Origin: Salicibibacter cibarius | GTDB lineage: Bacteria; Bacillota; Bacilli; Bacillales; Marinococcaceae | NCBI RefSeq assembly: GCF_016495725.1 | Contig: NZ_CP054705.1 | Span: 4,030,001 to 4,094,000 of the forward strand | DNA: 64,000 nt | Direction: 5' to 3' | Shown here: in pieces, positions 1-64,000 of the stretch | How positions within the stretch are numbered: the stretch's first letter is position 1 | Layout: each line of letters opens with the position of its first letter | Program-made: the position numbers and the translations under genes | The notes under the pieces: model-generated | What the model saw: only the letters and a program-made list of their open reading frames with translations | Databases searched by the model: none | What the model was told of the DNA's origin: nothing

Positions 1-30
1 CTCAATGTTCAATTTGTGCTTTGTAGACAT
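1..30 (-). CDS. 5' end of an unidentified gene leaving the window
   Basis: A reading frame starts with ATG at position 30 on the minus strand and runs off the left edge. It reads MSTKHKLNIE. A strong ribosome site (GGAGGTGG) lies 6 bases upstream, which supports a real start. Ten residues are too few to identify the product. The neighbouring sequence is mobile-element debris, so a transposase is possible but this is a guess. Confidence 0.45.
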   Translation of the reverse strand, partial: MSTKHKLNIE

Positions 31-222
31 GTCGCGCCACCTCCACATCACGATTATACCACAAATCAAACAATGCAAAGTTTGCAAAATACGAGTTCCT
101 TATGAACATATCAAGGATGAACGGTTTGGATGTGTATAAAACCATGCTTGAAATACTCCACCTTAATATCTAACGACATTTGATAATGGAGATTCCTCAC
201 ATTCGTAACCGAAAGTTATGAA

Positions 223-303
223 TTAGGCTATCCCCGTAGTCTCTAAGATTAATCGTAGTGCTTCATTACGAATATTTATACTTGCATTAATATCTCGATG
301 ATA
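223..303 (-). pseudogene. C-terminal remnant of a TnpB (IS605 OrfB) nuclease
   Basis: The minus strand encodes a 26-residue tail containing HRDINASINIRNEAL, then a stop. This matches the end of the RuvC-like domain of TnpB proteins, where a DRDxNAxxNI motif carries the last catalytic Asp. The upstream part of the gene is missing: the frame is lost where the toxin-like cassette begins near 305. It is a dead IS200/IS605 fragment. The family call rests on this one motif. Confidence 0.6.
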
Positions 304-316
304 AAAGATAGAACTA

Positions 317-325
317 TGCTATAAT
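317..325 (+). promoter_or_regulatory. Extended -10 promoter of the small toxin-like gene
   Basis: TGcTATAAT is a perfect extended -10 element about 100 bases upstream of the 30-aa gene. No good -35 box is seen, which is usual for extended -10 promoters. The long leader can fold locally (GGGGTG/CACCTT segments), as in type I toxin mRNAs. Confidence 0.55.
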
Positions 326-424
326 AGAAAGACAATAAACAGCCTATCCAGGGGTGGGCGTTCACCTTGCAAACCTTGATATCACTGGCACCCTTTTCTC
401 AAGGGAGAAGGGAGGTGAACCGTC

Positions 425-517
425 ATGATAATTACGTACGAAGCAGCCATGCTATGTGTGGCTGTGGCCACGTTAGTGGTGATAATTATTAAAAATGACG
501 ACCAAAAAAAGAAGTAA
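425..517 (+). CDS. Small hydrophobic holin-like (type I) toxin peptide
   Basis: This 30-residue peptide starts MIITYEAAML, continues as one hydrophobic helix (residues 8-22) and ends in a charged tail, NDDQKKK. A short N-terminus with TYEA, one membrane segment and a Lys-rich end is the pattern of the TxpA/BsrG/holin-like toxin family of Bacillales, which damage the membrane and are silenced by an antisense RNA. The ribosome site GGGAGGTGAA lies 5 bases upstream. The stop codon lies inside a strong hairpin that acts as the mRNA terminator. The antisense RNA itself cannot be proven from sequence. Confidence 0.65.
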   Translation: MIITYEAAMLCVAVATLVVIIIKNDDQKKK

Positions 518-551
518 CCACCCCTGGGCAACAATCCAAAGTGGTTACTTC
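511..551 (+). terminator. Hairpin overlapping the toxin stop codon
   Basis: GAAGTAACCAC and GTGGTTACTTC form a perfect 11-bp stem around a 19-base loop. The toxin stop codon is within the left arm. The T-run is weak, so the stem may serve RNA stability and antisense pairing as well as termination. Confidence 0.6.
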
Positions 552-599
552 ATCTAAAAACTAGGTGAACAAAACCCTTGGTACGGGTTGTTCTATTGG

Positions 600-638
600 A
601 AGACCGTCGGTGCTACCAACACCGCACGGTCTTTTTTA
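600..638 (+). terminator. Rho-independent terminator
   Basis: AAGACCGT...ACGGTCTT with an inner CGGTG/CACCG pair forms a long GC-rich stem followed by six T residues on the plus strand. It ends transcription coming from the toxin cassette. Confidence 0.8.
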
Positions 639-702
639 GCTTCTGTCTCTTCTAATTTCATTATACAATCTTTCTGATCGCAAAGCAAACACCAAAGACC
701 AT

Positions 703-1032
703 TCATCCGAACACTAAGCCCTGAACCTTCAAACACAAAAACCAACCACCAGCTCCTAAAAGCATGGCGAGAGAAAGTGGAAAAGAATATCTTAACAGCA
801 GAGCCACAATTAAAATTAACACGGCTGTTGCCGGAAATCCCCATAATACACCCATGGCAAACTTACTGATTTCCTCAGCGCTATTCCCTTGAAAAGAAAG
901 CCAAATTAAACTTAGTAAACTTACGAGAGGCAGTGCCGCAATAATACCACCAATTGTTGGAAATCGGTGTGCAATTTCAGTAATAACACCAATGATTAGA
1001 GCAGATATAAGGATTTTTACTGCGGTGAACAA
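703..1032 (-). CDS. DUF3147 family small membrane protein
   Basis: A 109-residue, very hydrophobic protein with about four membrane segments and a loop reading RFPTIGGIIAALP. This resembles the DUF3147 family of bacterial inner-membrane proteins, whose function is unknown. It starts with TTG at 1032, 7 bases after a GGGAGG site that lies inside the end of the marR-like gene. The two genes overlap by 16 bases and must be cotranscribed. The arrangement suggests the regulator controls this membrane protein, possibly for export or tolerance, which is inference. Confidence 0.75.
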   Translation of the reverse strand: MFTAVKILISALIIGVITEIAHRFPTIGGIIAALPLVSLLSLIWLSFQGNSAEEISKFAMGVLWGFPATAVLILIVALLLRYSFPLSLAMLLGAGGWFLCLKVQGLVFG

Positions 1033-1442
1033 GCTTTCGCCTCCCAGCTTAAGATCGCAAAGGCGTTTTTGATCGTGTCTGCCTCTTCTTTTGTCAAACT
1101 ATTAAGAATGTTCGCTAGCTTTTCTTCATTAAGCTGTGTATTGCGAGACAAGATTTTTTTGCCATCTTCAGTTATTACAACGTGAACTCTCCGTTCGTCC
1201 TCTGTACTTCTTATTTTGGCAACCCAGCTCTTTTGAATGAGGCGTTTCACATGCTCAGAAGCTGTATTGTGACTAACGGATAAAAAGTTAGATAATTCAC
1301 CAACCGTTGCTTTGCCGTTAAAATCGAGATATTGAAGCATACGAATAGCTTGGTGAGTAATCGGTTCTTGATGCTCATAGTGAAGGTGATAATAAATCTC
1401 TGTCCAATTCCGGTTAATTGCTTCACTTAAGGATTGGTTCAT
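1017..1442 (-). CDS. MarR family transcriptional regulator
   Basis: A 141-residue winged-helix repressor. The recognition region (about residues 45-75) reads ATVGELSNFLSVSHNTASEH, followed by a wing with STEDERRVHVVIT, where DxR is the classic MarR wing motif. Such proteins bind DNA as dimers and release it on binding phenolic or other ligands. The start is ATG at 1442 behind AAAGGAGCC. A 17-bp inverted repeat sits between its own promoter and the ribosome site, so autoregulation is likely. The downstream DUF3147 gene overlaps it. Confidence 0.9.
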   Translation of the reverse strand: MNQSLSEAINRNWTEIYYHLHYEHQEPITHQAIRMLQYLDFNGKATVGELSNFLSVSHNTASEHVKRLIQKSWVAKIRSTEDERRVHVVITEDGKKILSRNTQLNEEKLANILNSLTKEEADTIKNAFAILSWEAKACSPQ

Positions 1443-1457
1443 AAATAGGCTCCTTTA

Positions 1458-1474
1458 TATCGTTTATTACGATA
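1458..1474 (-). promoter_or_regulatory. Probable MarR operator
   Basis: TATCGT-TTATT-ACGATA is a perfect inverted repeat with 6-bp arms placed just downstream of the -10 box and upstream of the ribosome site of the marR-like gene. MarR dimers bind AT-rich dyads of this size. Binding is inferred from position and symmetry. Confidence 0.55.
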
Positions 1475-1476
1475 CA

Positions 1477-1505
1477 ATCATATCATATGACTTTATAATC
1501 ATCAA
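1477..1505 (-). promoter_or_regulatory. SigA-type promoter of the MarR/DUF3147 pair
   Basis: On the minus strand TTGATG, 17 bases and TATGAT give a good vegetative promoter. The operator-like repeat begins 3 bases downstream of the -10 box. Confidence 0.55.
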
Positions 1506-1675
1506 TGCACCTAAATGAAGCTGAACTTAAAAAGACGCAACCCGCTCCACGTGAATTGCGTCCCGTTTATTTATCAAACACTTGGAACGAGGGATTGATC
1601 ACAAGCAATAACCGTTTACAAAGCAAATGAATCAAAACCTAAATTTCTATTAAAGCTGTCCTATTCTTTATGATT

Positions 1676-2881
1676 TCAAAAATAAACACCCTTTACTTCA
1701 CAAATCTTGCGAAAAATAATGAACCATAATCCCATGCATACGAGTAAGAAGCCTGCCGAGGCCAAGTACACGAACTGGACACCGATATTTTCAGCAATAA
1801 TACCCACCGTTAAAGCGCCGATACCGAACGCTAATGTTGTTACTGCTTCATTAACAGCATATACGTACGGCAATTTTTCTCCGGAGATTTTCTGCTGTAA
1901 AATGGTATGCATGCCGACTCCTCGAAGCTGTTGGAAGACCCCAACACCTACAGATAGCAAAAGGGCAAGCAAAGGCAGGGTAATTAATGCATACGTGCCG
2001 GTAACAAGTGCTGATCCCAGAAAACCAAACAGCACGATTCGTGTGAGCTGACGCCGAAAAAAATGCTCCCGTGCATAAACGATAACTCCTGTCATAATTA
2101 GCCCAATAAAAAAACTAGCATTGATCCATCCCCACCAGATCTCCGAGACCCCAAGTGCTTCCTCAACGAAAACATAGACAATCGCCGCGATCCAAATGAC
2201 ACCTACCGCTGCATCCATGAATGAAATGGCAATGAAATTGCGAAGCCAGGAAAGTCGTCGTACTTCTTCCCATCCCGTGAGCATTTCTCCAAAGAGTGAG
2301 CTTTTTCGGGACTGTGCTTTGATCACAGAAGTTTCTTGTCTAATCGTCCAAAAAACAGATGTTGCAATAACGTACAAGGCAAAAACCACGATCAATAAGG
2401 GTTCGGCACCGAACAGAGCGAGGAAAACGCCACCTAACGCCCAGCAACCAAACTCAACCGTTTGGTAGACGATAGCCGCTGTACTGTTTGCTTTTACAAG
2501 TGCTTCTGTCTGCACAAATCGAGGGATTAGTGCATCGCTTGCGGGATCGGAACATCCATCAAGAAAAGCAAGAAGGCTGATGAGGATGAAGATCAAGGAT
2601 AGCTCTCCATAAAAAACAATTAAAATTAACAGGATGAAAAGTGCCGTTTTTAAAATCTGTGCGGATAAAAGAATCATCGGCAACGGGTAACGTTGAAAGA
2701 AAACGGGAACGACCAAACCCGAAACAAATCTCGTAAACGTGATCGTCACAGGTACGAGACTCATAAAAATTGGCGAATGGCTAGCTTCATATATGAGCTG
2801 CATTAAACAGACGATATAGAGCACCATGCCTGCACCGTTAAACGCTTGGCCTGTCACAAGACGAGTGAACGTACTGTGCAT
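1676..2881 (-). CDS. MFS transporter
   Basis: A major facilitator superfamily protein of about 401 residues with 10-12 hydrophobic segments. An acidic intracellular motif, FLDGCSDPASDALIP (about residues 105-120), and a C-terminal half with IGVQFVYLASAG look like the MFS_3/MdfA-like drug efflux group. It should export small molecules with proton exchange. ATG at 2881 is preferred over the in-frame ATG at 2890 because the GAGAGAGG ribosome site would overlap the latter. It is transcribed alone and no substrate can be named. Confidence 0.8.
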   Translation of the reverse strand: MHSTFTRLVTGQAFNGAGMVLYIVCLMQLIYEASHSPIFMSLVPVTITFTRFVSGLVVPVFFQRYPLPMILLSAQILKTALFILLILIVFYGELSLIFILISLLAFLDGCSDPASDALIPRFVQTEALVKANSTAAIVYQTVEFGCWALGGVFLALFGAEPLLIVVFALYVIATSVFWTIRQETSVIKAQSRKSSLFGEMLTGWEEVRRLSWLRNFIAISFMDAAVGVIWIAAIVYVFVEEALGVSEIWWGWINASFFIGLIMTGVIVYAREHFFRRQLTRIVLFGFLGSALVTGTYALITLPLLALLLSVGVGVFQQLRGVGMHTILQQKISGEKLPYVYAVNEAVTTLAFGIGALTVGIIAENIGVQFVYLASAGFLLVCMGLWFIIFRKICEVKGVYF

Positions 2882-3009
2882 ATATAACATCCTCTCTCTG
2901 TATTCAATTTTCTGTTGTGTTAGAGAGAGGAAGATTTACATATGTGTGATCACTCCCGTTTTGATGGAAATTTCTTTCTACCGCTAAAACGTTAGATCTA
3001 ACCCTATTG

Positions 3010-3483
3010 TTATTCGAGTTCCTTCACAAACAATACCCTATCTTGAGACGGTCCATCATAATCTGCTATCACTGATATATCATCTACTGTTTTATCACCC
3101 TGTTCAATATCAAAGCCCATTCTTGTGTGATAGGCAATAGACGTTTTATTGACCGGCGAAGTAACGCAACGTACTTTGTTTCGATTTTCACTTTGCACTG
3201 TAGAGAAAAATTGGTTATAGAGCTCATTTCCTATTCTTCGTTTACGGTACTCCGGGTGAACACCAACAAAATGTATGTAAGCTTCATCTGACTGGGACTG
3301 AGATAAAAATCCAATCAAAAAACCTTTAATCTCTCCATGTTCTTCAGCAATAAAGCTTGTGTCATTAAAGTGATCAAAAAATAATTTCGGCAACATGTCT
3401 GACATTTGCCGTCCACCCCACCAATCATTTATTAACGGTGATAATACGTAGTAATCTGAACTGTTAACTGTTCGAATCTCCAT
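3010..3483 (-). CDS. GNAT family N-acetyltransferase
   Basis: A 157-residue acetyl-CoA-dependent N-acetyltransferase. Motif A appears as [19 protein letters not shown] (about residues 92-110), with the RxxRIG acetyl-CoA loop. The C-terminal MGFDIEQGD is the usual GNAT beta-bulge region. Start ATG at 3483 follows TTGGAGGAT. It is separated by 24 bases from the upstream fosB gene and is probably cotranscribed. It is one of several acetyltransferases in this minus-strand array. The substrate is unknown. Confidence 0.85.
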
Positions 3484-3507
3484 GGTTTATCCTCCAATAT
3501 TACCAGA

Positions 3508-3930
3508 TTAAACATAAAACTCCATATGCGGTTTTTCCTGCTTATAATAATCCAGTCTATCTTGCAAAGTCCCAGTATGAAACTCAAATTTATGGCCATC
3601 AGGATCTGTGAAATAAATAGACTTTTTGTCTTTTTCACTCCTGGGGCGACCGGATAAGATATTTACGTCCAGATCCTCTAATTTGTTATAAATGCTAACA
3701 AAGTCAGCCTCTTCAATGGTAAAAGCAACATGAGTGTATGACTGACTTATTTCATTGCGAGGAATATCTTCCTCTACATTAAGCGCTAACCACATGCCAT
3801 TCAAATCAAAATAAGCGGTGCTTTTTCCTTTAACCAGTAATTTAGCTTCAAATACATCTTGGTAAAACTCAATGGATTTTTCCAAATCAGAAACGGAAAA
3901 TAAAAAATGATTAAGCCCCTTTATAAACAA
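3508..3930 (-). CDS. fosB: FosB-type metallothiol transferase (fosfomycin resistance)
   Basis: A 140-residue vicinal-oxygen-chelate protein that closely follows FosB. FosB adds bacillithiol or cysteine to fosfomycin and opens its epoxide ring in the cytosol. The metal ligands are visible at His8 (GLNHFLF), His67 (YTHVAF) and Glu116 (HKFEFHTG). The family C-terminus [12 protein letters not shown] and the loop [10 protein letters not shown] are also present. Length is normal for FosB. It starts with TTG at 3930, 7 bases after GAGGTGAA. Activity on fosfomycin is inferred from family identity. Confidence 0.9.
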
Positions 3931-3985
3931 CTGTATTCACCTCAACACAAACTTTTTCACATCTTTATAGAAGCGGTTACTGTTA

Positions 3986-4711
3986 TTAATACTTATATCC
4001 CCCAAAAAGAGCATGACCCGCTTTTACCCACCATGCATCTATGTCAGAAAAGCCCGCTTGCTGAAGGGCATTTAATTGTTCCATCAACGTGGACGGTTTG
4101 TCGACAGGATCACCCGGATGCTCAAACAAATTCCATTCTGCATTGAGAAAATATTCATAAGCTTGAAGGTTCCCCTCTAACTTTAGGGATTGTTTTTTCG
4201 TGACGTCATCCCAACTACGACTCATGCTGCGCCTGCCTATTTCATTTACCGGTTTTACAATGTCAGCGATCAAAAGGACTCCGTTATTTTGCAAATTCGA
4301 ATAAAGCTTTTTAAATAAATCTTGTTTTTGTTGAAAAGAAAGATGGTGAATGGCAAGGCTGCTCACAAAGCATCTTACTTTATTCGGTAAATCATTTAGC
4401 CATGAAGCGTCAAAAAGATCGAAATGACGAAATTCTAAACGGTCAGCGTACTGTTCGAGTCGATCTTTTGTATATTTCAACATTTCCGGAGATCCATCCA
4501 AAGCAATAACATGTGCTTTAGGGAAGGTGCTTGCAATGGTTTCAGTTAACCAACCTCCACCCGTAGCGATGTCTACAACGACGAAATCTTCATCATGATT
4601 TGCTGGAATAAGATCGATAAAAGTCTTCGCCAATTCGCCCCGTTCTGGGACAAATACTCGCCCGTAACGGAGGAACACTTCCGTATCTGATTCATTCCAT
4701 TTTTGATCCAT
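3986..4711 (-). CDS. Class I SAM-dependent methyltransferase
   Basis: A 241-residue soluble methyltransferase. Motif I reads VVDIATGGGWLTE (about residues 46-58), the SAM-binding glycine loop. The acidic end of strand 2 is HVIALDGSPEML, and motif IV-like RCFVSSLAIHHL follows. A later VLLIADIVKP strand completes the fold. ATG at 4711 is preferred over a GTG at 4714 because GGAAGGAG is better spaced. The substrate is unknown. It lies back to back with the MazG-like gene. Confidence 0.85.
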   Translation of the reverse strand: MDQKWNESDTEVFLRYGRVFVPERGELAKTFIDLIPANHDEDFVVVDIATGGGWLTETIASTFPKAHVIALDGSPEMLKYTKDRLEQYADRLEFRHFDLFDASWLNDLPNKVRCFVSSLAIHHLSFQQKQDLFKKLYSNLQNNGVLLIADIVKPVNEIGRRSMSRSWDDVTKKQSLKLEGNLQAYEYFLNAEWNLFEHPGDPVDKPSTLMEQLNALQQAGFSDIDAWWVKAGHALFGGYKY

Positions 4712-4825
4712 CACTGTTTGCTCCTTCCAACGTACTGCAGTCGTAAATATCTATTGTCTAAACCATCTGTTTTTATTATAAGGATCTGTTTGCTAAACTT
4801 AAAACTAAACGAGGAGGCATACAAA

Positions 4826-5143
4826 ATGAACGTTACCGAATTTCAATCATGGGTCAAAGACTATTATGAATCAAGAGGCTGGTCTGAACTTGATAGTTTC
4901 ATACGTATTGGTTTTCTCGCTGAAGAAACAGGAGAAGTCGCAAGGGCTATAAGAGCTATGGAAATTGGCCGTGATCAACCTGACGAGTATAAAGGAACAA
5001 CTGATGAGTTAAAACAAGACCTTACCGAAGAATTAGGGGATGTTTTAGGCAATGTCATCGTGATTGCCAATAAATATAACATCGCTCTTGAGGATGTTTT
5101 TCAAGCCCACCATGAAAAGCTACAAAAACGTTATGAAAAATAG
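4826..5143 (+). CDS. MazG-like nucleotide pyrophosphohydrolase
   Basis: A 105-residue all-helical MazG-type protein. The metal-binding signature is seen as GFLAEETGEVARAIR (EExxE) and later LTEELGDVLGNVIV (ExxD). These proteins hydrolyse non-canonical or excess NTPs to NMP and pyrophosphate. The ATG at 4826 is chosen because a GAGGAGG site lies 8 bases upstream; the longer frame from 4703 has no ribosome site. It is the only plus-strand gene in the first 11 kb and has its own promoter region. Confidence 0.85.
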   Translation: MNVTEFQSWVKDYYESRGWSELDSFIRIGFLAEETGEVARAIRAMEIGRDQPDEYKGTTDELKQDLTEELGDVLGNVIVIANKYNIALEDVFQAHHEKLQKRYEK

Positions 5144-5209
5144 TGCTTTGAGTAGGGAATTTTCTATTGCGAAAGTTCCCTTTTATGAAATCGCTAATTC
5201 ACGAAGAAA

Positions 5210-6043
5210 CTATAGGATCTTACGATAAATGTCTTCAACCAAATCCTCTTTTGCCGATGCTCCAACACTGACACTTAAATGCTTATTCACTCTTTCGAAT
5301 TCCGGTTTCATATCAATGATGACATTTATTACCTCATCCAGCTGCCCGGAGCTATCCCATCTCTGTAACCGTTCTAATTGCCATTTTTTTAAAGGACTTC
5401 TTTCCCCCTCAATCTTTGCCCAATCTCCAAATGAATTGGGTTGTATTCCCATCTCCATGTACCAACCTGTAACGATAGATAACCGCAAACAATCCAGGCA
5501 GTGCATGGCATAATAGCATTCACCTCTCGCGGCTCTTCTATATACCTCGTGCAAAAAAGCAAAGTGTTTTGTGCGCCAAGCTTCTACATCTTCAATGCTA
5601 AATTGATATTGCAGTTGATTTGATCTCAGCTGAACCTTATTCACAATGTTGTAAGGATCATAAACAATGTGCAAATCTTGAAGCCAGACGGATGGCATAA
5701 GATCACTTTCTTCGTAATAAAAAATATCGGCTTTAATAAATGAATCGAAATGGGCGATAATAAAACTTTCGTGTTCATAACCTTCAAAAAATAATATGTT
5801 CCCCCAATGATGAGCTCTCTCCTTCTTCTTATCCCTGTATTCCTGAACCTTACTACCTTCAACTACGATCCTTAAATCAATGTCAGAAAACATGTCGGTA
5901 TTCCCACTGCCTAATGAACCGCCATAAAATATCGCTTTGACATTCCTATCCTGTGTCAAATCACTTTCAATATGATTCATCAATCGCTTTCGATGTATCG
6001 GCAATTCCAAGTCTCTCTGCTTATGTCCATGAAACTGATCCAT
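5210..6043 (-). CDS. Nucleotidyltransferase-domain protein (aminoglycoside adenylyltransferase-like)
   Basis: A 277-residue protein with a polymerase-beta-type nucleotidyltransferase core. IFYGGSLGSGNTDMFSDIDL (about residues 38-57) holds the GGS loop and the two metal-binding Asp of the DxD motif. The C-terminal half is helical, as in ANT-type antibiotic adenylyltransferases and related kanamycin nucleotidyltransferase-like proteins. The expected reaction is transfer of AMP from ATP to a small molecule. ATG at 6043 follows an AGGGGGAT site. A drug target is not proven; it may be a housekeeping relative. Confidence 0.7.
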   Translation of the reverse strand: MDQFHGHKQRDLELPIHRKRLMNHIESDLTQDRNVKAIFYGGSLGSGNTDMFSDIDLRIVVEGSKVQEYRDKKKERAHHWGNILFFEGYEHESFIIAHFDSFIKADIFYYEESDLMPSVWLQDLHIVYDPYNIVNKVQLRSNQLQYQFSIEDVEAWRTKHFAFLHEVYRRAARGECYYAMHCLDCLRLSIVTGWYMEMGIQPNSFGDWAKIEGERSPLKKWQLERLQRWDSSGQLDEVINVIIDMKPEFERVNKHLSVSVGASAKEDLVEDIYRKIL

Positions 6044-6074
6044 CACCCACTATCCCCCTAAAAATTTCCTGATT

Positions 6075-6683
6075 TCAATCAAAAATTGCACCCTTATCTG
6101 TTTTATTGAATACCATCTTTATTTGGGATTCCGTGTTTCGAGCGATCGAAAGCGGCGGCAAATGATCATGGTCAAAGAATCCAACCTCGCTCGTTTCCAT
6201 CCCTTTCACCGCCTTTCCACCTACAATCTCGCATTGAAAAAACATTTTGTAAATATGATGCAATGTAGGTGGATGCGGGTGGCGTTTCATATCCAGAACT
6301 GCCAACAACCTTGTAGGTGTCACATCAAATCCGGCTTCCTCTTTCACTTCTTGGACAGCCACTTCGCTTGCGGTTAAACCGATATCCGCCCAACCGCCTG
6401 GCAAAGACCAATAACCACTCTTCTTTTCTTTCACCATAAGAATTTTATTGTCCTTAAAGACAGCCGATCGCACGTCTACTTTTGGGGTGGCATACCCTGT
6501 GTCATTGGCAAAAATATCTTTGACTTTCTCTTGACCCATGTCCGATTGTTCAGCAATCATCTCAACGCTTATGTTTCTAATCAACTCAAATCTTTCCATA
6601 TCAAATTCATCGGTTGAATAAGCTAAACCAGATTGTGCAATGGATTGAAGCTGCTTGGCCCATTCCAGCCATTTAGGTTCCAA
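6075..6683 (-). CDS. NUDIX hydrolase with YjhB-type N-terminal domain
   Basis: A 202-residue hydrolase of nucleoside diphosphate derivatives. The first 65 residues form the helical region typical of ADP-ribose pyrophosphatase-like YjhB proteins. The Nudix box spans GGWADIGLTASEVAVQEVKE (about residues 117-136) and ends with EAGFDV. The start is TTG at 6683, 8 bases after GGAGGTG; no ATG is placed as well. It is spaced about 30 bases from the nucleotidyltransferase gene and is likely part of the same transcript. Confidence 0.85.
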   Translation of the reverse strand: MEPKWLEWAKQLQSIAQSGLAYSTDEFDMERFELIRNISVEMIAEQSDMGQEKVKDIFANDTGYATPKVDVRSAVFKDNKILMVKEKKSGYWSLPGGWADIGLTASEVAVQEVKEEAGFDVTPTRLLAVLDMKRHPHPPTLHHIYKMFFQCEIVGGKAVKGMETSEVGFFDHDHLPPLSIARNTESQIKMVFNKTDKGAIFD

Positions 6684-6709
6684 TCTTTCATCACCTCCAT
6701 AAAAAGTAT

Positions 6710-7189
6710 TTATAACATTCTATACATTAAAATATCATCAACGAATTTACCATCAATTAAAAATTCGTCTTTTAGCATTTCTTGCTCTTTAAAGCCCTGT
6801 GAAATATAAAATTGAATAGCAGAACGATTTGTAGAAAGCACACGTATTGAAATTTTAACGAAACCGTTCTTTTTCCCCCAAGAAAATACATGATTCAATA
6901 GTGCTTTTCCTACACCTTTTCTTTGAAAGTCAGGGTGAACGCCTATATCAATATCTAATACATGACTGTTAGACTTTAGACCTGTAGGATTTTTATATCC
7001 AATATAACCTGCAACCTTATCATTAATAATAGCAACAAATTGTTTTCCAACTGGACAATGTTTAGAATACTCCTCTACTGATTCCCAATAAAAGAACGCT
7101 GGAGTGTTAGACTTATTCCAAATTAAATTATTTAAGTCCATTAGCTCTTCAGAATCAGATTCTTTAGTTTGCCTAATGTAAATGCTCAA
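6710..7189 (-). CDS. GNAT family N-acetyltransferase
   Basis: A 159-residue GNAT enzyme. The acetyl-CoA loop is DIGVHPDFQRKGVGKALLNH (about residues 82-101, QRKGVG). The C-terminal SAIQFYISQGFKEQEML is the standard FYxxxGF segment. It starts with TTG at 7189 behind AAAGGGGATGGG. It follows the pattern of the other acetyltransferases in this array and gives no clue to its substrate. Confidence 0.85.
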   Translation of the reverse strand: MSIYIRQTKESDSEELMDLNNLIWNKSNTPAFFYWESVEEYSKHCPVGKQFVAIINDKVAGYIGYKNPTGLKSNSHVLDIDIGVHPDFQRKGVGKALLNHVFSWGKKNGFVKISIRVLSTNRSAIQFYISQGFKEQEMLKDEFLIDGKFVDDILMYRML

Positions 7190-7229
7190 AATCCCATCCC
7201 CTTTAACCTAAAGTGGCATAAGGATTTCC

Positions 7230-8275
7230 TTATACAACACTGGATCCAATCAGTTTTATGCGTTTTTGCTTGCAATCAATTTCTGCCTTAGTGCCCATCG
7301 GCAGAATGAAAAATGGATCTGTATGGCCAAAATCCATATTGCTGATGATCGGCAGATCATATTGATGAAATTCATCTTGAATAACGTTCATTAATACATT
7401 ATCCAATTGTTCTTTATCTTGAGACGAATAATCTCTAGCCCTGCCAAACATCAGTCCTTGAATGCGGTCGAAAATCCCTTGCATACCATAACTTCTGAGA
7501 ACCCGTTTTATTTGATTGACTGTCGTTGTCCCTTCACCATTCTCTAAAAACAGGATCTTATCATCAAAAAACTTATCTTCAGGGAAATACTTTGTCCCTT
7601 TCATCATCTCAAAAACTTCAATATTACCGCCAAATAGCCTTCCCTTTTTATGCTTTGACCTTGTAACCAGTTCCATCCCTGTGAATTAAGATTTTGTTCA
7701 TTTAGTTTGCCTGTATTCTCAGGATCAGACCAATCCGGATAACCTTCCGACCAATACTAAAAAGGTTTATACTCACAGCCATCATTTTGATTAAATAAAA
7801 GATCTGTAATGTGTTGCTTATATTCTTCGCCTATACTCTGTAGTTGAGAGATACCCCCTGCCATGATCGTCGGTCCGTAAAAAGTGACCAATCCTAACTG
7901 ATTACAATAGGTGAGAAATGTTGTATTGTCAGAGAAACCCATAATAATCTTGGGGTTTTTTTGAATAACTTCCTGATCCAAATAGGGAAGGATCCTTACG
8001 GAATCGTCTCCTCCAATTGAACTTATAATCGCTTTTATATCTGGATCTGCAAAAGCTTCATTGATATTCTCTGCTCTTTCTTTTGGATTGTGATAGAGGT
8101 GATTCGGATCGGCTCGTGCTGTACTCAACTCCCAAACGTTAAGACCAAATTCTTCCTTTAATATCTGAATCCCTTGATCAAAAATATGGGGAAACAAGCT
8201 AGGAACACCAGTTGAAGGAGATAAAACAGCAACAGTATCCCCATTTTGCAAGCGTGATGGAGAAATAAAATTCAT
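7230..8275 (-). pseudogene. Broken S66 family LD-carboxypeptidase (MccF-like)
   Basis: The N-terminal half (start ATG 8275, GAAAGGAAG site) begins MNFISPSRLQNGDTVAVLSP and carries the nucleophile motif MGFSDNTTFL. It stops at TAG near 7757, where the sequence would continue YWSEGYPDW in the same frame. About 100 bases on, an apparent single-A loss in an A5 run shifts the frame. The C-terminal half (from about 7660 to 7230) keeps GRLFGGNIEVFEM, LFLENGEGT and FGHTDPFF, which supply the Glu and His of the triad. Intact relatives cleave LD peptide bonds or microcin C-like compounds. One nonsense and one frameshift make this copy inactive. Confidence 0.85.
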
Positions 8276-8328
8276 TTTAGACTTCCTTTCTAAGGCAAGA
8301 ATGGCATCCCTTTCATTGAAAAAGGTAG

Positions 8329-9564
8329 TTAACCGTGTTGATTGATCACATTTGTATTGCTCACCCATTTTGCTACATAACCATCTATAATCTCTTTTTT
8401 CTCAACATTATCCTGAAATGCAGGAAATATACTTATAATATGCACAGCTAGATAATAAATGGGTTCCAACAGTCGAACAATTGAAAATTCACACCTAAGT
8501 TCATCGATTTGGCCAAAATCCGTCCATTCACATAAATACGCGCTTAATATCTCTTCGCTTAGCCCTTCAGAAAAGAAATCAGCCACTTCTTCCACTAAAC
8601 GAACAACACTTAGAAAGGGGTGGGTAATGGAACTATTAGACCAATCATAAATCAGTGGTTCCTCATTCTCAACAATGACATTGCCTCCAAATAAGTCACC
8701 ATGATCAATGGATAACGGCAGTTTAGAATCTAATGTTTGTACTAATGACAGAACACTGGGGATGCTATTTAATAGCGCTTGATAAGACGTATGAGAAATA
8801 TAATTTTTTAGAGAGTTTATCGTTTTTTTCACTTGCTTTTCGGTAAGTACTGTTTTAATCGGTCTATTTGGAACAATGGGCTTTATTTGTAATTCGTCAT
8901 AAATGTATTTTTGCTGAAGGCTAGCGATTCGCTGAGCAGTTATTTTCCATTGTTGAATGTCTTTGGAATAGCCAAGAAGCTGTCCTTTCATTTCTTTCAT
9001 CATGTATGTATTCTTTTCTTCATGGATTGCAATAATTTCTGGTACATATTCTGGCATACTTTTATGAACAAATGGCTCATGTGCAAAAATTGGTGGAACT
9101 GTTTTGACGTAATAGTTATCGTTATGGCCATGGACTTTTAGTAGCAATCCTTTTTCCCAACTTCTTACTTGTTCAATGGTGTAGCAGTTACCCGTCAATT
9201 TGTTTCTTATCCATTTATCCATTTCATCCCGGAAACCATATTGAAGCCATGGCATTTGATTAAATTCGTTCTTTTTCCATGCTTGTAATACCCTTTGCTG
9301 CCGTGAGGTTAGAAGATTGAAAATATCCTCACTGAATGGATTTATCCAATCAATACAAGTCATGTCATATGGAATTTCCTTATTCAAGACCTCCACTTCA
9401 TAAATTAACCTTGATTCTTCTTTCTTCCAGCACTTCACTACATTAGTCATTAGCCGGTACTGTCTGTAGAAGTATTCATTTATTCGTTTTATGTCCGCAA
9501 TATGAAAAGAATCACATTGAAAGTGAGGAAATGAAATACTGTCATTATGGTTATCAAATAACAT
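8329..9564 (-). CDS. Aminoglycoside phosphotransferase-family kinase
   Basis: A 411-residue protein of the APH/choline kinase fold. The catalytic loop reads SIDHGDLFGGNVIV (HGDxxxxN) and is followed by the Mg-binding YDWSNS. The first 200 residues are an unusual N-terminal extension rich in Trp and charged residues. ATG at 9564 is chosen over an in-frame TTG at 9627, which has no good ribosome site. The reaction would be ATP-dependent phosphorylation of a hydroxyl on a small molecule. It precedes the S66 remnant, a pairing seen in self-immunity cassettes, but that link is inference. Confidence 0.75.
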   Translation of the reverse strand: MLFDNHNDSISFPHFQCDSFHIADIKRINEYFYRQYRLMTNVVKCWKKEESRLIYEVEVLNKEIPYDMTCIDWINPFSEDIFNLLTSRQQRVLQAWKKNEFNQMPWLQYGFRDEMDKWIRNKLTGNCYTIEQVRSWEKGLLLKVHGHNDNYYVKTVPPIFAHEPFVHKSMPEYVPEIIAIHEEKNTYMMKEMKGQLLGYSKDIQQWKITAQRIASLQQKYIYDELQIKPIVPNRPIKTVLTEKQVKKTINSLKNYISHTSYQALLNSIPSVLSLVQTLDSKLPLSIDHGDLFGGNVIVENEEPLIYDWSNSSITHPFLSVVRLVEEVADFFSEGLSEEILSAYLCEWTDFGQIDELRCEFSIVRLLEPIYYLAVHIISIFPAFQDNVEKKEIIDGYVAKWVSNTNVINQHG

Positions 9565-9627
9565 CAAGTTTTCTCTCTTGGCGTACACAATAAATAGATA
9601 AAGGATTTGAATGCACCTCTTGAGCAA

Positions 9628-10095
9628 CTAAAGTTTTTTCTTCATTGAAACAACTTTAATGTTGATACCATTTGGTTTATGTACAACGTCTTCATCATAA
9701 ACAGCATAACCCAGGGAACTATATAACTGTATATTTTTTTGTACAGTCATACGGACTTTGCATAAAATTGTAGATAGTTCAGCCTTATTTGCATAGTCCT
9801 CTAAGGATTTTAATAACTCTTTTGCAATGCCTATCCCTTGTTTTTCTGGAATAACCGATAGACGATAAAAATTTAACCCTTCATTTTTTAATTGAAATCG
9901 CACCATACCGACCGGTTGATTTTCTTCATAAGCAATCAGTGCCTTTTCCCCTTTGCCTAATGCATCCGAAACTGACTGAACAGTTTCATCTAAAGCGCTA
10001 GATGGCGGAGTTTCATGCTTATATTCCAAAAAAGCTTGAATCATTAAATTATGAATGACTGCCGCTTCTGAAGTTGTTGCTGGATTAATTACCAT
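9628..10095 (-). CDS. GNAT family N-acetyltransferase
   Basis: A 155-residue acetyltransferase. The acetyl-CoA loop is RLSVIPEKQGIGIAKELLKS (about residues 78-97), and VQKNIQLYSSLGYAVYDEDV forms the C-terminal LYxxxGY segment. ATG at 10095 is chosen because it is 4-5 bases after GTAGAGGTGAT; the GTG at 10104 lies inside that site. The downstream kinase gene begins about 60 bases on. Substrate unknown. Confidence 0.85.
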   Translation of the reverse strand: MVINPATTSEAAVIHNLMIQAFLEYKHETPPSSALDETVQSVSDALGKGEKALIAYEENQPVGMVRFQLKNEGLNFYRLSVIPEKQGIGIAKELLKSLEDYANKAELSTILCKVRMTVQKNIQLYSSLGYAVYDEDVVHKPNGINIKVVSMKKKL

Positions 10096-10118
10096 TCTGA
10101 TCACCTCTACATTTTTAA

Positions 10119-10727
10119 CTATAAGTATTCCGGCAAACGATGCTTATACATGTCGACCGCATCTGTATTTTCTCTTAATGTGGCAATTGTTTTGGGATGC
10201 GGTTTTGTATAAATGATTGGATAATCCTTTTCGCCGGCCTCTTCATCTATCCTAAACGCTAACAATTCTTCATCCGTTGAAAATTGAGCGTCGATACCTT
10301 TTTTATTCCCTCGAGCATCTACTCGAATCCATTTATTAAGCGTTCTTAGAAAAATGGCATTTAGGGCATGGATGCAATACCCTTTTTCGGGTACATCAAA
10401 CAACATTAAGCGTTGATAACAAAAGCCCGTTGGGATATTTTGCGAGCGTAATAATGCAGCAAGTAAATGGGACTTTGCATAACAGATTCCTTCTCTATAA
10501 GCCAAAGTATCTGAAGCTACACATGTCACCCTGGTTCCTTGGATATCCCATGAATGACGAATGTCATCTCTTACAAATTCGAATGCAATTTTAGCTTTCT
10601 CTACTTCTGTTTGAGAGCGATCAAAAAGTTCAGCAATTTTATCCTGAATGATCGGTTGGGAATAGTTAACCTCATTAGAGTCAAGCAAATAATCATTCAT
10701 TTCCTCAGACTCACAGACCAGATTCAT
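10119..10727 (-). CDS. Transglutaminase-like cysteine protease-fold protein
   Basis: A 202-residue protein of the transglutaminase superfamily. The triad is visible: Cys in REGICYAKSHLLAALL (about residue 80), His in GYCIHALNAI (about 117) and Asp in WIRVDARGN (about 137). Bacterial members of this type act as cytosolic peptidases or amidases and are often found in small stand-alone genes. It starts at ATG 10727 behind AAAGGGTG. The AT-rich upstream gap holds its promoter. Its true substrate is unknown. Confidence 0.8.
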   Translation of the reverse strand: MNLVCESEEMNDYLLDSNEVNYSQPIIQDKIAELFDRSQTEVEKAKIAFEFVRDDIRHSWDIQGTRVTCVASDTLAYREGICYAKSHLLAALLRSQNIPTGFCYQRLMLFDVPEKGYCIHALNAIFLRTLNKWIRVDARGNKKGIDAQFSTDEELLAFRIDEEAGEKDYPIIYTKPHPKTIATLRENTDAVDMYKHRLPEYL

Positions 10728-10842
10728 AGCTCAAACACCCTTTTGTTTATGTATATTTATTATTAATTAAGTATAATTATACATTGTTATTTGACCTTTT
10801 CAAAGTGCTTACAATATGCAAGTTATTCGCCCTCCATTACTT

Positions 10843-11394
10843 TCACTGATTTTCCCATTCATTTCGCAAGATGCCCATTTTAATCGCATCGTACCTTTGG
10901 CCGTCCACGATTCTGGCTTCCCGAATCCTAGCTTCTTCCACCATGCCTACTTTTCGTGCAACTTGCATCATGCGGTCATTACCGGACCATGTTGATATTC
11001 CCAGACGGTGTAATGAGGTATGATTAAATAGATAGTCCACCCACATTCTGAAGGCTTTGGTTCCGTAACCTCCATTCCAAAATTCGGGGTTATAAATCAC
11101 GATGCCTATTTCCAACCAATCCGTATTCTTATCGACCCAATAGGAATTTAATGTGCCCATAAATTCACCATCAACCTTCACAACTAATAAGCTTGGAACT
11201 TCACCTTTATTAATGTTTTGAAAGGATTGATGAAATTCATCTTTGGTAAGATGGGGCTCCTCAATATACGGTCCATTCCATTTTTTTGCTTCTTGTTTTT
11301 CTTCCTCATACTTCCAATAGTAAATTTCGCTTAAATCTTTGTTCGTTGGTTCTCTTAACATTATCTTTGACTCTTGCTCTTTCATTTGTGCCAA
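10843..11394 (-). CDS. GNAT acetyltransferase of the RimJ/RimL type
   Basis: A 183-residue acetyltransferase. It begins MLREPTNKDLSEIYYWKYEE after a short leader, the usual RimJ/RimL N-terminus. IVIYNPEFWNGGYGTKAFRM (about residues 97-116) carries the acetyl-CoA loop. The C-terminal RLGISTWSGNDRMMQVARK and VGMVEEARIREAR motifs are typical of the Acetyltransf_3 group. A TTG at 11394 and an ATG at 11385 are both possible starts, and the ribosome site is weak. The substrate may be an amino sugar, peptide or drug amine. Confidence 0.8.
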   Translation of the reverse strand: MAQMKEQESKIMLREPTNKDLSEIYYWKYEEEKQEAKKWNGPYIEEPHLTKDEFHQSFQNINKGEVPSLLVVKVDGEFMGTLNSYWVDKNTDWLEIGIVIYNPEFWNGGYGTKAFRMWVDYLFNHTSLHRLGISTWSGNDRMMQVARKVGMVEEARIREARIVDGQRYDAIKMGILRNEWENQ

Positions 11395-11692
11395 TTCTTA
11401 TTCATCCTCACTTGTTTTTAGGGTTTTAAGTTTCTTATTCGTCTTCACTTGAAAGTATACAAGAGAACGTTTTTCTTGAGAAATAACACAAAAATACCGC
11501 CTTATTTTATGGTGCTGTTCTATACGAACAGAAAGTAGGTTTAAGAATTAGATGGCATCCAAAATTGAAAAGGAGATGGCTTCTATGCTTTTTAACGGGG
11601 AAAGCGTTCATCTTAGAAAAATGTCCAGCGAAGATGTTTCTACTTACCATCAATAGAGAAACGATATGGAGGTCATGCAATTTACAAATCCA

Positions 11693-11715
11693 TCTTTAGA
11701 TCACTAGCATTGCAT
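11693..11715 (+). repeat. Left target duplication and terminal repeat of the IS
   Basis: TCTTTAGAT (11693-11701) is the target duplication and CACTAGCATTGCAT (11702-11715) is the element end. Both recur at the right end, the latter inverted. Confidence 0.9.
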
Positions 11716-13112
11716 TAATTAAGACAGAATGATCCAAAGACATCGAATGTTCAAAAATAAAAAGGTTGGACCATAAAAAAATCCTTTATAATGGAAAGAC
11801 GGGTGGTATCCTGTCCAAATCCAATATAAAGGACTCTAGCTTATGGACAAGCATACCCTATTTTCTTCATTTGGTAAATGGATCGCACCGATTAACTTTC
11901 AACAATTGCAAGAACAAGTGATGGACTTGCGTCAAGATGCTTATACGAAAAAGCTGACAACCAAAGCTTATATTCAATTGTTTCTCCTTGCTCACTTACA
12001 AGAGACCGATAGTCTGCCGGCGATTTCAGCCGGGTTGTTAGATGAAGATCTACAACAGGCGGTTGGGTTTGAAGCCATTAGCCCTTCTCAACTGTCTCGG
12101 AAGCACCGAGGCGTCGATCCATCTTTGTTATCGACGATCTTTGTGGATCTCGTGCACCAAATTCGGCACTTTCACCAAAAATCATCATCCCGCCGCATGC
12201 CGTTAAAGATCATTGATTCAAGCACCATCCCTCTTAATCTCACGCGGTACAAGTGGGCGGAGTTCCGAAAAACGAAAGCAGGGGTGAAGCTCCACTTGCG
12301 CCTGGTCTATATGGATCGGCACACGACCTATCCGGACAAGGCGGTGTTAACGCCGGCAAAGGAACATGACCGCGGGCAACTCGAAGTGCTCGTGGATGAC
12401 AAGGAAGCCATGTATGTCTTTGACCGTGGCTACATTGACTACGAACGCTTTGATCGAATGACCGATGATGGGTATTTTTTCGTTTCCCGCCTTCGGAAAA
12501 ATGCTTTTATTCGGGTGCTTGACTCGTTTCCTTTGGATGATGACAGTCCTGTGCTTTCCGATCAGATGGTAGTGATCGGAACCTATCAAAACCGCACGGA
12601 GAACGCGTTTCGTCTTCTAAAAGTGGACGACACCAAAGGCAACCAACTTCTCCTGATTACGAATCGTTTTGATATAAGTGCCGAAGAAGTCGCAGACCTG
12701 TATCGTGATCGTTGGGCGATTGAGTTATTTTTTAAATGGTTGAAACAGCATGTGAAGATCAAGGCTTTTTATGGATTCGACGAAACAGCTGTCCACAATC
12801 AAATCTTTCTTGCGCTTATTGTATATTGTCTCCATGTGCTGATACAGCTGGAAACAAACAGCAAAAAGCGGATTTTGCAAATCTCCCGGTGGCTCAAAGC
12901 TGCCCTGTGGAAACCATCAAGGGTGTGGACACGCCGATTTGATAATCGTTCCGTTCCTTAGAAGTCATTCCTTGTTGTTGGCACTCGAGGACCTAAATGT
13001 ATAAAATTACCAAATGGACAGGGCGACCCTTTGTTCAGGGTTAGCTTTTTTTCATTCAATAACCATACACAATATAACTGAATTTTCTCTCAACATTTAT
13101 GCAATGCTAGTG
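11702..13112 (+). mobile_element. IS4-family insertion sequence, 1411 bp, with 9-bp target duplication
   Basis: The element is bounded by perfect 14-bp inverted repeats and flanked by direct copies of TCTTTAGAT. It holds one transposase gene. Upstream of that gene TTGGAC and TATAAT (11766-11792) form its promoter. A weaker subterminal similarity, CCTGTCCA near 11810 and its inverse near 13020, lies inside the ends. Target duplications of 9 bp or more suit IS4-type elements. The element is intact and the perfect duplication implies a fairly recent insertion. Confidence 0.9.
11843..12961 (+). CDS. IS4-family DDE transposase
   Basis: A 372-residue transposase. An N-terminal helical domain (residues 1-110) includes KLTTKAYIQLFLLAHLQ. 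The catalytic core shows the first Asp in LKIIDSSTIPLNL, the second in AMYVFDRGYIDYERFD, and the Glu in YRDRWAIELFFKWLKQH, which is the Y-(2)-R-(3)-E-(6)-K signature of IS4 elements. It starts ATG 11843 near a TATAAAGGA site. It appears complete and could be active. GC content is higher than that of the gene it interrupts, a sign of transfer. Confidence 0.9.
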   Translation: MDKHTLFSSFGKWIAPINFQQLQEQVMDLRQDAYTKKLTTKAYIQLFLLAHLQETDSLPAISAGLLDEDLQQAVGFEAISPSQLSRKHRGVDPSLLSTIFVDLVHQIRHFHQKSSSRRMPLKIIDSSTIPLNLTRYKWAEFRKTKAGVKLHLRLVYMDRHTTYPDKAVLTPAKEHDRGQLEVLVDDKEAMYVFDRGYIDYERFDRMTDDGYFFVSRLRKNAFIRVLDSFPLDDDSPVLSDQMVVIGTYQNRTENAFRLLKVDDTKGNQLLLITNRFDISAEEVADLYRDRWAIELFFKWLKQHVKIKAFYGFDETAVHNQIFLALIVYCLHVLIQLETNSKKRILQISRWLKAALWKPSRVWTRRFDNRSVP

Positions 13113-13121
13113 TCTTTAGAT
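13099..13121 (+). repeat. Right terminal repeat and target duplication of the IS
   Basis: ATGCAATGCTAGTG (13099-13112) is the exact inverse of the left end, followed directly by the second TCTTTAGAT copy (13113-13121). Confidence 0.9.
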
Positions 13122-13634
13122 ATGTTTACATATGCTGATACTGAAAGCTTCGTTAAAAACATAACCTCATCAAGTCATTCAAAAAGCTACATAATCGAGG
13201 ACATCGAAACTAAACATCCCTTATCAACATTGATTATGAAAATCGTGATGCTGAGTGCATCATTGACATTGGAGATAAAAATTTATGGAGCAAAGGTTTC
13301 GGACGAGAGACATTCCAGCTTTTGTTAGACTTTGCATTTAAAGAGATGAACTTACACAAAGTTTATTTACGTGTATTTTCATTATTAGTTAAAAAGTATT
13401 GCATCTCATTGCCATGACTAATATGTTGCACTCCTTTGTTCAAAAATCATGCCCGTTAACAGTTTAACGAATCTACTGTATTTATTAAAATTGATAAAAG
13501 CTTTAACAGCTCTAGAGAATTAACTCCACTTCTCACCCATTTTGTGACTAAGGAGAAAAAAACCAGCTTTGGAGAAGTGATAAAAAAATAGACCCAATTT
13601 GAAGGGGATCTCACCGACCGTAAAGTTCTTAAAA

Positions 13635-14414
13635 TCATTTCCATATGCCTTTTGTGTATAAAATGTTCTTTGGATTTATAACAATTAATATCAAAGCGAC
13701 GACAAAATAAGAAAGCATAACATACACTAAAACATCTAATAAATCACCCCTAATTATCACAAGTGAAAAATTAAATAGTTGGTGAGTAACAATCGGTACT
13801 ACAAGGTTTTTATTCAAGTTGTAGAACAACGTCACAATAATCGAAAAAGATACAATTCCAATCATAAAAAGTACAATATATTTGATTAAATCTGTACCCG
13901 TATAACCCGAGGCAAACCATAATGGAGTATGCCAAAATCCCCATAAAACACCTACTATTAGAGCCGATATCAATGGAGAATACTTCTTTTGAAGTTCATT
14001 TAAGGCATATCCTCTCCAACCTAACTCTTCACCTAAAGGTCCCCTCACTAATTGATCTAAAAATGCTAGAGATAGGATTCCAAGACCTGCAAGTGATATT
14101 GATAAACCTTGAGTATCAGTTGTATTTGATAGCAGAAATATTGTTACGGCGATGATTATAACTTGGATAATCAATATAGTGCCAAGAACAGAAAACCTAA
14201 TCCTTGGAGCAAATTGCTGTTTTACAAAATCCTTTAACCTTAATCCCGGATAGATTCTTTTAAATAAAATAATAAATGCAAATGTTGATGACCATGCGGC
14301 AATGATTTGTAAAATGTTTGTTATGCTCTCTGGTGCACCTAAAACAATGCCTATGCCGATAATCATAAATAGAACAATAAATATTACATAAGTTAAAACA
14401 ACAAAACTGATCAA
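13635..14414 (-). CDS. CPBP family intramembrane metalloprotease
   Basis: A 259-residue membrane protein with about eight hydrophobic segments. The CAAX-protease/bacteriocin-processing signature is present: GPLGEELGWRGYALNE (EExxxR, about residues 125-140), GFWHTPLWF with the second His motif, and VVPIVTHQLFNF with the third. Relatives process prenylated proteins or give immunity to bacteriocins. The annotated start is TTG at 14414 with only a weak ribosome site, so the true start may differ by a few codons. It is monocistronic and its substrate is unknown. Confidence 0.8.
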   Translation of the reverse strand: MISFVVLTYVIFIVLFMIIGIGIVLGAPESITNILQIIAAWSSTFAFIILFKRIYPGLRLKDFVKQQFAPRIRFSVLGTILIIQVIIIAVTIFLLSNTTDTQGLSISLAGLGILSLAFLDQLVRGPLGEELGWRGYALNELQKKYSPLISALIVGVLWGFWHTPLWFASGYTGTDLIKYIVLFMIGIVSFSIIVTLFYNLNKNLVVPIVTHQLFNFSLVIIRGDLLDVLVYVMLSYFVVALILIVINPKNILYTKGIWK

Positions 14415-14509
14415 TGGCCTTTTTAATGTTTTTATTTTTCCTATACTGACCTACCCCTTAGATAAATTAATAGCATGTATATTGATATTCGATCCCAAAT
14501 TACTAAAAA

Positions 14510-14640
14510 CATTTCACCACTTCCAACCATATTCTCTAATATAAACGATTTGACCTACATGATAGGCATAGTGAGCCATTCATTTTTCTATTGCTTCTAA
14601 TACCGTATGACGTACACACCTTTCATTTTGGACAAAACAA
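14510..14640 (-). pseudogene. DinB/DUF1572-like remnant
   Basis: The minus strand reads HTVLEAIEK, a stop, then MAHYAYHVGQIVYI, REYGWKW and another stop. HYxYHVGQIVYI is the C-terminal metal-site helix of DinB-like DUF1572 proteins, which use bacillithiol-type cofactors or unknown substrates. Upstream codons are also interrupted. Only about 40 residues can be traced, so this is a decayed gene fragment. Confidence 0.6.
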
Positions 14641-14724
14641 AGCTGATAATGAAACCAGCATGACTGAGCAGCATCTAACATCACCTCTTTGAATGATGCG
14701 ATGATGCTTGCACCTTTGATTAGA

Positions 14725-14982
14725 TTAGACATAGATCGCTAGCAACAAAGTTCCGCCGATAATCATTATAAAAAGGCAGAAAAGTATCTGAATGGTCTTA
14801 GGATTCATATCTTCGTTTTGTGTTGGCTTTTGACGTTCTTCTTTGACTTCAGTCTCAGAGGTTAACCATGAGTGATTGCGCTTGCTCCTTGTTCCATGTA
14901 TATCTAACCTTGATGGGAAAGATCTTTTGTCTCGCCCCATATTATGTTTTTCTACTTCGTTATCTTCTGTATCATCCATCAT
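14725..14982 (-). CDS. Small single-pass membrane protein, unidentified
   Basis: An 85-residue protein. The first 60 residues are highly charged, with SRLDIHGTRSKRNHSW. Residues 64-84 form one hydrophobic segment (LFCLFIMIIGGTLLLAIYV) at the C-terminus, giving a tail-anchored layout. The start at 14982 is the first of two ATG codons and the GGAGGTG site is rather far (about 17 bases). No family is recognised. The coding pattern is plausible but expression is not certain. Confidence 0.5.
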   Translation of the reverse strand: MMDDTEDNEVEKHNMGRDKRSFPSRLDIHGTRSKRNHSWLTSETEVKEERQKPTQNEDMNPKTIQILFCLFIMIIGGTLLLAIYV

Positions 14983-15305
14983 ACTTTATCTACAGAGGGC
15001 ACCTCCTTTTAATGCCATAGCCTCTCGGCGTTCACAAAGACTGATGCGACAAGGAATGCCATGACGCATGCTTTTTGCTCTCCTCCCCCGGTAGACGCTA
15101 TGAACCATGCCTTTTAAAGAGCTTTATAAGATTATCACCCTTTTGTCCCTTTGCCCGAACCACCTCCATCGCTTTCTAATTCCGAGAAACTCTGGCCAAG
15201 TTTATCTATCTTATGTTCTTTCTTTTCCCTGTCTCCCCTGTATGAATCACTATCTTCTGACTTTATAAACCTTCTTATAGTTGGTCACTCGAAGAAAAGC
15301 CTTCA
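14983..15305 (+). other. Gap with no clear gene
   Basis: No frame longer than about 60 codons with a ribosome site is present. A GGAGGTG (minus strand, near 15000) serves the 85-residue membrane protein. I see no RNA gene or strong terminator. Confidence 0.5.
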
Positions 15306-15662
15306 CTAGAAGTTGGGTGGGTTACGAAATAAAAAGATTATCATGAATAGACTTATAAATATTATCAATAACCAAATGCCGATTAAAAGCAGATTAACGG
15401 ACTTTCCTTTTTCTCTCGCCTTCATCTCTTTAATGTGAGCCATAATCAAGCCTATTAAGGGAAAAATGCCAATTACAAAGAAAACTGAAAACAGGCCAAT
15501 GAATACACTATGTATGAGTTGTGCAACGGTGACATTTCGAATAAGGTATATACATAAAAGCACTCCCACGCATAACAAGGATAAAGGGAAAAAATTAATT
15601 TTGCCTATCAATAAAGATACTCCCTTCTTTTCCTTCTTTCCAATGATGGATGTGATAGTCAT
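15306..15662 (-). CDS. Small multi-pass membrane protein, unidentified
   Basis: A 118-residue protein with three hydrophobic segments, at about residues 25-43, 50-75 and 92-113. Basic loops (HIKEMKAREKGKS) separate them. It begins at ATG 15662 with no strong ribosome site and ends RNPPNF. It lies in the same orientation as the 85-residue membrane protein. I do not recognise a family; the composition suits Bacillus small integral membrane proteins of unknown role. Confidence 0.5.
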   Translation of the reverse strand: MTITSIIGKKEKKGVSLLIGKINFFPLSLLCVGVLLCIYLIRNVTVAQLIHSVFIGLFSVFFVIGIFPLIGLIMAHIKEMKAREKGKSVNLLLIGIWLLIIFISLFMIIFLFRNPPNF

Positions 15663-16133
15663 ATCTCAACAAAAGAACATTTATTTGAGCATTTTCGTGT
15701 ATGGATGACCATGATAGACCTATGCCATCATACAGGTAAAGGTTCATATTGATATAGATTTTTATAATAGGTGATCAGAGTGTATTTGAGAAAAACTAGG
15801 GATGTAAATTACTGTTTAAAGTAAAATACAATCAATCATACACTTACCGTTTATGGAAACAAATAACAGGGTAACCTTTCACATAGTATACTACTTTAAA
15901 GCAGAGAAGCATATAGATGTTCTTGAAAATTTCACAACTATGACAAGCCGTACCCATATAGTAGCATCTTTATTTTTGCGGCTTCCGGCTTAGGTAAATG
16001 GTGAAACCATTAAGGTTAATCGCATCTACATCTGCCATCAACACATCTTGTGCCATTTCACATCTCACCGACCGTATGTACAAGTCAACCATCGATCGAT
16101 TCTGCAAAAGAATATATATTGTCTTTAGGTATC
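15663..16133 (+). other. Gap with no clear gene
   Basis: This AT-rich stretch has no convincing frame on either strand. It lies downstream of the decayed permease gene and upstream of the 118-residue membrane protein on the minus strand, whose promoter it may contain. No hairpin with a T-run stands out. Confidence 0.45.
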
Positions 16134-17170
16134 TTATTCATAACGCATGGCCTCGATTCGATCGAGTTTCGCTGCCTTATTTGCAGGTAAGATCCCGAAT
16201 ACAATCCCAAGGAGAATGACAGGGATCGAAAAAAGGACGGCCAACCGGCAAAAAAATGAAACCGTATTTGCAAGTCCCAGCTCCTCATCCGGTTCCAACC
16301 AACCCGCCAATCGTTGTAAGCGTCATCGCCTCAATAAGGAACTACAGAAGAATATTGGCGCGCGTTGCTCCCAAAGATTTTCCGCAAGCCAACCTCCCTC
16401 GTTCTTTCGGTGACTGAAACCAACAAAATGTTCATGACACCTATGCCGCCAACAACGAGTGCGATTCCCGCAACACCCCCAATAATGATGGTGGTAATGT
16501 TTGTCACCTGAGAAATCCCTTCTTCAATTTCCTCCATATTCAATACTTCATACTCTCCCGCCAGAGAATGATTTTCGTTTAAGATTTGAGTCGCACCTTC
16601 CCCCGCTCCTTGTATATAATCGGCTGAGGTGGCTTGCACGTTGAGAACATCCATATCATCCGTTCCAGACAATATCGGCCATACTGTCTGGGAAATAAGC
16701 ACCTCATCCATGGTAAAGTCAAATAAACTCTGATTTCCCCGGGTAGCCCCCCACAATTTCACAAGGTGTATTTTCGATATCGACAATTTGTCCAATCGGA
16801 TCCTGTTCGTTATCAAAAAGCTCCTCAAATAACCCTTCACTCACAGTCGTAATTCTACACCCCATGTCAACATCTCGGTCATCAATAAGTCGACCGTTCA
16901 CAGCAGATAATTCATTTAATTGATAATAACTTTCGTTTAATGCGGTCACTTGTGCTGTCGTATTTTCCTACGTATAACCGACTTCTGTCGAAGTCTGAGC
17001 ATAGGCAATCACTTGCTCAACGGTCGAGATCGCCTCGATGGCACGAATATCCTCTTCTGTATATTACGTAGCGGAATAATGATCAACACCACTCCCCCAT
17101 TACCCATCAGAAGGATTGTAATAAACCACAACGATGTTTTTGGCCCCGCCGGCAAATTGAGAAGTGAGCA
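16134..17170 (-). pseudogene. Decayed MacB/YknZ-type ABC transporter permease
   Basis: Fragments in several minus-strand frames follow one FtsX/MacB permease. From the N-terminal side they are SQFAGGAKNIVVVYYNPSDG, TEEDIRAIEAISTVEQV, ENTTAQVTALNESYYQLN, GRLIDDRDVDMG and DPIGQIVDIENTPCEIVG. Then come VLISQTVWPILSGTDD, the FtsX segment GVAGIALVVGGIGVMNILLV-SVTERTREVGLRK and the typical end GILPANKAAKLDRIEAMRYE before a stop at 16134. At least one in-frame stop and several frameshifts separate them, and the first membrane helix is missing. Intact relatives export lipoproteins or peptides with an ATPase, which is absent here. Confidence 0.85.
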
Positions 17171-17697
17171 CTTGAAAATACAAACAAACATTGAGAGAAA
17201 TACAACTGAATACAATCGAACCGTAGCCAAGCATCAACTAAAGCATCCCAAACATTGTTATAGAGTTATTAGGCAAACTAAAAACAGATGCTGAAAAAGA
17301 AGCATCTGTTAAACATTCATATATAGTATTTGGATCTTTCCAGTGAGTATTTCAACACCACGCGAGATTATAACACTTTTAAATATTACGCAAGGGGGTT
17401 CAAAAATAGTTCATTATAAAATGAAATGCATTACTTGTTTTCACTATACTTTATTTTATCTATGGGTCTACTTTTTGTGTGATATTCACGTTCCATGCTA
17501 TGTGCGGTTCTGGTTCAAAGGTGATTCATCCCCCCATTTTACACTTCGTAGGAAGCGGGGAGCTTCTCACCTAAACCGATAAACGTTACGTTGAAAAAGA
17601 TATCTTTGTCCAAAAATGATGAATTATGTATTATAATGAAGATGTAGCCGCACTGTATAGGGTCATGGCTACCACTCCCTGCAGAAAGGGGGTGATA
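17171..17697 (+). other. Intergenic stretch with one hairpin
   Basis: No gene is supported. AACAGATGCT and AGCATCTGTT (17283-17310) make a perfect 10-bp stem, perhaps an old terminator. Near 17535-17570 a CCCCATT...GCGGGGAGCTTCTCAC stretch looks like the end of an IS605-type element, a weak resemblance. TTGTCC and TATTAT near 17606-17634 could form the promoter of the downstream small peptide gene. Confidence 0.45.
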
Positions 17698-17826
17698 ATG
17701 TTGGTTGAAGCGTTGCTTTTTCTACTCCTATGCCTGTTGATCCAGGCTATATGGGATAGAAAAAAAGTAAGACAAGCTATGCGACAGCTTGCCTTACGAT
17801 GCGCGGAATGGTTCAAGGATGATTAA
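17698..17826 (+). CDS. Second small hydrophobic toxin-like peptide
   Basis: A 42-residue peptide with one Leu-rich membrane segment (residues 2-18) followed by a basic amphipathic tail, DRKKVRQAMRQLALR. It starts at ATG 17698, 5 bases after AAAGGGGGTG. The layout (short leader with a local GGG/CCC stem, membrane helix, charged tail, hairpins in the 3' part) matches Fst/TxpA-type type I toxins, although the sequence differs from the peptide at 425. A 12-bp stem within the coding region and a second at the stop codon would favour antisense pairing. Function is inferred. Confidence 0.5.
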   Translation: MLVEALLFLLLCLLIQAIWDRKKVRQAMRQLALRCAEWFKDD

Positions 17827-17835
17827 TCCTGAACC
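17767..17835 (+). repeat. Two hairpins in the 3' part of the toxin-like gene
   Basis: GTAAGACAAGCT/AGCTTGCCTTAC (17767-17797) lies within the coding sequence. GGTTCAAGGAT/ATCCTGAACC (17810-17835) spans the stop codon. Both are near-perfect stems. They may act as a terminator or as antisense-RNA pairing sites. Confidence 0.55.
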
Positions 17836-18426
17836 GCCAATATTAGAGGGGGCTTTTGCTCCCTCTCCCTATACAGTATTATACAATAATCATTAAAATT
17901 ATGCTACCCTAGGAAAAAAGAGAAGATTCCATGGCTTTCCAATAAATAAACACCGACAGTCTCTCAATAGAAGATATCCCTCGGAGATAAGCGTTCTCTT
18001 TTTGAGCGGAATGGTTATCCTCTGATGCTATCGTAAAATAAAACCGCACGAAATCAAAGGTTTGTTCTTTTTGACAATAGTTGCGTCCGTACATAAATTG
18101 TATAATCCGTCTTTATAAATGCTTAAAGTGCCCATATGTATTGGTGGAGACGGCGGGAGTTGATTTAGGGGTAAAATTATATTTCTAAAAATAAGCTGAA
18201 ACCTGCATAAAATCAGTGTTTCAGCTTACCTGCTTAATGATGGATGTTACACCTTTTACACGGCTTTTGTTCCCAAAATGTTCCCACGTAAATTTAGTTT
18301 GTAGGGCACGAACTTCCGTCAATGTGCATTCCTTTTTATTCACCATATTATGCCTGTTTCCACTTAACCTAACGAAAATTTCCTTGAACGGATAGGTAAG
18401 GGTTGATCACGATAACATCATTTAAA
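17836..18426 (+). other. Non-coding stretch with a hairpin and unassigned relic
   Basis: No intact gene. TAAGCTGAAAC/GTTTCAGCTTA (18192-18228) is a perfect 11-bp stem. On the minus strand a frame around 18230-18360 reads LTEVRALQTKFTWEHFGNK, which I do not recognise; WEHFGNK-like tails occur in integrase-rich DNA, so this may be a recombinase relic. The evidence is weak. Confidence 0.4.
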
Positions 18427-18453
18427 TTGTCCTGTGGAGAGTCCACAGGACAA
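18427..18453 (-). terminator. Terminator of the Rpn-family gene
   Basis: TTGTCCTGTGGA and TCCACAGGACAA form a perfect 12-bp stem with a 3-base loop, 30 bases after the stop of the minus-strand nuclease gene. The T-tract is short (TTTAAA). Confidence 0.65.
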
Positions 18454-18482
18454 TATTGGTTGATTTTTTCATAAGCAACTCT

Positions 18483-19391
18483 TCAATCATTTTTAAGGGC
18501 TTGATCAATCAGTTGTAGCACTTGTTTTTCGGATTCAGTTTTGTACAGTTTTGCAATCAATGATTTTAGTACGTCCATTTCATCAATGCTTTTAACCTTA
18601 TGTTGAATGTCGTTCGACCTTAGACCAAATCGGGATTCCAGATAAGAAAGAATAGCCTCTTGAATAACTTCTTTCCCCTCTTGTCTTCCTTCTTCAATGC
18701 CATCCTCATAAACCTTTTGGGCGATACGGGTCATCTTAAACACCTCCATCATTTTGTCTACATAGGAGTCTTCGAGAAATTTATCCGCAATGCCTACCGT
18801 CGTACCTATTAACTGGAAGCGTTGTTTTTCATCTTTCACTTGATTGGCTAGTTCCACAACGTCTGTAGCTAATTCTGTGCGTTTTTTCTTGGAATGCATC
18901 AACGGAAGAAAAACCAGTTGTAACTGTTCATCATCATCTAGTGTTTCCTGATGGTAAACCTTATATGACAGCCTACGAAAAATATCATCCCCGTCATAAT
19001 CCTTCATATAAATAGCGTTGGCACGGTATTGGATGGATCCGTGGTCAAGATGTTCATCGGCTTTCGTTATATCAGCGCCATAAATGACATACGTATAGAT
19101 ATTTCGCCCTGTTTTGTCATATAAGGCTGTATCATACAATTTGAACCGTTTGAGATCGTTTATGCTGAAGGTTGTTTGAAACTCAAGGTGCAGGTAAGTG
19201 TCATCTTGTAACAAAAACACAAAATCCATGCGGCGTTCGTTGACGTCAATCACAGGTAAATCCGTTGGTTCCACACGAAGAATGGGGGCGGTATAGATCC
19301 CATAAAAGTTCAACGCTTTTTGGCCAAATTGTTCCGTCATAGCCTTAAAAATAATATCATAATTCTGTTCGGAGATCTTTTTCTTTGGCAT
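18483..19391 (-). CDS. Rpn family recombination-promoting nuclease
   Basis: A 302-residue PD-(D/E)xK nuclease of the Rpn/transposase_31 type. The core appears as RRMDFVFLLQDDTYLHLEFQ (about residues 53-72), supplying the Asp and the ExQ of the active site. The C-terminal part has the GIEEGRQEGKEVIQEAIL repeat-like helix found in this family. E. coli Rpn proteins stimulate recombination and cut DNA; some act with anti-phage systems. The start is ATG 19391 behind AAGGTGAG. It is a single gene flanked by insertion elements, and its length is normal. Confidence 0.85.
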   Translation of the reverse strand: MPKKKISEQNYDIIFKAMTEQFGQKALNFYGIYTAPILRVEPTDLPVIDVNERRMDFVFLLQDDTYLHLEFQTTFSINDLKRFKLYDTALYDKTGRNIYTYVIYGADITKADEHLDHGSIQYRANAIYMKDYDGDDIFRRLSYKVYHQETLDDDEQLQLVFLPLMHSKKKRTELATDVVELANQVKDEKQRFQLIGTTVGIADKFLEDSYVDKMMEVFKMTRIAQKVYEDGIEEGRQEGKEVIQEAILSYLESRFGLRSNDIQHKVKSIDEMDVLKSLIAKLYKTESEKQVLQLIDQALKND

Positions 19392-19912
19392 GCCCTCACC
19401 TTACCTTACTTCCATTATACCATGGATATTGATTGTTGTGTCAGACTTATTCGTTGTGATTTTCTATCCTCTGAATGTGGGTCCATTCTCCACATTGAGA
19501 TTTATTGCTTCATTATAGAACCCATTGCAAAATCTAAACACAAAGGTAAGATCGCACATCATGAAAGTTACCACAACCTATGATATGCGAAGGTTCTACC
19601 GATGGCTCATGCCGACTCTAGCACAAGCTATAAGAACAAACATCTCACGGAAACCGAGCGCCGGCAAATCCAGGCCCTGCACAGCAAGCTTAAGTCTTCG
19701 TGCCATTGCCAGGGAACTTGGCCAGCCAGCGAATACCATAAAGCGTGAATTGGAGCTTAGAGCAGCTTGCTTCCAACTTGGAAGGTGACACAGAAATATT
19801 TCGCCGATACGAACTAGTACAACGTATCATAAATTCTTTCCCAGAATAAAAGTTCAAAAATGATATCAAAAATTGGTGTTATTTGACTCTTCTCGATGGT
19901 TGATTTTACCAT

Positions 19913-21052
19913 ATGAGTAGAAAATACCATCTGGGAGAGGGGCCCATAAAGTTGTTATTTACGTTTGACGCGAGTACCGAACAACGCCAAAAATTAGCCA
20001 ACCTCCTTCGCAGTGGAAAGACCGAGGTTCGTATTCAATTCCGCGCTCAAATCATTTGGTCTCTAGCTGTTCTGGGCCAAAGCATAGCTAAGGTGGCACG
20101 CCAGCAACAGACATCGAAAAAGACGGTACGTAAATGGCGAGATCGGTTTATGTCTGATGGTGTTGAGGGCTTGCGTGATCAACCCCGGCCTGGTGCACCG
20201 CCGACATATACGATCGAAGAACGGTGTGAAGTCATCGCGATCGCCTGCGACGCCCCCAAACATTACGGGTTTGGGGAACGCCCTCAATGGACGCTCGATC
20301 TATTGGTAGAAACCATCGAAGCTGAACACGATTTGAAACCCATGAGCCGTTCGAGTATCCATCGAACGTTGATCCACAATGATCTCAAACCGCACAAGTT
20401 CCAAATGTGGCTTCACAGCAAGGATCCACACTTCAAGGAAAAAGTGAATTCGATCGTGTCTTTATACTTGAATCCGCCCGCAGATACCCGCGTGCTTTGT
20501 ATCGACGAGAAAACGGGGATACAAGCCCTGGAGCGAAAATATGAAACGAAACGTCCAAAACCTGGCGTCACCGGACGGTTCGAACATGAATACATGCGTC
20601 ACGGGACACAATCGTTATTCGCCAGTTTCGATATTCAAACCGGGGAAGTATTTGCTCAATGCCGTTCCGGACGGAAAGCGGAAGATATTCAAGCCTTTAT
20701 GGAAGATCTGGCCGAGCATTACCAAGATGACACCAACATCACTGTGATCTGGGATAATCTCAACATCCATTATGACGAACCAAGTCAACGGTGGACAACC
20801 TTCAACCAAGGCCACGCCAACACATTCACATTTGTCTATACGCCGATTCATGCGTCGTGGATGAATCAAATCGACATTTTCTTTTCCATCTTGCAAAGAC
20901 GCTGTTTGAAACATGCCAGTTTTCATTCTGTCCAAGATTTGGCTGAAAAGGTCATGGCTTTCATTCATCGCTGGAATGAAACCGATGGCCACCCATTCGA
21001 ATGGATGTTTAAAGGCTATCCTATGCAAAATGCGGAAAAGGAGGCGGCTTAA
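19913..21052 (+). CDS. IS630-family transposase
   Basis: A 379-residue transposase. The N-terminal half has a helix-turn-helix with GQSIAKVARQQQTSKKTVRK (about residues 54-73) and a GLRDQPRPGAPPTY linker. The DDE core shows RVLCIDEKTGIQALE for the first Asp, ITVIWDNLNIHY for the second, and HASWMNQIDIFFSIL for the third, where the usual Glu is replaced by Asp (NQID). It starts at ATG 19913; no strong ribosome site is seen. It is full length. The GC-rich coding sequence differs from its host region. Confidence 0.9.
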   Translation: MSRKYHLGEGPIKLLFTFDASTEQRQKLANLLRSGKTEVRIQFRAQIIWSLAVLGQSIAKVARQQQTSKKTVRKWRDRFMSDGVEGLRDQPRPGAPPTYTIEERCEVIAIACDAPKHYGFGERPQWTLDLLVETIEAEHDLKPMSRSSIHRTLIHNDLKPHKFQMWLHSKDPHFKEKVNSIVSLYLNPPADTRVLCIDEKTGIQALERKYETKRPKPGVTGRFEHEYMRHGTQSLFASFDIQTGEVFAQCRSGRKAEDIQAFMEDLAEHYQDDTNITVIWDNLNIHYDEPSQRWTTFNQGHANTFTFVYTPIHASWMNQIDIFFSILQRRCLKHASFHSVQDLAEKVMAFIHRWNETDGHPFEWMFKGYPMQNAEKEAA

Positions 21053-21343
21053 ATGGTTGAACCTATCATGAGTGCAGCCAAGTCAACGCTTAAGGATGCC
21101 CTTCATGAGCAAGGGTTTACCCACCTTAATGTTCGAACGCATGGCCCTCATCTTGTTATCTATTCTGAGGAAGACGGAGAAAAGGTCAATCGCGCGAGAT
21201 TGACACGATTCAATGATCAGACGTATGAACTAAGCATGAGCAATCATCGCGGAAAATGGGAAGCAACCCCTTTTTCCGGTACAATGGCTGAAATGCTCAC
21301 CTTACTAACCAAACAATTTCCGTTTACACTCACCGAATGGTAA
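21053..21343 (+). CDS. Small accessory protein of the IS630-type element
   Basis: A 96-residue soluble protein whose ATG directly follows the transposase TAA (TAAATG), with AAGGAGGCGG inside the transposase end as ribosome site. The first part is KSTLKDALHEQGFTHLNVRT, followed by alternating strands and a helix, GTMAEMLTLLTKQFPFTLTEW. No family is recognised. It lies within the inverted repeats, so it moves with the element. Strict translational coupling suggests it helps or restrains transposition, which is inference. Most IS630 elements have no second gene. Confidence 0.6.
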   Translation: MVEPIMSAAKSTLKDALHEQGFTHLNVRTHGPHLVIYSEEDGEKVNRARLTRFNDQTYELSMSNHRGKWEATPFSGTMAEMLTLLTKQFPFTLTEW

Positions 21344-21712
21344 ACCGAACCAGGGAAGGAATTTCTGGAATAGAGTACTAGCGTGTATACAAAACAAACC
21401 GACAGAATTGCGGACGTAAGTGCCGTTGGCTGATGGAGGCATGGAGCCCGGTTAAGAATCCTCCACGAGAAATGGTCGCCGGATGTATGTGTCGGACGCG
21501 AAAAAGCGCAAGGAGACTGAGAGGTTCCGATCCCGTGTACACGTATCCTTTACACCTTCATCAACAATGGGCTCCTTGACATGAAAAACATTGATCTGAA
21601 TTTGAACGTGCGCCGTTCTACGAAGAAGCAACGGTCCCGCCAGTATAAAAAAGTGCTAGGCCTAAGCATCTAGGCACGTGAACCGGACGTGGGCACCCAT
21701 TGATAAAATATG

Positions 21713-21744
21713 AAAAGAGCTGATAATTTGACCAGCTCTTTTTT
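21713..21744 (+). terminator. Rho-independent terminator
   Basis: AAAAGAGCTG/CAGCTCTTTT with a 10-base loop and a T-run on the plus strand. It lies just past the IS30 remnant. Confidence 0.75.
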
Positions 21745-22087
21745 AGATTAAATGAAAACTTTTCAATGCGTGTATCTTGATTTCTTTTCTTTGTTTCATT
21801 TAACACATAAACGTAATTTCCTTGAAGGTCAAAAAGAGACCCCTAATATTTTTTTGGGTTGGCTACATGGCCAATCGCGTTAACTTTCTCTTATCAATCT
21901 CATCTCTTAGGAGGTGAAGGTAGGGTGGTGGTTGTATGAATCAGATTGAAAGCGTATGGTCATTGACGATACCCCATAACGATTACGAGTTAGCCTCACC
22001 ATGGGAAAACCAATGAGCATAATAAAGACTTTAGAAACTATTAGCCGAACAAAAGTCCTGAATGTAAAAACTTAACTCAAAACCTAC
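21745..22087 (+). other. Gap with a tiny possible frame
   Basis: A 26-codon frame (21936-22016, MNQIESVWSLTIPHNDYELA and a short tail) follows an AGGAGGTGAAGG stretch, but the spacing is poor and I recognise nothing in it. No RNA gene or operator is clear. Confidence 0.35.
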
Positions 22088-23578
22088 TTAAGATTTTTTC
22101 TTGCTTATCAACTGTTTAACAATTGGATAAAGTAAAAACAGCACCGCCGCGATCATAATGATGAGTGATGTTGGCCGGGCGATGAATATAGAGAAATCAC
22201 CGTGTGACATGATTAACGCTTGTCTAAAAGAATCTTCAGCGAGCGGGCCAAGGATTAAAGCCAGTATAAATGGAGCTGTTGGATAATCTAATTTTTTAAA
22301 GAAAAACCCTAATATACCAAAAGCAATGGCGACCCACACATTAAACACTGTATAAGCAAGGCTGAACGCACCAATAACACAAATGAAAACTACAATGCCA
22401 TTTAAATACCACTGGCCATAGTACATCATTTTAATGAATGATGGCACTAAAAAGATATTAGCGAACAACAGCAAGATGTTAGCAATAAACAAACCGACAA
22501 TAATGGTCCATACCACATCAGGTGATGTATCGAAAATACGGGGGCCAGGTTGAAGTCCGTAAATTATGAGCACACCAAGTAATATAGCTGTTGTTGCACT
22601 CCCTGGTATCCCTAAAGCGAAAGTAGGAATAAGTGAACCGCCTACGGATGCATTGTTAGCTGCTTCCGGCCCGGCCAATCCCTCCATTTTACCTTTCCCA
22701 AATTTATCCGGTTCTTTCGATTGCCCTTTTTCCACGGAATAAGATAAAAATGTTGAAAGAGATGCCCCCGCTCCAGGTAACACCCCGAAGAATGTTCCAA
22801 TGCCTGTACCACGTATCGTAGAAGCAAACGTCCCTTTGATGTCTCGCCAACTTGGGAATATATTCCCTAATTTCATATTGCCTTTTTTCATGTTTAATTT
22901 AAAAGAACGTTCAATATTGAATAGAATTTCACCAATTGCATAGAGTCCGATGATCACGGCAACAAAATCAAGACCTTCAATCAAATGGGGTGAATATTCA
23001 TAGCGGCCCGTTCCAGAAATAAAATCCAAACCAATGGTGGAAAGTAAAAAACCCAGGACTGCCATGATTATTGATTTTAAATAACCCCGATCAGTCAGCG
23101 ATGCAATCGCAGCGATCCCAAATAAAATAAGCGCAAAATACTCAGGAGCTGCAAAATACAAGGCCAAATCTGCAAGCAAAGGTGCGAATATAGCTAATAT
23201 AAGAAGAGAAATAACCCCAGCGATAAAAGAGGAGACGGCTGAAATGCCAAGCGCAATGCCTCCACGCCCTTGTGTCATCATAGGATAGCCATCAAACGTT
23301 GATACAATGGCCGCGGCATCACCTGGGATATTGATTAATATGGAAGTCACACGCCCGCCATACATGCTCCCGAGGTAAATACTGGCCAAAAACACAAGTG
23401 CCATTGAAGCTTCCATGCCAAGCGTAACCGGGAATAGCAACGCTAAACCGGCAGATGAACCCAAGCCTGGCAATATCCCAACCAATGTGCCGGCTATGGC
23501 CCCAAGTAGAATAATCAAAATCATCTCCATGCTGAAGACATACTCAAGACCTAATTGGACATTTTCTAGAAAATTCAT
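22088..23578 (-). CDS. tctA: Tripartite tricarboxylate transporter permease TctA
   Basis: A 496-residue large permease with about 12 membrane segments. The family signatures are VGILPGLGSSAGLALLFPVT (about residues 33-52) and FFGVLPGAGASLSTFLSYSV (about 264-283). With TctB and the lipoprotein TctC it forms a secondary active transporter for citrate-like or other carboxylates. It starts at ATG 23578 behind AGAGAGGTGAT, 17 bases after tctB. The operon also encodes an aldolase and a dehydrogenase, so the substrate is probably a hydroxylated dicarboxylate or tricarboxylate. Confidence 0.93.
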   Translation of the reverse strand: MNFLENVQLGLEYVFSMEMILIILLGAIAGTLVGILPGLGSSAGLALLFPVTLGMEASMALVFLASIYLGSMYGGRVTSILINIPGDAAAIVSTFDGYPMMTQGRGGIALGISAVSSFIAGVISLLILAIFAPLLADLALYFAAPEYFALILFGIAAIASLTDRGYLKSIIMAVLGFLLSTIGLDFISGTGRYEYSPHLIEGLDFVAVIIGLYAIGEILFNIERSFKLNMKKGNMKLGNIFPSWRDIKGTFASTIRGTGIGTFFGVLPGAGASLSTFLSYSVEKGQSKEPDKFGKGKMEGLAGPEAANNASVGGSLIPTFALGIPGSATTAILLGVLIIYGLQPGPRIFDTSPDVVWTIIVGLFIANILLLFANIFLVPSFIKMMYYGQWYLNGIVVFICVIGAFSLAYTVFNVWVAIAFGILGFFFKKLDYPTAPFILALILGPLAEDSFRQALIMSHGDFSIFIARPTSLIIMIAAVLFLLYPIVKQLISKKKS

Positions 23579-23595
23579 GCTGCATCACCTCTCTG

Positions 23596-24057
23596 TTAGA
23601 AGAAAAATAAACCTGTAGGCGTTGGAATATCCAGCCAAACATTGAAAACGACAATCACAAATACCATGCTTCCTAAGGAAACACCGACACTCGACACCCA
23701 GGAATATTTTTCAATGAATTTAAATGTAAAGAAGCTGAAAAGCGTTAAAACCAAAATCAACCCCAACACATCGACCAAAGTTATTGAAATAATCAAAGCT
23801 AGTAAAAAAACAGAAGCCTGTTTAAGTCCTTTCTTTGACTTAAAAAAAGATTGACCTTCGTTATGATCTTCCTTTTTTACAGTATGCGAAAGGATTAAAG
23901 TTGTCGCTAATAGAATCAAAATGATGCTTAGCCATACTGGAGCAAAGCCGGGACCTGGCCCAAAATCAGAACTATATTCAAAACCTAGGGCTTCTACCAA
24001 CATAAAGATGGAAAATAACAGGAGCATAAACGCAAATATAATTTCTGCTTTTTTCAT
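23596..24057 (-). CDS. tctB: Tripartite tricarboxylate transporter small permease TctB
   Basis: A 153-residue membrane protein with four hydrophobic segments. The region FGPGPGFAPVWLSIILI (about residues 32-48) is the TctB hallmark after helix 1. It pairs with TctA in the membrane. It starts at ATG 24057 behind GGGGGTTA and lies between tctA and tctC with short gaps of 17 and 20 bases, so the three are cotranscribed. The sequence in the second half is typical for the family. Confidence 0.9.
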   Translation of the reverse strand: MKKAEIIFAFMLLLFSIFMLVEALGFEYSSDFGPGPGFAPVWLSIILILLATTLILSHTVKKEDHNEGQSFFKSKKGLKQASVFLLALIISITLVDVLGLILVLTLFSFFTFKFIEKYSWVSSVGVSLGSMVFVIVVFNVWLDIPTPTGLFFF

Positions 24058-24077
24058 TAAAAATAACCCCCGGTAAA

Positions 24078-25064
24078 TTATTCGATGATGTCTGCTTCTC
24101 GTAAGTTTTCTTCAAACACTTCATTAAAGTCATGCATGTATTCTTCAAGCTCATCGCCAGCTAAAAAATCTGGCTCGAGCATTTGGGGTTCCTGATATTC
24201 CTCAATCCAGCGTTCATTTTGTGATAACTCTTCAAAAGCATTACTCCAATATTCTTGGTCTTCCTCAGACATATCAGGAGGGCCATAAACAACTCTATAG
24301 AGAGACCAGGTAAGTTCTTCGTAACCCAGCTCCTTCGCCGTAGGAACATCAGGCAGTGCCTCGGACCGTTCTTCTGAAGTTACAGCTATTGGGGTGACGT
24401 CACCACTTTCTATATACTCCATCGCTGATCCAATCTGTTGTGCGCTTGCGTCAATATGTCCTCCCAATAGACCGGTAAAAGCCTCACCAGCACTTTGATA
24501 AGGGAGATAGGTCGCTTCCTGACCAATAGCATCATCGAGTAACATGGCTACCATATGGTCAGATGTACCAACACCGTAACTGCCAAAAATGAGATCCTCT
24601 TCCTCAGCCGCTTCTACGTATTCGTTAAATGTCTCAATTTCGCTGTCAGCAGGTACGACAATAACATAAGACTGTTCACCAAGAAGAGCAATAGGACTGA
24701 AATCTTCATAATTAAATGCATAATCAGATTGTAGAGGCGCGGTTAAAAAAGTAGAATTAGCCAGGATCAAATGATCACCTGATCCCCTTTGGTTATAGAG
24801 ATGGGACATCGCTACCCCTCCATTTCCGCCCGGACGGTTATCAACATTAATGAAATCATCTACAATGTCCTCTTCCATCATGATTTCACTCATTAATCTC
24901 AAAATAGTATCTGACCCCCCGCCGGGTTCAGCTGCAGCAATAAATTCTGCGTGACCTTCAGGATTCGTTTGTGCTTCTGAAGTGTCACCGCTTTCACTAC
25001 ATGCAGTAAGCACCCCAATGAGTGCTATAGAAAGGGATAGTACTATTATCCACTTCAGTTTCAT
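24078..25064 (-). CDS. tctC: TctC/Bug-type solute-binding lipoprotein
   Basis: A 328-residue extracytoplasmic binding protein. The N-terminal signal ends in a lipobox, GVLTACSES (Cys about residue 22), so it is anchored to the outer face of the membrane. FIAAAEPGGGSDTILRLMSE is the Bug-family ligand loop, and HIDASAQQIGSAMEYIESGD is also typical. It is very acidic, with many Glu and Asp, as in halophile-exposed proteins. It is the first transporter gene after the dehydrogenase. The ligand is probably a carboxylate; which one cannot be read. Confidence 0.9.
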   Translation of the reverse strand: MKLKWIIVLSLSIALIGVLTACSESGDTSEAQTNPEGHAEFIAAAEPGGGSDTILRLMSEIMMEEDIVDDFINVDNRPGGNGGVAMSHLYNQRGSGDHLILANSTFLTAPLQSDYAFNYEDFSPIALLGEQSYVIVVPADSEIETFNEYVEAAEEEDLIFGSYGVGTSDHMVAMLLDDAIGQEATYLPYQSAGEAFTGLLGGHIDASAQQIGSAMEYIESGDVTPIAVTSEERSEALPDVPTAKELGYEELTWSLYRVVYGPPDMSEEDQEYWSNAFEELSQNERWIEEYQEPQMLEPDFLAGDELEEYMHDFNEVFEENLREADIIE

Positions 25065-25085
25065 CGTTAAATCCCCCTAGTTGAA

Positions 25086-25976
25086 TTAACGTTTCGTTTT
25101 GCTTTGAGACATGGAATCAATAACATCTTCCCATTGTTCAGGCGCTTCTCCACTAAAGCTGTCACGTAAACCGAAAGATGAAATAAAGTCTAGCTTTTCT
25201 TTAACCGCTGTAGCCATCACAGAATGAATATTTGCTTCCTCAAGCATGGTAATGGAACCATCAAGTTCTGCCGATCGACGTTCGGCATGAATGCTTGTCC
25301 CTGTAACCATCCGATTCATTGAAGACTCATAGCTGTCCCCATCCATCGTGTGACCGATTCCCTCAATCACTGTGTCTTCAACACCAAATGTTCTGGCTGC
25401 CTGTAACATCTCAATATTTAAGGTCGCAAACCCTTTCATATATATACTTCGTACTAGCTTAATCGCTGTAGAGTCTCCAGGGTTTCCGCTTATTATTTTC
25501 AAATTCATATGGTAGTTTTTAAGCTTTTCCGCTAATACCTCAACGCCAGGTCCACTTATCAGCATAGGGACTTTGTGCTTTTCAACAAGAAGAGGGCCGA
25601 CCATTGCACAGTCTACAAACAAAGCTTCACTTTTTCTAACTTCAAAATGTGCCTTTCGCTTAACTTCCGGACTTGCAGCCGTAACATCAACATATATATG
25701 TTTCTCACTTATGAATGGTTTGATTTCTTTTGCCACTTCCAACGCCTTAGTCGCTGGCACAGCCACAAAAAGCAGATCAGTTTGCTTACATACTTCCTCC
25801 ATACTATTGACGATTTGAACATTCTCGGATTTACTACGGGTTTGAATTAATTCTTTAAAATTTGAATGAAATGCCATCGGATCATAAGCGATGAGATCGA
25901 TCGATTGATCTTCCTTTCTAAAACCGCTTGATAGCGCAAAGGATGCATCTCCATAGCCGATAAAACCAATATTCAT
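25086..25976 (-). CDS. NAD(P)-dependent dehydrogenase with C-terminal DUF1932
   Basis: A 296-residue oxidoreductase. The Rossmann start is MNIGFIGYGDASFALSSGF (GxGxxx), and the C-terminal domain, with VRSIYMKGFATLNIEMLQAA (about residues 178-197), matches the 6-phosphogluconate dehydrogenase-like DUF1932 group. Such enzymes oxidise beta-hydroxy acids. It begins at ATG 25976 behind ATCGGAGGA, 15 bases after the aldolase gene, and precedes tctC. A role in processing the transported hydroxy acid is inferred from this position. Confidence 0.8.
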   Translation of the reverse strand: MNIGFIGYGDASFALSSGFRKEDQSIDLIAYDPMAFHSNFKELIQTRSKSENVQIVNSMEEVCKQTDLLFVAVPATKALEVAKEIKPFISEKHIYVDVTAASPEVKRKAHFEVRKSEALFVDCAMVGPLLVEKHKVPMLISGPGVEVLAEKLKNYHMNLKIISGNPGDSTAIKLVRSIYMKGFATLNIEMLQAARTFGVEDTVIEGIGHTMDGDSYESSMNRMVTGTSIHAERRSAELDGSITMLEEANIHSVMATAVKEKLDFISSFGLRDSFSGEAPEQWEDVIDSMSQSKTKR

Positions 25977-25991
25977 AGTACATTCCTCCGA

Positions 25992-26678
25992 TTATTTGTT
26001 TCTATAATAACCAGCCATTTTCTCCTCCAGCCAATCAGGTTCGATTTGAACGGAGGCCGGATCATCGACATAGTTTGCAATGGTTGCCAATCGTTTTTCT
26101 TCGTACCCAAGTTTCTTTTCAGCCTTTAAAAGGATGTCCTCTATTTTATCTTGAGGAACTACGACAACCCCATCCTCGTCTCCTAAAATGAGATCTCCGG
26201 GATTGACAGCCGCACCACCACAAGCAATTTGAGATAGAAGCTCACCGGGACCGTCTTTGTACGGGCCATTCGGCGAGTAGCCAATGGAGAAAATAGGTAA
26301 ACCTAATTCCTCTAATGCATTTCGGTCACGTACGCACCCATCAATGACTAATCCTTCCAGTCCAACGGCTTTGGCTGCTCCAGCCATCAATTCACCTAAA
26401 TAGGCACTATCCGTATGTCCTTTACCGTTAGCAATAAGAACATACCCTTCGCCGCCTTGATAGATTGCCTCGTGCAAAAATAGATTATCTCCCACTCGCA
26501 ATTCAACAGTGTAAGCTGTCCCTACCGTTTTCATAGAATTAGAGACTGGCTTGATGGAATGATGCATCGCCCCCCGTTCTCCCATAGCATCTGCTAAAAG
26601 GGAAGAACTGAGTTTTTTGGCTTTATCTATAACCTGTTGGCTTAGCAACTCCGGTAATTCCAAACGTTTTTTATTCAT
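25992..26678 (-). CDS. RraA-family 4-hydroxy-4-methyl-2-oxoglutarate aldolase-like protein
   Basis: A 228-residue protein of the RraA/HMG aldolase fold. Key regions are SSLLADAMGERGAMHHSIKP (about residues 25-44), VIDGCVRDRNALEELGLPIF (about 115-134, with the Arg-Asp pair of the active site) and LGDEDGVVVVPQDKIEDIL. Class II members cleave 4-hydroxy-4-methyl- or 4-carboxy-4-hydroxy-2-oxo acids to pyruvate plus another oxo acid with a divalent metal. The transporter and dehydrogenase next to it fit such a substrate. The start is ATG 26678. RNase E inhibition is not expected in this lineage. Confidence 0.8.
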   Translation of the reverse strand: MNKKRLELPELLSQQVIDKAKKLSSSLLADAMGERGAMHHSIKPVSNSMKTVGTAYTVELRVGDNLFLHEAIYQGGEGYVLIANGKGHTDSAYLGELMAGAAKAVGLEGLVIDGCVRDRNALEELGLPIFSIGYSPNGPYKDGPGELLSQIACGGAAVNPGDLILGDEDGVVVVPQDKIEDILLKAEKKLGYEEKRLATIANYVDDPASVQIEPDWLEEKMAGYYRNK

Positions 26679-26683
26679 GAATC

Positions 26684-27373
26684 TTACCCCTTATTTTCCA
26701 AGTTTGATTTCACATTTCCTAAATGATGTAATAGCGCAGACTTCGCTTGTTCAGGATCATGATTTTTAATGGCCTGATAAATAGCCTTATGTTCTTCGTA
26801 GATTTCATTTCTACGGTTAGGCAAATGACCTAATTTTTTAATGGTCTTTTTGATTAGATCCATCTGAAGATCTATAAAGCTGACAAGAACATAATTTTTG
26901 GTCGCTTTTGCGATGGTGAGGTGAAAGTTTCGATCCGAGCTGTTCTCTTTCATTTCAGTTGATTGATCTTTTCCCCACTCATCTAATGCCGCTTTGATAG
27001 CGGCAACATCCTCTTCTGTCGCAACCCTTGCAGCCCGCTCAACAATACCCGTTTCAAACACTTCTCTAGCTACAAGCAAATCCATAATGGTGGCGGTTTC
27101 AATTTCTTCAAAAAGTTGATTCCAATCTCTATAATCATCCAAACGATGACTAATATATCTCCCACCACCCGGTTTCGTCTCCACGATGCCTTCTCTTTCA
27201 AGAATGCGATAGGCTTCACGTAAGGTACTTCGGCTAATTCCAAAATCCTCAGCCAGTTTTCGCTCTGTAGGCAGCAAATCACCAGGAGATAGATTTCCTT
27301 CAAAAATCATATTTTCCAGTTGCTTCACCACTTCTTCATACACCCGATGATGCTTTACTTTTTGAACGTCCAT
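26684..27373 (-). CDS. GntR/FadR-family transcriptional regulator
   Basis: A 229-residue regulator. The N-terminal winged helix includes LLPTERKLAEDFGISRSTLR (about residues 37-56) and the wing IVETKPGGGRYIS. The C-terminal all-helical FCD ligand domain (about 85-215) has the metal-binding pattern RNFHLTIAKA and HKAIYQAIKNHD. It starts at ATG 27373 behind AAAAAGGGGTG and heads the operon with the aldolase, dehydrogenase and TctCBA. A repeat beside its promoter suggests autoregulation, relieved by the carboxylate substrate. Confidence 0.9.
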   Translation of the reverse strand: MDVQKVKHHRVYEEVVKQLENMIFEGNLSPGDLLPTERKLAEDFGISRSTLREAYRILEREGIVETKPGGGRYISHRLDDYRDWNQLFEEIETATIMDLLVAREVFETGIVERAARVATEEDVAAIKAALDEWGKDQSTEMKENSSDRNFHLTIAKATKNYVLVSFIDLQMDLIKKTIKKLGHLPNRRNEIYEEHKAIYQAIKNHDPEQAKSALLHHLGNVKSNLENKG

Positions 27374-27390
27374 TCATTCACCCCTTTTTG

Positions 27391-27413
27391 GTCCGTTGGA
27401 TAATTGGGCCAAC
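27391..27413 (-). promoter_or_regulatory. Probable GntR operator
   Basis: TTGGATAATTGGGCCAACCAA contains the near-palindrome TTGGGCCAA with extra TTGG/CCAA half-sites. It lies between the promoter and the start of the regulator gene, where a repressor would block transcription. This is a positional inference. Confidence 0.5.
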
Positions 27414-27428
27414 CAATATTTATTTTTT

Positions 27429-27457
27429 ACAATATAGGAAAGCTATCCATTAGTCAA
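27429..27457 (-). promoter_or_regulatory. SigA-type promoter of the gntR-tct operon
   Basis: On the minus strand TTGACT, 17 bases and TATTGT form a good promoter about 55 bases before the start codon. Confidence 0.65.
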
Positions 27458-27800
27458 GGATTTTTCAACAAGAATTATTACAAGCTTCATTGTGGTTCAT
27501 TGTAAAATCAAGAAGAAGAACCCATTTGGAAAAAAGATTGACCAAAAAGAATTCTTCTGCATTGTGGCGTTTCAATTTTTATAAAAAAGTTACAGTTACT
27601 CACGATTGTGGAATAACAATTCATAACGTTGATGTTTTTTCGATTTTGCTCTTGTTGACTTCTGTTGACCAGTTGTTGACCAAATTTAGCATATAGCAAC
27701 AAAAATCATCTAGTGAAAAAATGAAACAAATAAAAACCCTAATACATCAGATGTTCAGATCTAAATCCAATTGAGAATATTAGATATACAGAAATGGTAA

Positions 27801-27838
27801 GGATGAGGTCGCCGGTTCGAGTCCGGCAGGAAGCTCCA
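27801..27838 (+). pseudogene. 3' fragment of a tRNA gene ending in CCA
   Basis: The sequence contains a variable loop GAGGTC, a perfect T arm (GCCGG, loop TTCGAGT, CCGGC) and the acceptor strand AGGAAGCT ending in encoded CCA. The 5' half (D arm and anticodon arm) is absent. It is followed by a terminator. Such pieces are left when an integrative element uses a tRNA end as its attachment site. The amino acid identity cannot be assigned. Confidence 0.65.
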
Positions 27839-27852
27839 GTACAGAAACGATC

Positions 27853-27879
27853 AAACCCTTTTCATACAAGGGTTTTTAT
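27853..27879 (+). terminator. Terminator after the tRNA fragment
   Basis: AAACCCTT/AAGGGTTT with a 7-base loop and a short T-run, placed where a tRNA terminator would be. Confidence 0.7.
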
Positions 27880-27997
27880 TATGTCTTAAACTGGTACAGT
27901 TTAAGGCGTTTTCATTGATACAGCCAATTTGGGTCTTATTTTCTTTGTATGAACACTCCTACAAATGCCAGGTATTCCACGATCCATTTCAATACAT

Positions 27998-28022
27998 GTT
28001 TCGAGCCCAGCAGGAAGCACCA
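27998..28022 (+). repeat. Second, diverged tRNA 3'-end copy (att-like)
   Basis: GTTTCGAGCCCAGCAGGAAG followed by CACCA matches the T loop and acceptor end of the fragment at 27801 with a few changes. Two copies in the same orientation about 180 bases apart look like attachment-site repeats left after element loss. Confidence 0.5.
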
Positions 28023-28437
28023 TCTAAAATGATTCTCCACTAATAAGGGATTAAGCGTTTCCCCTTATTAAGCAAGATCAATCTGTTGACCATTTCAAAA
28101 GCGGAGTATGTGTGCCTGAAATTTACAATCGACACATCAACAGGACGCAAGAACACCGGGCCGTGTAAGCTCATTTTTTCAAACTAGGGTGTTCTTTATA
28201 CCGTGCTGGCAAGCTCGTCCACGTTGTTTTTGTACTCAAGTACAATGTCCAGGGAATCCTTAACGAATCATTAACAATGTATACGTTGCAACCTCCATAA
28301 TCCAGTTTTCTTGGATTCGGAATCACCCTCCATTAGAAGGCGCGTTTAATATAAACTTCCGCGAAGAGAACGTCCGAAATCCCCATTATGACACCACTAG
28401 AAGGAAGATCAACCCAATTAGAGGTGCCATGAGTGAG

Positions 28438-28755
28438 TCATGTACAAATGGTATTGCTTCCGGACATTGGAGGAGAATCTGTAGCTTCCATTATACTGAA
28501 TCCCGCATCAGCCATTGAATTTGTTGAAGGTAAAACAAGGTCTGCATGTAATACAGTACTGCCTCGCAGTTCATGAATCAGGAATTTTCTAAACTCGTCA
28601 TTATAGTTTTCTAAATACATTTTCTTATCAAACATCGTTTCCCCTGGTATATCAACTACTCCTCCCACCACAACTCTCGATAGTTCACCTTCAGCATGAG
28701 CATCAATCGTGTGTACTAATTTATTTACTTTTATCCCAATCCTCCTCCATGTCAT
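28438..28755 (-). pseudogene. Truncated proline racemase-family protein
   Basis: A 105-residue N-terminal piece of a proline racemase/hydroxyproline epimerase homologue. It keeps VHTIDAHAEGELSRVVVGGV and the first active-site region SPPMSGSNTICT, where SGSN replaces the usual CGH. It then meets a stop, while full-length members run to about 330 residues. No continuation was found downstream in any frame. It overlaps the 3' end of the NhaC gene by 4 bases. It is the third racemase-family sequence in the locus and is not functional. Confidence 0.8.
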
Positions 28756-30197
28756 GATGTAACATCTTTATCTGACTCCACTGGTATTGATTCGTTTGAT
28801 TGTTCACCAGTTCTCCATATAAACCAGCCTGTGAAACCGTAAATAAGCGATATAATTACTACGAGTATATTGAACCAGGCAAAAGATAAGTATGACATTG
28901 TACTAATCCCTAAAACTGCTGCCATATACACTCCACCGTCAGTCCAGGGAACGAGTGGTGTCATAACTGTTCCACCTGCTTCTGTATTACGGGCTAATAT
29001 ACGTTTATCCACATTCATATGCTCATAATTCTTTTCCGTAATTTTACTTCCGGTAATGCTTGATACATAAGCAGCTCCACCAAAGAAGTTACCAAAAAAA
29101 GCAGTTAACATTGTACTCAATGATAGTTTGCCAGTACTGTTTGCCCATGAAGCTAGTATATTGGTCAGTGTTTGGAGGATTCCCGTCTTTTCCATTAGAC
29201 CTCCTAGACCAAGAGCGAGAAGAATTAAGAGAATAACGTCAAGCATAAACTCAATGCCGCCCGTATTCAAAAGTTCATCAATGATTAAATAACCCGTTTC
29301 TACAGCATATCCTTCATAAAGGGCCATAAACGAGTCATATATGGATCTTCCTTGGAACAATACAGCCCAAATTGCTCCCAATAATGCGCCAAAAGCAATC
29401 GTTGGAATCGGAGGTTTCCTCATTGCTAAAAGGACAACAACAATTACTGCGGGAATCAACATGTACCACTGAATATTGAAAAATTCTTCGAGAGCGAACA
29501 TCGTCTCTTGAGCTTGACTCATATCAACAGTGTCCCCGACATAAAATATACCGACAATGATAAACAAAATACTAGCAATAACAAAAGCTGGCAGGCTAAC
29601 AAATAACATCGATCTAATGTGTTCCACGATGTCGACTTTTGTTAAAGATGAAACCAAGACTGTAGTATCTGACAACGGTGAGAGTTTGTCGCCTACATAA
29701 GCCCCTGAAATCACAGCCCCTGCAACTAATGGAAGAGGTATACCGAAACTTTGACCAACTGCCATCATAGCAACGCCTGCGGTACCTGCGGTTCCAAACG
29801 AAGTACCTGTACAAAGACTGGTAATAGCACATACAACCATTGCAGCAAACAGGAAAATTACCGGATGAATCATGCTTATTCCGTAATAAATTAGAGTTGG
29901 TACAACTCCTCCAAGAATCCATGTACCAATGATAGCCCCGACAGTAATTAAAATCAGCGTAGCTTCAAGTCCTCTGGAGATCCCTTCCTGAATCCCGTCT
30001 TGCATTGAATAATAATTATGTCCCAGATAAATCCCAAACAAAATAATCGCTGTCCAGGCTAAAATTAATGCCATTTGAATCGGGATGTCAAATACAGCTA
30101 ACGATAAGAACATAATAGCAATAAAAACTAATAAGATTCCCAACACTTCTAGACCATTCGGCAATCGAATCTTTCTTTCAGTTGAATCAGTTGTCAT
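28752..30197 (-). CDS. nhaC: NhaC-family Na+/H+ antiporter
   Basis: A 481-residue membrane protein with 11-12 hydrophobic segments. GAVISGAYVGDKLSPLSDTT (about residues 160-180) is the signature loop of NhaC antiporters, and GGTVMTPLVPWTDGG (about 395-410) is the second. NhaC-type proteins exchange sodium for protons; relatives next to catabolic genes swap substrate and product amino acids. ATG at 30197 follows AAAGGAGTCTC. It is the last intact gene of the sigma-54-dependent leftward operon, so it may serve hydroxyproline uptake. Confidence 0.85.
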   Translation of the reverse strand: MTTDSTERKIRLPNGLEVLGILLVFIAIMFLSLAVFDIPIQMALILAWTAIILFGIYLGHNYYSMQDGIQEGISRGLEATLILITVGAIIGTWILGGVVPTLIYYGISMIHPVIFLFAAMVVCAITSLCTGTSFGTAGTAGVAMMAVGQSFGIPLPLVAGAVISGAYVGDKLSPLSDTTVLVSSLTKVDIVEHIRSMLFVSLPAFVIASILFIIVGIFYVGDTVDMSQAQETMFALEEFFNIQWYMLIPAVIVVVLLAMRKPPIPTIAFGALLGAIWAVLFQGRSIYDSFMALYEGYAVETGYLIIDELLNTGGIEFMLDVILLILLALGLGGLMEKTGILQTLTNILASWANSTGKLSLSTMLTAFFGNFFGGAAYVSSITGSKITEKNYEHMNVDKRILARNTEAGGTVMTPLVPWTDGGVYMAAVLGISTMSYLSFAWFNILVVIISLIYGFTGWFIWRTGEQSNESIPVESDKDVTS

Positions 30198-30198
30198 T

Positions 30199-30570
30199 TC
30201 AGAGACTCCTTTTTGATATTTTAAACGAAAGGCAAATTATGTTGGAAAAGCTATGTCGGCATATACGCGATAATGTTTTATCAAATGTTTGAACACCTGC
30301 TTCTGCTACTTGTATGTCATTAAGAACACTACTGCCACACCAATAACACCTATTACCTTCCGTCTGTTTTAAGAGGGGTATCGCCACCAAAGATAACAAG
30401 AAGTCCTTGGTTTGTTGTGTTTGAGCCATAAGATCGGTATTAAGTACGGTTACTTCTGATAGATTAGCCGTAGGCATCTTTACAGCGATCGAAGTCCACG
30501 CTTTGTGTTGAGCGATACCAATGCTCGCTAACCATGCGTCATCCATCAATACTAATACTCGTGTTTTCAC
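30199..30570 (-). pseudogene. Decayed GlcG/HbpS-like (DUF336) protein gene
   Basis: The start reads MDDAWLASIGIAQHKAWTSI then AVKMPTANLSE, matching the GlcG/HbpS core (MDGAWLASIxIAxxKAxT, MPT). Thereafter the homology hops frames: NTTNQGLLVIFGGDTPLKTD in one frame, VIGVIGVA in another, and NDIQVAEAGVQTF in the first. The family ends VIGAIGVSGG...QDxxVAEAG, so all three pieces belong to one broken gene. Intact relatives bind haem or corrinoids or accompany oxidases. At least two frameshifts are needed. It sits between the racemase paralogue and nhaC. Confidence 0.75.
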
Positions 30571-30743
30571 AGGGGCCGGTCTCTATTAAAAATGAATTTT
30601 ATACCCTCAAGAATATTACGAATTAATTTTGTTGAGACCGTCTTTTATTTTTTAGAGAATCTTGATGTAATTTAGAAATCGCTAAAAATACACCCTGAGT
30701 CCGTAGGTTTTACATCTACAAAGTTTTTTACATAATATATTTT

Positions 30744-31670
30744 TCATATCAAAAACCCTTCATATAGTGGATCATCCGGGTCTATAACAAAACGATTCAT
30801 ACTTAAAACCTTTGGTGACAATTCGATAGTCGCTTCCATCAAATTACCTTCTGTGCAATCAAGTGATACTGTTATTGATTCATTAGACAACCCTTGTGGA
30901 GACCATGAATAGGGGGTTTTTATCTTTGCATTCTTTGCTTGGATCGCTAATTGGGCTACTGCCCCTTCCAATGGAGAACGACTTATCGTTTGTGATTGCC
31001 GAATTGTAATTAGTCGATCTCCTTTCTCCCCTTTCTCCGAAGCAATGATGCCCTCCACATTCAGGTGGGATGGCCATTTTCTGTCTAACTCTGCAGCAAT
31101 TTGTTTCAGCTCATTCATCCCTGTCTCATCCAAAGGAAACGATAGGATATCAGTTGGAAGCACAGCATAGTTTCGTTGACCTATGGTGACAAGATTTGCT
31201 TCTGCATTATTTTGATAAACAGGCAAGAGGACCTTTTCTTCATGTGCAAAAACCTGAGTGTGGAGGACAACTTTAACACCTCTGTTAGCGGGTTGTGTAC
31301 TGGCTTTAATCAAGCCATCCGCTGTGTCAACAAAAATAGTACCCCAATTCATTTTTCCTGTTTCATGTAGATAAGAAATAGCGGCGGCTACTCCCGACAA
31401 GGAAAAACTTCGAAATCCACCCTGGTCCATAAAAAGAAGTCCTAAATTAGCTTCCGAATTGACTTGCTCGGTAATGATACAGCCGGTCATTGCCCGGTGC
31501 CCCCGCGGTTCACGTAAAAGTAGTTGTCTTTGCGGTTGAAAATGTTGTTCCGCAAAGGCTTGCTTATCCAGCATTGTCATTCCTATAACATTAATATCAG
31601 TCCAAATGCGTATGGCATTTCCCGCGACATGTACATCTGTAGTTGTTAGTACTTTACTTAAATCAAGCAT
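30744..31670 (-). CDS. Proline racemase-like protein lacking both catalytic cysteines
   Basis: A 308-residue member of the proline racemase fold. It keeps the conserved LLREPRGHRAMTGCIITE (about residues 51-68), DTADGLIKA and SRSPLEG. The first catalytic Cys is Ser90 (GGFRSFSLSG instead of PMCGH) and the second is Leu234 (SRSPLEG instead of RSPCGTG). The His of the CGH motif is also lost. Racemase, epimerase and 3-hydroxyproline dehydratase chemistry all need at least one of these residues. It lies 22 bases after the intact paralogue, with a good AAGGAG site, so it is translated. A partner or sensor role is possible. Confidence 0.85.
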   Translation of the reverse strand: MLDLSKVLTTTDVHVAGNAIRIWTDINVIGMTMLDKQAFAEQHFQPQRQLLLREPRGHRAMTGCIITEQVNSEANLGLLFMDQGGFRSFSLSGVAAAISYLHETGKMNWGTIFVDTADGLIKASTQPANRGVKVVLHTQVFAHEEKVLLPVYQNNAEANLVTIGQRNYAVLPTDILSFPLDETGMNELKQIAAELDRKWPSHLNVEGIIASEKGEKGDRLITIRQSQTISRSPLEGAVAQLAIQAKNAKIKTPYSWSPQGLSNESITVSLDCTEGNLMEATIELSPKVLSMNRFVIDPDDPLYEGFLI

Positions 31671-31692
31671 CCAATTTTCTCCTTATTCAATT

Positions 31693-32718
31693 CTAACTAT
31701 GACCATTCATAGGAGGAACGAGCAAAAATCCTTTCCCTGCGAGATCTTCTTGATCATGAAAAAATTGATGCATACCCATGAGCCAAGCTGAACCTTTAAT
31801 CATTGTTGTTACAGATTCATGTGTATCAAAAGATTCAACCTCAATGATACGTGCTTCAAATAAAGATCCTACAATGCTTTCATGTATAAAAGCGTCATTT
31901 TTTTGCCATCTTTCATAATGATGAAGATTCGCAAGCTTGGCAGAAGTTCCTGTTCCACATGGAGAACGATCAATACCTCCGGGAGGAACAACGACCGTGT
32001 TTTTCACATGGGCTTTCGGATTTTCCGGCGTTGTAAAAAATTCAACATGGGTTACGCCCTGAATAAATGGTTTTTCAGGATGCTGGATAATGACGTTTTC
32101 GTTCACAGCATTACGAATCCTAATCCCTTTATCAACAATTTCCGGAGCATTTTCTGGCGTAAGACGTAACCCGAGAGAGTCAGCGTCTACAATAGCATAA
32201 AAGTTTCCCCCATATGCAATGTCACAGGAAATTGCACCAATATCAATCACATTGACATTAACTGTTTCCATATGAAATGCAGGCACATTTTTGAACTCAA
32301 CTGCCTTGGCTTTTCCGTTTTCAATTTCGACTTTTGCTCGAACAAGACCGGCCGGGGTATCCAAATTGATCCACGTTTCATGAGAAGTCGTGTGTACCCC
32401 TCCGCTTTCCACAAGAGCAGTGCAAACCCCTATAGTGTCATGGCCACACATTGGAAGATAACCGCCGGTCTCGATGAATATAACTCCAAAGTCCGCTTCT
32501 GGGTGACATGGTTCTACTAAAAGTGCGCCTGACATTACATCATGTCCACGCGGCTCATACATCAGTAACCGCCTGATCCAGTCATGTTCTTTTTGAACTT
32601 CCAACATTTTTTCATCCATGGTTTTTCCGTTTAATTTCGGAACCCCACTAAGAACTGTTCTGGTCGGATTTCCTCCTGTATGTGTATCTATAGTGAAAAA
32701 AACGCCATCTGCTTTCAT
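31693..32718 (-). CDS. Proline racemase family enzyme, probable 4-hydroxyproline 2-epimerase
   Basis: A 341-residue cytosolic enzyme. The two catalytic cysteines are present at Cys91 (LPMCGHDTIG) and Cys254 (DRSPCGTGTSA), on opposite faces of the substrate. The YEPRGHDVMSGAL segment is also conserved. The family interconverts L- and D-proline or trans-4-hydroxy-L-proline and cis-4-hydroxy-D-proline. The linked oxidase, deaminase and semialdehyde dehydrogenase make the hydroxyproline epimerase role likely. Its ATG overlaps the oxidase stop (TAATG), so translation is coupled. Confidence 0.88.
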   Translation of the reverse strand: MKADGVFFTIDTHTGGNPTRTVLSGVPKLNGKTMDEKMLEVQKEHDWIRRLLMYEPRGHDVMSGALLVEPCHPEADFGVIFIETGGYLPMCGHDTIGVCTALVESGGVHTTSHETWINLDTPAGLVRAKVEIENGKAKAVEFKNVPAFHMETVNVNVIDIGAISCDIAYGGNFYAIVDADSLGLRLTPENAPEIVDKGIRIRNAVNENVIIQHPEKPFIQGVTHVEFFTTPENPKAHVKNTVVVPPGGIDRSPCGTGTSAKLANLHHYERWQKNDAFIHESIVGSLFEARIIEVESFDTHESVTTMIKGSAWLMGMHQFFHDQEDLAGKGFLLVPPMNGHS

Positions 32719-33899
32719 TATTGCGTCACCTTTTTCTGAAATCGTTGTAGAGATAAAGGTTCCGGTGGCACAATCATCTCCTTTTTTTCGTTAATCATTT
32801 CTGAAACGAGCTTCCCTGTTACCGCTGCCAAACTGATGCCGTCGCCTTCATGACCAGCAGCGACATAGAAACCGGGAATATCATCCACTTTAGATACAAT
32901 CGGTAAATGATCTTCCGTCCATGGACGAAAGCCCGTGTATGCGCGAATCATCAGCATATCTTCTATTCCTGGATAAAAGCGGATCGCACGTCGTGCAATA
33001 GCTTGTACGACACGGTGATTGACAGCGCTATCAAAACCAATGAACTCTCGGCTGCTTCCGATGAGAAAATTTTGACTCTCCGTCGGTTCAAAGACAAGCG
33101 CTACACCGTATCGTTCTGTTTCTTCGTCAACTTGCCGTTCACCGCCAAATTTAGACATCAAGTATCCGAATTCCATCATTTTTCTTTCTCCAACAGGTTG
33201 GGAGCGTGAGGATACTAGGATATGTCCTTTCCGGGGATAAATAGGAATCTCCAAACCGACCATTGCTCCAATTTCTCGCGCCCATACACCAGCGGCATTT
33301 ACAACTTTTTGGGTATGTACTGCCCCATCCGTTGTATTTATATTAAAACATCCATCATTCAAATGTTGAATATCTGTGACCTCAGTATGCGTACGCAATT
33401 GACACCCAAAGTTCATTGCTTCTTCCATAAGAGCATAAGTGAGCAAATACGGGTTCACAGTTGCATCGGACGCACACTCAAGGCCTCCCGGCAGATGGTC
33501 AGAGAAGTAAGGAGATTCTTGGTGGATGTCCTCCCGATCAAGCATCCGAAAAGACAATCCGGCATCCTTTTGAAGTTGAACCCATTTTTCTGCAGCTTCC
33601 ATTTCCTGTTCTGATTCGCAAACAAGAATACTCCCCGGATTTCTGTACTCAAAAGGTAAGGTTAATTCTTCCGATAATTCTTTGACGAGGTTTTGACTTT
33701 GCAAGGACATTTGACTATCGAATCCCGGATCTTTATCAATAGCTAGAATATTGCCATCACATTTGGAAGATGTCCCACTTGCTACGTCTCCTCGATCAAT
33801 GACTGTAACCGTGTGCCCGGCTTTTCCAAGATAATAAGCAATCGCTGCGCCTATAATCCCTCCACCAATAATAGCAATGTCTGTATTCGTATTCGACAA
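32718..33899 (-). CDS. FAD-dependent oxidoreductase, probable D-hydroxyproline dehydrogenase beta subunit
   Basis: A 393-residue DAO-family flavoprotein. The FAD-binding start is DIAIIGGGIIGAAIAYYLG, and the C-terminal GFRPWTEDHLPIVSK plus GFYVAAGHEGDGISLA is the usual DAO end. It would oxidise cis-4-hydroxy-D-proline to a pyrroline. It starts with TTG at 33899, 8 bases after AAAGGAGG, and is the first gene of the leftward operon. The other likely subunits (2Fe-2S protein and second flavoprotein) lie in the divergent operon. A single-subunit amino acid oxidase is the alternative. Confidence 0.82.
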   Translation of the reverse strand: MSNTNTDIAIIGGGIIGAAIAYYLGKAGHTVTVIDRGDVASGTSSKCDGNILAIDKDPGFDSQMSLQSQNLVKELSEELTLPFEYRNPGSILVCESEQEMEAAEKWVQLQKDAGLSFRMLDREDIHQESPYFSDHLPGGLECASDATVNPYLLTYALMEEAMNFGCQLRTHTEVTDIQHLNDGCFNINTTDGAVHTQKVVNAAGVWAREIGAMVGLEIPIYPRKGHILVSSRSQPVGERKMMEFGYLMSKFGGERQVDEETERYGVALVFEPTESQNFLIGSSREFIGFDSAVNHRVVQAIARRAIRFYPGIEDMLMIRAYTGFRPWTEDHLPIVSKVDDIPGFYVAAGHEGDGISLAAVTGKLVSEMINEKKEMIVPPEPLSLQRFQKKVTQ

Positions 33900-33932
33900 G
33901 AAGAACCTCCTTTCTTACTCAGTATCTCTAAT

Positions 33933-33951
33933 AATGCAATGTTCATGCCAA
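33933..33951 (-). promoter_or_regulatory. Sigma-54 promoter of the leftward hydroxyproline operon
   Basis: On the minus strand TTGGCATGAACATTGCATT has GG and GC exactly 10 bases apart, the -24/-12 sigma-54 pattern. It lies 30-50 bases before the TTG start of the oxidase gene. The palindrome TGCCAATTGGCA (33946-33957) overlaps the -24 element. Confidence 0.85.
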
Positions 33952-33957
33952 TTGGCA

Positions 33958-34006
33958 ACCATACTTCTTTTTTTCTACCTTTGGCAGCTAATATAAACAG
34001 TATGGT
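33958..34006 (+). promoter_or_regulatory. Possible activator sites between the divergent genes
   Basis: ACCATAC (33958-33964) and its inverse GTATGGT (34000-34006) are separated by 35 bases, about four helical turns centre to centre. They flank the regulator promoter and lie just upstream of the leftward sigma-54 promoter, a fitting place for enhancer sites. The evidence is symmetry and position only. Confidence 0.35.
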
Positions 34007-34007
34007 A

Positions 34008-34016
34008 TGATATAAT
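34008..34016 (+). promoter_or_regulatory. Extended -10 promoter of the sigma-54 regulator
   Basis: TGATATAAT is an extended -10 element about 60 bases before the ATG at 34076, so the activator itself appears to be made by the vegetative polymerase. Confidence 0.5.
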
Positions 34017-34035
34017 AAAATTGGTGATTAAAAAA

Positions 34036-34053
34036 TTAGACATGCATGTCTAA
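34036..34053 (+). promoter_or_regulatory. 18-bp perfect palindrome before the regulator gene
   Basis: TTAGACATGCATGTCTAA is a perfect palindrome located between the promoter and the ribosome site of the regulator gene. It is a likely operator for self-control or for another dimeric regulator. Confidence 0.5.
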
Positions 34054-34075
34054 AATATTTAACAGGTGGTGTATC

Positions 34076-35737
34076 ATGGAACAATTCCATTTGAATATAA
34101 ACCAATTTTTGAACACTGATATTGACTTACTCGAAGTTAATAATTGGGAAAAATTGCAAAAGATTAAAAATGGTTTTGTCAATTATAATAATAATTACTA
34201 TATGATTGCAGATGGCATCCTTAAGCAAGCGACGCTTATTGACAACTCTGCAGAATTTCATGTGGTGGTTCAGACCCTTTATGAATATTCGGTTGTACTT
34301 GTCGCTGAGCATGATGAGATCAAGGGATACTTATCGTTAAACGAAATGCTTCCGCAATTGGTACATCATTACCAAACATTACTTTCCTATTTTACGATTA
34401 TTACTAAAACAAGCGAGGCATCCGTGACGGTTATTAATGATAAGCGGGAGGTTATTCTCTGGACAGAAGGTGCGGAAAGAATCTTTTCTCTTCCTCATGA
34501 AAAAATTCAAGGTGATGACATCACAAATCATTTTGAGAAAGATAAGCTTGCCGTCACCGAGGCCTTGTATAGAGGCCAAGCATTGCAACAAAGTCATCAT
34601 CTCCCTCGGGACGATGTATTTGTTTTAATCAATACTTCACCGGTGTATGTCAACGGAAAAATTGTTGGCGCTGTCGCTTCTGAGACAGATATAACCAGTC
34701 AAGTTAAATTAAACCGAGAATTAATGCAGGCATCGGAACGCATCCACCGTTTAGAACAAAATTTACAAACGCTTCAACCAAGCGACGATCCTTTCCGAGA
34801 AATCAAGGGACAGAGTGCCCCTTTGGAACACACGAAGCGTATGATTGAAAAATTAAGACATACTGAAGTGTCGGTTTTGATTTTAGGCGAGAGTGGGGTT
34901 GGTAAAGAGCTTTTCGCAAAAGCGATACATGAAACGCGGGAAACTAAGGAGAGCCCTTTCGTTGCCATAAATTGTGGAGCTATTCCAAACGCTTTATTTG
35001 AAAGTGAATTGTTTGGTTATGAACGAGGGGCATTCTCAGGCGCTGACCAAAAAGGTAAAAATGGCAAGTTCGAATTAGCGCGAAATGGGACCCTGTTTTT
35101 AGATGAAATCGCTGAAATGCCTCTAGATATGCAAGTGAAATTATTACGCGTATTACAAGATAAAAAGTATTTTGCCGTCGGCGGTTCTAAAGAGATACAA
35201 GCAAATTTCCGAGTAATCGCAGCGACCAACCGCGATCTTGATCAATTCGTAGAAGAAGGCCTTTTTCGAGAAGACTTATATTATCGATTGAATGTTGTTA
35301 ATTTAACAATCCCACCGTTGCGTGAGCGAAAAGAAGATATTGTTCAACTCGTTCATCACTTTTTATATGAATTATCTGTACGCTACCATAAACCCATTCC
35401 AGAATTATCCCCTCAGTTCATGAATGCATTGCTTAAACATAATTGGAAAGGAAACGTAAGGGAATTGCGAAATGCTTTAGAACGACTTGTCGTTTTTTCT
35501 AATGATGGGGAAGCATTTATCGAAGATTTACCTTTCCTTGCCAAGCAAGTTCCAATGAACAACAATGAATCCAATGTACAACCATCAACATTGCAAGCTT
35601 CTATGGATAAGCACGAACGTCAACTATTAACCGAAGCATTAAAACATTCGGGGTCTAATAAACAACGCTGTGCTGCCGATCTCGGTATTAGTCGCGCAAC
35701 GCTCTACAACAAGTTGCAAAAACATAACCTTGAATAA
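34076..35737 (+). CDS. Sigma-54-dependent enhancer-binding regulator of the hydroxyproline operons
   Basis: A 553-residue activator. An N-terminal sensing region (1-110) is followed by a PAS domain (about 112-215, VTVINDKREVILWTEGAERI), then the AAA+ core: Walker A GESGVGKE (271-278), the sigma-54 contact loop GAFSGA (318-323, a Ser variant of GAFTGA) and Walker B TLFLDEIAEM. A Fis-type helix-turn-helix ends the protein (RCAADLGISRATLYNKLQKH). ATG 34076 is chosen for its AGGTGGTG site. Both flanking operons have sigma-54 promoters, so it very likely activates them in response to hydroxyproline or a pathway product. Confidence 0.93.
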   Translation: MEQFHLNINQFLNTDIDLLEVNNWEKLQKIKNGFVNYNNNYYMIADGILKQATLIDNSAEFHVVVQTLYEYSVVLVAEHDEIKGYLSLNEMLPQLVHHYQTLLSYFTIITKTSEASVTVINDKREVILWTEGAERIFSLPHEKIQGDDITNHFEKDKLAVTEALYRGQALQQSHHLPRDDVFVLINTSPVYVNGKIVGAVASETDITSQVKLNRELMQASERIHRLEQNLQTLQPSDDPFREIKGQSAPLEHTKRMIEKLRHTEVSVLILGESGVGKELFAKAIHETRETKESPFVAINCGAIPNALFESELFGYERGAFSGADQKGKNGKFELARNGTLFLDEIAEMPLDMQVKLLRVLQDKKYFAVGGSKEIQANFRVIAATNRDLDQFVEEGLFREDLYYRLNVVNLTIPPLRERKEDIVQLVHHFLYELSVRYHKPIPELSPQFMNALLKHNWKGNVRELRNALERLVVFSNDGEAFIEDLPFLAKQVPMNNNESNVQPSTLQASMDKHERQLLTEALKHSGSNKQRCAADLGISRATLYNKLQKHNLE

Positions 35738-35740
35738 ACG

Positions 35741-35759
35741 TTGGCATCTTTTTTGCATG
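35741..35759 (+). promoter_or_regulatory. Sigma-54 promoter of the rightward hydroxyproline operon
   Basis: TTGGCATCTTTTTTGCATG has GG and GC separated by exactly 10 bases, 24 bases before the ATG of the BFD-like gene and directly after the regulator stop. It shares TTGGCAT and TTGCAT with the leftward promoter. Confidence 0.88.
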
Positions 35760-35782
35760 AAAAGGGATAGGAGGTTTTACTT

Positions 35783-36052
35783 ATGTCTACTTTAATAGTC
35801 TGTCGTTGTGAAGAAGTGAGTCTGGAGACTTTACAAAAAACCGCATATCAATATAATTGCTCTTCCAGAGAATTAAAGCTAAGGACACGAGCAGGGATGG
35901 GTATTTGTGGCGGAAGAAGTTGTAGAATGATGATTGAGCAAATCGCCGGCTCGGGCAATGATGGAAAAATTTACGGAACTGTTCCTTTAAAATATCAACC
36001 TCCTGTCCGCCCTGTTCCCTTTGGGGTATGGGGAGGGTTAAGCGATGAATAA
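35783..36052 (+). CDS. BFD-like [2Fe-2S] protein
   Basis: An 89-residue iron-sulfur protein. The four ligand cysteines are in IVCRCEEVS (Cys7 and Cys9) and GICGGRSCRMM (C-x4-C spacing), the bacterioferritin-associated ferredoxin fold. In hydroxyproline and opine oxidases this domain is fused to the large flavoprotein subunit or occurs as a separate gene. Here it is the first gene after the sigma-54 promoter, with an AGGAGG site. Its stop overlaps the next start by 8 bases. It should pass electrons within the dehydrogenase complex. Confidence 0.85.
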   Translation: MSTLIVCRCEEVSLETLQKTAYQYNCSSRELKLRTRAGMGICGGRSCRMMIEQIAGSGNDGKIYGTVPLKYQPPVRPVPFGVWGGLSDE

Positions 36053-36383
36053 ACGTATCCATACCCATCCGGTTCTCGACGATTTACCTCTAAAAGGGGA
36101 AATTACGTTTTCTTTTAACGGGGAAACATTATCGGCACATAAAGGAGATACGATCGCTACTGCTTTACTTGCCAATCAAATACGCACTTTACGTTATCAT
36201 GAAGAGAGCGGAAGCCCTCGGGGTATATATTGCAATATAGGGCACTGTTTTGAATGTAGGGTTACGGTTAATGACTATCCTGGAGTAAGGGCATGTTTGA
36301 CATTAATTGAAGAAGATATGGTGATAACCAGCGGAGAGAAACTCTCGCAACCATTAAAACAAGGAGGTGAAAAGCATGCTTGA
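36045..36383 (+). CDS. 2Fe-2S ferredoxin-type subunit (gamma-like) of the dehydrogenase
   Basis: A 112-residue small iron-sulfur subunit of the Fer2_4 type. ITFSFNGETLSAHKGDTIAT is the ubiquitin-like start, and the cluster ligands appear in IYCNIGHCFECRVTV plus the later RACLT. Such proteins are the gamma subunits of D-hydroxyproline dehydrogenase, opine oxidase and HcnA-like complexes. The gene overlaps both neighbours (8 bases each), which implies coupled translation and complex formation with the flavoproteins. Confidence 0.88.
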   Translation: MNKRIHTHPVLDDLPLKGEITFSFNGETLSAHKGDTIATALLANQIRTLRYHEESGSPRGIYCNIGHCFECRVTVNDYPGVRACLTLIEEDMVITSGEKLSQPLKQGGEKHA

Positions 36384-37587
36384 TGTTATGATTATCGGTG
36401 CAGGACCTGCCGGATTATCAACTGCCATATCCGCAGCACAACATGGTCTACATGTGGAAATCGTTGATGAATACTACCAGCCTGGAGGAAGATTACTTGG
36501 GCAATTACATCAGGAACCTGACGGTGAATGGTGGAACGGTATTGAGGAAACTGAAAAATTATTGGAACAAATAGAACCCTTACATATTACTATTCACTAT
36601 AGCACTTCGGTTTATGACCTACAAAAAGTTAATGAAAAGTGGATCATTTATACGAATGAAGGGGATTGGGAAAGTCAAACAGTAGTAATAGCAACGGGCG
36701 CCACAGAAAGCCCAATCCCTGTTCCCGGTTGGACGCTTCCGGGTGTAATGTCAATTGGTGCTGCCCAAGTTATGACGAATGTGCAACGCATAAAACCGGG
36801 AGAACGTGGCATTGTCATAGGGTTAAATGTACTCTCGTTTGCAATCACTCGTGAGTTGCAACTTGCGGGTGTTGATGTAGCAGCAATGCTTTTACCGCCC
36901 CCTCATCTTCTTTCTAAAAAAGAGGCTGAACCTCAAGAAGTTCTTGGTTCTTTGCTTCGTTTTTCTCACCTAGCACCATCGCTATTAATGCGCCGAGGTG
37001 CTCCCTTTGTAAAAGGGGGCTTCGGAAAAAATCTCGTCACATCATTTTATCCAGAGAAAGGAATGAGCGTTTGGGGGATCCCTTTACAATTACGACGAAC
37101 TGCCTTAGAGATTAAAGGAAAAAATCAAGTTGAAGCTATACGAGTAGCCAAAGTCAATAGAAAGGGGGAGTTGCATAATGCAATTACCCATGATGTAGAT
37201 GTTGATTTTGTTTGTATTGCAGGGGGGCTCTCCCCACTTGTGGAACTAGCAGCCATCGCAGGATGCCAATTTATCCATGAAGATTCCCTCGGTGGTTACG
37301 TGCCTGTGCACAACGAAAAGATGGAAACCGCTGTTTCCGGATTATATGTAGCGGGGAATATAACAGGTATTGAAAGCGCTAAAGTTGCCATTTCACAAGG
37401 AACTGTGGCAGGTTTAGCCGTTGCAAAAGCTATGGGTGCACGTATGAACAACGGAAAGATCAATGACGCTTTGCAAGAAGTGGAATCAACACGAGCTGCC
37501 GCAACCATACAGTTCCATCCAAACATTATTTCAGTGCGTAAGTCTATGTATAAGACAGAAGGGATTTTTACTAAAGTAAAGGAGTGA
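36376..37587 (+). CDS. FAD/NAD-linked oxidoreductase, alpha-like subunit of D-hydroxyproline dehydrogenase
   Basis: A 403-residue flavoprotein. The FAD site is LDVMIIGAGPAGLSTAISAA at the N-terminus, with the ATG motif VVIATGATESPIPVPGW (about residues 104-120). The second nucleotide-binding loop is degenerate (IVIGLNVLSFAI instead of GxGxxG), as in the HcnB/opine oxidase A type, where it does not bind NAD tightly. ATG 36376 is chosen 8 bases after AAGGAGGTG. With the two Fe-S proteins upstream and the DAO protein of the divergent operon, it probably forms one heteromeric enzyme. Confidence 0.85.
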   Translation: MLDVMIIGAGPAGLSTAISAAQHGLHVEIVDEYYQPGGRLLGQLHQEPDGEWWNGIEETEKLLEQIEPLHITIHYSTSVYDLQKVNEKWIIYTNEGDWESQTVVIATGATESPIPVPGWTLPGVMSIGAAQVMTNVQRIKPGERGIVIGLNVLSFAITRELQLAGVDVAAMLLPPPHLLSKKEAEPQEVLGSLLRFSHLAPSLLMRRGAPFVKGGFGKNLVTSFYPEKGMSVWGIPLQLRRTALEIKGKNQVEAIRVAKVNRKGELHNAITHDVDVDFVCIAGGLSPLVELAAIAGCQFIHEDSLGGYVPVHNEKMETAVSGLYVAGNITGIESAKVAISQGTVAGLAVAKAMGARMNNGKINDALQEVESTRAAATIQFHPNIISVRKSMYKTEGIFTKVKE

Positions 37588-37674
37588 TTTCTGGTTTTAA
37601 AAATTGATACAAAGCTTCAAAAAAATAAAAGTAGAATGTAAATGAGTCATCTATAAAAATAAAAGGAGGACAAT

Positions 37675-38571
37675 ATGTTGGTACGACTTGAAGGAGCTTT
37701 TCCTGTTTTAATAACACCAATGACACAAAAAGCTGAAGTAGACTATGATGGATTAAGAGGAAACATCGATCATTATATTAACGAAAAAGTTGCAGGTATT
37801 GTTGTCAATGGAAGCACAGGTGAGTTTGTCAGTTTAACGAAAGAAGAACGCTTTAAGGTTGCACGAGTTGCAGTTGAGCATGTGAATGGCCAAATCCCGC
37901 TTGTTGTTGGAACAGCTGCCGAAACAACAAAAGATGCGATAGAGTATACACAACAGGCTGAGACAGTCGGAGCTGATGCAGCTTTACTGATCAATTCGTA
38001 TTATGCCCATCCAAAAGATCCAGAAATCTATGAACACTTTAAAGCAGTCGCTGAATCTGTTTCCCTCCCAGTGATGATTTATAATAACCCTTTCACAACT
38101 GGTGTGAATATTGGTACAGAAACGATTTTACAAGTTGCCAATGATGTAGACAACATAACCCATATTAAAGAATCAAGTGGGGACATCAGCAAGGTACGTG
38201 ATATTACAAGACAAGGAAAAGGATTTATCAAGACCTTTTGCGGCTCGGATGATTTGGCACTTGAATCCTTTCTAGTGGGAGCCACTGGTTGGATTTCCGT
38301 TGCGGGAAATATTGTGCCGAGCCTTGTAACAGATCTCTATAACATTACTGCACAAAATGATTTAGAAGAAGCATGGAAGCTTTACGATCAAATTTTACCA
38401 CTGTGCAATTTCATTGAAGGTTCTGGTAAATATGTACAGATTGTGAAGCGCGCAATGGATTTACAAGGATTGGCAGGTGGTCCACCACGTAAACCGAGAT
38501 TGCCGTTAGATGAAACTGAAGAAAAAGAATTGAAGGAACTATTAAATGAATTACAAGGTGTATCTCTTTAA
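37675..38571 (+). CDS. DapA-family lyase, probable pyrroline-4-hydroxy-2-carboxylate deaminase
   Basis: A 298-residue TIM-barrel class I aldolase. The family motif GIVVNGSTGEFVSL (about residues 41-54) is present, with catalytic Tyr136 (VMIYNNPFTTG) and Schiff-base Lys165 (THIKESSGD). In hydroxyproline catabolism this family converts pyrroline-4-hydroxy-2-carboxylate to 2-oxoglutarate semialdehyde with loss of ammonia and water. Its place between the dehydrogenase genes and the semialdehyde dehydrogenase supports this over dihydrodipicolinate synthesis. AAAGGAGG precedes the ATG. It lies 87 bases after the flavoprotein gene with no terminator between. Confidence 0.87.
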   Translation: MLVRLEGAFPVLITPMTQKAEVDYDGLRGNIDHYINEKVAGIVVNGSTGEFVSLTKEERFKVARVAVEHVNGQIPLVVGTAAETTKDAIEYTQQAETVGADAALLINSYYAHPKDPEIYEHFKAVAESVSLPVMIYNNPFTTGVNIGTETILQVANDVDNITHIKESSGDISKVRDITRQGKGFIKTFCGSDDLALESFLVGATGWISVAGNIVPSLVTDLYNITAQNDLEEAWKLYDQILPLCNFIEGSGKYVQIVKRAMDLQGLAGGPPRKPRLPLDETEEKELKELLNELQGVSL

Positions 38572-38633
38572 ATAACGGCCATAAATTCATTGCTTAACAA
38601 AGAAACAACTAATTCCAAGGAGGTTTTATTGAC

Positions 38634-40121
38634 ATGGAAACTAAAGATGTTGTTTTAAAACCTAGAGTTCAAGAGTTTTTGCAAGGCGTTAAAGGCTTGT
38701 ATATTGACGGTAAATACGTTCAATCGATCCATAACAGCAAGTTTAACGTGTTAAATCCCGCTACCGAAGAAGTCATCTCAGAAGTGAGCGAAGCACAAAA
38801 GGATGATATTGATAAAGCTGTGGCAGCTGCCAAAGAAGCTTTTAATGAAGGTGAATGGACTAATCTCGAAGCTACAGAAAGATCACGTTTGATTTATAAA
38901 TTTGCTGACTTATTGGAAGAACACCGGGAAGAAATCGCGCAGTTAGAATCACTTGATAATGGTAAACCTTATCAACTTGCTCTGGAAGATGATGTGGATG
39001 GAACCGTTGAGCACTTCCGTTATTATGCAGGATGGGCAACGAAAATAACAGGTAAAACAGTGAATGTTTCCCCAGATTATTTAAATTATATTGTGCATGA
39101 ACCAGTAGGTGTTGTTGGACAGATAATACCATGGAATTTTCCATTAGCAATGGCGGGATGGAAACTGGGATCAGCACTGGCTGTTGGTTGTACAGTAGTG
39201 ATAAAACCGGCACCCGAAACCCCTCTTTCTCTATTATACGTTGCTCAATTGTTCAACGAAGCTGGCTTTCCGAACGGTGTTATTAATATTGTACCAGGTG
39301 CTGGCGATGTCGCAGGTGAAGCAATAATCACACATGAAGATGTTGAGAAGGTAGCTTTCACAGGATCAACTTCAGTCGGAAAAAATGTTATGAAAAAAGC
39401 GGCTGATGATATTAAAGGTATCACTTTAGAACTCGGCGGAAAATCTCCAAGTATTATTTTTGAAGATGCAAAGCTTGATGAGGCTATTGAAGGCGCATTC
39501 AATGGTACTATGTACAATCATGGACAAAATTGCAGTGCATGTACTCGAGTATATGTGCAACGTAACCTTTATGATGAGGTAGTTGAAGAACTGGCAAAGC
39601 GCGCTAAAGCCATGAAATTAGGTCCGGGTATGGATGAAGATATAGAAATGGGCCCACTTATTTCAGCCAAACAGCAACAAAGAGTCCTCAATTATATTGA
39701 GAAAGGTAAAGAGGAAGGTGCTCGTTTGATTGCTGGCGGTCAAAAAGCTTTTGATAAAGGCTATTTTGTAGAACCCACAGTCTTCGCTGATGTCGACGAT
39801 GATATGACGATTGCCAGAGAAGAAATTTTTGGGCCGGTCATTGCAGTCTTTCCATTTGATTCAGAAGAAGAAGTTATCAAACGGGCCAATGACAGCGAAT
39901 ATGGATTGGCTGCCAGTGTTTGGACCGAGAATATTCGAAAGGGACACCGAGTTTCTGGAAAACTTCAAGCTGGTACTGTTTGGGTAAACGACTTTGGACT
40001 TGAATTGGAAACAATGCCGTTTGGCGGATATAAAAAATCAGGCATTGGACGTGAAATGGGCGGGGAATATGGTTTGGCCAATTATACAGAAGTTAAGAGT
40101 GTAATGGTTAGAGTCAATTGA
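38634..40121 (+). CDS. Aldehyde dehydrogenase, probable 2-oxoglutarate semialdehyde dehydrogenase
   Basis: A 495-residue NAD(P)-dependent dehydrogenase of normal length. The cofactor region includes IIPWNFPLAMAGWKLG and FTGSTSVGK. Catalytic residues are Glu266 (LELGGKSP) and Cys300 (HGQNCSACTR). As last gene of the rightward operon it should oxidise 2-oxoglutarate semialdehyde to 2-oxoglutarate, feeding the citric acid cycle. AAGGAGG is 11 bases before the ATG. The sequence also resembles betaine-aldehyde and phenylacetaldehyde dehydrogenases, so the substrate rests on context. A strong terminator follows. Confidence 0.88.
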   Translation: METKDVVLKPRVQEFLQGVKGLYIDGKYVQSIHNSKFNVLNPATEEVISEVSEAQKDDIDKAVAAAKEAFNEGEWTNLEATERSRLIYKFADLLEEHREEIAQLESLDNGKPYQLALEDDVDGTVEHFRYYAGWATKITGKTVNVSPDYLNYIVHEPVGVVGQIIPWNFPLAMAGWKLGSALAVGCTVVIKPAPETPLSLLYVAQLFNEAGFPNGVINIVPGAGDVAGEAIITHEDVEKVAFTGSTSVGKNVMKKAADDIKGITLELGGKSPSIIFEDAKLDEAIEGAFNGTMYNHGQNCSACTRVYVQRNLYDEVVEELAKRAKAMKLGPGMDEDIEMGPLISAKQQQRVLNYIEKGKEEGARLIAGGQKAFDKGYFVEPTVFADVDDDMTIAREEIFGPVIAVFPFDSEEEVIKRANDSEYGLAASVWTENIRKGHRVSGKLQAGTVWVNDFGLELETMPFGGYKKSGIGREMGGEYGLANYTEVKSVMVRVN

Positions 40122-40147
40122 ATTTGAAATTCTGCGAGTAGTGAAAT

Positions 40148-40198
40148 GGTAGGGTATTTCCTCTTTATTTTACCAAACTGGGGATACCCTACCTTTTT
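40148..40198 (+). terminator. Terminator of the rightward hydroxyproline operon
   Basis: GGTAGGGTAT/ATACCCTACC forms a perfect 10-bp stem followed by TTTTT, 27 bases after the aldehyde dehydrogenase stop. Confidence 0.88.
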
Positions 40199-40420
40199 AA
40201 TTCATTAACTCGTTTTCACAAACAAACTATTTTACGTCATCAGAAAAAATAACCTCGCATTACTAAATATCCCATAACAATCTCAAACCGGCTGTTACTA
40301 GCATTACTATATGCAAATATGGTGAGTCACAATCACACGCCTAGCCGTTTTACATTCGAAACTCCTATTTCTTTTGCAATCCCTCATGATAGGATTTTCA
40401 GGTTGGTACCAACCTTATAG
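40199..40420 (+). other. Intergenic stretch with a palindrome
   Basis: No gene is seen. AGGTTGGTACCAACCT (40400-40415) is a perfect 16-bp palindrome just past the stop of the minus-strand gene, possibly a terminator stem or binding site. Confidence 0.45.
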
Positions 40421-40990
40421 TCACACCAACTTCCATTCCGAACTCTTCCAGAGTCTGGCCATATATTCCTCGGATTCTCCTGTATTAGCATTAAAAATGA
40501 ACGACTGTTTTCGACCTTTGATTTTCAGCTCCGTAAACCATAAAGGTAAATAAACAAGAAAAGTATCTTTGATTTCATATTTTGGCTTTTTTAATAAATA
40601 TTTTCGATTGATATTTCTTTGCACTTGTTTTACATATTTGTCCACTTGATCTTCAGTCTCTATTTTCGGAGTAACTAAAGCCCCGTCTTTCACTAATTTT
40701 TGTTCGGTTGGCGGAACGTTTGTAAATAAGCCTCGATACCCTGAAAAAGCATCAACAAAAGCCATATTAGGTGTAATGCGAGGTGGAAAAGGCTTTCGTT
40801 CTGCAATGATGAGAAGCTTAATTATCCACATCGGATGATAGAAATAATGTTTTTCTGAGATATATTGGTGGATTGCTCTACGCGGCATGGTTCTTTTCTG
40901 TCGCCACCTGAGACTTTTATAGATCATTGAATCCAATTGTTCTTCTGCAATCATTTCTTTTCCTTTGATTACTTGAATATTTTTTTCCAC
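40421..40990 (-). CDS. Unidentified protein linked to ornithine cyclodeaminase and SSS genes
   Basis: A protein of about 189 residues with no clear family. The N-terminal half is basic, with LRWRQKRTMPRRAIHQ. The middle has GYRGLFTNVPPTEQK and the C-terminus KDTFLVYLPLWFTELKIKGR then FIFNANTGESEEYM, which looks like a beta-rich domain related to zinc-ribbon or PepSY-like tails. A GTG at 40990 behind GAGAGGTG is the best start; an upstream ATG at 41017 is possible. It follows the cyclodeaminase gene by about 30 bases and is probably cotranscribed. Confidence 0.55.
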   Translation of the reverse strand: MEKNIQVIKGKEMIAEEQLDSMIYKSLRWRQKRTMPRRAIHQYISEKHYFYHPMWIIKLLIIAERKPFPPRITPNMAFVDAFSGYRGLFTNVPPTEQKLVKDGALVTPKIETEDQVDKYVKQVQRNINRKYLLKKPKYEIKDTFLVYLPLWFTELKIKGRKQSFIFNANTGESEEYMARLWKSSEWKLV

Positions 40991-41021
40991 CCTGATTTCA
41001 CCTCTCCAGCACTTCAATTAT

Positions 41022-41948
41022 TTACTCACTATTTTCTTTTTCATAAATGGCCTGGGCTGTAAGGAGATCAAAAAGTGACATGCCGACGGATTTGAAAATC
41101 GCTACTCCGGCTTTTGCTGAGAGCTCTTTACTATTACAAAGCTCATTGAGGCTTCTTATATAATCCTTTGATATACCTAAGTGTGTAGCTCGTATCATGT
41201 CACCGGATTCTTTCAAACCAGTAGGAGTATCGATGCCCCAATGCATGCAAGCATGTAAAACTCGATCAGGTATTTCTTGCATATCGGGTCGAAAAGACCC
41301 AACTCCAACAATTAGTTTTCCTTCATATAATTTTTCTTCTTCTGGTAATACAGGAGTTTTTGAAGTAGTTGTTGTTACGATAATGTCTGATTCTCTGACT
41401 AGAGCTTCTATAGAAGCAATATAGACATCCACCCCAGAGTACTTTTCTTCTACTTTACGTTTAAATTCTTCTGCTTTTTTCTTGGTACGATTGTACAAAA
41501 TTACTCTTTGAATCGGTCTTGCCACAAGAGCAGCTTCTAAATGACTCCAGCCCTGAATACCCGTACCAACGATTCCCAAGGTTTTACTCTCCGGCGCAGC
41601 CATATATTTCATTCCCAAGCCACCAACAGCACCTGTCTTTAAAGCAGTAATCGTATTCCCATCCATTATCTCAAGTGATTGTAACGTCTGTCGATCGGCC
41701 AAAATAACGAGGGCCTGAATTGTGGATAGCCCACGTTCCGAATTACCAGGGGCGACATTTGCAAGTTTTGTTGCATAATAGTTTCCGTGAAAAGCAGGCA
41801 TGAGCAAAGCAGTATTTTCTTTATCTTCTAGATGCATACGTTCAGGAATGATCGCCTCATCTACAGAAGATGTTTGATAAAAATGCTCAATTGCGGACAT
41901 TACATCTGCCATAGCTACTTTATTATAGATTTGTGATTCTGTTAGCAT
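41022..41948 (-). CDS. Ornithine cyclodeaminase/mu-crystallin family enzyme
   Basis: A 308-residue NAD(P)-dependent enzyme. The Rossmann loop is LGIVGTGIQGWSHLEAALVA (about residues 125-144), preceded by LKTGAVGGLGMKYMA. Family members include ornithine cyclodeaminase, alanine dehydrogenase and pyrroline-2-carboxylate reductase, the last being the partner of proline racemases and 3-hydroxyproline dehydratases. In this locus the reductase role is attractive: it would turn pyrroline-2-carboxylate into L-proline. ATG 41948 follows GAGGAGGAA. It lies directly downstream of an SSS transporter gene. Confidence 0.82.
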   Translation of the reverse strand: MLTESQIYNKVAMADVMSAIEHFYQTSSVDEAIIPERMHLEDKENTALLMPAFHGNYYATKLANVAPGNSERGLSTIQALVILADRQTLQSLEIMDGNTITALKTGAVGGLGMKYMAAPESKTLGIVGTGIQGWSHLEAALVARPIQRVILYNRTKKKAEEFKRKVEEKYSGVDVYIASIEALVRESDIIVTTTTSKTPVLPEEEKLYEGKLIVGVGSFRPDMQEIPDRVLHACMHWGIDTPTGLKESGDMIRATHLGISKDYIRSLNELCNSKELSAKAGVAIFKSVGMSLFDLLTAQAIYEKENSE

Positions 41949-41974
41949 CGGTTTTGTTCCTCCTCATAAATCTT

Positions 41975-43417
41975 TTAGACATCATCTTTCATACGAGTAT
42001 AATTAAGTTCAACTTGTTTCTTGATGTTTTCAGGCGGTGATTTGGTAAGCAAGCTAACAACAATCATTAGAATCAGTGAAACAGGTGTCGCAATAATGGG
42101 CTCGGAAACAAGCTCTCCTGGAGTTGCCACCAGGAAAAGAAAAGTAATAGCTCCACCGAGAATACCGGCAATCGCTCCTGGCGTATTCGCCCGACTCCAC
42201 CAAATCCCAAGGATTACTGGGAAACCGAAGGCAGACAATAAAAATCCACCTACCCAACCAACCATTATCGCAATCAACTGGGGAGGGTTCAAAGCTATCA
42301 GTATGCCGATAAAACCGGCGAACAGCATACAAATAAGCCCAATAGTGGTGACGGTTTTCTGCTTTGCCTTTTTATTAATCGCACCTTTATAAATATCTTG
42401 CGCTATACCTGCGGAAACGGCAAGGAGCATCGCATCTGCAGAAGACATGATGGCAGCAATCAAACCTGCAAGCATAATCCCGGCAAGAATCGGAGGTAAA
42501 TACTGCTCGATGACTGCAACGAAGATCATATCTGTATTATCCACTGTCCCTAGTAGATCAAGGTTCACTCCCGCGATGGTTATGAAGAGCCCAAAGACGA
42601 AAACTAATAAATACAATAAACAAGCCCACATGGCAGTCCGTCTTGCGATTTTTGCACTTTTAGCCGTGAAATTTCGCATCACGGCAGAAGGTGACACGAT
42701 TCCGAAAAACAAGAAAGAGATAAAGATCCCAAAATATGACATCCAGCCAAGTTGCACACTACCAAAATCAGGATCCACAGCGAAAGCGGACTGTACTAAC
42801 GCTCCAAATCCACCGTGATCAATAAAGATAGCAACAGCTAAAAGAAATAATCCTGCAACGATAATTATACCTTGAACTAAATCCGTATAAGTGATCGCCC
42901 ACATACCTCCTATAGCTGCATATATAATAAAACCCGCACCTATTAAAATAACAGCGGTAGGATATTCAATACCAAGTACATATTGGCCGATCAAGCCTGA
43001 AGCGGTTAATTGTGGAACCATATAAAATGTCATGCTAATGACAACAATAACTGCTGCAATAATTTGAACGGATTTTCCGTATCTTTTTGAGAAATATTCA
43101 GGTAAAGTGCGAACCCCCGAGCGTCTCATTTGACCGGCTGTAAGAAATAGCATAAATGGTAGAATCGCTATAGCACCAAATCCGTAAGCAAAAAAGAACG
43201 GGAGGCCAAATTCGACACCTGAACCGACTGTCCCCATTAGCGAACTGGCACTCGCTAGTGCTGCAAAAAGCGCGAATGCCCCTACAAAGCTATTAATGCG
43301 ACGGCCTGCTGCCCAATAATCATCTTCTGTGGACAATGCTCGTCGGGCAAAGTAGATCCCCATTACAATTACGACAATTAGGTAAACGACAATCATAAAG
43401 GTTTCCGTAACTTGCAT
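41975..43417 (-). CDS. Sodium:solute symporter family transporter
   Basis: A 480-residue SSS protein with about 13 membrane segments. It begins TFMIVVYLIVVIVMGIYFAR, has the helix GPMWAI-like GGMWAITYTDLVQGIIIV (about residues 162-180) and SSADAMLLAVSAGIAQDIY (about 320-340), all hallmarks of PutP/pantothenate-type symporters. It would import an amino acid or organic acid with sodium. CGGGGGATAT precedes the ATG. The small protein upstream and the cyclodeaminase downstream suggest a proline or hydroxyproline derivative as substrate. Confidence 0.88.
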   Translation of the reverse strand: MQVTETFMIVVYLIVVIVMGIYFARRALSTEDDYWAAGRRINSFVGAFALFAALASASSLMGTVGSGVEFGLPFFFAYGFGAIAILPFMLFLTAGQMRRSGVRTLPEYFSKRYGKSVQIIAAVIVVISMTFYMVPQLTASGLIGQYVLGIEYPTAVILIGAGFIIYAAIGGMWAITYTDLVQGIIIVAGLFLLAVAIFIDHGGFGALVQSAFAVDPDFGSVQLGWMSYFGIFISFLFFGIVSPSAVMRNFTAKSAKIARRTAMWACLLYLLVFVFGLFITIAGVNLDLLGTVDNTDMIFVAVIEQYLPPILAGIMLAGLIAAIMSSADAMLLAVSAGIAQDIYKGAINKKAKQKTVTTIGLICMLFAGFIGILIALNPPQLIAIMVGWVGGFLLSAFGFPVILGIWWSRANTPGAIAGILGGAITFLFLVATPGELVSEPIIATPVSLILMIVVSLLTKSPPENIKKQVELNYTRMKDDV

Positions 43418-43445
43418 ATCGCATATCCCCCGTTTTCAATTTTAT

Positions 43446-43703
43446 TTATGCTATGTCATTTTCCTTTTCGTCTTTCTCATCCAATGTTTCATCTTCAATC
43501 GATTCCATCCATCTCACATATATAATGGTCAACAATAACCAAATAAACAATGAGCCAAACATGAGCCAACCGACAAGAGATATTTCATAGAAGTAGATAT
43601 CCGTGGGCCACCAAGCAAAAACGAATACAATCACGGCTAATAACACCCAAAGTAATTTACCCCCTGGTTCTGCGAGAAAACTTCTCTCCTTACTTTTACT
43701 CAT
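43446..43703 (-). CDS. Small two-helix membrane protein beside the SSS symporter
   Basis: An 85-residue protein with two membrane segments (about residues 17-33 and 42-65) and an acidic tail, EDETLDEKDEKEN. Small proteins with this layout, such as DUF997/YhdT-like companions, are often encoded just before SSS symporters and are thought to be their small subunits. ATG 43703 is chosen for its AAAGGAAG site; the longer frame from 43781 has none. It is 28 bases before the symporter gene. Confidence 0.7.
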   Translation of the reverse strand: MSKSKERSFLAEPGGKLLWVLLAVIVFVFAWWPTDIYFYEISLVGWLMFGSLFIWLLLTIIYVRWMESIEDETLDEKDEKENDIA

Positions 43704-43983
43704 AAATATCTTCCTTTCTGTATCATATATCGCTTTCTTTACTATCTGTATTTCACGCCACCGACCATTTACGCCAATCATTGTGGAGACCTAAAGCAAT
43801 TATTTATGGATCGAATTCCCCCTAACCCTTGACATGTGTGTAAGAGCCGGACAAAAGTTTTGCGTTCTGTTATTGTAATGTTCAAAAATGAACAATTAAA
43901 TGACGAAACATGCTATCCTCTCGCTAAAAGGCTATCATGGTCTTCATTGTTTGGGAGAATCCATAAACTTTGTTTCTTAAATG

Positions 43984-44244
43984 TTAGGTGGCATTTTTCG
44001 GTAAGGATTTGTGCATAGCCTGTTGAATGAATCGATCTGCCACGGTCGGATACATAATTTCCTCTTCACTCCATCCGGTTTCCGAGTTTAGGCCCGACGG
44101 ACGGATTGAGGCTGGTAAGTACCAGCTTGAAGATCTTCTAGCAGCGACAATCTTCAAATGATTAGCCTTCAGCTCTCGTACAGGCATCTCATTCGCACCA
44201 TGGGTCCCTTTGTTACGTTCCACTTCATGCAGAGCAGATAACAA
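43984..44244 (-). pseudogene. Group II intron reverse transcriptase fragment
   Basis: About 86 residues of the N-terminal part of a group II intron maturase. ALHEVERNKGTHGANEMPVR corresponds to the RVExNKGxxGxDxM start, and MYPTVADRFIQQAMHK to the GIPTVxDRxxQQA motif of domain RT1/2. The RxLGIP segment between them is distorted and the catalytic YADD part is missing. The frame also breaks at the N-terminal edge. It is a dead remnant on the minus strand. Confidence 0.75.
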
Positions 44245-44302
44245 GCTTCATAGCTTCATTAAGTGTTGCGTACGCAAAGGGACCCTTCTCCTTAAACGAC
44301 CT

Positions 44303-44372
44303 ACCTGCTAAAGCAGGTGGATTTGGACATAAATTGTCCGCGACTGAAAGTCGCATTTCAGACTGAAGTCTG
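44303..44372 (-). repeat. Three short hairpins at the downstream end of the IS200-type element
   Basis: ACCTGCT/AGCAGGT (44303-44318), GCGACT/AGTCGC (44340-44354) and CAGACT/AGTCTG (44359-44372) are perfect small stems in series just past the TnpA stop. Subterminal hairpins recognised by TnpA are the hallmark of IS200/IS605 ends. Which one is the actual end cannot be read with certainty. Confidence 0.6.
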
Positions 44373-44414
44373 CTGAAAGACCTTAAGCTCAAGCATACTG
44401 ATTTTGACTGGAAC

Positions 44415-44846
44415 TCAATCATCAATTCTGAATATATCGTTCCTCTTCTCGCTGGTCTGGTTTTCGATATAATTTCTAATGATTTCTTCCGTCACATTTC
44501 CTACTGTTGCACAAAAATATCCTCTCGCCCATAAGTGCTGACCCCAATATCTTTTCTTCAGGGCGGGGAATTCGTCTTGGATTAACCTTGATGATCTCCC
44601 TTTGAGATATTGCAATATCTTACTCGGTGCTATGCTCGGCGGACAGGACAATAATAAGTGAATATGGTCTTTCCCTACACTTCCTTGTAGTATCGTGATC
44701 CCTCTCGCTTCACATCCTTGTCTGATTAGTTCCCTTACTCGGTGGGCAATGTCGCCACGTAACACATGATATCTATACTTTGTAACCCATATAATGTGGT
44801 ATTTGATGTCATAGACCGCGTGGCTACTTCTTTTGTATTCATCCAT
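44415..44846 (-). CDS. tnpA: IS200/IS605-family TnpA (Y1 HUH transposase)
   Basis: A 143-residue transposase of normal length. It begins with SHAVYDIKYHIIWVTKYRYH, the IS200 signature. The metal-binding HUH pair is GKDHIHLLLSCPP (about residues 59-71), and the catalytic tyrosine is in TEEIIRNYIENQ (about residue 126). Such enzymes move single-stranded DNA without target duplication. It starts at ATG 44846 behind GAGGTGAG. No TnpB gene accompanies it. It appears intact and lies next to group II intron debris. Confidence 0.92.
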   Translation of the reverse strand: MDEYKRSSHAVYDIKYHIIWVTKYRYHVLRGDIAHRVRELIRQGCEARGITILQGSVGKDHIHLLLSCPPSIAPSKILQYLKGRSSRLIQDEFPALKKRYWGQHLWARGYFCATVGNVTEEIIRNYIENQTSEKRNDIFRIDD

Positions 44847-45143
44847 ACTCTCACCTCGGTTTAAGTATGGACATTCAAAGGCAAGGCTAAAAGCTTATAC
44901 CGTCTAAAGACGGTGGAGTTAGACCACGCTTCTATAACTTAAATGATTCAGTCCTCCCAATCCTTCCAGATCAGTCCGATACTACGACTTCGGTTAACCT
45001 CTGACCGTTCAGCGAACACTTACATATTCAGTTACGGCGTGTACACGGTATCTCGACCAGATCTCCAGGATAATCATCACCACCGATTTATAAACCGAAT
45101 CCCAAAATCTGCCGTAAAAACAAGCGGGATAATAGAGGTTATT
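44847..45143 (+). other. Non-coding stretch with an IS200 end hairpin
   Basis: ACCGTC/GACGGT (44899-44914) is a likely left-end hairpin of the IS200-type element. From 44940 to 45130 no frame is supported. Its position upstream of the intron RT fragment on the same strand allows it to be intron RNA, but I see no diagnostic motif. Confidence 0.4.
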
Positions 45144-46523
45144 TTAGTTCTTCATGTTTGTTTCCTTAGCCTGTGTATATATTGAAGTTTCGTCGGAGTT
45201 AATGTTCACCGAACTTGATTCTTCTAAAGTCATATTTTTTGTTTCCGGTGCCATAGTTAAAGAAATTATCCACCCTATGAAATATAATCCTGCGCAAAAA
45301 AACAGTGTGGCTTGTAGTCCAAATGTATCCAATATCAAAGGGAATACGAATGTACTGGAAGCTGCGCCTACACGACTAAACCCTGAGGCAAATCCAAAGG
45401 CCGTAGCTCTGATATTGGTCGGAAAAAGTTCATTTGGATAAATCCATTGAAGAGTTTGCATTCCCGTATTAAATATTCCATAGATAACGAATATTGTAAG
45501 TACTAATACAAATGGAAATGCATAATTAGCCATTATGCCTAAAACCGCTATGCATATACCCGATATTAAAAATGGATATGTGAGAACCGGCCTTCGTCCC
45601 CACTTCTCGATCGCATAAAGTGCTGGCAATATACCAAGTAAATAAAGCACATTAATAACCGCCGATCCCAAAAATTCTGCATCATCAACTGCTCCGAAAC
45701 CTGCAAGAATTTGTGGAATAAAAAGACCGATTGCAAACAAAGGAGCTACTTGCAAACACCAAAATAAAGAAAGAAAAACGGTCCGTCTTCCGTATCCATT
45801 TTTAAAGATATCAATGTAGGATGTTTTTTTCTTCGGTACTGTTGCTTCTTTAGGCAGCGAAACACCTTCCCCCAAAAACTTTTTTATTGTTTCTTGTGCC
45901 TCTTTCATTCTACCTTTACTCGCTAACCAAAGTGGAGATTCTGGCATTCCTATCCGTGCAATGAGGAGAATAATCGCTGGCAATGCGACACTTATCAGCA
46001 TCCAACGCCAACTATCATCTCCTATGGGTAACATCAAATAACCAACTACATAAGAAAGGGCATATCCTACAAACCAAAGCCCTATCATCCCCCCTAATAT
46101 TGCACCCCTTCTTTTTTTAGGTGAAAACTCTCCCATTAAAGAGCCTGCGATTGGATAATCAGCACCGACTGCAATACCTAGAATTATACGTAAAACCACC
46201 AATTGGAGAGCTTCAGTTACAAAAAACATTAATATTGAAGTAATTAGAATAATAATAGTATCAAGGATGAACATTTTCTTTCTACCTATAATGTCGGTTA
46301 CATAACCAAAAATAGCTCCACCGAAAAACATACCTATAAATAAACTTGATGCCATTAAACCCATCATCAGAGCTGACATTTGAAATTCTGTTTCAAAAAC
46401 TGCCATTGCAATTGCAATAATTCCTATTGCATAACCATCAATAAATGCACTTCCGCTGGTAACACCGAACATTCTTAAATGAAACTTATTAAAAGGCACA
46501 TCCTCAATTGTTTTATGGCTCAT
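45144..46523 (-). CDS. MFS transporter of the metabolite:H+ symporter type
   Basis: A 459-residue transporter with 12 membrane segments. The MFS motif after helix 2 is GYVTDIIGRKKMFILDT (about residues 73-89), and the helix 4-5 loop GADYPIAGSLMGEFSPKKRR is typical of the sugar/aromatic-acid:H+ symporter groups. The second half repeats YAIEKWGRRPVLT. It is encoded downstream of the AcnX genes and starts at ATG 46523 behind GAGGAGGAAG, so it probably imports their substrate, perhaps a hydroxyproline. Confidence 0.85.
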   Translation of the reverse strand: MSHKTIEDVPFNKFHLRMFGVTSGSAFIDGYAIGIIAIAMAVFETEFQMSALMMGLMASSLFIGMFFGGAIFGYVTDIIGRKKMFILDTIIILITSILMFFVTEALQLVVLRIILGIAVGADYPIAGSLMGEFSPKKRRGAILGGMIGLWFVGYALSYVVGYLMLPIGDDSWRWMLISVALPAIILLIARIGMPESPLWLASKGRMKEAQETIKKFLGEGVSLPKEATVPKKKTSYIDIFKNGYGRRTVFLSLFWCLQVAPLFAIGLFIPQILAGFGAVDDAEFLGSAVINVLYLLGILPALYAIEKWGRRPVLTYPFLISGICIAVLGIMANYAFPFVLVLTIFVIYGIFNTGMQTLQWIYPNELFPTNIRATAFGFASGFSRVGAASSTFVFPLILDTFGLQATLFFCAGLYFIGWIISLTMAPETKNMTLEESSSVNINSDETSIYTQAKETNMKN

Positions 46524-46574
46524 GGTCTTCCTCCTCAGGTTAAATATTTATAATGTTGAAACCCGCTATGAAAG

Positions 46575-47830
46575 CTAAAGAGGCATCGTTATGCTTAATT
46601 TACCATCTATAGCTGTTTGAACACAGTTTTCCATACTGCCAAAATAAATACCACGGTCTAGCAAACCAGGGCCATAATGAGCAAATTTTCCTGAGTTAGT
46701 CATTAGTGTATGCTTGCTTTTAGAAATAATAGAATTATTGAGCATACACAGGCATATATTCGTATTGAAACGGGCTCCGAACTTTTCAATTTCTGCTACT
46801 AATCCCTTGTTCTTTGCTCTTTCGTAAACAAAATCATTGGTAGTTATTAGAAACTCTATTCTTGGATCACAGTATTTCCCTGAGACAAGTTCTGATAACT
46901 TATAACATTCATCTAATGAAAAATGGGGACTTCCCATGAGTACTTGATCAACCTTTTGGAAGTGAGCTGTGGACAATTTTTTCCAAACATCTATAAGCTC
47001 ATCTCTAGTTATCTCCCATTCTTCAGGGGGATCATTATCACCAAAGGCAGCCTCAATTGTCGGCGCCTCAGGTGTAATTCCGACCATATGGAACATTCCC
47101 ACTGCTCCTGCAGTGGCTGCTGCTGCACCAAAAGCTTTTAGATCATCTGAAGAGGGGGAATCTGGTAAGCCGTCAATGACTGGAACTCCACTCCCCACAT
47201 AACTGCCCACAAGATAACCCAATACTGGATAAAATGTAGAGTCAATTTTTCTTAGATCAGGCAATTTAATAAGAATAGTTCCAAGCCGCTCTTTATTCAA
47301 ATGATATCCCGATAATGGAACTCTCCCGGTTAGGGCTGCGCAAATATCAATAAAATCACCGTAACGATTTGTACGAGATCCAATCACACTGTTCGCGTAT
47401 GCTACAGCATTTGACTCTGCCCAAGCAATGTGTTCACCAAAAACAGGTGGATCAGGTAACTGATACGGAGCGCAAGTAAAGGTGGGTTTTGCACCCATAT
47501 GTTCGTAGGCAAGTGCAAGACGATCAGCCATCATTGCATAGTTCTCGCTCACCCCTTGTTCTTGCCATCGACTACGATCAATTGAGATAGCGTTCATAGT
47601 TGTGGGAACAATTATATTCCCCCTTCTTGTACTAAGGTTTCTGCGAAATGTAAACTAGCTTTGCCTGTATAAATACAACCGTCAATATGCGCGCGAGTAA
47701 TGTCGATTAAGCTAGTAGCGCCTTGTACCTCTGCCATACGTAACAATATTCGCATAGCAATTTGACTAGCAGCCCCATGATATCCATCTAAAATGTCTTT
47801 ATCATAATCAGATAACTCGACATTGCTCAT
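46575..47830 (-). pseudogene. Aconitase X large subunit, frameshifted
   Basis: The first part (ATG 47830, GAGGAG site) reads DYDKDILDGYHGAASQIAMR and RAHIDGCIYTGKASLHFAET, then LVQEGGI and a stop at 47612. In the next frame the protein continues IIVPTTMNAISIDRSRWQEQ, then AESNAVAYANSVIGSRTNRY and DICAALTGRVPLSGYH to the end at 46575. The join lies in a run of five G where six would restore one frame of about 418 residues. AcnX proteins include cis-3-hydroxy-L-proline dehydratase, which gives pyrroline-2-carboxylate. Apart from the shift the gene looks intact, so a sequencing error or slippage must be considered. Confidence 0.85.
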
Positions 47831-47884
47831 AATTAAAAAAACTCCTCTTGCCATATTTACAAAATACAAATTATTTGCTTTAAA

Positions 47885-48298
47885 TTATGATCGGAGTACA
47901 ATTACTTCTCCATCAATACGAGCGTAAGATGCATTCAGAACTAAATTAAAAGAATCATTGTCTAAAACAAGGATAGGAAGTTGCCTCACAAAAATCTCAT
48001 CACAAACGATTGCCCCTAAGGAAATAATCTCATCTGGTTTGTTTATTACAATTGCAGAAGGAGCAGTATTCTCCATAATTGCCTCTAACAAAACACCACT
48101 TCCACTACTAGATCCTCGTCCCGATGGTAAAGCTAATATCTCGCCGGAGATTTTATGCCCGTGAAGAGGATGATGACGATCCACAATTTTACCACTTGAG
48201 GGATCAAACCCACCCCAAAAACTTAAAGATTTCGTTGTTCCTATAATATTCCCTTCACCTTTTCCTTGAACAAGTGGAGCTCCCCTTATTTTTATCAT
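47885..48298 (-). CDS. Aconitase X small subunit (DUF126, swivel domain)
   Basis: A 137-residue protein. LSFWGGFDPSSGKIVDRHHP (about residues 25-44) and LPSGRGSSSGSGVLLEAI (about 58-75) are the defining motifs of the AcnX swivel domain. In type II AcnX enzymes it is separate and joins the large subunit to form the dehydratase, for example cis-3-hydroxyproline dehydratase. ATG 48298 follows AAAAAGGA. It directly precedes the large-subunit gene, as expected for an operon pair. Confidence 0.88.
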   Translation of the reverse strand: MIKIRGAPLVQGKGEGNIIGTTKSLSFWGGFDPSSGKIVDRHHPLHGHKISGEILALPSGRGSSSGSGVLLEAIMENTAPSAIVINKPDEIISLGAIVCDEIFVRQLPILVLDNDSFNLVLNASYARIDGEVIVLRS

Positions 48299-48422
48299 TC
48301 CTTTTTATCCTTACTTGAAATTTGATAATGTCTGATATTTTGTAGAGTTTCATGCATAACGACAACCTCCTGCTACTGGAACAGTTATAGGTAATCCTGC
48401 TGATAGAGAATCAACTTTCAAA

Positions 48423-50417
48423 TTAAAGTATCCTCCCCACATTTGCTCCTTCAAAAATTGCGTCACTCAAGCGCCTTGGTGCAATGGCATCACCAATAAG
48501 ATGTAATTCAAGATCAGGTATAACCTGGGCTATTTGATCGTATAGTCTGTTCTCTGCTGATTGATACCCAACTAGCACAACAAGATCGGCATCCTTGATG
48601 ATCTTCTTGTGATCAGACCAAACGTTACTTAGTTGAATACCTTCATCTTTTTGACCAATCAACGAATGGTTTGGGAGAAGGGTAATGTTATTTTGGGTCA
48701 AAAGACGATATATTTCTGGTTTTTGCATTTCATCGAGATCTTCAGCTACGGACCACAGCGGCGTAGCAAGTTCAACCTGTGAGGCACCAGCATTTGCTAT
48801 AAAATTCGATATACTAGCTCCACGAAACTTACCTTCTTGGTCATAGATCAAAACCTTAATCCCTGGTTCAATTGAAACCTTACCGTCCAAAACATCAATA
48901 TCCGTTACACAGCGGGTCCTCATCTTCTTGGTTATACTGGAAATGCTTGGATTAGATCCTGTTGCAATAACAACGACATCTGGATTCAAAGATAACAATG
49001 TTTCTGGTGACACTTCTGTTCCACAACGAACATCGATACTTAGTCTTGTTAACTCTTTTTCAAGCCACTTGATGTGTTCGCCGTAATGAGGCCGTTCAGG
49101 AGCAGCTGACGCTGAGACCACTTGTCCTCCAAGATAATTTTCACGCTCCATCAGTATTACCTCAAGTCCACGTTCAGCAGCCACGCGAGCTGCCTCCATT
49201 CCCGCAGGACCCCCTCCGACGATGATCATCCGCCGAATACTTGTTGCTGATTGATAATTTTCCAATGTTTCGTCTTCTATCGCGGGGTTAACAGTACAAA
49301 TCATCGGCATTCCCGAATACAACCTTCCAATACAACCCTCAGTACAGGCATTGCACGGCCGAATACGAGAAATTTCTCCTTCCATTGCTTTTTTAGGCAA
49401 ATCAGGATCAGCTATGATTGCGCGTGTCATACCAACTAGATCACAATCCCCGGCAACTAAAGCCCTTTCGGCCTGATAAGGATCAAAGATTCGCCCAGCC
49501 ACTAACACCGGGACAGAAAGGTTCTCTTTCATTCTATGTGCTGCATGGTTATAAGTACCACGTGAAAAAGTATCTCCAGGAACAACACCTGCTTGTCCAG
49601 CATAAGATGCAGCATTCCCACCAGAAATATTAAAAAGGTCAATATGGTCTAACTCATCAAGCCTCATAGCAATCTCAATCATATCATTTTGATCAAGCCC
49701 CAAATCATCAGTAATCAGATCTCCAGCCATTCTAAAACCGATAATAAAATCATCCGAGACAGCTTCGGCTACTGCTTCAATAACCTCTACGGAAAATCGC
49801 ATACGTCCAGTCAAGTCTCCTCCGTAACGATCTGTTCGGTTATTAATGTATGGACTCCAAAATTGTTCAATCAGGTGACCTCCGAAAGACGTGATTTCAA
49901 TTCCATCCCAGCCACACCTTTCAAGCCGCGCAGCTGCTTCAGCGAAGGCTTCCACAATTGACGGTATTTCATCGGTACGTAATACATGTGGTATTTCACG
50001 ATGTACACCCTCTGGAATTTCAGATGGCGCCTGAAGGGGCCGACCACTTATAGAAGAATTTCCACGTCTACCCATATGTGTCGCTTGAGATATGATGAGA
50101 GCATCATGTTTATGAACCCTTTCAGCAAGATCCTTCAATAAAGGTTCATTTTCAGGATTCCATAGACTTACTGATCCGTACGAAGCAGATGATTCCCTGT
50201 ACACACTCGCAGAACCAAATGCCATAATTAAACCAGCTCCTCCGGCTGCTTTTTGCTCGAGATAACTAACGTGCCGCTCAATTAACAACCCAGAATCAAA
50301 CCCTGGAGCATGAGCGGTCGATACTATCCTGTTCTTTACTTCTCGTTTGCCGATACGGTGAGCACTGAACAAAGTCTTGAAATCGTTCCTTGTATCTATA
50401 TTTTGATTAATACTCAT
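48423..50417 (-). CDS. Old-yellow-enzyme/FAD fusion flavoprotein (demethylase or dienoyl reductase type)
   Basis: A 664-residue three-cofactor enzyme. An FMN TIM barrel (residues 1-350) has NRIVSTAHAPGF, QATHMGRRG and WSPYINNRTDRYGGDLTGR. The 4Fe-4S site is CNACTEGCIGRLYSGMPMIC (C-x2-C-x3-C-x11-C). A FAD/NAD part begins at MIIVGGGPAGMEAARVAAER. The family includes 2,4-dienoyl-CoA reductase, trimethylamine dehydrogenase and N-methylproline demethylase. AAGGAGGAGA precedes the ATG. With a second homologue upstream and AcnX downstream, demethylation of an N-methylated proline is a reasonable but unproven role. Confidence 0.8.
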   Translation of the reverse strand: MSINQNIDTRNDFKTLFSAHRIGKREVKNRIVSTAHAPGFDSGLLIERHVSYLEQKAAGGAGLIMAFGSASVYRESSASYGSVSLWNPENEPLLKDLAERVHKHDALIISQATHMGRRGNSSISGRPLQAPSEIPEGVHREIPHVLRTDEIPSIVEAFAEAAARLERCGWDGIEITSFGGHLIEQFWSPYINNRTDRYGGDLTGRMRFSVEVIEAVAEAVSDDFIIGFRMAGDLITDDLGLDQNDMIEIAMRLDELDHIDLFNISGGNAASYAGQAGVVPGDTFSRGTYNHAAHRMKENLSVPVLVAGRIFDPYQAERALVAGDCDLVGMTRAIIADPDLPKKAMEGEISRIRPCNACTEGCIGRLYSGMPMICTVNPAIEDETLENYQSATSIRRMIIVGGGPAGMEAARVAAERGLEVILMERENYLGGQVVSASAAPERPHYGEHIKWLEKELTRLSIDVRCGTEVSPETLLSLNPDVVVIATGSNPSISSITKKMRTRCVTDIDVLDGKVSIEPGIKVLIYDQEGKFRGASISNFIANAGASQVELATPLWSVAEDLDEMQKPEIYRLLTQNNITLLPNHSLIGQKDEGIQLSNVWSDHKKIIKDADLVVLVGYQSAENRLYDQIAQVIPDLELHLIGDAIAPRRLSDAIFEGANVGRIL

Positions 50418-50554
50418 TCTTTCTCCTCCTTGTGAAAATAATCTAAGAATTCACCTAGGTTGGTGTGACAATGGTTTCCCACTATCCACCACGTTTATAG
50501 TTGCGTTGAAATTGCAGGTATGGGGTAGCTATAAAAGGTTATTTAAAAAATGCA

Positions 50555-52557
50555 CTATAGTTTTCGGGCAATTTTTGCACCATCAGCCATTGCTGACTCA
50601 ACAGTTCGTGGTGCTAGGCTGTCACCAATAATATGCACATTTTCTAACTTACTATTTAAAGAATGATAGATACTGTCATTAGCTTCGTTTCCCAAGCACG
50701 TTACTAGCATATCCACGTCAGACATTACACTCTCCTTACCAGAAAATACATTTTGGGTAATTACATTATCTTGGTGAATTTTTGTTACCTTGTTATTAGG
50801 AATAAAATTCATTCCATAGGAAAATAGACGTTCATACATAGGGGTACGCATAGTTGGATGGATGTCCTCTCCTACAGAAAAATTAGGTGTAACTATCTGT
50901 ACCTTCGCCCCCTTTTTAGCTATTAACTCAGCACAACTTAAAGCCATCTGGCTTCCAGATTCCCCCCCAACATGATCCCAAATAATTGCATTTTTTACAG
51001 TATCATTCTTGCTTTCGAGAACTTCATGAGGGGTTACTATTCTAAGATTAGAACTAGCATCGCCTTGTAAATCTGGTATCCAGGGGCGTGAGTAAATTGA
51101 TATTGGATAAGAACCTGTCGCTATTACAACTGAATTGGGTTCTAAAGCTACAACTTTATCAGGATTCATTTCTGAATTCGTATAAACTTTCACTCCTAGT
51201 TTTTTGAGCTGGTTTTCCTGCCATTCAATGATTTTCATCAATTCATCCATAGCCGGGGACGTTGCCCATTGTCGTAGCTGCCCCCCTAAAATGCTTTGCC
51301 TTTCGAAAATTTCAACCGAATGCCCCTTTAGCGCTGTTACTCTAGCTGCTTCCAATCCAGATGGGCCGCCGCCTATAACCGTTACTTTCTTTGGTTGATG
51401 TGTTGATACCAGCGGTTTTAACTCCCCAACACGCCCAGCCTCTGGGTTATGAATGCAACGTATTGGAAGTCCCTCAAGAAGTTTTGAAATACAAACATTT
51501 GCCCCAACACATGGTCTGATGTCATCACTTCTACCTTGTTGAATTTTGCTTACTATATTAGGATCTGCTATATGAGCTCGAGTCATCCCAACCATGTCAG
51601 CTGAACCATCGCTAATTATTTTCTCAGCATGAGTAATCTCTGTTATGCGCCCAACTGTAAACACTGGTAAATTAACAACTTCCTTAATGTTTTTCGCTAA
51701 GTCAACAAAAAGACCATGTGGTGCAGGTGTTGCAGGCCAATGAGCCCACCTTTGAAAACGATCTAAGTTGGTTCCAGATATTACATTAATATAGTGAATT
51801 TTACCAGTTGATTCAAGTCGCTTAGCTATGTCCTGTGCCTGTGTTAGATCCAGGCCGCCCTCCACTTTTTCATCGGCGGATAAACGAACTCCTATAATCA
51901 CTCCCTCACCAGCCTGTTCGCTGACCGTCTCAAGAACCTCGAGTAAGAAACGCATTCGATTATCTAAACTCCCGCCATAATTATCGTTTCTATGATTTGA
52001 ATATCCTGAAAGGAATGCCGCAATTAACATACCATGTGCAGCGGTTATTTCGATACCATCAATCCCCCCTCCTTCACTCGCCTTGCGGCTTCACCAAAAG
52101 CCCCGACTACTTCTTTAATTTCCTCTTTCGTCATCTGATGGGGAGTCTCACGAACAAGTTCAGAAGCTACAGGCGAAGGAGCCCAGAGCGGCTCCTCTAA
52201 TAAAGACGACCAACCATAAGCACCAAAATGTGCTAATTGGGTAATTATTCGCCCTCCTTCTGAATGGACAGCGTGAGCTAATCTCTTATAACCCGGTATA
52301 ATGCTATCATCATGATTTACTAAACAATGATACTCATTCATTCCCGTGGGATGTACTGATGTTGCCCCAGTAGTTTGGATACCCGCTCCACCAGCTGCAA
52401 GAGTGCGGTGATACTCAATATATTGATCTGTAGGTAAGCCGTTTTCAGCTAAACCTGGCTGGTGAGCTGATACTAATACTCGATTTCTTATAGTCATGGG
52501 ACCCACTTGGATCGGTGATAAAAGACTAGGAGCGTTTTGTTTATCATGTTTAAGCAT
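50555..52557 (-). pseudogene. Second OYE/FAD demethylase-like flavoprotein, frameshifted
   Basis: The N-terminal part (ATG 52557) holds NRVLVSAHQPGLAENGLPTD and ITQLAHFGAYG, then runs out of frame at RVKEGG near 52070. The next frame continues IDGIEITAAHGMLIAAFLSG, SNHRNDNYGGSLDNRMRF and the Fe-S region IRPCVGANVCISKLLEGLPI. The FAD part starts KVTVIGGGPSGLEAARVTAL. CVGANxC is the pattern seen in N-methylproline and dimethylglycine demethylase-type members. The join falls in a run of six G where seven would restore a single frame of about 668 residues. Otherwise the sequence is well conserved. Confidence 0.82.
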
Positions 52558-52642
52558 TTATATCAATCCTTCCTATATTTATTTCCACAAATTTTTTTAA
52601 CGGTAGATCTTTATCAAAGAATCGTTATATTCGTTTACTTCA

Positions 52643-52660
52643 TTGAACATTTTCGTTCAA
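52643..52660 (-). promoter_or_regulatory. Dyad upstream of the flavoprotein/AcnX operon
   Basis: TTGAAC-6 bases-GTTCAA is a perfect inverted repeat about 85 bases before the first gene of the leftward flavoprotein-AcnX-MFS group. It is a possible operator. Confidence 0.35.
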
Positions 52661-52709
52661 ATTTACGTCTTAATTTTTGATCACATTATGGCAGTTTTGG
52701 TATTTTTCC

Positions 52710-53021
52710 TTAATCAAACATTATTCGAATGAAAAATGACTTTGTTTTCCAAAGCGTATAACTGACCGAAGGCAAAGCCATAGCGATAGCACCTAAATCC
52801 TTCGGCTGTTCCCAATAAACAGCTTGTTGTAACTGCCTCTGTACCAGTCCATTAAACACGCCCGTTGTTATTTCTTCAACTGAGACCTTACTTTTGTAAC
52901 CAGCGCTGCATATTACCTGAACGCCCTAAAACTTTTACAACTCCTTTAATAGCAGAATAAGAAGCAAAACATGTACTCGTTTTTTTTCCCAGGGGCCAAA
53001 ATAACTGAGCCATCACCAGAT
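52710..53021 (-). pseudogene. Short-chain dehydrogenase remnant
   Basis: Minus-strand pieces read GDGSVILAPGKK, then in another frame CFASYSAIKGVVKVLGRS, where YSAIK is the SDR catalytic YxxxK, and further on EQPKDLGAIAMALPS, the typical C-terminal segment, ending MFD and a stop. The pieces are in different frames and the N-terminal Rossmann part is missing. The rest of the 52558-53216 gap shows nothing else. Confidence 0.65.
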
Positions 53022-53216
53022 ATAATTTTTGGATTATATATTTTGAATCTAAAATGATCTTGCTAAATTAACGTTCATAACATTTTGGCATTTATAAATA
53101 GGTGTCTCATCAAGTCATTATTTTCCAAATTTACCGAAATAATGCATCAAAATGGAATAAGATTGACAAATAAACAAAGTTCACTCTACACAGTATTGTC
53201 ATATCTAATTTTACAG

Positions 53217-54287
53217 TTACATTTGTTTATCAACAGGTGATGTTTGTTTCATTGGTCGAAACATAGAAATAAACAAGGCAATTACTAAAACAAAACCTAC
53301 ATAGCCTATTAGAGGGAAAAGTGTATTCACGAGATCGACAAAGCCGACAAAACCTAACGGAAAAGCAAGTAGGAGGACAACGACTACCACTCCTTTAAAC
53401 TTTGGGGTCCCCGTTTGAACGAATCGGGCAGTAAAACTGTAGAACATGGCTACTGCTGTATTAAAGATCATTCCCAAGAAGCCAATTGCCATGAAAGTAC
53501 CAAGGATTGGAGAAATTTCTGTAGCAAGAGCTAGTGTTGGCATATCAGTGCCCTGTAATTGATCAATGTTTGCATACAATGCCAAGTTGAGAATTACAAC
53601 CATTAACCCAACGATGATGCCTCCTACGATCCCACCCAATCTCGCTGATTTTTTATCTTCTTCCGTCGCTCCAATCACTATCATCATTGCCATACTAATA
53701 GCATAGCAAAGTGCAACATAATTCACAGAACTTACTAACCAATGTGGCCCCGCAGAAATTTGATCACGAGCAATAATATCTAATTCATTAAAGTTAAAAT
53801 CACTTATTAATAAAGAATAAACAACTACTATCAGTGTAAGCGCAACCATGTATGGGGTTATATAACCTATAACTGAGGTTACATTCGCAGTATTCAGAAA
53901 CATTGTTAAAGCCACAAGAACAATCATCAATACATAACCGACGACCGGCGAGATCGCAAACTGCTGTTCAAAAAGAGATCCGCTTCCCGCGATCATAACT
54001 ACACCAAACCCGAATAAAAAAAGTGTCAGCGCAATATCAAGTACAGGCCCCAAATATTTACCACAAAGGTAGTAAATGGTTTTTTTATGAGAAGGTACTT
54101 GTAGTCTTTGTCCTAACTTAATGAATTGATATCCGAAGATCGGAAAGAAGATAGTTGTAACTAAGGTTCCCATAATTCCCCATAGTCCAAAACTGGCAAA
54201 ATACTGTACAATTTCTTGACCTGAAGCAAACCCAGCTCCAATTATTATCCCTACATAAGCACCTGCCACCCGAATGACATTTTTCAT
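53217..54287 (-). CDS. YkvI-family membrane permease
   Basis: A 356-residue protein with about ten membrane segments. It begins VIRVAGAYVGIIIGAGFASG, the glycine-rich first helix shared with YkvI and LeuT-fold amino acid transporters, followed by QEIVQYFASFG. AMMIVIGATEEDKKSARLGG is also typical. The role is probably uptake of an amino acid or related solute, as last gene of the IclR-led set. AAAGGGTG precedes the ATG. It lies about 320 bases after the racemase gene, so it may also have its own promoter. Confidence 0.75.
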   Translation of the reverse strand: MKNVIRVAGAYVGIIIGAGFASGQEIVQYFASFGLWGIMGTLVTTIFFPIFGYQFIKLGQRLQVPSHKKTIYYLCGKYLGPVLDIALTLFLFGFGVVMIAGSGSLFEQQFAISPVVGYVLMIVLVALTMFLNTANVTSVIGYITPYMVALTLIVVVYSLLISDFNFNELDIIARDQISAGPHWLVSSVNYVALCYAISMAMMIVIGATEEDKKSARLGGIVGGIIVGLMVVILNLALYANIDQLQGTDMPTLALATEISPILGTFMAIGFLGMIFNTAVAMFYSFTARFVQTGTPKFKGVVVVVLLLAFPLGFVGFVDLVNTLFPLIGYVGFVLVIALFISMFRPMKQTSPVDKQM

Positions 54288-54611
54288 ATAAACACCCTTT
54301 AAATAAATTTTGATATCTTTTAAATAGACTGGACGATTATGGGCAGCTTTTGCAAGTATTCAATAATATTATTTTTTTCTAGACTTATTTAATAAATTTC
54401 CGAGATTGTTAATCAATCCACGGTTACGATAAGTTGTATAAAAGCTTACAAGGAAATCAATGAAGGCCAGCAACAAATCATTGATCAACTTTGTATTAAA
54501 CTTTAAAATTATAATCGCCAGCTAGTATATCGAAGTAAGGATGTTTTCTTTTGATTCACAACCCTAACTTGAATTAACCTTTCGACTTGTTGTTCATTTG
54601 AGTAAAGAGAT
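54288..54611 (+). other. Gap with no clear feature
   Basis: AT-rich DNA between the racemase and YkvI-like genes. I see no frame, no strong hairpin and no convincing promoter apart from AT-rich -10-like stretches on the minus strand. Confidence 0.45.
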
Positions 54612-55406
54612 CTAGATAAAACCTTGATATGGTTTCTGACTAGTAGAATGGTGAATCCAATTTATTAAAGTTATAAAGTCATAAACAGGGAGCTGTACAT
54701 ATCTTTGTATATCCTCTGCATACGGTGGTAAATCACTACATTCTAAAAGAATAGTAGCTATATCTGGATTATCATTTACTAAATTAATAGCAGAAGTAAC
54801 CACTTCTTCCCTCACTTTTTCGTTATCAAAAGATCCTCTACTCTCTATAATGGCTGAAAACTCAGGTGAATTACTTAAATCGGCTATAACATAAGAACTT
54901 GAATCATATACTCCACAACTTTTAAATAAACTTTCCTTCATTCCTGCTTCATACGCTGTTAATACACCAATTTTTTGGCTCGATTTCAATCCTATTTTAA
55001 TCCATGGAATTTGAACAACACTTGATAAGTACACTGGTATATTAACAGCATCCGCCACCTTGTCCTGAAAATTCCCAAAAAAACCACATGCTGAGGATAT
55101 TGCCCGTGCTCCCTCTGCCTCTAACTCTTGAGCAACTGCAATTATACTTTCCAAAAGACTCTCATCACCATTTAGTAACCTGGGAATTGTACAATTAGGT
55201 ACCTTTTTAAGTCTTACTGGAAAATTATACGTACTCAAGTTAGCTACATTACCAGGTAACACTGGATACCAAGCTTCGTCTAGATAAAGTATACCTACTG
55301 AATAGCCAGATATATATTGCCCTTTTTTTTGAGTTATTACAGTCTGGATTGTATTTTCGTTCAAATATCCATACTCCCTTTGGTGAAGGGATTTTTCGAT
55401 ATCCAT
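54612..55406 (-). CDS. Aspartate/glutamate racemase-family protein
   Basis: A 264-residue protein of the Asp/Glu/hydantoin racemase fold. The two family cysteines appear in RAISSACGFFGNFQDK (about residue 106) and TILLECSDLPPYAED (about 230). SQKIGVLTAYEAGMKESLF is the domain-2 start. Enzymes of this family racemise acidic amino acids or 5-substituted hydantoins. The hydantoinase/oxoprolinase pair in the same set makes a hydantoin-type or N-carbamoyl substrate thinkable. ATG 55406 follows AAGGGG. Confidence 0.78.
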   Translation of the reverse strand: MDIEKSLHQREYGYLNENTIQTVITQKKGQYISGYSVGILYLDEAWYPVLPGNVANLSTYNFPVRLKKVPNCTIPRLLNGDESLLESIIAVAQELEAEGARAISSACGFFGNFQDKVADAVNIPVYLSSVVQIPWIKIGLKSSQKIGVLTAYEAGMKESLFKSCGVYDSSSYVIADLSNSPEFSAIIESRGSFDNEKVREEVVTSAINLVNDNPDIATILLECSDLPPYAEDIQRYVQLPVYDFITLINWIHHSTSQKPYQGFI

Positions 55407-55526
55407 ATAATTAACCCCTTTGCATTCATCTACTTAGGTATTCAAAGCGGGATTACATCAACCTTTGATATTCCGCTTCACATTAATTCTTGTTTTAACA
55501 TTACAACACTTCTGTATTCGTACGTA

Positions 55527-56315
55527 TTAATCAAACATTAGCGGTCTTGCTAATTTATTTATGGCAGCACCATCAACCATTAGAGATTGACCACTGACAT
55601 AAACAGACTCATCTGAAGCAAAGAATAGACAAGCATTCGCTATATCTTCAACCGTTCCAATTCGGCCCATAGGTTGAAAATCCAGGGCTTGGTTATAAGC
55701 GTCTTCCGGGTCGGGCAAGGTGGCAAATGTTCCACGTTCAAGAGGGGTGTCTACCATACTTGGGCACACGGCGTTAACTCTTATGTTATGCTCTCCGTAA
55801 TCCAAAGCCATTTGTCTCGTTAACGCTTGTAGACCTCCCTTAGCGGCGGGATAAGAGGCAAAACGTGTAATTGTTTTTTCCGCATGCCAGGAACCTATAT
55901 TAATGATTGAACCACCATTTCGATTGATCATTTCCGGAATTGTATATTTTGAACCTAGAAATGGTCCTGTTAAATTAACATTCATGACCTTTTGCCAGTC
56001 ATCAAGCGTTGTATCTACGACAGATTTTCTCACCGCAATGGCTGCATTATTTACCAAAATGTCAATACCGCCAAATTGTTTTTTAGCGGACTCTACCATA
56101 TCTATGATACTTTGCTCATTACTCACATCGGTCTTTACAAAGATAGACTCAATACCAGAATCCCTTAATTCGCTCGAAACCTTTGAACCAGTCTCCTCGT
56201 TAAGCTCAGCTACAACAATTTTGGCACCTTCCCTCCCAAACGTTTTTGCAATTTGCTCACCAATGCCTTGACCCCCGCCGGTTATGATTGCCACCTTTTC
56301 CCATAATCGCATCAT
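55527..56315 (-). CDS. Short-chain dehydrogenase/reductase (FabG-like)
   Basis: A 262-residue NAD(P)-dependent enzyme. The cofactor loop is AIITGGGQGIGEQIAKTFG (TGxxxGIG), followed by ILVNNAAIAV (NNAG type). The catalytic Ser is in GGSIINIGSWHAE and YxxxK in ASYPAAKGGLQAL (about residues 155-167). The end, GQSLMVDGA, is standard. It probably oxidises or reduces a hydroxyl on the catabolic intermediate. AAAGGGATGAG precedes two ATG codons. The gene is about 65 bases after the FAD oxidoreductase gene. Confidence 0.88.
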   Translation of the reverse strand: MMRLWEKVAIITGGGQGIGEQIAKTFGREGAKIVVAELNEETGSKVSSELRDSGIESIFVKTDVSNEQSIIDMVESAKKQFGGIDILVNNAAIAVRKSVVDTTLDDWQKVMNVNLTGPFLGSKYTIPEMINRNGGSIINIGSWHAEKTITRFASYPAAKGGLQALTRQMALDYGEHNIRVNAVCPSMVDTPLERGTFATLPDPEDAYNQALDFQPMGRIGTVEDIANACLFFASDESVYVSGQSLMVDGAAINKLARPLMFD

Positions 56316-56381
56316 CTTCTCATCCCTTTCTTCGATACTTATATTTTACGAAACTACTTATTCCTTTTGCCAACTAAATGT

Positions 56382-57548
56382 TTAAATTATGGCCTTTTCA
56401 ATCACTAAATCATTTTCTTTAAATCGCTCAAATCTTAACGGTCTTAAATCAATAGTTTCATAGACTCCCTTGCTAATCAGCTCAGCCAAACCCTTTCCGA
56501 CAGCTGGTGCTTGTTGCATCCCATGGCCGCTAAAACCACAAGCCAAATAATAGCCATCGAGCTGAGGATGTTTCCCAACAATCGCGTTCTGATCTTTTGT
56601 GTTATGCGTATACAACCCGGACCAACCGCCAGTTACTTTAGCCTTTTCAAAATTTTTAACCCGATTTCCTAAAACTGGCCATAATTGGTCAATAAAGTAT
56701 GAGCGTTTCCATTTAAAATGAATACCTGGCTTTGTATCTTCTGCAAAGCCCGAGAGTAGTTGATTTCCTTCATGACGAAAATAAACACCTGTAGGATCGA
56801 CCGTTAAAGGAAGTCCTTTCTTTAACGGTTGTTCCGAATCAAATTGAAATACTTGTCTTCTCAAAGGAACAATAGGTAAAGGCAAACCAATTTTTTCACT
56901 AAGATAACCTGACCATGGCCCTGCACAATTTATAACGACACTCGCTTTATATTCTTGACCATTGTTTAGACGAACACCTGTAACGTTATGGCGATCAGTG
57001 AGGATAGTATCCACCTCCTCATAAATATATTGAGCTCCCAATTTCTTAGATTGTTTGATGTACCCTTGCATCACAGAGTATGGATCCAAATATCCGTCCT
57101 TGGCACAAAACAGACCACCTGCAAGATCATCAGTGTTTAATTCAGGTATGATCTTTAGCAAGTCTTCTTTATTTAGTAATTCAGAGGGCACTCCATGCTT
57201 ATGTTGGACCTCTAAATGCTCATTTAAATAAGGCATATTTGCTTCTTTGCCTAACAGTAAATAACCTCTTTGTTTAAAATCTATTTCAGCCTTCTCATGA
57301 TTATCTGCCATGGCCTCAGCAAATTTTTTATACACCTGATGACTGAATTGACTTATTTGGATATTGATATCTGTTGTAAATAGCTGTCTTATTCCTCCTA
57401 CACTTCGAGGTGTGGAAGAAAATTCATACGTCCGATCCTTCTCAAAGATGAGGATTTCCCCTTCATAACCATCATTTAATAAATTATAGGCTATGCTTGA
57501 TGCTATGACGCCTCCACCTATAATGATGATGTCAGCTGTGTGTTCCAT
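56382..57548 (-). CDS. FAD-dependent oxidoreductase, DAO/sarcosine oxidase-like
   Basis: A 388-residue flavoprotein. The FAD loop is DIIIIGGGVIASSIAYNLL and the C-terminal CGFSGHGMQQAPAVGKGLAE matches sarcosine oxidase and dimethylglycine dehydrogenase-like DAO proteins. SSTPRSVGGIRQLFTTDINI (about residues 45-64) is also typical. The expected reaction is oxidation of a secondary or N-methyl amine to an imine. It lies about 80 bases after the hydantoinase B gene. A weak AATGAGG precedes the ATG. It is distinct from the oxidase of the sigma-54 locus. Confidence 0.83.
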   Translation of the reverse strand: MEHTADIIIIGGGVIASSIAYNLLNDGYEGEILIFEKDRTYEFSSTPRSVGGIRQLFTTDINIQISQFSHQVYKKFAEAMADNHEKAEIDFKQRGYLLLGKEANMPYLNEHLEVQHKHGVPSELLNKEDLLKIIPELNTDDLAGGLFCAKDGYLDPYSVMQGYIKQSKKLGAQYIYEEVDTILTDRHNVTGVRLNNGQEYKASVVINCAGPWSGYLSEKIGLPLPIVPLRRQVFQFDSEQPLKKGLPLTVDPTGVYFRHEGNQLLSGFAEDTKPGIHFKWKRSYFIDQLWPVLGNRVKNFEKAKVTGGWSGLYTHNTKDQNAIVGKHPQLDGYYLACGFSGHGMQQAPAVGKGLAELISKGVYETIDLRPLRFERFKENDLVIEKAII

Positions 57549-57629
57549 GTGTTATGCCTCATTTCGATGATAAGTTTATAAATACGTCCATTTCAAATAT
57601 TGAAAATATCATTTAATAAACATTCTTAC

Positions 57630-59288
57630 TCAATGAACCTCATAAACTGCTTCTGCTATCTCCTTAGAAATGTAACCATTCATAACATCAAACTTCACCT
57701 TATCCGGATCGCGTTGCTCTGGGTTTCCGTAGCCACCTCCACCTGGAAGTTTTAGAGTAACAACATCTTCTGGATCAAATGTGTATAGGCGTTTGGATCC
57801 TAAATAGGTTTTATCATTTAACAATACCTCTGCTTTTGCTCCGGGCTTACCGCCGGCTAATCCACGAGGAGGATAATTCATACAGTCAAACATCGTTGGA
57901 AAATGCCACGGTTGATGAGTACGAACACCAAAGCGAATGATTTGCCCAAGTCCGCCTCGGTATTTTCCGCTTCCTCCGGAATCCGGGCGAAGCTCCTTTT
58001 GAAAAATCACGAGCGGTGAATTGCTTTCAATGATTTCTACAGGTGTTCCGCGAACACCGGAAGGAAATCCTGTTGCAGATAAGCCATCTTTTGTAGGGCG
58101 AGCACCCATTCCTCCAGTGCTAAACGTCACATAGGAAAAAGACTCGTCTTGTAAGTCTTTCCCATATACTTGCACACTCCAAATGGAGGTTGAACCTTCA
58201 GCAATCGTCGCATCAGGCATGGCATGATATAAGGCACCTAGAACGCAGACAGGAGCAAAGTGCCCAATAATGTGTCGTGCCGCTGTCGGCATGGGATATG
58301 AGGCGTTAAGAACACAACCTTCAGGAGCGTCGACTCGAACGGGACGAAAACTCCCTTCGTTATTGGGAATGTCCGGTGCAATCGCTGCCTTTATAGCGTA
58401 GGTTACATAAGCTAACGTATAATAAAGGCTTACATTTACTCCTTTTGAACTTGCTGGTGAAGATCCTGAAAAGTCTACCGCAAATTCATCCCCTTGAATA
58501 GAAACGGAACATTTGATTTTTATAGGTTCAGATACTCCATCCGTATATATCTCATTTTCATAGGTTCCATCAGGAATACCTGTGATGGCTTTGCGCATTG
58601 CTTTTTCTGATCGTTGAATGATCTCATGACCTAAAGTATCAATCTCTGTCAGGTCAAACTCTTCCAACATTTCAAGCAGACGTCTAATTGCTACTTCTTG
58701 AGCAACAACTTGAGCACGTAAATCTCCCAACACCTCATAAGGTGCCCGAACATTAGCTTCAATGATCAATTGTAAACTTTCATTCAGTTGTCCCGCTTGA
58801 TAATACTTCATATATGGGATATGGAGGCCTTCTTCATGGATACTTTCACCCTCGGGATTATATCCCCGACCACCTATGTCTGTCACATGACACGTAGATG
58901 CAAAATAACCAATAAGATTCGCATCGTAAAAAGCAGGGGTAACGATGGTGACGTCAAGAAGGTGACCTGAAATTTCGTATGGGTTGTTACCTATGAGAAC
59001 ATCTCCGTGTTTTAAGCGTTCACTCGGGAATTCTTCTAGAAAATGCTTTACCCCTAAAGCCATTGTGTTAATATGCCCTGGTGTCCCTGTATTAGCTTGA
59101 GCAATCATATTTCCATGACTATCAAATAACCCTGCAGATAAATCACCAGCATCTGATAGGATATTTGAAAATGAAGTTCTTATCAGTGTTTTAGCCTGCT
59201 CCTCCAAATTCGTGATCAGTCGATTCCACATAACCTCTACTTGAACAGGATCAAACATATTCCTGCTGCTTTCTGTCTTGGTTATCAT
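57630..59288 (-). CDS. hyuB: Hydantoinase B/oxoprolinase family subunit
   Basis: A 552-residue subunit. Motifs include ILSDAGDLSAGLFDSHGNMI (near the start), HLLDVTIVTPAF, AVDFSGSSPASSKGVN and GGSGKYRGGLGQIIRFG, ending with LKLPGGGGYGNPEQRDPDK. With HyuA it forms an ATP-dependent enzyme that opens cyclic amides such as 5-oxoproline, hydantoins or N-methylhydantoin, or carboxylates ketones. ATG 59288 is preferred over GTG 59300 because of the AAAGGGTGAG site. It overlaps the hyuA end by 38 bases. Confidence 0.9.
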   Translation of the reverse strand: MITKTESSRNMFDPVQVEVMWNRLITNLEEQAKTLIRTSFSNILSDAGDLSAGLFDSHGNMIAQANTGTPGHINTMALGVKHFLEEFPSERLKHGDVLIGNNPYEISGHLLDVTIVTPAFYDANLIGYFASTCHVTDIGGRGYNPEGESIHEEGLHIPYMKYYQAGQLNESLQLIIEANVRAPYEVLGDLRAQVVAQEVAIRRLLEMLEEFDLTEIDTLGHEIIQRSEKAMRKAITGIPDGTYENEIYTDGVSEPIKIKCSVSIQGDEFAVDFSGSSPASSKGVNVSLYYTLAYVTYAIKAAIAPDIPNNEGSFRPVRVDAPEGCVLNASYPMPTAARHIIGHFAPVCVLGALYHAMPDATIAEGSTSIWSVQVYGKDLQDESFSYVTFSTGGMGARPTKDGLSATGFPSGVRGTPVEIIESNSPLVIFQKELRPDSGGSGKYRGGLGQIIRFGVRTHQPWHFPTMFDCMNYPPRGLAGGKPGAKAEVLLNDKTYLGSKRLYTFDPEDVVTLKLPGGGGYGNPEQRDPDKVKFDVMNGYISKEIAEAVYEVH

Positions 59289-61377
59289 AGGCGCTCTCAC
59301 CCTTTGCTTTTAAGATTAAGTTGAAATAACGATCAATAGTTGCGTTATAACTTGGTGTTACTACCATCGTTGATTCTCTCTCTTCGATGATTGCCGGTCC
59401 AGGGATCTCAACACCCGGATTTAATGTTGACCGATCATACACAGATGTCATTGTATATGTGTCGTATTCTTGAAAATAAACGTCACGTTTATTTTTCACA
59501 GGAGGGTTCATTCCGTTGTTCTCATCACTGGAGTTGATGGAAAGTTGCGGATGTGGTCCCTGGACCACTACGCGCCAATTCACCGTTTCAATAGGCACCC
59601 CTTCACTTGCCTCTGAATATAATTTTTCATATTGCTGCTTAAAATTTTCGTGTATCGATTGTATCGAGGAATGATCTATTTCCCCATTTGGGATAGGCAC
59701 ACTAATGTCATGATTCTGACCGGCATATCTCATTTCACAAGTACGGATCACTTGTATATCAGCATCTTTTACACCTGATTGCTTAAGAATGGATCCGCCC
59801 TCGTTTTCCATGTCCCTAAGAAGTTGGGTTACTTCTTGAAAATCTAATTGATCAAGTCGCCCGGCATAACTTCGCACAAAATCAAACGAAAGCGGCGATG
59901 ACAGAAAGCCGAAGGCGGAACAAACGCCTGCACCAACAGGAGAGATCACCTCAGACACACCAAGAATATGGGCTACATTACATACATGAACCGGACCCGC
60001 TCCTCCTGTCGCAAATAATGGATAATTTCGTATGTCCTTGCCTTTTTCAACGGCGTGGATACGTGCTGCACTCGCCATATTTTCATTAACAATACGGTGA
60101 ATGCCCCAAGCTGCTTCTATCGTATCAAGCCCAAGTGGTTTCGCTACCTTGTCTTCAATCGCCTTGTAAGCAGCCTCCATATCCAAATGCATTTCTCCAC
60201 CTAAAAAATAGTTCGGATTCAAGTATCCTAGAATTAAATCGGCATCGGTAATGGTGGGTTGTGTCCCCCCCTTTCCATAACACGCTGGACCTGGTTCAGA
60301 ACTCGCACTTTCTGGTCCCACTTTTAAAAGATCCATTCTATCAATATGGGCAATGCTACCGCCTCCGGCACCAATTTCAATCATATCAACAACCGGTACT
60401 TTGACAGGTATGCCGCTTCCTTTCATAAAGCGATGTTCTCGCCCCACCTCGAATTCGTTGGTAATTAATGGCTCCCCATTATCGATTAAACTTGCCTTGG
60501 CTGTTGTCCCACCCATATCAAAGACATGCAGGTTGTTAAGGTCACATAATTTGCTGTAAAATGCACCAGCTATCGAACCGCCTACAGGCCCTGACTCTAA
60601 AATGCGAATGGGGAAACGACAAGCCGTATCAACCGTACAGGTGCCACCGCCTGATAGCATCATATGAAACTGACCAATAAACCCTTGATCAATAAGATCG
60701 TTTTCCAGTTTGGTGAGGTATCGTTCAACTAGCGGCTGTACATAAACATTGGCAATTGTTGTGGAAGCACGTTGATACTCTCGGATCTCAGGCGATACTT
60801 CTGAAGATAAGGAAACCCTAATATGAGGGGTAACCTCCTGGGCAATTTCATAAATTCTTTTTTCATGAGTATCATTTTTGTAGCTATGCAGCAAACATAC
60901 GGCGACAGCTTCAACGCCTTGGGCATCTGCTTTTTTAAATATTTCCTTTACTTCAGTTTCGTCTAAAAATGTTAATACTGATCCATCAGCCAGGGTTCTT
61001 TCCCTAACAGGAAATCTCATGCTTCTCGGCACCAGGGGGGTTGGATTCTCTATAAAAAGATCATATAAGTCATAACGATTTTCATTTCCTATTTCGATCT
61101 GATCACGAAAACCCTCCGTTGTAATAAGTGCAGTTTTTACACCCTTTCGTTCAATCAAAGCATTAACAACTAGAGTTGTTCCGTGTATGATCGTTGTGAT
61201 GTCGCTATAGGAGAAACCATACTTTTTTAGATTCTCATCCAGTCCTTTTATGAAACCGGCGGATGGATCTGGATATGTCGTTAACGTTTTCCCGAAATAT
61301 CTATTCCCCATCTCATCAAGAATGACTATATCTGTAAAAGTTCCACCAATATCAACCCCAACACGAATAGTTGACAT
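59251..61377 (-). CDS. hyuA: Hydantoinase A/oxoprolinase family subunit
   Basis: A 708-residue ATPase subunit of the ASKHA type. The phosphate loop is RVGVDIGGTFTDIVIL at the N-terminus. HVFDMGGTTAKASLID (about residues 285-300) and MIEIGAGGGSIAHID are the second nucleotide site, and LFATGGAGPVHVC follows. It phosphorylates the lactam or enol for cleavage or carboxylation by HyuB. ATG 61377 is chosen because GGAGGGAAG is 5-8 bases upstream; the longer frame from 61458 has no such site. Substrates could be 5-oxoproline or a hydantoin derived from this amino-acid pathway. Confidence 0.9.
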   Translation of the reverse strand: MSTIRVGVDIGGTFTDIVILDEMGNRYFGKTLTTYPDPSAGFIKGLDENLKKYGFSYSDITTIIHGTTLVVNALIERKGVKTALITTEGFRDQIEIGNENRYDLYDLFIENPTPLVPRSMRFPVRERTLADGSVLTFLDETEVKEIFKKADAQGVEAVAVCLLHSYKNDTHEKRIYEIAQEVTPHIRVSLSSEVSPEIREYQRASTTIANVYVQPLVERYLTKLENDLIDQGFIGQFHMMLSGGGTCTVDTACRFPIRILESGPVGGSIAGAFYSKLCDLNNLHVFDMGGTTAKASLIDNGEPLITNEFEVGREHRFMKGSGIPVKVPVVDMIEIGAGGGSIAHIDRMDLLKVGPESASSEPGPACYGKGGTQPTITDADLILGYLNPNYFLGGEMHLDMEAAYKAIEDKVAKPLGLDTIEAAWGIHRIVNENMASAARIHAVEKGKDIRNYPLFATGGAGPVHVCNVAHILGVSEVISPVGAGVCSAFGFLSSPLSFDFVRSYAGRLDQLDFQEVTQLLRDMENEGGSILKQSGVKDADIQVIRTCEMRYAGQNHDISVPIPNGEIDHSSIQSIHENFKQQYEKLYSEASEGVPIETVNWRVVVQGPHPQLSINSSDENNGMNPPVKNKRDVYFQEYDTYTMTSVYDRSTLNPGVEIPGPAIIEERESTMVVTPSYNATIDRYFNLILKAKGESAYDNQDRKQQEYV

Positions 61378-61562
61378 ATTCTTCCCTCCACTACGCTTAA
61401 GTATAAAATATTCTCCTCTTAATTCTTCAATTATCAAAGGTAGCTTGTCACGGGTCAATGGCCACTTTAATGATGGCAGGCTCCCCTTAATAGATTGATC
61501 TTAGGTAAAGCAGGCACCGTTTCTTCGTGCCCCACACGATAGATGTTATCGCTTTCATTTCC

Positions 61563-62720
61563 TTAAATATAATTTTGTATACGTTTCACAGCTTCTTGTA
61601 GCCGTTCCGTTGAAACAGTCAACGATATACGGAAATAACCTTCACCTGCTGTTCCAAAAGCTGATCCAGGTGTTACGACAACACCAGCTTTTTCAAGCAT
61701 AAGATCAGCAAATTCCCCTGAAGTATACCCTTCCGGTACAGGCGCCCAGATGTAAAAACTCCCCTTTGGCGGTTCCACTTCTATACCGATAGCATTCAGT
61801 CCCTCAACCATCACTCGGCTACGCTTTCGATAAATCTCAACATTGTTTTGGACGCCCATTTGATCACCAGTCAATGCAAAGGCTGCTGCTTTTTGAATAG
61901 GGATAAACTGGCTTGTATCCATGTTACTTTTCACAACAGACAATGCCCTGATGATTTCCGGATTACCAACCACATATCCTATACGCCACCCAGTCATGTT
62001 GTAACTTTTAGACAAAGATCCGAATTCTACAGCTATACTTTTCGCGTTTGCAGCTTGAAGGATACTCGGTGCCGGCCCGTCAAAAGTAATCATATTATAA
62101 GCAAAATCATGAGCTATAGAAATATTGTTTACTTTCGCAAAATCAATCACTTGATTAAAAAAAGAAATATCCACCGTGGCAGCTGTCGGATTCCCTGGAT
62201 AATTAAGATACATGAGTGTCGCTTTTTGTTTAATTTCTTCTGGAATCGCCGAAAGATCCGGATGAAAATGGTTGTCTTTTGTCAGTGGCATGTCGTAATT
62301 TTTACCACCAGCGAAATACGTAGCCCTTCGATAAACACCATAGCATGGATCTGGAGTCAAAACATAATCGTTCTCATCAATGACTGCAAAAGGAAGATGA
62401 GCAATCCCTTCCTTCGATCCAATGAGGGCAAGCACTTCAGTTTCAGGATTTAGATCCACATTATATTTCTTTTTATAAAAAGAAGCTACTGCTTCTTTGA
62501 ATTCAGTACAGCCACTAAAAGAAGAATATTTAAAATTATCCGGGTTATTAAGTTCATCAATAAGTTTATCAGTAATCGATTTTGGTGTTGGAAGGTCGGG
62601 ATCCCCCATGCCTAAGTTGATGATATCTATTCCGGATCTTTTTAGCGCATCTTTTCTTTGATTGATGTTAGAAAAAACGTATGGGGGTATATCCGCTACC
62701 CTGTTGGATATGAGAGACAT
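61563..62720 (-). CDS. Class I/II PLP aminotransferase (LL-DAP aminotransferase-like)
   Basis: A 385-residue fold-type I enzyme. It starts SLISNRVADIPPYVFSNINQ and has IINLGMGDPDLPTP (about residues 31-44). The PLP lysine is in FGSLSKSYNMTGWRIGYVVG (about 226-245), and TPGSAFGTAGEGYFRIS is the Arg-containing substrate loop. Relatives are LL-diaminopimelate aminotransferase and alanine or aromatic aminotransferases. ATG 62720 follows AAGGAAGG, 17 bases after the iclR stop. In this catabolic set it may transaminate a keto-acid product. Confidence 0.87.
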   Translation of the reverse strand: MSLISNRVADIPPYVFSNINQRKDALKRSGIDIINLGMGDPDLPTPKSITDKLIDELNNPDNFKYSSFSGCTEFKEAVASFYKKKYNVDLNPETEVLALIGSKEGIAHLPFAVIDENDYVLTPDPCYGVYRRATYFAGGKNYDMPLTKDNHFHPDLSAIPEEIKQKATLMYLNYPGNPTAATVDISFFNQVIDFAKVNNISIAHDFAYNMITFDGPAPSILQAANAKSIAVEFGSLSKSYNMTGWRIGYVVGNPEIIRALSVVKSNMDTSQFIPIQKAAAFALTGDQMGVQNNVEIYRKRSRVMVEGLNAIGIEVEPPKGSFYIWAPVPEGYTSGEFADLMLEKAGVVVTPGSAFGTAGEGYFRISLTVSTERLQEAVKRIQNYI

Positions 62721-62736
62721 TTTTATACAACCTTCC

Positions 62737-63465
62737 TTATTTTTTAAAGCCCAGATTTTCAGAGATTTCATCTGCCGTTTTTTTTGTCTCTTCCTTTATA
62801 AACCACTCTCTATCCTCCTGAAATCGAGTTGTAGGGCCACTCACCGTTATTGCAGCGACCACCTCCCCAGAATAATCTCTTATAGGAAAAGAAATGCCCG
62901 TTGTGTCTAAGTCTTGTTCCCCTTGACTGATAGAAAACCCTTGCTCATAGATCATCTTTAAATTTTTTCGAAGATCTTCCGTTTCCAATTTTTCGAGCAT
63001 TTTGTCTTGCTTGTCTTTTGACATGTGAGCAAACAGCAATTTGGGCCCGGATCCAATATAAAGCGGAGAACTTTTCCCTACTCTCGTATATAGACGCAAT
63101 GCTTGGTGGCTCTCCACCTTTTCAATGTACGTCGCCTGTTCACCGTCTACGATGACAAGGTGAACTATTTCATTAATGGCTTGGCACAATTCTCTCATAT
63201 GAGGTAACGCCACATTTCTTAACTCCAATTGTTCAGATACCATATGCCCGAGTTCCAGCAACTTTAGACCCAGACTGTATCGGATATCTTGATCCGAGTT
63301 TTTCACCTTTCTTAAAAATCCGCACTCCTCCAAAGATGCTAGTAACCTATATACTGTTGGCTTTGCCATATTTGCGCGATTAGTGATTTCACTTAAACTC
63401 AATTCCCTATGTTGATCAGTGAAAAAATCAAGTAGTTTTAATGCTTTCACAACACTTTGATTCAT
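62737..63465 (-). CDS. IclR-family transcriptional regulator
   Basis: A 242-residue regulator. The N-terminal winged helix (residues 1-65) has LSLSEITNRANMAKPTVYRL then LASLEECGFLRKV. The C-terminal effector domain (about 80-240) includes YIGSGPKLLFAHM and the loop QGEQDLDTTGISFPIRD, where IclR proteins bind small ligands, then VAAITVSGPTTRF. It heads the leftward set of aminotransferase, hydantoinase and oxidoreductase genes. Its promoter carries repeated half-sites, which suggests self-control. ATG 63465 follows GAGGG. Confidence 0.92.
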   Translation of the reverse strand: MNQSVVKALKLLDFFTDQHRELSLSEITNRANMAKPTVYRLLASLEECGFLRKVKNSDQDIRYSLGLKLLELGHMVSEQLELRNVALPHMRELCQAINEIVHLVIVDGEQATYIEKVESHQALRLYTRVGKSSPLYIGSGPKLLFAHMSKDKQDKMLEKLETEDLRKNLKMIYEQGFSISQGEQDLDTTGISFPIRDYSGEVVAAITVSGPTTRFQEDREWFIKEETKKTADEISENLGFKK

Positions 63466-63479
63466 TTAGTTACCCTCTA

Positions 63480-63504
63480 TTTCATTTATTGAAACACCAT
63501 TTCA
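63480..63504 (-). promoter_or_regulatory. Probable IclR operator with three half-sites
   Basis: On the plus strand TTTCA-5 bases-TGAAA-5 bases-TTTCA gives two overlapping perfect inverted repeats between the promoter and the start codon of the iclR-like gene. Confidence 0.55.
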
Positions 63505-63518
63505 AATTATCTCCTTAA

Positions 63519-63547
63519 ATTTTAATGCACTATATTAGTAGTGTCAA
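63519..63547 (-). promoter_or_regulatory. SigA-type promoter of the IclR-led genes
   Basis: On the minus strand a consensus TTGACA, 17 bases and TAAAAT form a strong vegetative promoter about 55 bases before the iclR ATG. Confidence 0.75.
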
Positions 63548-64000
63548 CCAATATTGAAAAGTTTTTATATAAATATTTTATTTAGCCTCTACTCGATTCA
63601 TCTCTACCTTTTTTATATTTTCATTTTTTCATGTCGAATGGTCCAAACAGATATGCCTCTATATATAGGGGTTACTAAATAATCCCTATCTTATTTCAAA
63701 TGAATAACGGGGAACGTCTAGTGACTAAAAAATAGGATTGGGTGTTCCTGCCCCTCCAAAAAATTTCGTAGAGTTTTCGAGAGATTCATAGCCAGCTCTG
63801 GGGACGATCACCATTTCACTTGCCCTCGACGCGCACAAATAGAGACCAAACACATCGTTCGCTTGCCTCGCCGCATTTTTCCCTCACGTGGGCTTTCCGT
63901 CACCCCCTTGTTGCTCAATGTGTTGTTGCTACACCTGGCTTGCCATGACCTTTATCTTTCGGTGCTTCGGGTGACGATAAGGTATCGATATTGTCCCACG
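63548..64000 (+). other. End of window, no identified gene
   Basis: A minus-strand frame from about 63890 to 63725 reads ANDVFGLYLCASRASEMVIV and GYESLENSTKFFGGAGTPNP before a stop. The protein-like composition and its interruption upstream by TGA suggest the tail of a broken gene, but I do not recognise it. GC content rises after 63750, as in inserted DNA. Confidence 0.35.

What the first reader, a model, noticed from the sequence alone, without database searches (positions are those of the whole stretch)
30744..31670. Racemase-fold protein with both catalytic cysteines replaced
Alignment by eye with the adjacent active paralogue puts Ser90 and Leu234 where Cys91 and Cys254 belong; the CGH histidine is also lost. 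The frame is intact, has a good ribosome site and lies in the same operon. Even the dehydratase branch of the family keeps one catalytic Cys or a Cys/Thr pair. It could be a pseudoenzyme that partners with or regulates the epimerase, or an enzyme with new chemistry.
Basis: partly seen in the sequence, partly recalled or inferred. Interest (0 to 1): 0.6.

Follow-up and report, generated by a model that had tools for sequence, protein, structure and literature searches.

The report
Dead racemase paired with active epimerase
Next to a normal hydroxyproline-converting enzyme, many Bacillus-like bacteria carry a second protein of the same kind that has lost its catalytic residues but is kept by evolution, probably as a non-catalytic partner of the working enzyme.

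Summary
The minus-strand ORF 30744-31670 (308 aa) has a proline-racemase fold (predicted), with Ser90 and Leu234 where its neighbour, a 4-hydroxyproline-epimerase-type protein (HypE), has Cys91 and Cys254; the CGH His and DRSP Asp are lost too. It is not a lone decaying gene. I collected 46 distinct proteins lacking both cysteines from Bacilli (this one included); all 46 lie directly downstream of an intact HypE, 25 overlapping it by 4 nt, in a conserved hydroxyproline operon. The window gene and its orthologue give dN/dS 0.25 (bootstrap 0.18-0.34). The dead Cys1 position carries ten different residues, which speaks against new chemistry there. Cys64 links the family to another, dehydratase-like racemase branch, not to its neighbour. 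Other lineages show graded erosion at the same place, from Cys/Cys to a 257-aa remnant. Best reading: a dedicated pseudoenzyme subunit of a heteromeric epimerase. An indirect hint is that cluster-4 epimerases (Bacillus cereus type) could not be purified because of insolubility (eLife 2014). Binding is not shown, twelve related HypEs have no dead partner, and a single origin of the family is likely but not proven. Eight searches of open-access papers found no description of it.

The parts
30744..31670 (-). Tandem pseudo-racemase, 308 aa (P0001): proline racemase fold, Ser90/Ser92/Ser230/Leu234 at the catalytic and substrate-binding positions
   Evidence: model pLDDT 87.9, pTM 0.87; best PDB matches 4-hydroxyproline epimerases
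31693..32718 (-). Intact 4-hydroxyproline-epimerase-type racemase, 341 aa (P0002), Cys91/His93/Asp250/Cys254
   Evidence: NCBIfam best 362 bits (proline racemase, cut-off 556) and 343 bits (4-hydroxyproline epimerase, cut-off 376), both below cut-off, so the substrate is inferred from the operon
32718..33899 (-). FAD-dependent DAO-family oxidoreductase, first gene of the operon (SoxB-like; probable hydroxyproline dehydrogenase subunit)
   Evidence: PF01266 E 6.4e-76; same position in 28 of 30 named loci
33935..33950 (-). Sigma-54-type -24/-12 site TGGCATGAACATTGCA upstream of the operon
   Evidence: 1 mismatch; 2 hits in the window against 1.23 expected, so only the position is informative
34046..35737 (+). 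Divergent sigma-54 activator (PrdR/SoxR-like)
   Evidence: PF00158; NF041552 PrdR 510.7 bits, below its cut-off of 795
35742..35757 (+). Second sigma-54-type site TGGCATCTTTTTTGCA between the activator and the 2Fe-2S gene
   Evidence: 1 mismatch
36045..36383 (+). 2Fe-2S protein
   Evidence: PF13510
36367..37587 (+). Pyridine nucleotide-disulphide-type FAD oxidoreductase
   Evidence: PF07992
37675..38571 (+). DHDPS-family protein, probable hydroxyproline-pathway dehydratase/deaminase (name by reading and by homologues, not scanned against a library)
   Evidence: ORF; a homologue lies downstream of the pair, in some behind NhaC, in 25 of 30 named loci
38634..40121 (+). Aldehyde dehydrogenase, probable alpha-ketoglutarate semialdehyde dehydrogenase (name by reading and by homologues, not scanned against a library)
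   Evidence: ORF; homologues in the same cluster in many named loci
28752..30197 (-). NhaC-type transporter downstream of the pair
   Evidence: TIGR00931 507.5 bits, cut-off 370

Best explanation
The gene makes a catalytically dead racemase-fold subunit that is co-expressed with, and assembles with, the 4-hydroxyproline epimerase encoded just before it, giving a hetero-oligomer in which only the HypE chain works. Shown here: loss of the catalytic residues, fold retention (predicted), purifying selection, tandem linkage and operon context. Inferred: that it binds HypE and helps its folding, solubility or control. It probably began as an active racemase or dehydratase gene placed behind HypE, which lost its chemistry and kept a structural role.
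For: 46 of 46 distinct pseudo-racemases lie directly behind an intact HypE on the same strand, 25 of 46 with a 4-nt overlap by my choice of start codon (adjacency was not used to select them). The operon recurs in the 30 named loci that carry the pair: DAO directly upstream in 28, divergent activator in 27, DHDPS downstream in 25. It matches the Bt HD73 sox locus, where soxE (proline racemase) is followed by the 'hypothetical' soxF and the genes are co-transcribed (PMC4941409, passages). dN/dS (NG86) is 0.246 (bootstrap 0.177-0.343) for the window gene against 0.115 for its HypE; in four other informative pairs 0.16-0.31 against 0.05-0.14. Pseudo and HypE distances correlate at r 0.93, largest of 999 permutations 0.35, and the main clades match. 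Catalytic positions are unconstrained: ten residues at Cys1, His kept in 1 of 46, Asp in 6 of 46. Models keep the racemase fold at 308 and 254 aa. Zhao et al. 2014 could not purify cluster-4 (teal) proteins because of insolubility, although B. cereus, of that cluster, grows on hydroxyproline and induces the gene (PMC4113996, section 9). T. cruzi proline racemase is a homodimer with anticooperative binding (PMC6224121, passages).
Against: No direct evidence of binding; no complex could be modelled here. Twelve HypEs of the same branch have no dead partner behind them, including three Brevibacillus and four from the window's own family, so HypE can do without it. No fused HypE-pseudo ORF: the longest of the 189 distinct hit ORFs is 385 aa. 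The link to the insoluble cluster-4 proteins is indirect: I could not read the B. cereus or Bt soxF sequence. Correlated distances are expected from any two linked genes. One origin of all pseudos is not proven: the tree needs two changes and P0001 stands apart on a long branch. The one residue that tracks pairing (Asn before EPRGH: 42 of 46 paired HypEs, 0 of 12 unpaired) is Tyr in the window's own HypE, is Asn in a 13th HypE whose downstream is cut off, and rests on 2-4 independent contrasts, sign test p 0.5-1.
Confidence: 0.58

Rival explanations
1. It binds hydroxyproline or another enzyme of the pathway (the DAO/2Fe-2S/FAD dehydrogenase or the sigma-54 activator) and acts as sensor, scaffold or channelling protein, not as a HypE subunit.
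For: Most pathway genes and the activator are in the same cluster. The gene is co-directional with the DAO subunit.
Against: It follows HypE specifically, often overlapping it. Ligand-binding Asp and His are mostly gone, so a preserved prolyl site is doubtful.
Confidence: 0.2
2. It is an enzyme with new chemistry using other residues, for example the conserved Cys64 with Asp12, His14 and Glu54.
For: Cys64 is kept in 45 of 46 members, and Asp12, His14, Arg21 and EPRG are invariant in the 40-row alignment. Ser90 is kept in the one close orthologue.
Against: Cys64 is equally kept in active relatives (44 of 46 STMCGHG-type racemases) and Glu54 in the three active classes, so they look inherited. 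The former catalytic positions vary freely. Ser90 lacks the Asn at +3 proposed for Ser-type members. Some members are cut to 254-257 aa, and the 257-aa one has lost Cys64 as well (read).
Confidence: 0.1
3. It is a decaying duplicate on its way to loss.
For: dN/dS is about twice that of HypE in the window pair. It evolves about 3.4 times faster than HypE. Several relatives lack it, and other racemase genes in this genome are broken (and the fragment at 28438-28755).
Against: dN/dS well under 1 in five of five informative pairs; open frames in all 46 although mutual identity falls to about 20% (40 rows); conserved motifs and position. The search favours intact frames, so broken copies may be under-counted.
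Confidence: 0.06
4. The gene matters only for translation or mRNA of the operon (coupling), the protein being incidental.
For: Frequent 4-nt overlap with HypE (25 of 46).
Against: Protein-level purifying selection and fold retention; the next gene downstream differs among loci.
Confidence: 0.04

Closest known systems
4-hydroxyproline 2-epimerase (HypE / 4HypE, PF05544)
   Same: Fold: VIA-align Z 33.5 to 4jd7_D, 298 residues, rmsd 2.6; same operon and Pfam family
   Different: Both catalytic Cys, the CGH His and the DRSP Asp are replaced; score far under every NCBIfam equivalog cut-off it meets (best 83.6 against 556)
Cys/Cys 'STMCGHG' racemases of Bacilli and trans-3-hydroxy-L-proline dehydratases (NF045511 relatives; the four Bacilli proteins scanned score 327-411 bits, under the cut-off of 540)
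   Same: Shared signature Cys64 (44 of 46 against 1 of 59 in HypE); in the tree the pseudos attach nearer to them than to HypE; in genome G589 an intact Cys/Cys gene of this kind holds the pseudo's place behind HypE
   Different: Active residues intact in them, lost here
soxF of Bacillus thuringiensis HD73 (HD73_3144, 'hypothetical protein')
   Same: Same place, directly after the proline racemase soxE in a sigma-54/SoxR operon (PMC4941409, passages)
Pseudoenzyme subunits that support an active paralogue (for example plant Pdx1.2 or inactive ClpP paralogues; recalled, no call)
   Same: Dead paralogue kept beside its active relative
   Different: None that I know of concerns cofactor-independent racemases; partnership here is unproven

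Membership tests
Proline racemase superfamily (PF05544) | Sequence profile match over the full domain | tested here: met
   E 2.2e-21, 76.8 bits against cut-off 27, residues 12-306
Proline racemase superfamily (PF05544) | Two-domain racemase fold | tested here: met
   Predicted model pLDDT 87.9; the 22 top rows, Z 25.1-33.5, are proline racemases, hydroxyproline epimerases or dehydratases by title (one, 2azp, is titled PA1268 only), 278-305 residues aligned
Catalytic proline racemase / 4HypE | Catalytic Cys/Cys pair | tested here: not met
   Ser90 and Leu234
Catalytic proline racemase / 4HypE | His and Asp that hold the prolyl nitrogen (roles from PMC4113996) | tested here: not met
   Ser92 and Ser230
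Ser-type epimerase / dehydratase | Catalytic Ser with Asn at +3 | tested here: not met
   Ser90 with Gly93 (motif)
trans-3-hydroxy-L-proline dehydratase (NF045511) | NCBIfam equivalog cut-off | tested here: not met
   66.1 bits against 540
trans-3-hydroxy-L-proline dehydratase | Cys/Thr or Ser/Thr catalytic pair | tested here: not met
   Ser/Leu
Pseudoenzyme (descriptive class) | Catalytic residues lost while the gene is under purifying selection | tested here: met
   dN/dS 0.246, bootstrap 0.177-0.343; residues. Absence of activity itself was not testable
Pseudoenzyme subunit of an active paralogue | Genetic linkage with the active paralogue | tested here: met
   46 of 46
Pseudoenzyme subunit of an active paralogue | Physical complex and effect on the active enzyme | not testable with these tools
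   No complex prediction or wet-lab data available

The most novel reading that the evidence does not exclude
Many Bacilli make the first known heteromeric cofactor-independent amino-acid epimerase: a HypE plus dead-subunit complex. The dead subunit was recruited from an active dehydratase-like racemase and eroded step by step, in places perhaps independently, until only a folding or allosteric platform remains; this would be why cluster-4 Bacillus HypE is insoluble on its own.
Probability: 0.35. Interest if true: 0.75.

Novelty: new variant of a known kind. Interest (0 to 1): 0.6.

Why it matters
Proline racemases and hydroxyproline epimerases are treated as single-gene enzymes. A conserved dead second subunit would change how the Bacillus hydroxyproline (collagen-breakdown) pathway is reconstituted and annotated: in Priestia megaterium both genes of the pair are labelled 'proline racemase family protein'. 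It would offer a reason for a published purification failure. The graded series in living genomes (intact, half-lost, fully lost, truncated) is a natural record of an enzyme turning into a pseudoenzyme, and it can be tested directly in P. megaterium ATCC 14581.

Tried and rejected
Duplication of the neighbouring HypE as the origin: rejected as unlikely. The pseudo group shares Cys64 with the STMCGHG branch, not with HypE, and does not fall with HypE in the tree. The tree is a quick one with long branches (P0001 3.4 changes per column); the pseudos need two label changes, one origin not being ruled out, and the places of P0001 and of the four most diverged members (L106, L043, L009, L010) are unsure.

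Spread beyond Bacilli: of 299 genomes drawn from the phylum, 47 had a match. The 19 loci newly fetched there (L166-L184) were read; all 19 keep the first Cys and a Cys or Thr at the second place. The remaining matches of that call were not read, so this is no proof of absence.

Co-variation of HypE with pairing: Asn before EPRGH goes with pairing (42 of 46 against 0 of 12), but the window's own pair and three others have Tyr, a 13th HypE (L070, downstream cut off) has Asn, and with 2-4 independent contrasts the sign test has p 0.5-1. Kept only as a lead.

B. cereus soxF sequence: not obtained.

Rows dropped or set apart: identical or contained ORFs were merged (201 hits to 156; 239 to 189). 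Of 49 ORFs without the first Cys, three that keep the second Cys were left out of the 46, so 'both lost' is partly by definition: L022 (this genome, elsewhere), L135 (Leucobacter, MSGSNT type) and L164 (G490, Glu at Cys1, lying behind the FAD oxidoreductase gene and not behind HypE). The active classes were named by their CGH motif, so their keeping Cys1 and His is by definition too. Later finds are not in the 46: L185 (G576, 257 aa), the Ser/Gly genes of G435 and G554, and G376. The DAO dN/dS control failed: misframed and not found; it is not used. The L040/L041 pair had no synonymous change. In one search some HypE stretches began a few codons before the start, a trivial addition; the L067/L082 pair has dS above 1.

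Two sigma-54-type sites against 1.23 expected is no enrichment.

Literature: searches (open-access PMC only) listed no paper that I recognised as describing a dead proline-racemase partner. Only PMC4113996 (passages; sections 9 and 10), PMC4941409, PMC5445326 and PMC6224121 (passages) were opened; the other papers were seen as search listings only.

Full report
WHAT IS THERE. The ORF at 30744-31670 reads on the minus strand: 308 aa, ATG behind AAGGAG, 22 nt after the stop of the epimerase gene at 31693-32718. Pfam gives a full-length PF05544 match (E 2.2e-21; the neighbour 1e-113). Ser90, Ser92, Ser230 and Leu234 stand where the neighbour has Cys91, His93, Asp250 and Cys254.

IT IS A FAMILY. 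A search of 101 genomes gave an 81% orthologue, G006 (its contig length equals that of Natribacillus halophilus NZ_FNEN01000016.1), and diverged tandem genes of about 23-27% identity. A profile search of 397 genomes of the order, one scan of named genomes that kept the best 80 of 336 relatives, and 398 genomes of the class followed. In the order draw at least 16 of 397 genomes carry a pseudo-racemase; all 16 were read, the sixteenth (G376). Of the 80 named loci, 30 carry one. After merging duplicates, 46 distinct proteins, P0001 included, lack both cysteines. Adjacency was not part of the search, yet 46 of 46 follow an intact MCGHDT[IV]G epimerase on the same strand. By my choice of start codon 25 of 46 overlap it by exactly 4 nt, and the largest gaps are 198 and 203 nt. 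Named carriers include Priestia, Neobacillus, Cytobacillus, Mesobacillus, Siminovitchia, Virgibacillus, Lentibacillus, Oceanobacillus, Evansella and a Sporosarcina metagenome bin. In P. megaterium ATCC 14581 the pair is on plasmid pBMV_2, BG04_RS28450 and BG04_RS28455, both annotated 'proline racemase family protein'; the second is identical to the pseudo-racemase of G189.

WHAT IS KEPT AND WHAT IS LOST. In the 40-row alignment the invariant residues besides Met1 are D12, H14, G17, R21, E54-P-R-G57, C64, R231, S232, D300, P301, G305 and F306. The first Cys position holds H, Q, K, S, Y, L, A, M, N or T; the second G, L, S, F or N; His is kept in 1 of 46 and the DRSP Asp in 6 of 46. In the active classes (59 HypEs, 46 STMCGHG, 28 NMCGHG, named by their CGH motif) the DRSP Asp is kept in all and the second position is Cys or Thr in all. 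A position that takes ten residues is not a new catalytic residue. Ser90 of P0001 also lacks the Asn at +3 that Zhao et al. propose for all members with a catalytic Ser (PMC4113996, section 10).

SELECTION. For the window gene against the Natribacillus orthologue, dN/dS (NG86) is 0.246, bootstrap 0.177-0.343; for the HypE pair it is 0.115, bootstrap 0.066-0.186. Four other pairs give pseudo 0.313, 0.210, 0.184 and 0.157 against HypE 0.119, 0.102, 0.141 and 0.048; a fifth had no synonymous change. So selection is purifying but weaker than on HypE. Pseudo and HypE distances correlate (Mantel r 0.931; largest of 999 permutations 0.354), with the pseudo moving about 3.4 times faster. Linked genes would correlate anyway, so this shows joint inheritance, not contact.

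FOLD. AlphaFold2 on the 40-row alignment gives pLDDT 87.9 and pTM 0.87. Against solved structures the best are hydroxyproline epimerases (Foldseek E 1.1e-24, 4jci_B; VIA-align Z 33.5, rmsd 2.6, 298 residues, 4jd7_D; rows within 1 are tied). A 254-aa member also models well (pLDDT 87.5) and matches the same family. The short members thus keep the fold while losing loops.

ORIGIN. Cys64 is present in 45 of 46 pseudos and 44 of 46 STMCGHG racemases but in 1 of 59 HypEs and 1 of 28 NMCGHG proteins. In the tree the pseudos lie outside HypE, with the Bacilli STMCGHG genes between; 26 pseudos form one well-supported group, while P0001, a group of four and L004 stand apart, so a single origin is likely from Cys64 but not proven. 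The dead gene therefore looks recruited from another branch. Living intermediates fit: G589 has an intact Cys/Cys gene with a pseudo-like N-terminal motif (DAHVAGEPLR) directly behind HypE; G435 and G554 have Ser/Gly with His kept at that place, perhaps an independent case since they lack Cys64; G052 and G095 have Tyr/Gln/Ser; G576 has a 257-aa remnant that has lost RSP and Cys64. One half-lost gene, in G490, is in a hydroxyproline-type cluster but not behind HypE.

CONTEXT. The operon looks like a hydroxyproline pathway: DAO, HypE, pseudo, then (NhaC), DHDPS and aldehyde dehydrogenase, with a divergent sigma-54 activator, 2Fe-2S and FAD genes. Of the 30 named loci, 28 have DAO directly upstream, 27 the activator and 25 DHDPS downstream; some of the gaps are contig ends. 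In the window DHDPS and ALDH lie behind the FAD gene instead. In the window, -24/-12-type sites lie at 33935-33950 (-) and 35742-35757 (+). Two hits against 1.23 expected is no enrichment, but these correspond to the places of PsoxB and PsoxC, the sigma-54 promoters of Bt HD73. There the order is soxB, soxE (proline racemase), soxF (hypothetical), soxG (DHDPS), soxH (ALDH), soxI, co-transcribed (PMC4941409, passages). I predict that soxF belongs to this family.

FUNCTION. Zhao et al. could not purify cluster-4 proteins because of insolubility, though B. cereus ATCC 14579, of that cluster, grows on trans-4-hydroxy-L-proline and induces the gene (PMC4113996, section 9). If those proteins are of the paired kind, a missing partner would explain it; this step is inference. 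T. cruzi proline racemase is a homodimer with a site in each subunit and anticooperative binding (PMC6224121, passages), so a dead chain in place of one subunit is structurally plausible. Against an absolute need: twelve HypEs have no dead partner, among them four from the window's family and three Brevibacillus; one of the twelve (G589) has the intact Cys/Cys gene there. I put 0.58 on a HypE-binding dead subunit, 0.20 on another binding or scaffold role, 0.10 on new chemistry, and less on decay or mere coupling.

NOVELTY. Pseudoenzymes are a known kind; one in the cofactor-independent proline racemase family, fixed in tandem with HypE, was not found in eight searches of open-access papers. 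Subscription journals are not covered.

Noticed in passing
28438-28755 (-): Third racemase gene (Ser-type, MSGSNT) truncated after 105 aa; an intact homologue (350-codon frame, MSGSNT / SACGTAT) sits behind NhaC in Natribacillus halophilus (L189:901-1950, -). A pseudogene here.
   Followed up: partly
G000:C1:945827-946830 (outside the window): A further racemase gene of the same genome, apparently frameshifted: two overlapping partial matches in different frames.
   Followed up: no
30199-30570 (-): HbpS-like fragment between the pseudo-racemase and NhaC: only residues 5-42 match PF03928 (E 4.4e-6); looks like a remnant.
   Followed up: no
27743-28040: Stretch resembling the 3' half of a tRNA gene (impression from reading), though ARAGORN finds no tRNA in the window; may mark a mobile-element scar next to the truncated racemase.
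   Followed up: partly
L185:807-1832 (G576): The HypE paired with the most eroded pseudo reads PPRGH instead of the usual EPRGH.
   Followed up: no
22088-25064 and 26684-27373 (-): Genes resembling a tripartite tricarboxylate transporter (TctA, TctB, TctC) and, further upstream, a GntR-type regulator, by reading only.
   Followed up: no
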